Source: Alphaproteobacteria bacterium
GTDB lineage: Bacteria > Pseudomonadota > Alphaproteobacteria > Micavibrionales > Micavibrionaceae
DNA length: 13,118 bases
NCBI GenBank assembly: GCA_030427765.1
Contig: JAUICS010000013.1
Location: forward strand, 1 to 13,118
Direction of reading: 5' to 3'
Below are positions 1-13,118 of this stretch, piece by piece (the first letter of the stretch is position 1; every line of letters starts with the position of its first letter). A program made the position numbers and the translations under genes. The notes below the pieces were generated by a model, which was not told where the DNA came from, did not search any database, and saw nothing but the letters and a program-made list of their open reading frames with translations.

Positions 1-764
1 GGCAGGCGTTCGAGTAGCGGGTATACAACCCATGGCGGAAGTATTCCGATGGTTTTGGCAATCAATGTCGTTTGCCACGGGAAGCAGATATTGCGTTTGT
101 TTTTTTGAATACCATTAATAATTATCTTTGCGGCCTTGTCCGTATCCATTAAAAACGGCATGGAAAAACTATTTGCGTCTGTCATGCGTGATTTTACAAA
201 ACCTGGGCATATATTCGTTACGTTCACGCCGAATGGTTTTAATGATGACCGTAGGGCATCGCCGTATAGTCTTATTGCGCCTTTGGCCGCGCTGTATGAT
301 GGCGCACCGGGCCAGCCGCGATAACCCGCAAGTGAACTCATCAACGCAACATGCCCGTGACCACGTTTGACCATTTTTGGTATGATGGGTTCGAGAGTGT
401 TTAAAACACCAGTCAGATTAACGTCAAAGATATATCGACATTGTTCAGGTAATTCATACGTTTTTACATCACCGTCGGATGATCCTGTGCCGCCAGATAC
501 ACCGGCGTTTGCAATCACGAGATCAAGTTGGTGCGCGTTATCAATATCCTCCATAAATTCGGCAATGCCGCGTCTATCCGTTACGTCAAGAATGTCGCTG
601 ACGACGCTTGCGCCGCGCGCACGGCATTCATCCGCCACGTGGTTCAGGCGGTCTTTATTACGTCCTGTTATTGTCAGGTGAACGCCATTCGCCGCGTATG
701 TCTTGGCAAGTTCTTCACCAATACCGCTCGATGCACCGGTAATAAGTATGGATGTGTACGTCAT
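1..764 (-). CDS. Short-chain dehydrogenase/reductase (SDR), C-terminal end beyond the window
   Basis: This is a classical NAD(P)-dependent SDR, probably cytoplasmic; the substrate cannot be read from sequence. Read leftward from ATG at 764, 254 full codons are visible with no stop. Since classical SDRs are about 250-270 residues, only a short tail is likely missing. Visible motifs are the Rossmann TGASSGIG at residues 9-16, NAG at 86-88, the catalytic Ser at about 144, and YSAAK with Tyr157 and Lys161. The later NICPGFVKSRM segment fits the family's PG motif. The ATG overlaps the ksgA stop (ATGA, 761-764), so it is translationally coupled as the last visible gene of the surA-ksgA operon. Only a weak ribosome binding site is visible, which fits coupling. 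The family is sure; the specific reaction is unknown. Confidence 0.93.
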   Translation of the reverse strand, partial: MTYTSILITGASSGIGEELAKTYAANGVHLTITGRNKDRLNHVADECRARGASVVSDILDVTDRRGIAEFMEDIDNAHQLDLVIANAGVSGGTGSSDGDVKTYELPEQCRYIFDVNLTGVLNTLEPIIPKMVKRGHGHVALMSSLAGYRGWPGAPSYSAAKGAIRLYGDALRSSLKPFGVNVTNICPGFVKSRMTDANSFSMPFLMDTDKAAKIIINGIQKNKRNICFPWQTTLIAKTIGILPPWVVYPLLERL

Positions 765-1612
765 GTTTGTTGCTCGATATATTTTGCGAGTTTTATGAAT
801 GTATCGACATCGATGTCTTCCGCGCGTGTCGTTTCTTTAATATCAATTTTGCCCAAATAGTCACGATATTCGGCGAGGCTTGAGCGCAGCATTTTTCGGC
901 GCTGCGAAAATGCCTTGGCCGTAACATGTTCGAGTGTTTGTATTTTAGGCCAGCTATCTTGCGGTTGTTTTGGATTGAAAAGGACAACACTTGATTCAAT
1001 TTTTGGCGGTGGGGTAAATGCGCTTGGCGGCAAATTAAAGAGTATCGATGTATCGCAAAGCCACTGCGAAATGATGCTGATGCGTCCATAGGATTTTGTA
1101 TTTTTTGCTGCACAAATACGTTGCCCAACTTCTTTTTGAAACATGAAGGCCATGTACGAAATTTGATTATTATACTGCGGCAAAAGATGCAGGATATGCG
1201 TCAAGATTGGTGTGGCGACATTGTATGGAAGGTTGCCAAGAAATGCGTATCGTTCCCCACCGTTTAAGATGTTGGTCCAGTCGATTTTTGTTGCATCCCC
1301 TTCGATAATTTCAAGACGATTTGGGTATGATTGCTTAAGCTCTTGTAATGCGTTGATGGCACGTGGATCGATCTCTACGGCAATACATTTTTTGGCAGAT
1401 GACTCTAAAATGCTGCGTGTCAATCCCCCGGGGCCGGAGCCAATTTCAATGGCGATGTGGCCATCTATATCACCCGCACGGTTTACAATTTTCCGTGTGA
1501 TGTTTTGGTCAAGCAGGAAGTTTTGTCCGAGTGATTTTTTTGCGTTTAGTCCGTGACGATCTATAACGTCACGAAGTGGCGGTAAAACTATGTCCAGTTT
1601 GTTATCAGACAC
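761..1612 (-). CDS. ksgA: 16S rRNA (adenine1518-N6/adenine1519-N6)-dimethyltransferase KsgA/RsmA
   Basis: KsgA uses S-adenosylmethionine to dimethylate two adjacent adenosines in the 3'-terminal helix of 16S rRNA, a late step and checkpoint in small-subunit assembly. From the chosen start the protein has 283 residues, the normal length. Visible are SLGQNFLLD (27-35), the SAM-binding EIGSGPGGLT (56-65), the acidic VEID (79-82), the catalytic NLPY (127-130) and FTPPPK (199-204). The reading frame stays open back to a TTG at 1663, but no ATG exists. I chose GTG at 1612 because it gives the usual alphaproteobacterial N-terminus (LPPLRDVI) shortly after the start. This start overlaps the surA stop by 8 bp, which suggests coupling. 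No clear Shine-Dalgarno precedes it. The downstream SDR overlaps by 4 bp. Confidence 0.96.
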   Translation of the reverse strand: MSDNKLDIVLPPLRDVIDRHGLNAKKSLGQNFLLDQNITRKIVNRAGDIDGHIAIEIGSGPGGLTRSILESSAKKCIAVEIDPRAINALQELKQSYPNRLEIIEGDATKIDWTNILNGGERYAFLGNLPYNVATPILTHILHLLPQYNNQISYMAFMFQKEVGQRICAAKNTKSYGRISIISQWLCDTSILFNLPPSAFTPPPKIESSVVLFNPKQPQDSWPKIQTLEHVTAKAFSQRRKMLRSSLAEYRDYLGKIDIKETTRAEDIDVDTFIKLAKYIEQQT

Positions 1613-2573
1613 GTAAATCGATGAACGCGGAAGATTTGAGGTCAAACAAAAATTTTTGTGCAAGTTTGTTTAAACGTTCGTTCCCCAAGCGTGTTCGTAT
1701 TGCAAATACGGATGGCATTGTATCTTCGGTAAGTTCACGTTTTTCACGTAAAAATAAAATATGATATCCGTCGTCATCCATCACTGGTGTGCTAAGCTGC
1801 CCAACTTGCAGCTGCGTTAGAACATCATTCAAGGTTTCATTAAGTTGACCTTCGATAATCCAGCCAAGATCACCGCCTTTTGCGGCAGATGCGGATTGTG
1901 AAAATTGTGCGGCAATTTGTTGGAACGGCGCACCGTTTTCAATCATTTGTGAGAATAGTTTTTGTGCAAGAATACGTTTATCATTTACGTCATCTTTGCC
2001 CTCTACCGGAAGGAAAATTTCTGCAACAAGATATTGCTCCTTACCGATACTTTCGCGTAATCGGTCAAGTTCCGAATTAACGTCTGCATCACTGATACGA
2101 ACCTGTGTCCCGATTACGTCACGGACATATTTTGACCATCCGATCTCGGATCGTATCTGACGCCGCAATGTTTGCGGATTAATGCGTTGTTGTTCCAGAA
2201 GGGACATGATGCCCTGATACGACGTTTTGTTACGTTCGGCGAGGGACAAGATGCCGTCTTTAATTTCGTCTTCCGTCACCTCGATATTTTCTTTTGCAAT
2301 TTCTTGCAGGCGAAGTTGTTCATCAACAAGCTGACTCACAACCTGTCCGCGAAAACGTTCCTTCAATTCCGCGCGGTCACCAATGCTTGTTGATGCAAGG
2401 ATAAGGTTAAGCCGGTCATTAATTTCGGAATACGTAATGACATCTTCATTCACAACGGCGGCAATACGTTCAATCATTTCGGCACGAACATATGCAGTAT
2501 TTGCCAACAGACTTATGACTGCTATCGCAATGGTTAGTACAAAGAATTTAAATATTTTTATGTGTTTGATCAT
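1605..2573 (-). CDS. surA: Periplasmic peptidyl-prolyl isomerase/chaperone SurA
   Basis: SurA escorts unfolded outer-membrane proteins through the periplasm to the BAM complex. The 322-residue protein starts with a clear Sec signal peptide: a basic N-terminus, a hydrophobic core at about 9-25, and probable cleavage after AYVRA (residue 31). A SurA N-domain follows (IERIAAVVNEDVITYSEIND at about 34-53, extending to about 150). One parvulin (PpiC) domain lies at about 180-277, with the typical FSQSASAAKGGDLGW segment (224-238) and the PV..DDGYHIL ending. E. coli SurA is longer (428 residues) and has two parvulin domains, so this is a one-domain form. The ATG at 2573 overlaps the upstream stop by 4 bp and has AGGA about 7 bases before it. 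The next gene is ksgA; the usual neighbour pdxA is missing. Confidence 0.93.
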   Translation of the reverse strand: MIKHIKIFKFFVLTIAIAVISLLANTAYVRAEMIERIAAVVNEDVITYSEINDRLNLILASTSIGDRAELKERFRGQVVSQLVDEQLRLQEIAKENIEVTEDEIKDGILSLAERNKTSYQGIMSLLEQQRINPQTLRRQIRSEIGWSKYVRDVIGTQVRISDADVNSELDRLRESIGKEQYLVAEIFLPVEGKDDVNDKRILAQKLFSQMIENGAPFQQIAAQFSQSASAAKGGDLGWIIEGQLNETLNDVLTQLQVGQLSTPVMDDDGYHILFLREKRELTEDTMPSVFAIRTRLGNERLNKLAQKFLFDLKSSAFIDLRV

Positions 2574-3541
2574 GCGTGTTCCTGATGCATTTGGAAACGT
2601 CCGCCCGCAATATATTGTCCAAGATATTGCGGTAATATGAGGCCCATTCCCGTAGGTTGAATATTTAGGTTTTGCAGGGTCAATGCGTCATCGGCAACGA
2701 TACTATCCGTTTTTAATGACTCGATCTGGTCTGCAGTTAACAATGGTTTTGGCAGCATGCCCATAATGCGTCCTTGAATTTTCGCCAGTCCCCATGGAAT
2801 GGTGACAAGGGATTTTCGGCGGCGTGTATGTTCGAAAATCCGTTCGTAAATATCCTTAAAATCAATTACTTCCGGACCGCCAAGTTCATATGTGTTGCCG
2901 CATGGATTTTGTATGCCGGTGGACGGTAGGGTTAAACAGGCCATAACCGCCTTTGCCACATCACCAACATAAACCGGTTGAAATTTTGTCTTGCCGCCGC
3001 CAATTAATGGCAGCATCGGCATGATAGAAGACAGTTTTGCAAACATGTTGAAGAAATTATCGTCCTGCCCAAAGACAACACTAGGTTTCAATATGGACGC
3101 ACCCGGAAAATTGGCACGTATTTTTGCCTCACCCTCGGCTTTTGACTTTGCATATTTTGAACTGCTTTTCCCTGCGCCGAGCGATGATATGTGTACCAGA
3201 CGTTTTACGCCATTTACACTACAGCTTTGTGCGATACGTTCAGGAAGGTCGGTGTGTAGGGATTTAAATGTGGATCTGCCTTTTTCATACAAAATGCCGA
3301 CACAGTTCACAACGTAATCGGACCCTTTGATAACATTGTCGACGGCATTTTGATCATATATGTCACATAAAATCGGAACAACCTGGCCAACCGTGCCACA
3401 AGGCCTTAGAAAATATGCCTTTTCCGGTGCGCGGGACGGGACTTTAACACTTATCCCCTCTGCCGCCAAAAGATTGATGACTTGACGCCCGATAAACCCT
3501 GTACCACCAAATACGGTTGCCACTTTCTGTGTCGCTGCCAT
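2570..3541 (-). CDS. NDUFA9-like NAD(P)-binding protein (atypical SDR, complex I NDUFA9 subunit family)
   Basis: This 323-residue protein belongs to the atypical SDR group that includes mitochondrial complex I subunit NDUFA9 and related bacterial proteins. The glycine-rich nucleotide-binding motif GGTGFIG lies at 12-18. VNCVGILYEKG (78-88) and the active-site-like Y130-x3-K134 follow, with VHISSLGAG just before. The C-terminal half carries KPSVVFGQDDNFFN and a YELGGPE segment typical of the family. There is no signal peptide or obvious membrane helix, so it is probably cytoplasmic or peripherally membrane-bound. Bacterial members are often annotated as complex I-associated, but enzymatic or assembly roles are unproven. 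The start at 3541 is ATG with a weak GGAT-type ribosome binding site. It overlaps surA by 4 bp and lies 66 bp after gshA. A ubiquinone-biosynthesis or sugar-epimerase-like role cannot be excluded. Confidence 0.85.
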   Translation of the reverse strand: MAATQKVATVFGGTGFIGRQVINLLAAEGISVKVPSRAPEKAYFLRPCGTVGQVVPILCDIYDQNAVDNVIKGSDYVVNCVGILYEKGRSTFKSLHTDLPERIAQSCSVNGVKRLVHISSLGAGKSSSKYAKSKAEGEAKIRANFPGASILKPSVVFGQDDNFFNMFAKLSSIMPMLPLIGGGKTKFQPVYVGDVAKAVMACLTLPSTGIQNPCGNTYELGGPEVIDFKDIYERIFEHTRRRKSLVTIPWGLAKIQGRIMGMLPKPLLTADQIESLKTDSIVADDALTLQNLNIQPTGMGLILPQYLGQYIAGGRFQMHQEHA

Positions 3542-3557
3542 GTTTAATCCGAATCTT

Positions 3558-3585
3558 GTTATGTTGAATTTCTAATAACTGTAAA
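3558..3585 (-). promoter_or_regulatory. Possible sigma70-like promoter for the NDUFA9-like/surA/ksgA operon
   Basis: In the 66-bp gap after gshA, the minus strand reads TTTACA (3585-3580), a 16-base spacer, then CATAAC (3563-3558). These match 5 of 6 and 4 of 6 positions of the E. coli consensus. Transcription would begin about 10 bases before the ATG at 3541, giving a very short leader. Read-through from gshA is an equally good explanation, because no terminator is visible in the gap. Confidence 0.3.
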
Positions 3586-3607
3586 CTTTAAACATACAAT
3601 ATTTGCT

Positions 3608-4882
3608 TTATGCAATATTGGCAATGGATTCTGCATTTTCAAGTTTACTGTACAAAAACGCCAAATATGTGTCTGCTGCGCCTGTATCCTCAATACGGCC
3701 TAATCCATCTGCGGAAATATTCAGAATATCTTGTGCGAAATCATGGAATGTTCGTCCATCGTCCATGACTGTATTTAATCCGTCTTTACATGCGGATGCG
3801 CGCAGTCTTCCAACATACTCACCGGACCAGTTTTTGATAACATCATAGGCATTATCAAGTGCGGCTTGATCGTAATAGATGCCTTTCCACATGGCCGGTA
3901 GGGCCATTACATCATCCGGAGACACACTATCGGCGCCGCGTAATTCCAAATATTTTTTAAGACGCACATCTGTGAATATTGTTGAAATATGGACGTGCCA
4001 ATCGTCTGTTGTGGCGATATCGCCCTCAAGACCGATAAGTTTCCCGTCTATAAAGCTGCGGAAAGATTGTCCGGACACATCGATGTATTTCCCGTTTCGG
4101 TATGCAAACAATATTGGTACATCAAGTGCAAAATCAACATAACGTTCAAAACCCATACCATCTTCGAACACAAATTCGGGTGCGCCGGTACGGTGTGGGT
4201 CGACATCTTCCCAAAGATGCATGCGGTATGACGCATATCCTGAATCTTTACCCTCTGCCATATGCGAGTTTGCAAATAATCCGGTTGTCAGTGGCTGCAG
4301 CGCAAGGCCAACACGAAATTTCTTAACCATGTCGGCTTCACTGTCAAAATCCATGTTTACCTGTGCCGTGCATGTACGGACCATCATGTCTACGCCATGA
4401 TTGCCAACCGCCTCCATGTGTTTTTTCATGACATCGTAACGCGTTTTTGGCATCCAGTGGATGTCATCATTTGTCCATTCCGGCGCAAAACCCAGGCCCT
4501 TTAGGCCTATCCCGAGCGCGTCGGCGGCGCTTGTAAGTACATCAATGAATCCTTTATATTCTGCCTCGATCTCGGACAGGGTATTTAAAGGAGAGCCAGA
4601 AAACTCAACCTGTCCGGCGGGTTCAAGCGTAAGTTGATATGGTCCGTTTGACAGGGCGATGGGGTTTCCCTTTTCTAAAATAGGCGTCCATCCATGATCA
4701 TTAACAATTTTCTGCATAAGGGCGTGTATGCCCGATGGCCCTTCATAGGTTAATGCATTGCCGGTGTCCTTGTGAAATGACAAAAGTTCGTGCTCTAATC
4801 CTATACGCCAGTCTTCACGTGGTTTGCAGCCCTTTTCGAGCTCATGAATTAGATCATCTTTTGTCAGGGGAGAATGTGTCAT
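3608..4882 (-). CDS. gshA: Glutamate-cysteine ligase (plant/alphaproteobacterial GCS2-type)
   Basis: This enzyme catalyses the first step of glutathione synthesis: ATP-dependent joining of L-cysteine to the gamma-carboxyl of L-glutamate in the cytoplasm. The 424-residue protein has the hallmarks of the plant-type class: GLEHE (28-32), LEPAGQVEFSG (86-96), MKKHME (152-157), MVRTCTAQVNMDF (167-179), and ANSHMAEGKDSGY with HLWEDVDPHRTG (about 204-233). This class differs from the E. coli GshA fold family. The length is slightly below the roughly 450 residues common in alphaproteobacteria, with no motif obviously missing. Plant enzymes are controlled by disulfides; whether this one is cannot be read here. 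The ATG at 4882 is preceded by AAAGGA about 8 bases upstream. It is divergent from gshB, which catalyses the next step. Confidence 0.95.
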   Translation of the reverse strand: MTHSPLTKDDLIHELEKGCKPREDWRIGLEHELLSFHKDTGNALTYEGPSGIHALMQKIVNDHGWTPILEKGNPIALSNGPYQLTLEPAGQVEFSGSPLNTLSEIEAEYKGFIDVLTSAADALGIGLKGLGFAPEWTNDDIHWMPKTRYDVMKKHMEAVGNHGVDMMVRTCTAQVNMDFDSEADMVKKFRVGLALQPLTTGLFANSHMAEGKDSGYASYRMHLWEDVDPHRTGAPEFVFEDGMGFERYVDFALDVPILFAYRNGKYIDVSGQSFRSFIDGKLIGLEGDIATTDDWHVHISTIFTDVRLKKYLELRGADSVSPDDVMALPAMWKGIYYDQAALDNAYDVIKNWSGEYVGRLRASACKDGLNTVMDDGRTFHDFAQDILNISADGLGRIEDTGAADTYLAFLYSKLENAESIANIA

Positions 4883-4953
4883 TATGTCGGTCCTTTTTTA
4901 CGTGACCAGAAAAACTGATTTTAAAGCTTCCATTTTGGATGCGCACCTATATT

Positions 4954-4959
4954 TATAAT
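4954..4959 (+). promoter_or_regulatory. Possible -10 element for gshB
   Basis: A perfect TATAAT lies 41 bases before the gshB start, inside the 117-bp region between the divergent gshA and gshB. The -35 region is poor: only a TTTTGG-like stretch at 4933-4938, with a 15-base spacer. I found no convincing matching promoter on the minus strand for gshA, and no operator-like repeat. Confidence 0.35.
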
Positions 4960-4999
4960 AGAAGCCATAACGCTAAAGGAAAGATTAAAGGATAGATTT

Positions 5000-5968
5000 A
5001 TGAATGGCAATAAACCTTTAAATATCGGGGTGATTATGGACCCGATAGAAAATATCAATGTGAAAAAAGATTCTACCTTTGCCATCATGCATGAGGCGCA
5101 ATCCCGCGGTTATAAGGTGTTTACGTTTTTAGAGGAAGATTTGGCCCTGACCAAAGAGGGACCATATGGCTTAGGATATCCCGTCACCCTTTTTGATGAT
5201 CCTGTTACATGGTTCGATAGGGGGCCACAGGAAAAAGTGTGGTTTAAGGACCTTGATGTCATTCATATGCGATCTGATCCGCCGGTCGATAAACGTTACA
5301 TTCATACAACTTATATACTAGAGGAGGCGGAAAAGCACGGAGCATTGGTCGTTAACAGCCCCCGTTCCCTGCGTGATTTTAATGAAAAAATGGTTGCGAC
5401 ATTATTTCCGGGCATTATCCCCGATTATTTGGTGACGGCCGATAAGGGCGAATTAATGGCATTTCTGGAAAAACACCGGAACATTATCATGAAGCCGCTA
5501 GACGTGATGGGTGGGGAGGGGATTTTCCTGTGTCGTCACGATGACCCGAATATTGATGTGATTTTCGAGATGCAAACACAACATGGAACCTACCCTGTCG
5601 TTGTGCAGCCGTTTTTAGAAGATATTCAAAAAGGTGACAGACGCGTTTTGATTTTTGGCGGTCAGCCATTTGATAAGGTTCTTGTCCGCATTCCGCAGGG
5701 GCATTCCATTCGTGGAAATATGGCCGCCGGTGGCCGCACAGAGGTGCATGATATTAGCGCGCACGATAAGAGGATTGCCGATGCCGTATCCGGTTTTCTC
5801 GTTGAGCACGGTATCTATTTCGCGGGGCTGGATATTATTGGGGATTACCTGATTGAAATTAATATCACCAGCCCAACCGGCCTTCGTCAGATTGCCAAAG
5901 AATCACCTGTTGATCCTACGGCTGCGCTATGGGATATGCTTCAGCGCACAATAGAAAGTAAGGCTTAG
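5000..5968 (+). CDS. gshB: Glutathione synthetase
   Basis: GshB adds glycine to gamma-glutamylcysteine using ATP, completing glutathione in the cytoplasm. The 322-residue length is normal for the bacterial family. The N-terminal domain opens with NIGVIMDPIENINVKKDSTF and contains MRSDPP (90-95). The ATP-grasp part shows the KPLDVMGGEGIF loop (165-176), GDRRV (212-216), RGNMAAGG (238-245) and the metal/substrate motif EINITSPTG (286-294). The ATG at 5000 has AAAGGA 8-9 bases upstream. The gene is divergent from gshA, so both enzymes of the pathway can share one regulatory region. No terminator hairpin is visible downstream. The following 131-bp gap holds a perfect TCACGCGTGA palindrome (5989-5998) and a strongly AT-rich stretch. 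Confidence 0.97.
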   Translation: MNGNKPLNIGVIMDPIENINVKKDSTFAIMHEAQSRGYKVFTFLEEDLALTKEGPYGLGYPVTLFDDPVTWFDRGPQEKVWFKDLDVIHMRSDPPVDKRYIHTTYILEEAEKHGALVVNSPRSLRDFNEKMVATLFPGIIPDYLVTADKGELMAFLEKHRNIIMKPLDVMGGEGIFLCRHDDPNIDVIFEMQTQHGTYPVVVQPFLEDIQKGDRRVLIFGGQPFDKVLVRIPQGHSIRGNMAAGGRTEVHDISAHDKRIADAVSGFLVEHGIYFAGLDIIGDYLIEINITSPTGLRQIAKESPVDPTAALWDMLQRTIESKA

Positions 5969-6010
5969 CGACGTTTTTCTACTTCCATTCACGCGTGACA
6001 TCTTTTAGGA

Positions 6011-6099
6011 TACATGTAAGATTATTACTTATTTTTAAAATATAATAATAATTACAAGCAATAATAAAAGCGTGAGCTGTTAGCATAAGGGAGAACGTC
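6011..6099 (+). promoter_or_regulatory. AT-rich upstream region of the leucine-dehydrogenase-like gene with possible -10
   Basis: The region contains TATAAT at 6041-6046 followed by an AATAATAATT run. Any -35 is weak (AAGATT at 6018-6023 with a 17-base spacer). The ribosome binding site AAGGGAG lies at 6087-6093, about 6 bases before the ATG at 6100, and supports that start. I see no clear operator. Confidence 0.3.
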
Positions 6100-7320
6100 A
6101 TGGCGCTGGTTATCGAACAGGTTGATGTCAGTACACATCCGGAATTTAAACAACACGAAGCCGTTTTCAGAGGGAATGACCCGGATGTAGGGCTTCTTGC
6201 TTATATCGCCGTACATGATACACGGCTTGGCCCTGCTTTGGGCGGTACGCGTGCGTGGAAATACCTGACTGCTGATGGAACAATTGATGAAAATGCGGCG
6301 ATAACAGATGTATTACGCCTGTCATACGGTATGACCATGAAAAATGCCGCCGCAGGGCTAAACCTTGGTGGCGGGAAATCCGTTATCCTTAAATCCGCGG
6401 ATCAGGATGATGTGACCGAAGACCAACTGCGTGCCTTTGGCCGTTTCTTGGAAGTTGTAAATTCCAAATTCTGTATCCCTTATCTTGCTGCGGAAGATGT
6501 TGGTATGTCGGTAGCCAAGGTTCAGGTGATTAACGAAGAAACACGTTATTTAGTTGGTTTGCCGATGGAGCAAACTGACGCCATGTTAATGGACAAAATG
6601 GCCGCGATGGGATGGCCGGTCGATGTCGACGGTTTTGGCTTTGATGCAGTAAAAAGCGGTGATCCATCACCTTATACCGCACTGGGAACATTTTTGGGGC
6701 TCAAGGCCGCGGTAAAGCATGCGCATGGACGTGATACGCTTGATGGTGTTCGCGTTGGTGTTCAGGGGCTTGGCAGTGTTGGTATGAAACTATGCCGCCA
6801 TCTGTCTCGTGAGGGTGCGAAGCTGTTCGTAACCGATATTTCACAGGACAATTTAATTGTTGCCTCGCGCGATCTGGGGGCCAAGGTTTTGGCACCGGGC
6901 GAGACACGTGATGACCCGGGTTTGATTATTGATACGCCGCTGGATGTTTTTGCGCCATGTGCGCTTGGGGCCATTGTAAACGACAATACTATTGATCGTA
7001 TGAAGACGTCCGTTATTGCCGGCGCCGCGAATAACCAGCTTGCGACCGAAGATATGGCCGGAAAACTTCGTGATAAAGGTATTTTGTATGCGCCGGATTA
7101 CGTGATTAATGCCGGCGGTGTTATCGCGGTTTATCATGATGATAAGCTTCAGGCCTTACGTCAGGTTAATGGTTTGGAAGATAGTTTGCATACAATATAT
7201 ACAACTGCGGAACGCCGGGCGGAAACAACATTTGAAGCGGCAAACCGCATTGCGCTGGGCCGTTTGGAAAATGCCGCAAATGCATCTGATAGAAACGAAG
7301 ACGCGCGTAAAATTGCCTAA
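6100..7320 (+). CDS. Glu/Leu/Phe/Val dehydrogenase, leucine-dehydrogenase-like, with an internal insertion
   Basis: This is an NAD(P)-dependent amino acid dehydrogenase that would interconvert a branched-chain (or phenylalanine-like) amino acid with its 2-oxo acid and ammonia. The 406 residues follow Bacillus-type leucine dehydrogenase closely: HDTRLGPALGGTR (39-51), TMKNAAAGLNLGGGK with Lys81 and Lys93 (79-93), AAEDVG (130-135), the Rossmann GLGSVG (223-228) with Asp246 after beta-2, DVFAPCALG and YAPDYVINAGGVI. Bacillus/Geobacillus leucine dehydrogenases have about 365 residues. Much of the difference is an insertion of about 25 residues at roughly 155-184, between the dimerization part and the SPYTALG segment. 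Substrate preference (Leu/Val/Phe) is inferred only from overall likeness. The gene has a strong ribosome binding site, and no clear terminator follows it. Confidence 0.9.
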   Translation: MALVIEQVDVSTHPEFKQHEAVFRGNDPDVGLLAYIAVHDTRLGPALGGTRAWKYLTADGTIDENAAITDVLRLSYGMTMKNAAAGLNLGGGKSVILKSADQDDVTEDQLRAFGRFLEVVNSKFCIPYLAAEDVGMSVAKVQVINEETRYLVGLPMEQTDAMLMDKMAAMGWPVDVDGFGFDAVKSGDPSPYTALGTFLGLKAAVKHAHGRDTLDGVRVGVQGLGSVGMKLCRHLSREGAKLFVTDISQDNLIVASRDLGAKVLAPGETRDDPGLIIDTPLDVFAPCALGAIVNDNTIDRMKTSVIAGAANNQLATEDMAGKLRDKGILYAPDYVINAGGVIAVYHDDKLQALRQVNGLEDSLHTIYTTAERRAETTFEAANRIALGRLENAANASDRNEDARKIA

Positions 7321-7340
7321 TACATTTTTATAAAAATAAA

Positions 7341-7359
7341 AATGATAACTATTCGCATT
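7341..7359 (+). promoter_or_regulatory. Fur-like box 1 upstream of the CGPC protein gene
   Basis: The 19 bases AATGATAACTATTCGCATT contain TGATAAC-T-ATTCGCA, which I count as 11 of 14 matches to the Fur 7-1-7 pattern TGATAAT-N-ATTATCA. The box sits just before a possible -35 element (7367). It partly overlaps a 9-bp perfect AT inverted repeat (7323-7331/7336-7344). The call is by eye; no matrix score was possible. Confidence 0.45.
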
Positions 7360-7366
7360 TAATCCC

Positions 7367-7393
7367 TTTACATCATGTTTGGAATGTAATAAT
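7367..7393 (+). promoter_or_regulatory. Possible promoter of the CGPC protein gene
   Basis: TTTACA (7367-7372) and AATAAT (7388-7393) each match 5 of 6 consensus bases, with a slightly short 15-base spacer. The start point would fall at about 7400, inside the second Fur-like box. That is the classic arrangement for repression by steric block. The gene's ribosome binding site, AAAAGGG, lies just before ATG 7436. Confidence 0.4.
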
Positions 7394-7409
7394 GCTAATG
7401 CAAATCATT
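7391..7409 (+). promoter_or_regulatory. Fur-like box 2 at the presumed start point of the CGPC protein gene
   Basis: AATGCTAATGCAAATCATT contains TGCTAAT-G-CAAATCA, about 10 of 14 matches to the Fur 7-1-7 pattern. It can also be read as successive GATAAT-like hexamers. Taken alone it is weak. It gains weight from box 1, 32 bases upstream, and from the better boxes near 10210-10260. Confidence 0.38.
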
Positions 7410-7435
7410 CTTAACTAAGGTTAAAAGGGTATAAA

Positions 7436-7807
7436 ATGTTTGGAATTGGTAAAGATAAATATGAGCAAGCAAAAGGCTTTGCAAAAGATAAATTTGCAGA
7501 GGCACTTGGCAAAACACAATTCGGTCAACCAGGTCATGAGGCCGAGTATGAATTTACGGAGCTTAAGGTCGAAGATGGTAAATTGAACGCCCGCGTATCT
7601 GTTGTGGGCGCTTGCGGTCCGTGCCAATTGGCGCAGACGGTAACATTTCCGATGGTGTCTGGTGTTTTGCAGGCCGTGTTTAAACGTGCCCCGGCAAACC
7701 AGACACAAGGGCTTCAGTTCGGAACACTTACCGTTGATACGCTTGAGAAAAAAGGCGGCGCGGTACAGCAATCCCATACATTTAGCGGCCAGCAGCTTGT
7801 TCGCTAA
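7436..7807 (+). CDS. Hypothetical 123-residue protein with a CGPC motif
   Basis: I do not recognise the family. The protein has no signal peptide or membrane segment, so it is probably cytoplasmic. The N-terminus (about 6-26) is a lysine-rich amphipathic helix. A beta-rich stretch follows (YEFTELKVEDGKLNARVSVVG, about 38-58). The only two cysteines form GACGPCQ at Cys60 and Cys63. CGPC is the thioredoxin active-site sequence, but there is no preceding Trp and no visible thioredoxin fold, so a metal/cluster site or a redox pair outside that fold is equally possible. The ATG at 7436 has AGGG 6-7 bases upstream. Two Fur-like boxes flank the presumed promoter. The gene converges on the large cysteine-motif gene, with a shared terminator between them. 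Codon use looks like that of its neighbours, so it is a real gene. Confidence 0.8.
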   Translation: MFGIGKDKYEQAKGFAKDKFAEALGKTQFGQPGHEAEYEFTELKVEDGKLNARVSVVGACGPCQLAQTVTFPMVSGVLQAVFKRAPANQTQGLQFGTLTVDTLEKKGGAVQQSHTFSGQQLVR

Positions 7808-7830
7808 GTTTGGCATTATGATACAGAACA

Positions 7831-7863
7831 ATAAAAACCACCCACTGTTTGGGCGGTTTTTAT
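7831..7863. terminator. Bidirectional rho-independent terminator between convergent genes
   Basis: The arms ATAAAAACCACCCA (7831-7844) and TGGGCGGTTTTTAT (7850-7863) enclose a 5-base CTGTT loop and run directly into T-rich sequence on both sides. There is one imperfect position (7840/7854). In the plus transcript it is an A-C mismatch; in the minus transcript it becomes a G-U wobble. The hairpin should therefore be slightly stronger for the large minus-strand gene. It lies 24 bases after the CGPC gene stop. Confidence 0.85.
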
Positions 7864-7875
7864 ATATTTTGGAGC

Positions 7876-7896
7876 GGCTATAATACGGTTATAGCC
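7876..7896 (-). terminator. Second perfect hairpin at the end of the large gene
   Basis: GGCTATAA (7876-7883) and TTATAGCC (7889-7896) form a perfect 8-bp stem with a 5-base loop, overlapping the last base of the stop codon of the large minus-strand gene. In that transcript it comes just before the strong terminator at 7831-7863. It may be an accessory terminator or an RNA-end protecting stem. It lacks its own U tract, so it is not a standard terminator alone. Confidence 0.45.
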
Positions 7897-10187
7897 TAGC
7901 CAACCTTCGGCATGTCATAGCGTACGTTATCATTGTCGGACGATTGATCGTCAAAGCCCATTTCGGATACGGATTGTGCGACCATATCGGCGACGGTCAT
8001 ACCTTGTGCCGTGTTCTTAAAACATTTTGAGCAATCTCCGCCGCACCCACTGCATGGATCTACAGGGTCTCTGATTTCAGCGGCTTCTATGGTTACAGAT
8101 CCACTTGTGGACGTGTCACCGATCCCAGTGGCCGCGGCAATTTCTGTTGTTGCCGTGTTACTATTTGCCGTCATGTCTTCCGCAAAACCCATTTCGGATA
8201 CGGATTGCGCAACCATGTCGGCGACAGTCATGCCATGTGATGCGTTTCGAAAACATTTGGAACAATCGCCACCGCACCCACTACATGGATCAACCGGGTC
8301 TTTAATCTCGGCGGCCTCAACTTTTACTACGCCTTGTTTACTGTCCGTATCAAATCCTTGCGCTTCCTGCAGAACGGCTTCTACAGCGCTTTCTTCTTGC
8401 GTGGCAATTTTTTCCAATGTCTGTTTTTGTACTGGATCAGTCTTTGCTTGTGCAGCTTCTTTAATTGCCTCAACCGTTTTTACAACATCTGCTTTTGCCG
8501 CAACGGCTTGTTCGATCACTTCAGGTTTAATTTGTGTATTGGCGGGGGCATCTTGTTTGATGCCATTATTCGACATGATGTTTTCGGCCGTGCCGCCATC
8601 CTGTGTTTGAATAACGGACTGTACCTGTTTCACAGGCCCAGCAACCGATTCAGGCATGTTTTCAACAATGTTTGGTGTTGTTGTGACAATATTGGCCAGT
8701 CCTACCTTGTCACCTGCCTCAACGGCTTCCTTAATCTTTGCGACAACGGCCTTCTCCACAGATGGTGCGTCGGCGGCAATGCCGTCGGTGGTGATTGCGT
8801 TTATGCCTGCATCACCTGCATTCGCGGTTACTACTTGTGCTCCTGTGTTTGCTTTCGCGCCGTCTGCCGTCACTGTATCTACAATTGTTTCCGCTGGGGG
8901 CGTTCTTGAATCAATTGATATTTCGCCAGACTCAATTTTTGCAGCGACTTCTGTGCTGGCGGAGCTTAGGTCGGCGAATGTGACTTCGGTTGCCACAACC
9001 GCACTGCCCAAATCAACTTGTATGTCTGTTGGCATATTTGAAATAACCTGCGGTGCATCTGCGATGACTTGCAGAACGGCGGATGTATCACCCACTTTTA
9101 ATGCAGATGATAAATTATCGAGTGTTGCCGGTTCAACGCCATCTGGCGGGTTGGCAATAACATCCTGAATGGCGCTTATTACCTCCGTTGCGACCGTAAT
9201 AGAATCCGCGGGTGATAGATGAACTTGTGCGGTTGCGCTTTCCACTGCCGTGGCGATAGTACCTGCAATTTGTGGCGCGGCGGTTCCGGTGTCGGCGGTA
9301 AGTGTTTCAAATGATGTTTCGATGGTTTGTATGGTCGCCGATATGTCCGTGGCCTTCATGTCCGACGCCGATATGGTCTGGCCAAGATCACCGATTTCGG
9401 CAATAACGGTTGACGCCAGAGCGGGAGATGCCGTTCCATCCTTAACCGCCGTATCAATCATATCAGCCGCTTTTTTAACAAGAGCAGATATATCAATTGC
9501 CGATATATCTGTATCACCGGCCTCAATCGCCTGTTTTGCCGTTTCAATGTCCTCAAGAACCACCATAATGTCTGCGCTTTGCTTATCAACGCCTTGCAAC
9601 GTTTCCGGAATTTCCACTTCTTCCGCACTGCCCATTCCGCCCGCGCCATCTATACCGGGGGTGGTCGCCTCCATTGTCTGATCGATATCTGCGCCATTTG
9701 TCCCTATGCCAACCATATCACCGAAAAAGATGAGCAGGTTCTTTTCCTTTTGCAGTTCCGTGAACATAAACGCATCAATTTCATCGGATGCGGACGATAC
9801 CGTCCCGTCAATTGTGTATTTCATCGTTACACTGGATGATCCGAGGTCGGATTTATGCTCGCCGTTTACGGCTATCATGTGAAATGATTTAAATTCCGGC
9901 AGGTCTCCCGGTTTTTTATCCGTTACAACGACACGTACGTACATTTGTGCAGGATGTTTTTTGTTTGTGTACTTCAAGCCCTCACTAGCAACAAAGTGAC
10001 ACAGGCTTTGTAAAACCGATTCTGTCATTGCATGGCTCAGGCCGCGTTTGTGCAATTCATTGCGCGTTGTGTCGATAACCTCAATCGGATCATTTCCATG
10101 AAGTTTGAGGTCGGTTTCATGTCCGCGGTCACTCCGGTCAACAAGGTAGTTTGCGGCGACTTTGATAAGCGCATCATTGTGTAACAT
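7896..10187 (-). CDS. Large acidic low-complexity protein with duplicated C-x2-C-x3-C-x2-C motifs
   Basis: I do not recognise the family of this 763-residue protein. Residues 1 to about 165 look like a globular alpha/beta domain, with segments such as MYVRVVVTDKK (82-92), FKSFHMIAVNGEHKS and LLIFFGDMVGIG (151-162). From about 185 to 620 it is acidic and rich in Ala, Thr, Asp, Ile and Val, with helical, degenerately repetitive sequence. Residues 362-389 and 488-515 align without gaps (shared GD, P and NMP). The C-terminus carries two near-identical 48-residue units (621-668 and 698-745), each with PCSGCGGDCSKCF and then GMTVADMVAQSVSEMGF. Eight of its nine cysteines sit in these motifs, which suggests metal or iron-sulfur binding. 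No signal peptide or membrane helix is visible. The ATG at 10187 has only a weak AGAAAG upstream. Two Fur-like boxes precede the gene. Confidence 0.8.
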   Translation of the reverse strand: MLHNDALIKVAANYLVDRSDRGHETDLKLHGNDPIEVIDTTRNELHKRGLSHAMTESVLQSLCHFVASEGLKYTNKKHPAQMYVRVVVTDKKPGDLPEFKSFHMIAVNGEHKSDLGSSSVTMKYTIDGTVSSASDEIDAFMFTELQKEKNLLIFFGDMVGIGTNGADIDQTMEATTPGIDGAGGMGSAEEVEIPETLQGVDKQSADIMVVLEDIETAKQAIEAGDTDISAIDISALVKKAADMIDTAVKDGTASPALASTVIAEIGDLGQTISASDMKATDISATIQTIETSFETLTADTGTAAPQIAGTIATAVESATAQVHLSPADSITVATEVISAIQDVIANPPDGVEPATLDNLSSALKVGDTSAVLQVIADAPQVISNMPTDIQVDLGSAVVATEVTFADLSSASTEVAAKIESGEISIDSRTPPAETIVDTVTADGAKANTGAQVVTANAGDAGINAITTDGIAADAPSVEKAVVAKIKEAVEAGDKVGLANIVTTTPNIVENMPESVAGPVKQVQSVIQTQDGGTAENIMSNNGIKQDAPANTQIKPEVIEQAVAAKADVVKTVEAIKEAAQAKTDPVQKQTLEKIATQEESAVEAVLQEAQGFDTDSKQGVVKVEAAEIKDPVDPCSGCGGDCSKCFRNASHGMTVADMVAQSVSEMGFAEDMTANSNTATTEIAAATGIGDTSTSGSVTIEAAEIRDPVDPCSGCGGDCSKCFKNTAQGMTVADMVAQSVSEMGFDDQSSDNDNVRYDMPKVG
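7953..8096 (-). repeat. Cysteine-motif repeat unit, copy 2
   Basis: This stretch encodes residues 698-745 of the large protein, with Cys712, Cys715, Cys719 and Cys722. It matches copy 1 at about 41 of 48 residues by my count. The DNA differs at many silent positions, so the duplication is not recent and the protein sequence has been kept by selection. Confidence 0.9.
8184..8327 (-). repeat. Cysteine-motif repeat unit, copy 1
   Basis: This stretch encodes residues 621-668, with Cys635, Cys638, Cys642 and Cys645. It is separated from copy 2 by a 29-residue Thr/Ala/Ser/Gly linker. The most variable positions are the residues just after the last cysteine (RNASH against KNTAQ). The motif core and the TVADMVAQSVSEMGF tail are identical. 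Confidence 0.9.
8643..8726 (-). repeat. Degenerate 28-residue internal repeat, copy 2
   Basis: This encodes residues 488-515 of the large protein (AVEAGDKVGLANIV to NMPESV). It aligns without gaps to residues 362-389, sharing GD, a central Pro and NMP, with hydrophobic positions conserved elsewhere. Identity is only about a quarter, so this is a by-eye call. Confidence 0.45.
9021..9104 (-). repeat. Degenerate 28-residue internal repeat, copy 1
   Basis: This encodes residues 362-389 (ALKVGDTSAVLQVI to NMPTDI) of the large protein. Together with copy 2 it suggests that the long acidic middle grew by duplication of a helical unit, though other copies are too eroded for me to fix their borders. 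Confidence 0.45.
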
Positions 10188-10209
10188 AGAATACTTTCTT
10201 TATGTAAAC

Positions 10210-10229
10210 GATAATGAGAGTCATTATTA
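10210..10229 (-). promoter_or_regulatory. Fur-like box A upstream of the large cysteine-motif gene
   Basis: GATAATGAGAGTCATTATT (10210-10228, plus-strand reading) matches the classic 19-base Fur box GATAATGATAATCATTATC at 16 of 19 positions by my count. It contains a perfect 7-bp inverted repeat, ATAATGA-GAG-TCATTAT (10211-10227). It lies 23 bases before the ATG of the large gene, where bound Fur would cover the promoter or start point. It is the best of the four Fur-like sites in this window. Confidence 0.65.
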
Positions 10230-10241
10230 ATTAGGCTTAAA

Positions 10242-10260
10242 TATAAGAATGATTCTCAAT
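10242..10260 (-). promoter_or_regulatory. Fur-like box B upstream of the large cysteine-motif gene
   Basis: TAAGAAT-G-ATTCTCA (10244-10258) is a near-perfect palindrome, 6 of 7 positions symmetric, and matches the Fur 7-1-7 pattern at about 11 of 14. It is centred 32 bases from box A, about three helical turns, so two dimers could bind the same face. The shared intergenic region ends about 95 bases further on at the aminotransferase start, so an effect on that gene is possible. Confidence 0.55.
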
Positions 10261-10348
10261 TTCATCAAGCGTAAAAATCGTATTTTAGTGTTTATTTTTC
10301 AGTATTTACGGATTATGAATATTTAGAATGAACCTCAGAAAAGGATGA

Positions 10349-11578
<1,230 letters not shown>

Positions 11579-11584
11579 AAGCTG

Positions 11585-12892
11585 TTATTTTGGTGTTGTG
11601 GGGTCTTGCGCCACGTCCTGAGTTGTATCTGGTGTTGCCGCCGGATCAACGTCATCGTTGGATGGCTCCGGTGCATCGTTCAGGGCAATATCGGCGGTCG
11701 TGATCGGTGAAATCATACCATGAACAGGTTGGCAAAAATATTCCTTACATACGTCCGGAATGGGTGTGCCTTCACGTATGTGGTGCTGAGCAATCAGGAA
11801 TTTAACAAGTTCTATGGCACGGTCACGCACTTCCGGTTTGGCAAACATATGCCGCGCCACTTTACGGCGCAGTTCGAGTTGCTCCGCCCGTGTGTCGAAC
11901 ACATCCAATGTCGGCCAGTCTTTACCGGGTTTTGCATTCGCGGGCGGTGTTAATGGTTCGTTCCAAATCATTACGTTTTCTTCGCCAAGTAATTCACGCA
12001 TACCTTCGAATAAGGCAAAACGGGTGGATGCCTGCGGTACACGTTTGGTCAGAACGCCGTCTGTAATAAATTGTAATGGCGTCATTGAATCCCAGATCGT
12101 TTTTTCCATGGGCTCTGTTGATACGCCGTTTCCAACAAATGTGTAATGAATTTTATCGGCAACGTCGGGATTTAAACGTCCGGCCAGCTTCATAGTAAAA
12201 ATAAGTTCGCTGAGTTCAACATGGGCACCGTCATAATGGGTAGAGCCCGTGGCCTCTGAAAATACGCTTTTAAATATCGTGGGAACCGCGGTTCCCATTT
12301 TGCAGATTTCCGAAAGCGGTATTGTTTTGTCACGGTTTGCCGGGGATAGCCATTCCAGTTCCTCGGTCAATAAATCATCATCGACCTTATAAAACGGGAA
12401 AGGTTGATGATGCGGGTGGATTGTATGTGTGGTAATCAGGACCGTACCCTTCAAATCAGAGAGTGTCTTGTCACCGAAAAACATTTCTAGAATTTCACCT
12501 TTGCGTGTCCGGTCAAACAGGGCGGGACTGATGTGGCCGGTAATCAAACGGCCGATTGTCGCGTTGTAGAAATGCAGACCCATATTTTTTGAATAATGGT
12601 AACGGGCAAATGGAATATATTCCGGCGCATATTTGTAGAATTTCTCGGCATAGTCATGAGGGTCCATCCCGGCTGTAAGGGCAACCGTATGAATAATTCC
12701 AACGGAAGCGGCATTCCAGATGGTGAATAAATCGGTTAGCTGATAGCGCGTTCCTGTAATTTCATATGCAAGATCATATAAGAAAAGAAGTTTTTCCAGC
12801 GAATATACGCCATCGGCACCACCACCTGGCAAATGAACGGCTGTTTGATACCGGTCGCAATCCTTATGTATATCGTCTCCCATGTTCCCCAT
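11585..12892 (-). CDS. Patatin-like phospholipase-family protein with altered motifs
   Basis: Patatin-like proteins are acyl hydrolases with a Ser-Asp dyad acting on membrane or storage lipids. In this 435-residue protein the glycine-rich oxyanion segment is PGGGADGVYSL (22-32), with Pro where DGGG is usual. The nucleophile elbow is AASVG (61-65), keeping Ser63 but replacing the first Gly of GxSxG with Ala. The catalytic Asp motif is YDGAHVELS (Asp221). The dyad is thus present in an unusual setting, so activity is likely but not certain. The last 30 or so residues (from about 405) are acidic, Pro/Thr-rich and probably disordered. There is no signal peptide. ATG at 12892 has no ribosome binding site; ATG at 12883 has GGGGA very close, so the start is uncertain by three codons. 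The gene is 65 bp downstream of the partial gene at the window end. Confidence 0.8.
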   Translation of the reverse strand: MGNMGDDIHKDCDRYQTAVHLPGGGADGVYSLEKLLFLYDLAYEITGTRYQLTDLFTIWNAASVGIIHTVALTAGMDPHDYAEKFYKYAPEYIPFARYHYSKNMGLHFYNATIGRLITGHISPALFDRTRKGEILEMFFGDKTLSDLKGTVLITTHTIHPHHQPFPFYKVDDDLLTEELEWLSPANRDKTIPLSEICKMGTAVPTIFKSVFSEATGSTHYDGAHVELSELIFTMKLAGRLNPDVADKIHYTFVGNGVSTEPMEKTIWDSMTPLQFITDGVLTKRVPQASTRFALFEGMRELLGEENVMIWNEPLTPPANAKPGKDWPTLDVFDTRAEQLELRRKVARHMFAKPEVRDRAIELVKFLIAQHHIREGTPIPDVCKEYFCQPVHGMISPITTADIALNDAPEPSNDDVDPAATPDTTQDVAQDPTTPK

Positions 12893-12957
12893 TTAAGTTT
12901 ATTATGCCGCTGCCTCGGGACGCGATCATTTTTACCTGGGCAACGATTATTTATTTT

Positions 12958-13118
12958 TTATCTGGCCAGAACTTCCTGTGGTTCGGGCTTTTGAACATTG
13001 CATCCGGCATATACCAAATCAACAAGAATACGAAACGCATCGTCATTTTCTATTGCCGGATTATGTTTTGCGTCAAAGAAAGCATAGTCAATATTGAGGG
13101 CTTCTGCCAGTAATTTTG
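12958..13118 (-). CDS. 3' end of an unidentified gene, possibly an XRE-type transcriptional regulator
   Basis: A minus-strand frame stays open from the window edge to TAA at 12960-12958, giving the last 52 residues of a protein. It begins KLLAEALNIDYAFFDAKHNP and ends EPQEVLAR. The LAEALNIDYAFFD pattern resembles the last helix of an XRE/Cro-CI helix-turn-helix domain (compare the family's IA.AL.V....FF). Read this way, a short acidic C-terminal tail follows. The match is brief, so this is a guess at family level. The gene is 65 bp upstream of the patatin-like gene on the same strand with no terminator between, so the two may be cotranscribed. Confidence 0.6.
   Translation of the reverse strand, partial: KLLAEALNIDYAFFDAKHNPAIENDDAFRILVDLVYAGCNVQKPEPQEVLAR

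Follow-up and report, generated by a model that had tools for sequence, protein, structure and literature searches.

A predicted Fur-controlled gene pair joining a NifU-like protein to a cysteine-tailed protein from a family with putative iron-type and zinc-type members

In the Fur regulon of Caulobacter crescentus, an alphaproteobacterial Fur acts on a 19-bp palindromic site, and an NFU gene is induced 4.6-fold in iron limitation; the passage giving this figure does not extend to Fur dependence (PMC3751524). The locus described here resembles that regulon on both counts, with Fur-like sites and an NFU-like gene. Its small protein also resembles NfuA and the C-terminal domain of NifU (PF01106), with which it aligns around a CxxC motif (GACGPC, against GACSGC in the genome's own Nfu). 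Unlike these carriers, it falls short of the family cut-off, gives no Nfu_N match and has a separate, Fur-boxed gene of its own. GTPases of the Zur-regulated COG0523 and ZigA group share control by metal starvation, and a ZigA-like gene (589.5 bits; cut-off 600) stands under a Zur-like box beside one relative of the large gene, at locus L068. The large protein differs from them in lacking a GTPase domain match: cobW (PF02492) found nothing in it up to E=10, nor in 16 N-terminal domains of its family up to E=1. Bacterial metallothioneins carry dense CxxC-type Cys clusters, a likeness to the large protein. In its family, however, the cluster makes up a short tail while the whole protein has 511 to 1262 aa, and no metallothionein family is among the large protein's matches. 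The Fur regulon, Nfu carriers, metal-binding tails and Zur-linked metallochaperones are thus already known parts. Among the papers listed by our literature searches, none deals with the large-protein family, whether with its N-terminal domain, its Cys-tailed build or its putative paired iron and zinc versions, and these putative versions point to a previously undescribed way of handling scarce metals.

The pair lies in a 13,118-bp stretch of DNA, analysed whole and called the window here. Its two genes are convergent, tail to tail, with stop codons 88 bp apart. Open reading frames and residues bear out the initial annotation, which had described convergent genes with paired cysteines: the small protein has a single CGPC, and the large protein has C635/638/642/645 and C712/715/719/722, two near-identical tails that each read C-x2-C-x3-C-x2-C. 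Terminator-like hairpins number three in the region, which is not above the shuffled mean of 4.1. The features are as follows.

7436-7807, plus strand: small gene, 123 aa, with a diverged NifU/Nfu-like domain whose CxxC is CGPC
7896-10187, minus strand: large gene, 763 aa; its protein starts with a domain of an unnamed family, continues through an acidic low-complexity middle and carries two Cys tails (from the ORF and homologues)
9645-10187, minus strand: N-terminal domain of the large protein, residues 1-181, common to all family members
8181-8318, minus strand: Cys tail copy 1 of the large protein, residues 624-669, DPCSGCGGDCSKCF then GMTVADMVAQSVSEMGF
7950-8087, minus strand: Cys tail copy 2 of the large protein, residues 701-746
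7831-7863, minus strand: terminator-like hairpin of 14 pairs between the small and large genes
10210-10228: first Fur-like box upstream of the large gene, 16/19
10245-10263: second Fur-like box upstream of the large gene, 14/19
7394-7412: Fur-like box upstream of the small gene, 14/19
7338-7356: another, weak Fur-like box upstream of the small gene, 13/19, on its own at background level

Scores refer to the 19-bp Fur consensus of the E. coli type. The initial annotation had placed a pair of Fur-like boxes before each gene while allowing that all four might score at background. The same four features emerged here, with coordinates shifted by 0-3 bp; three of them stand, and the box at 7338 is at background, since 13/19 is also reached at several other places in the window. 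Box centres are 35 bp apart before the large gene and 56 bp apart before the small gene. Both genes have a Fur-like operator upstream above chance, as judged by dinucleotide shuffles of the upstream 150 bp (p=0.0010 for the large gene, p=0.027 for the small gene). A 14-position Fur pattern, NATAATGANNNTCATTATN, has one exact match, at 10211-10227, in the 1,986,922 bases of this genome sequence (77% complete, 429 contigs). Allowing up to two mismatches gives 20 places in the same bases, against 6 for a reversed control. We inspected 14 of the other genome matches (L070-L083); 13 fall within an open frame or at its edge; the remaining one, L080, is intergenic. The scan of this fragmentary genome revealed no wider Fur regulon. 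Three FUR-family proteins are encoded in the genome.

A profile search of the order, together with a sample of the class, placed the large protein in a family of 18 loci in 17 of the order's 142 genomes, that is, the window and 17 loci in 16 other genomes. The sample of 384 other genomes from the class, taken without singling out Caulobacter, yielded no relatives. A nineteenth match, L110 (G056:C142, E=0.003), was dropped as membrane-protein-like, with neither box nor Cys tail. Members share a build of a common N-terminal domain of about 180 residues, a middle of variable length and composition, and short Cys tails. By eye, the middles of the close relatives L065, L066 and L067 are alike, and in the 1262-aa member of genome G118 (L008:5205-8990) the middle contains three or so long repeats that are nearly identical. 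Cysteines cluster towards the C-terminus in all 17 members with a readable tail (L109 runs off its contig).

The large protein is a member of no named family, as no Pfam or NCBIfam family covers it. No model in either collection exceeded its cut-off for the N-terminal domains of the 16 members scanned, and searches of these domains against PDB sequences gave weak matches only, the best (E 0.0089) being a designed protein. DUF6455, the candidate for the Cys tail region, scored 16.1 bits against a Pfam cut-off of 23.7, and the large protein's GON, YedF and Ferritin matches likewise fell below their cut-offs. AlphaFold2 without an alignment produced two poor models, with mean pLDDT of 39 and 48, the latter being the single-sequence model of the small protein. 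A whole-protein search of 5.8 billion proteins returned only the window itself among the matches listed; for the large protein the list of candidates was full (7995 and 7994 scored) and known homologues were missed too, so this absence carries no evidential weight there. Predicted Fur regulation and the large protein's family membership have good support from sequence.

Upstream of the large gene, the 18 loci carry Fur-like boxes in ten cases, Zur-like boxes in five and neither in three. The Fur-type loci are the window, L009, L010, L061, L064, L065, L066 and L067, with L108 and L109 added later; their boxes score 13-17/19. Shuffle p values are 0.0005-0.011 in seven of the first eight, 0.026 in L108 and 0.004 in L109. 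Support is lowest for L066, at 13/19 and p=0.076, though it contains the palindrome TGAGAATTATTCTCA. Among 185 control regions upstream of other genes, nine reach 14/19, and all nine belong to the partner gene, the head of the partner's operon or a divergent neighbour sharing the box; the window's small gene, displaced by a longer antisense frame, was left out of these controls.

The Zur-type loci are L059, L060, L062, L063 and L068, with boxes of 14-15/15 (p at most 0.0015). These boxes resemble the motif GTTA-5N-TAAC given in a Caulobacter Zur study (PMC4176598). FUR-family regulators are encoded near the large gene in L059 and L062, the former with Zur as its best NCBIfam match at 108 bits (cut-off 167). 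CobW-type GTPases are among the neighbours in L062 and L068, the latter being the ZigA-like gene noted above. The gene following the large gene is co-directional in all five Zur-type loci and of another kind than NifU-like, and those of L059, L060 and L063 form one BLAST family. In L008, L011 and L058 the large gene is preceded by neither kind of box; L008 (p 0.077) and L011 (p 0.099) each have an imperfect Zur-like site close to the upstream gene. In seven of the loci that are not Fur-type, small proteins of one BLAST family are encoded upstream of the large gene, as follows.

L008:3987-4484, small upstream protein
L011:8690-9046, small upstream protein
L058:5086-5442, small upstream protein
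L059:10356-10691, small upstream protein
L060:7210-7602, small upstream protein
L063:5057-5479, small upstream protein
L068:4346-4756, small upstream protein

Two of these were scanned: the L011 protein bears a weak resemblance to DUF2946 (E 0.013, below the cut-off), and the L060 protein gave no match. DUF2946 genes appear as downregulated in a list within the same Zur study (PMC4176598). A RiPP modification enzyme of the MbnB/TglH/ChrH type is encoded near the boxless L011 member (L011:11092-11949; PF05114, E 1.6e-92).

The initial annotation had assigned both genes to no known family. This holds for the large one; the small one is NifU-like on hhalign and profile evidence, with a Pfam score below the cut-off (PF01106, 13.1 bits, E=0.11, against 27 bits). 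Its counterparts in other Fur-type loci cover a range: the partners of L010 (28.6 bits) and L061 (36.0 bits) exceed that cut-off, those of L064 and L066 reach E=0.0009 and E=0.07 for NifU, and a Pfam scan of the L009, L065 and L067 partners gave no NifU match. When the small protein was compared by hhalign with the first four of these, the alignment ran over the CxxC (P=0.0012, probability 20%), and its GACGPC aligned to their NifU motif, so that a conserved GxCxxC stands in the right sequence setting. A profile of these four, run against PDB, found Nfu or NifU in five of six matches, all weak (E 0.006-0.044). Run against 1160 ORFs of 16 neighbourhoods, it placed the window's small protein as best non-training match (E=0.0034); the partners of L009 (E=0.67) and L067 (1.9) came behind spurious frames, and the L065 partner was not listed.

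When the genome's canonical Nfu, encoded elsewhere in the genome (C77), was added to that profile and 214 proteins from frames of at least 100 aa were searched, the remaining Fur-type partners took ranks 1-4 of 210 non-training proteins (E values: window 0.0005, L067 0.035, L009 0.069, L065 0.12), and the next protein came at 0.72. It is this ranked search, with canonical Nfu in the profile, that suggests NifU-likeness for the L009, L065 and L067 partners; they have Cx3C or Cx5C in place of CxxC, and profile comparison with the other four gave no NifU alignment. Overall, two of the eight Fur-type partners are NifU-like above the Pfam cut-off and six on weaker evidence.

The initial annotation had asked whether the two genes stay together in related genomes. 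They do: a convergent partner with a NifU-like Cys motif is kept in all eight Fur-type loci in which the partner is on the contig, and in each it is the next gene of at least 100 aa. In L061 a 49-aa, Cys-rich frame intervenes (L061:5435-5581, minus strand). It is co-directional with the large gene and just downstream of it, has 11 Cys (MCCCNENDDQGSCGCGDDCACKSG...), appears metallothionein-like by eye and gave no Pfam match. The partner promoter, or that of its operon head in L009, L065 and L067, has a Fur-like box of its own (p<0.05) in five of the eight loci; those of L010 (p 0.079), L065 (0.15) and L066 (0.83) are not significant. The operon heads belong to one family of 283-286 aa proteins (L009:9938-10795, L065:9161-10009, L067:2980-3834), and those of L009 and L065 have no Pfam match above cut-off.

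Regulator type and tail run in parallel. Outside the N-terminal domain, the richest 15-residue stretch holds four Cys in each of the first eight Fur-type members, against two or three in all eight others, and L108, found afterwards, has four Cys in 12 residues. A four-Cys tail thus marks 9/9 readable Fur-type members and 0/8 others, separating all 17 readable cases; the association was noticed post hoc, and labels were assigned after the sequences had been seen. Spacing within the tail is variable, including C-x2-C-x3..5-C-x2-C, C-x2-C-x2-C-x5-C and others. When the first 16 N-terminal domains are placed on a tree, four changes of the Fur label are needed, at least three of them forced by supported branches, and a single Fur clade is rejected (AU p 7e-75). 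L064 and L068, which are sisters with support of 100/99, illustrate one such change. The first has a Fur-like box, the tail CSGCFNDCAGC and a NifU-like partner; the second has a Zur-like box, three-Cys and HVCGAGCAH tails, and a different partner. Well supported branches provide three independent contrasts, all concordant (sign test p=0.25); with only three, the association of Fur with four Cys is striking and not statistically proven. The window's two tail copies show 27 differences over 138 bases, with pS 0.67 and pN 0.065. In the tandem tails of L009, 22.3 synonymous sites hold 9 changes and 85.7 non-synonymous sites hold 6. By these counts, the tail is maintained by purifying selection.

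We propose, with a probability of roughly 0.55, that the pair is a Fur-controlled iron-starvation module in which a Nfu-like Fe-S carrier serves a four-Cys-tailed acceptor for the handling of iron or Fe-S clusters. When iron is plentiful, Fe-Fur would occupy the paired boxes and keep both genes off; when iron is scarce, release of Fur would allow both proteins to be made. The small protein may be a diverged Nfu-type carrier whose CxxC holds a bridging Fe-S cluster, with the large protein as its dedicated partner. In the latter, the N-terminal domain could be a docking or client-binding part that chooses the destination of the cluster, and the acidic middle a long flexible linker. An Fe-S cluster, or else iron, would be taken up by the four-Cys clusters at the C-terminus and held there as a protected, deliverable pool of the scarce cofactor. 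Sequence supports the boxes, the family, the pairing with a NifU-like partner, the four-Cys tail and the purifying selection on it. Metal binding, cluster type, transfer between the proteins and its direction, and the role of the N-terminal domain are our inference; the initial annotation had likewise offered iron or iron-sulfur handling as inference.

Genomic context agrees with this iron-starvation mechanism. The L009 locus is flanked by class Ib nrdHIEF (L009:2259-6146; ribonucleotide reductase model TIGR04171) and the catalase-peroxidase gene katG (L009:10949-13141). Near the window pair are the divergent glutathione synthesis genes GCS2 (glutamate-cysteine ligase) and GSH-S (glutathione synthetase), at 3608-5968, which an ELFV dehydrogenase gene separates from it. 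Against the proposal stand the canonical Nfu that the genome already encodes, the sub-threshold NifU scores of the small protein and of the L009, L065 and L067 partners, the three partner promoters without a significant box, and the matches of at least 14/19 within coding sequence of several loci.

Zur-type paralogues might do an analogous zinc job with three-Cys or Cys/His tails. The family could then consist of lineage-restricted metal-starvation adaptors built on one N-terminal domain, the metal being changed by joint exchange of operator, ligand tail and partner gene, with L064 and L068 as an example; to us this broader reading is evenly balanced between right and wrong. In this exchange a Fur operator, a four-Cys tail and a convergent NifU-like carrier would give way to a Zur operator, a three-Cys or Cys/His tail and a co-directional protein of another kind. 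If the scheme is true, an unnamed protein family joins the small set that handles scarce iron and zinc inside cells. It would also be a natural experiment, with the same domain joined to iron-type and zinc-type tails, operators and partners. One could then test how short ligand tails encode metal specificity, and how a dedicated Nfu-like carrier sustains Fe-S supply under iron starvation. Genes that are blank in Pfam and NCBIfam would gain an annotation as Fur-linked or Zur-linked.

Other explanations should be considered. The tails may instead be direct binding sites for Fe(II), Zn(II) or Cu(I) and form a metallothionein-like reservoir, with the NifU-like protein an independent member of the same regulon. 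Tail spacing is loose for one defined cluster site, which favours such a reservoir, as does the Cys-rich frame downstream of the L061 large gene. We nevertheless consider it unlikely, because a NifU-like partner recurs in convergent orientation and Fur-type tails always hold four Cys, both of which suit Fe-S better.

Alternatively, the pair could spare iron or regulate, and handle no iron itself: the tail would bind zinc at a structural or redox-sensing site, and a client would be acted on by the N-terminal domain in iron shortage. Fur-type and Zur-type members use the same N-terminal domain, so the domain itself is not metal-specific, and L009 adjoins katG and a ribonucleotide reductase of class Ib, which is usually manganese-dependent. 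Yet in every one of the 17 readable cases the number of tail Cys tells Fur-type members from the others. This would not be expected of a general structural zinc site, and we regard this explanation as improbable. An exported metal scavenger with a low-complexity stalk would account for the size-variable, low-complexity middle and the long internal repeats of L008, but it is very improbable: no hydrophobic N-terminal signal segment was seen by eye in the sequences read, and the NifU-like partner is of cytosolic type. It is hardly credible that AT-rich sequence produced the boxes by chance or that they act on neighbours such as the ELFV dehydrogenase gene and the aminotransferase gene at 10355, even though the boxes at 10210-10263 sit in the divergent intergenic region that also serves the latter and single matches of at least 14/19 fall inside coding sequence of several related loci (e.g. 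L009, L058 and L066), because homologous large genes carry such boxes in nine other genomes with other neighbourhoods and the exact pattern is unique in the 77% complete genome sequence.

Relatives of the ELFV dehydrogenase occur in 57 of 104 genomes at E<=1e-30, and a search for related loci with this protein led to one locus, in a Cytophagales MAG. A patatin-like phospholipase is encoded at 11585-12892 of the window, on the minus strand (PF01734, E 2e-9).
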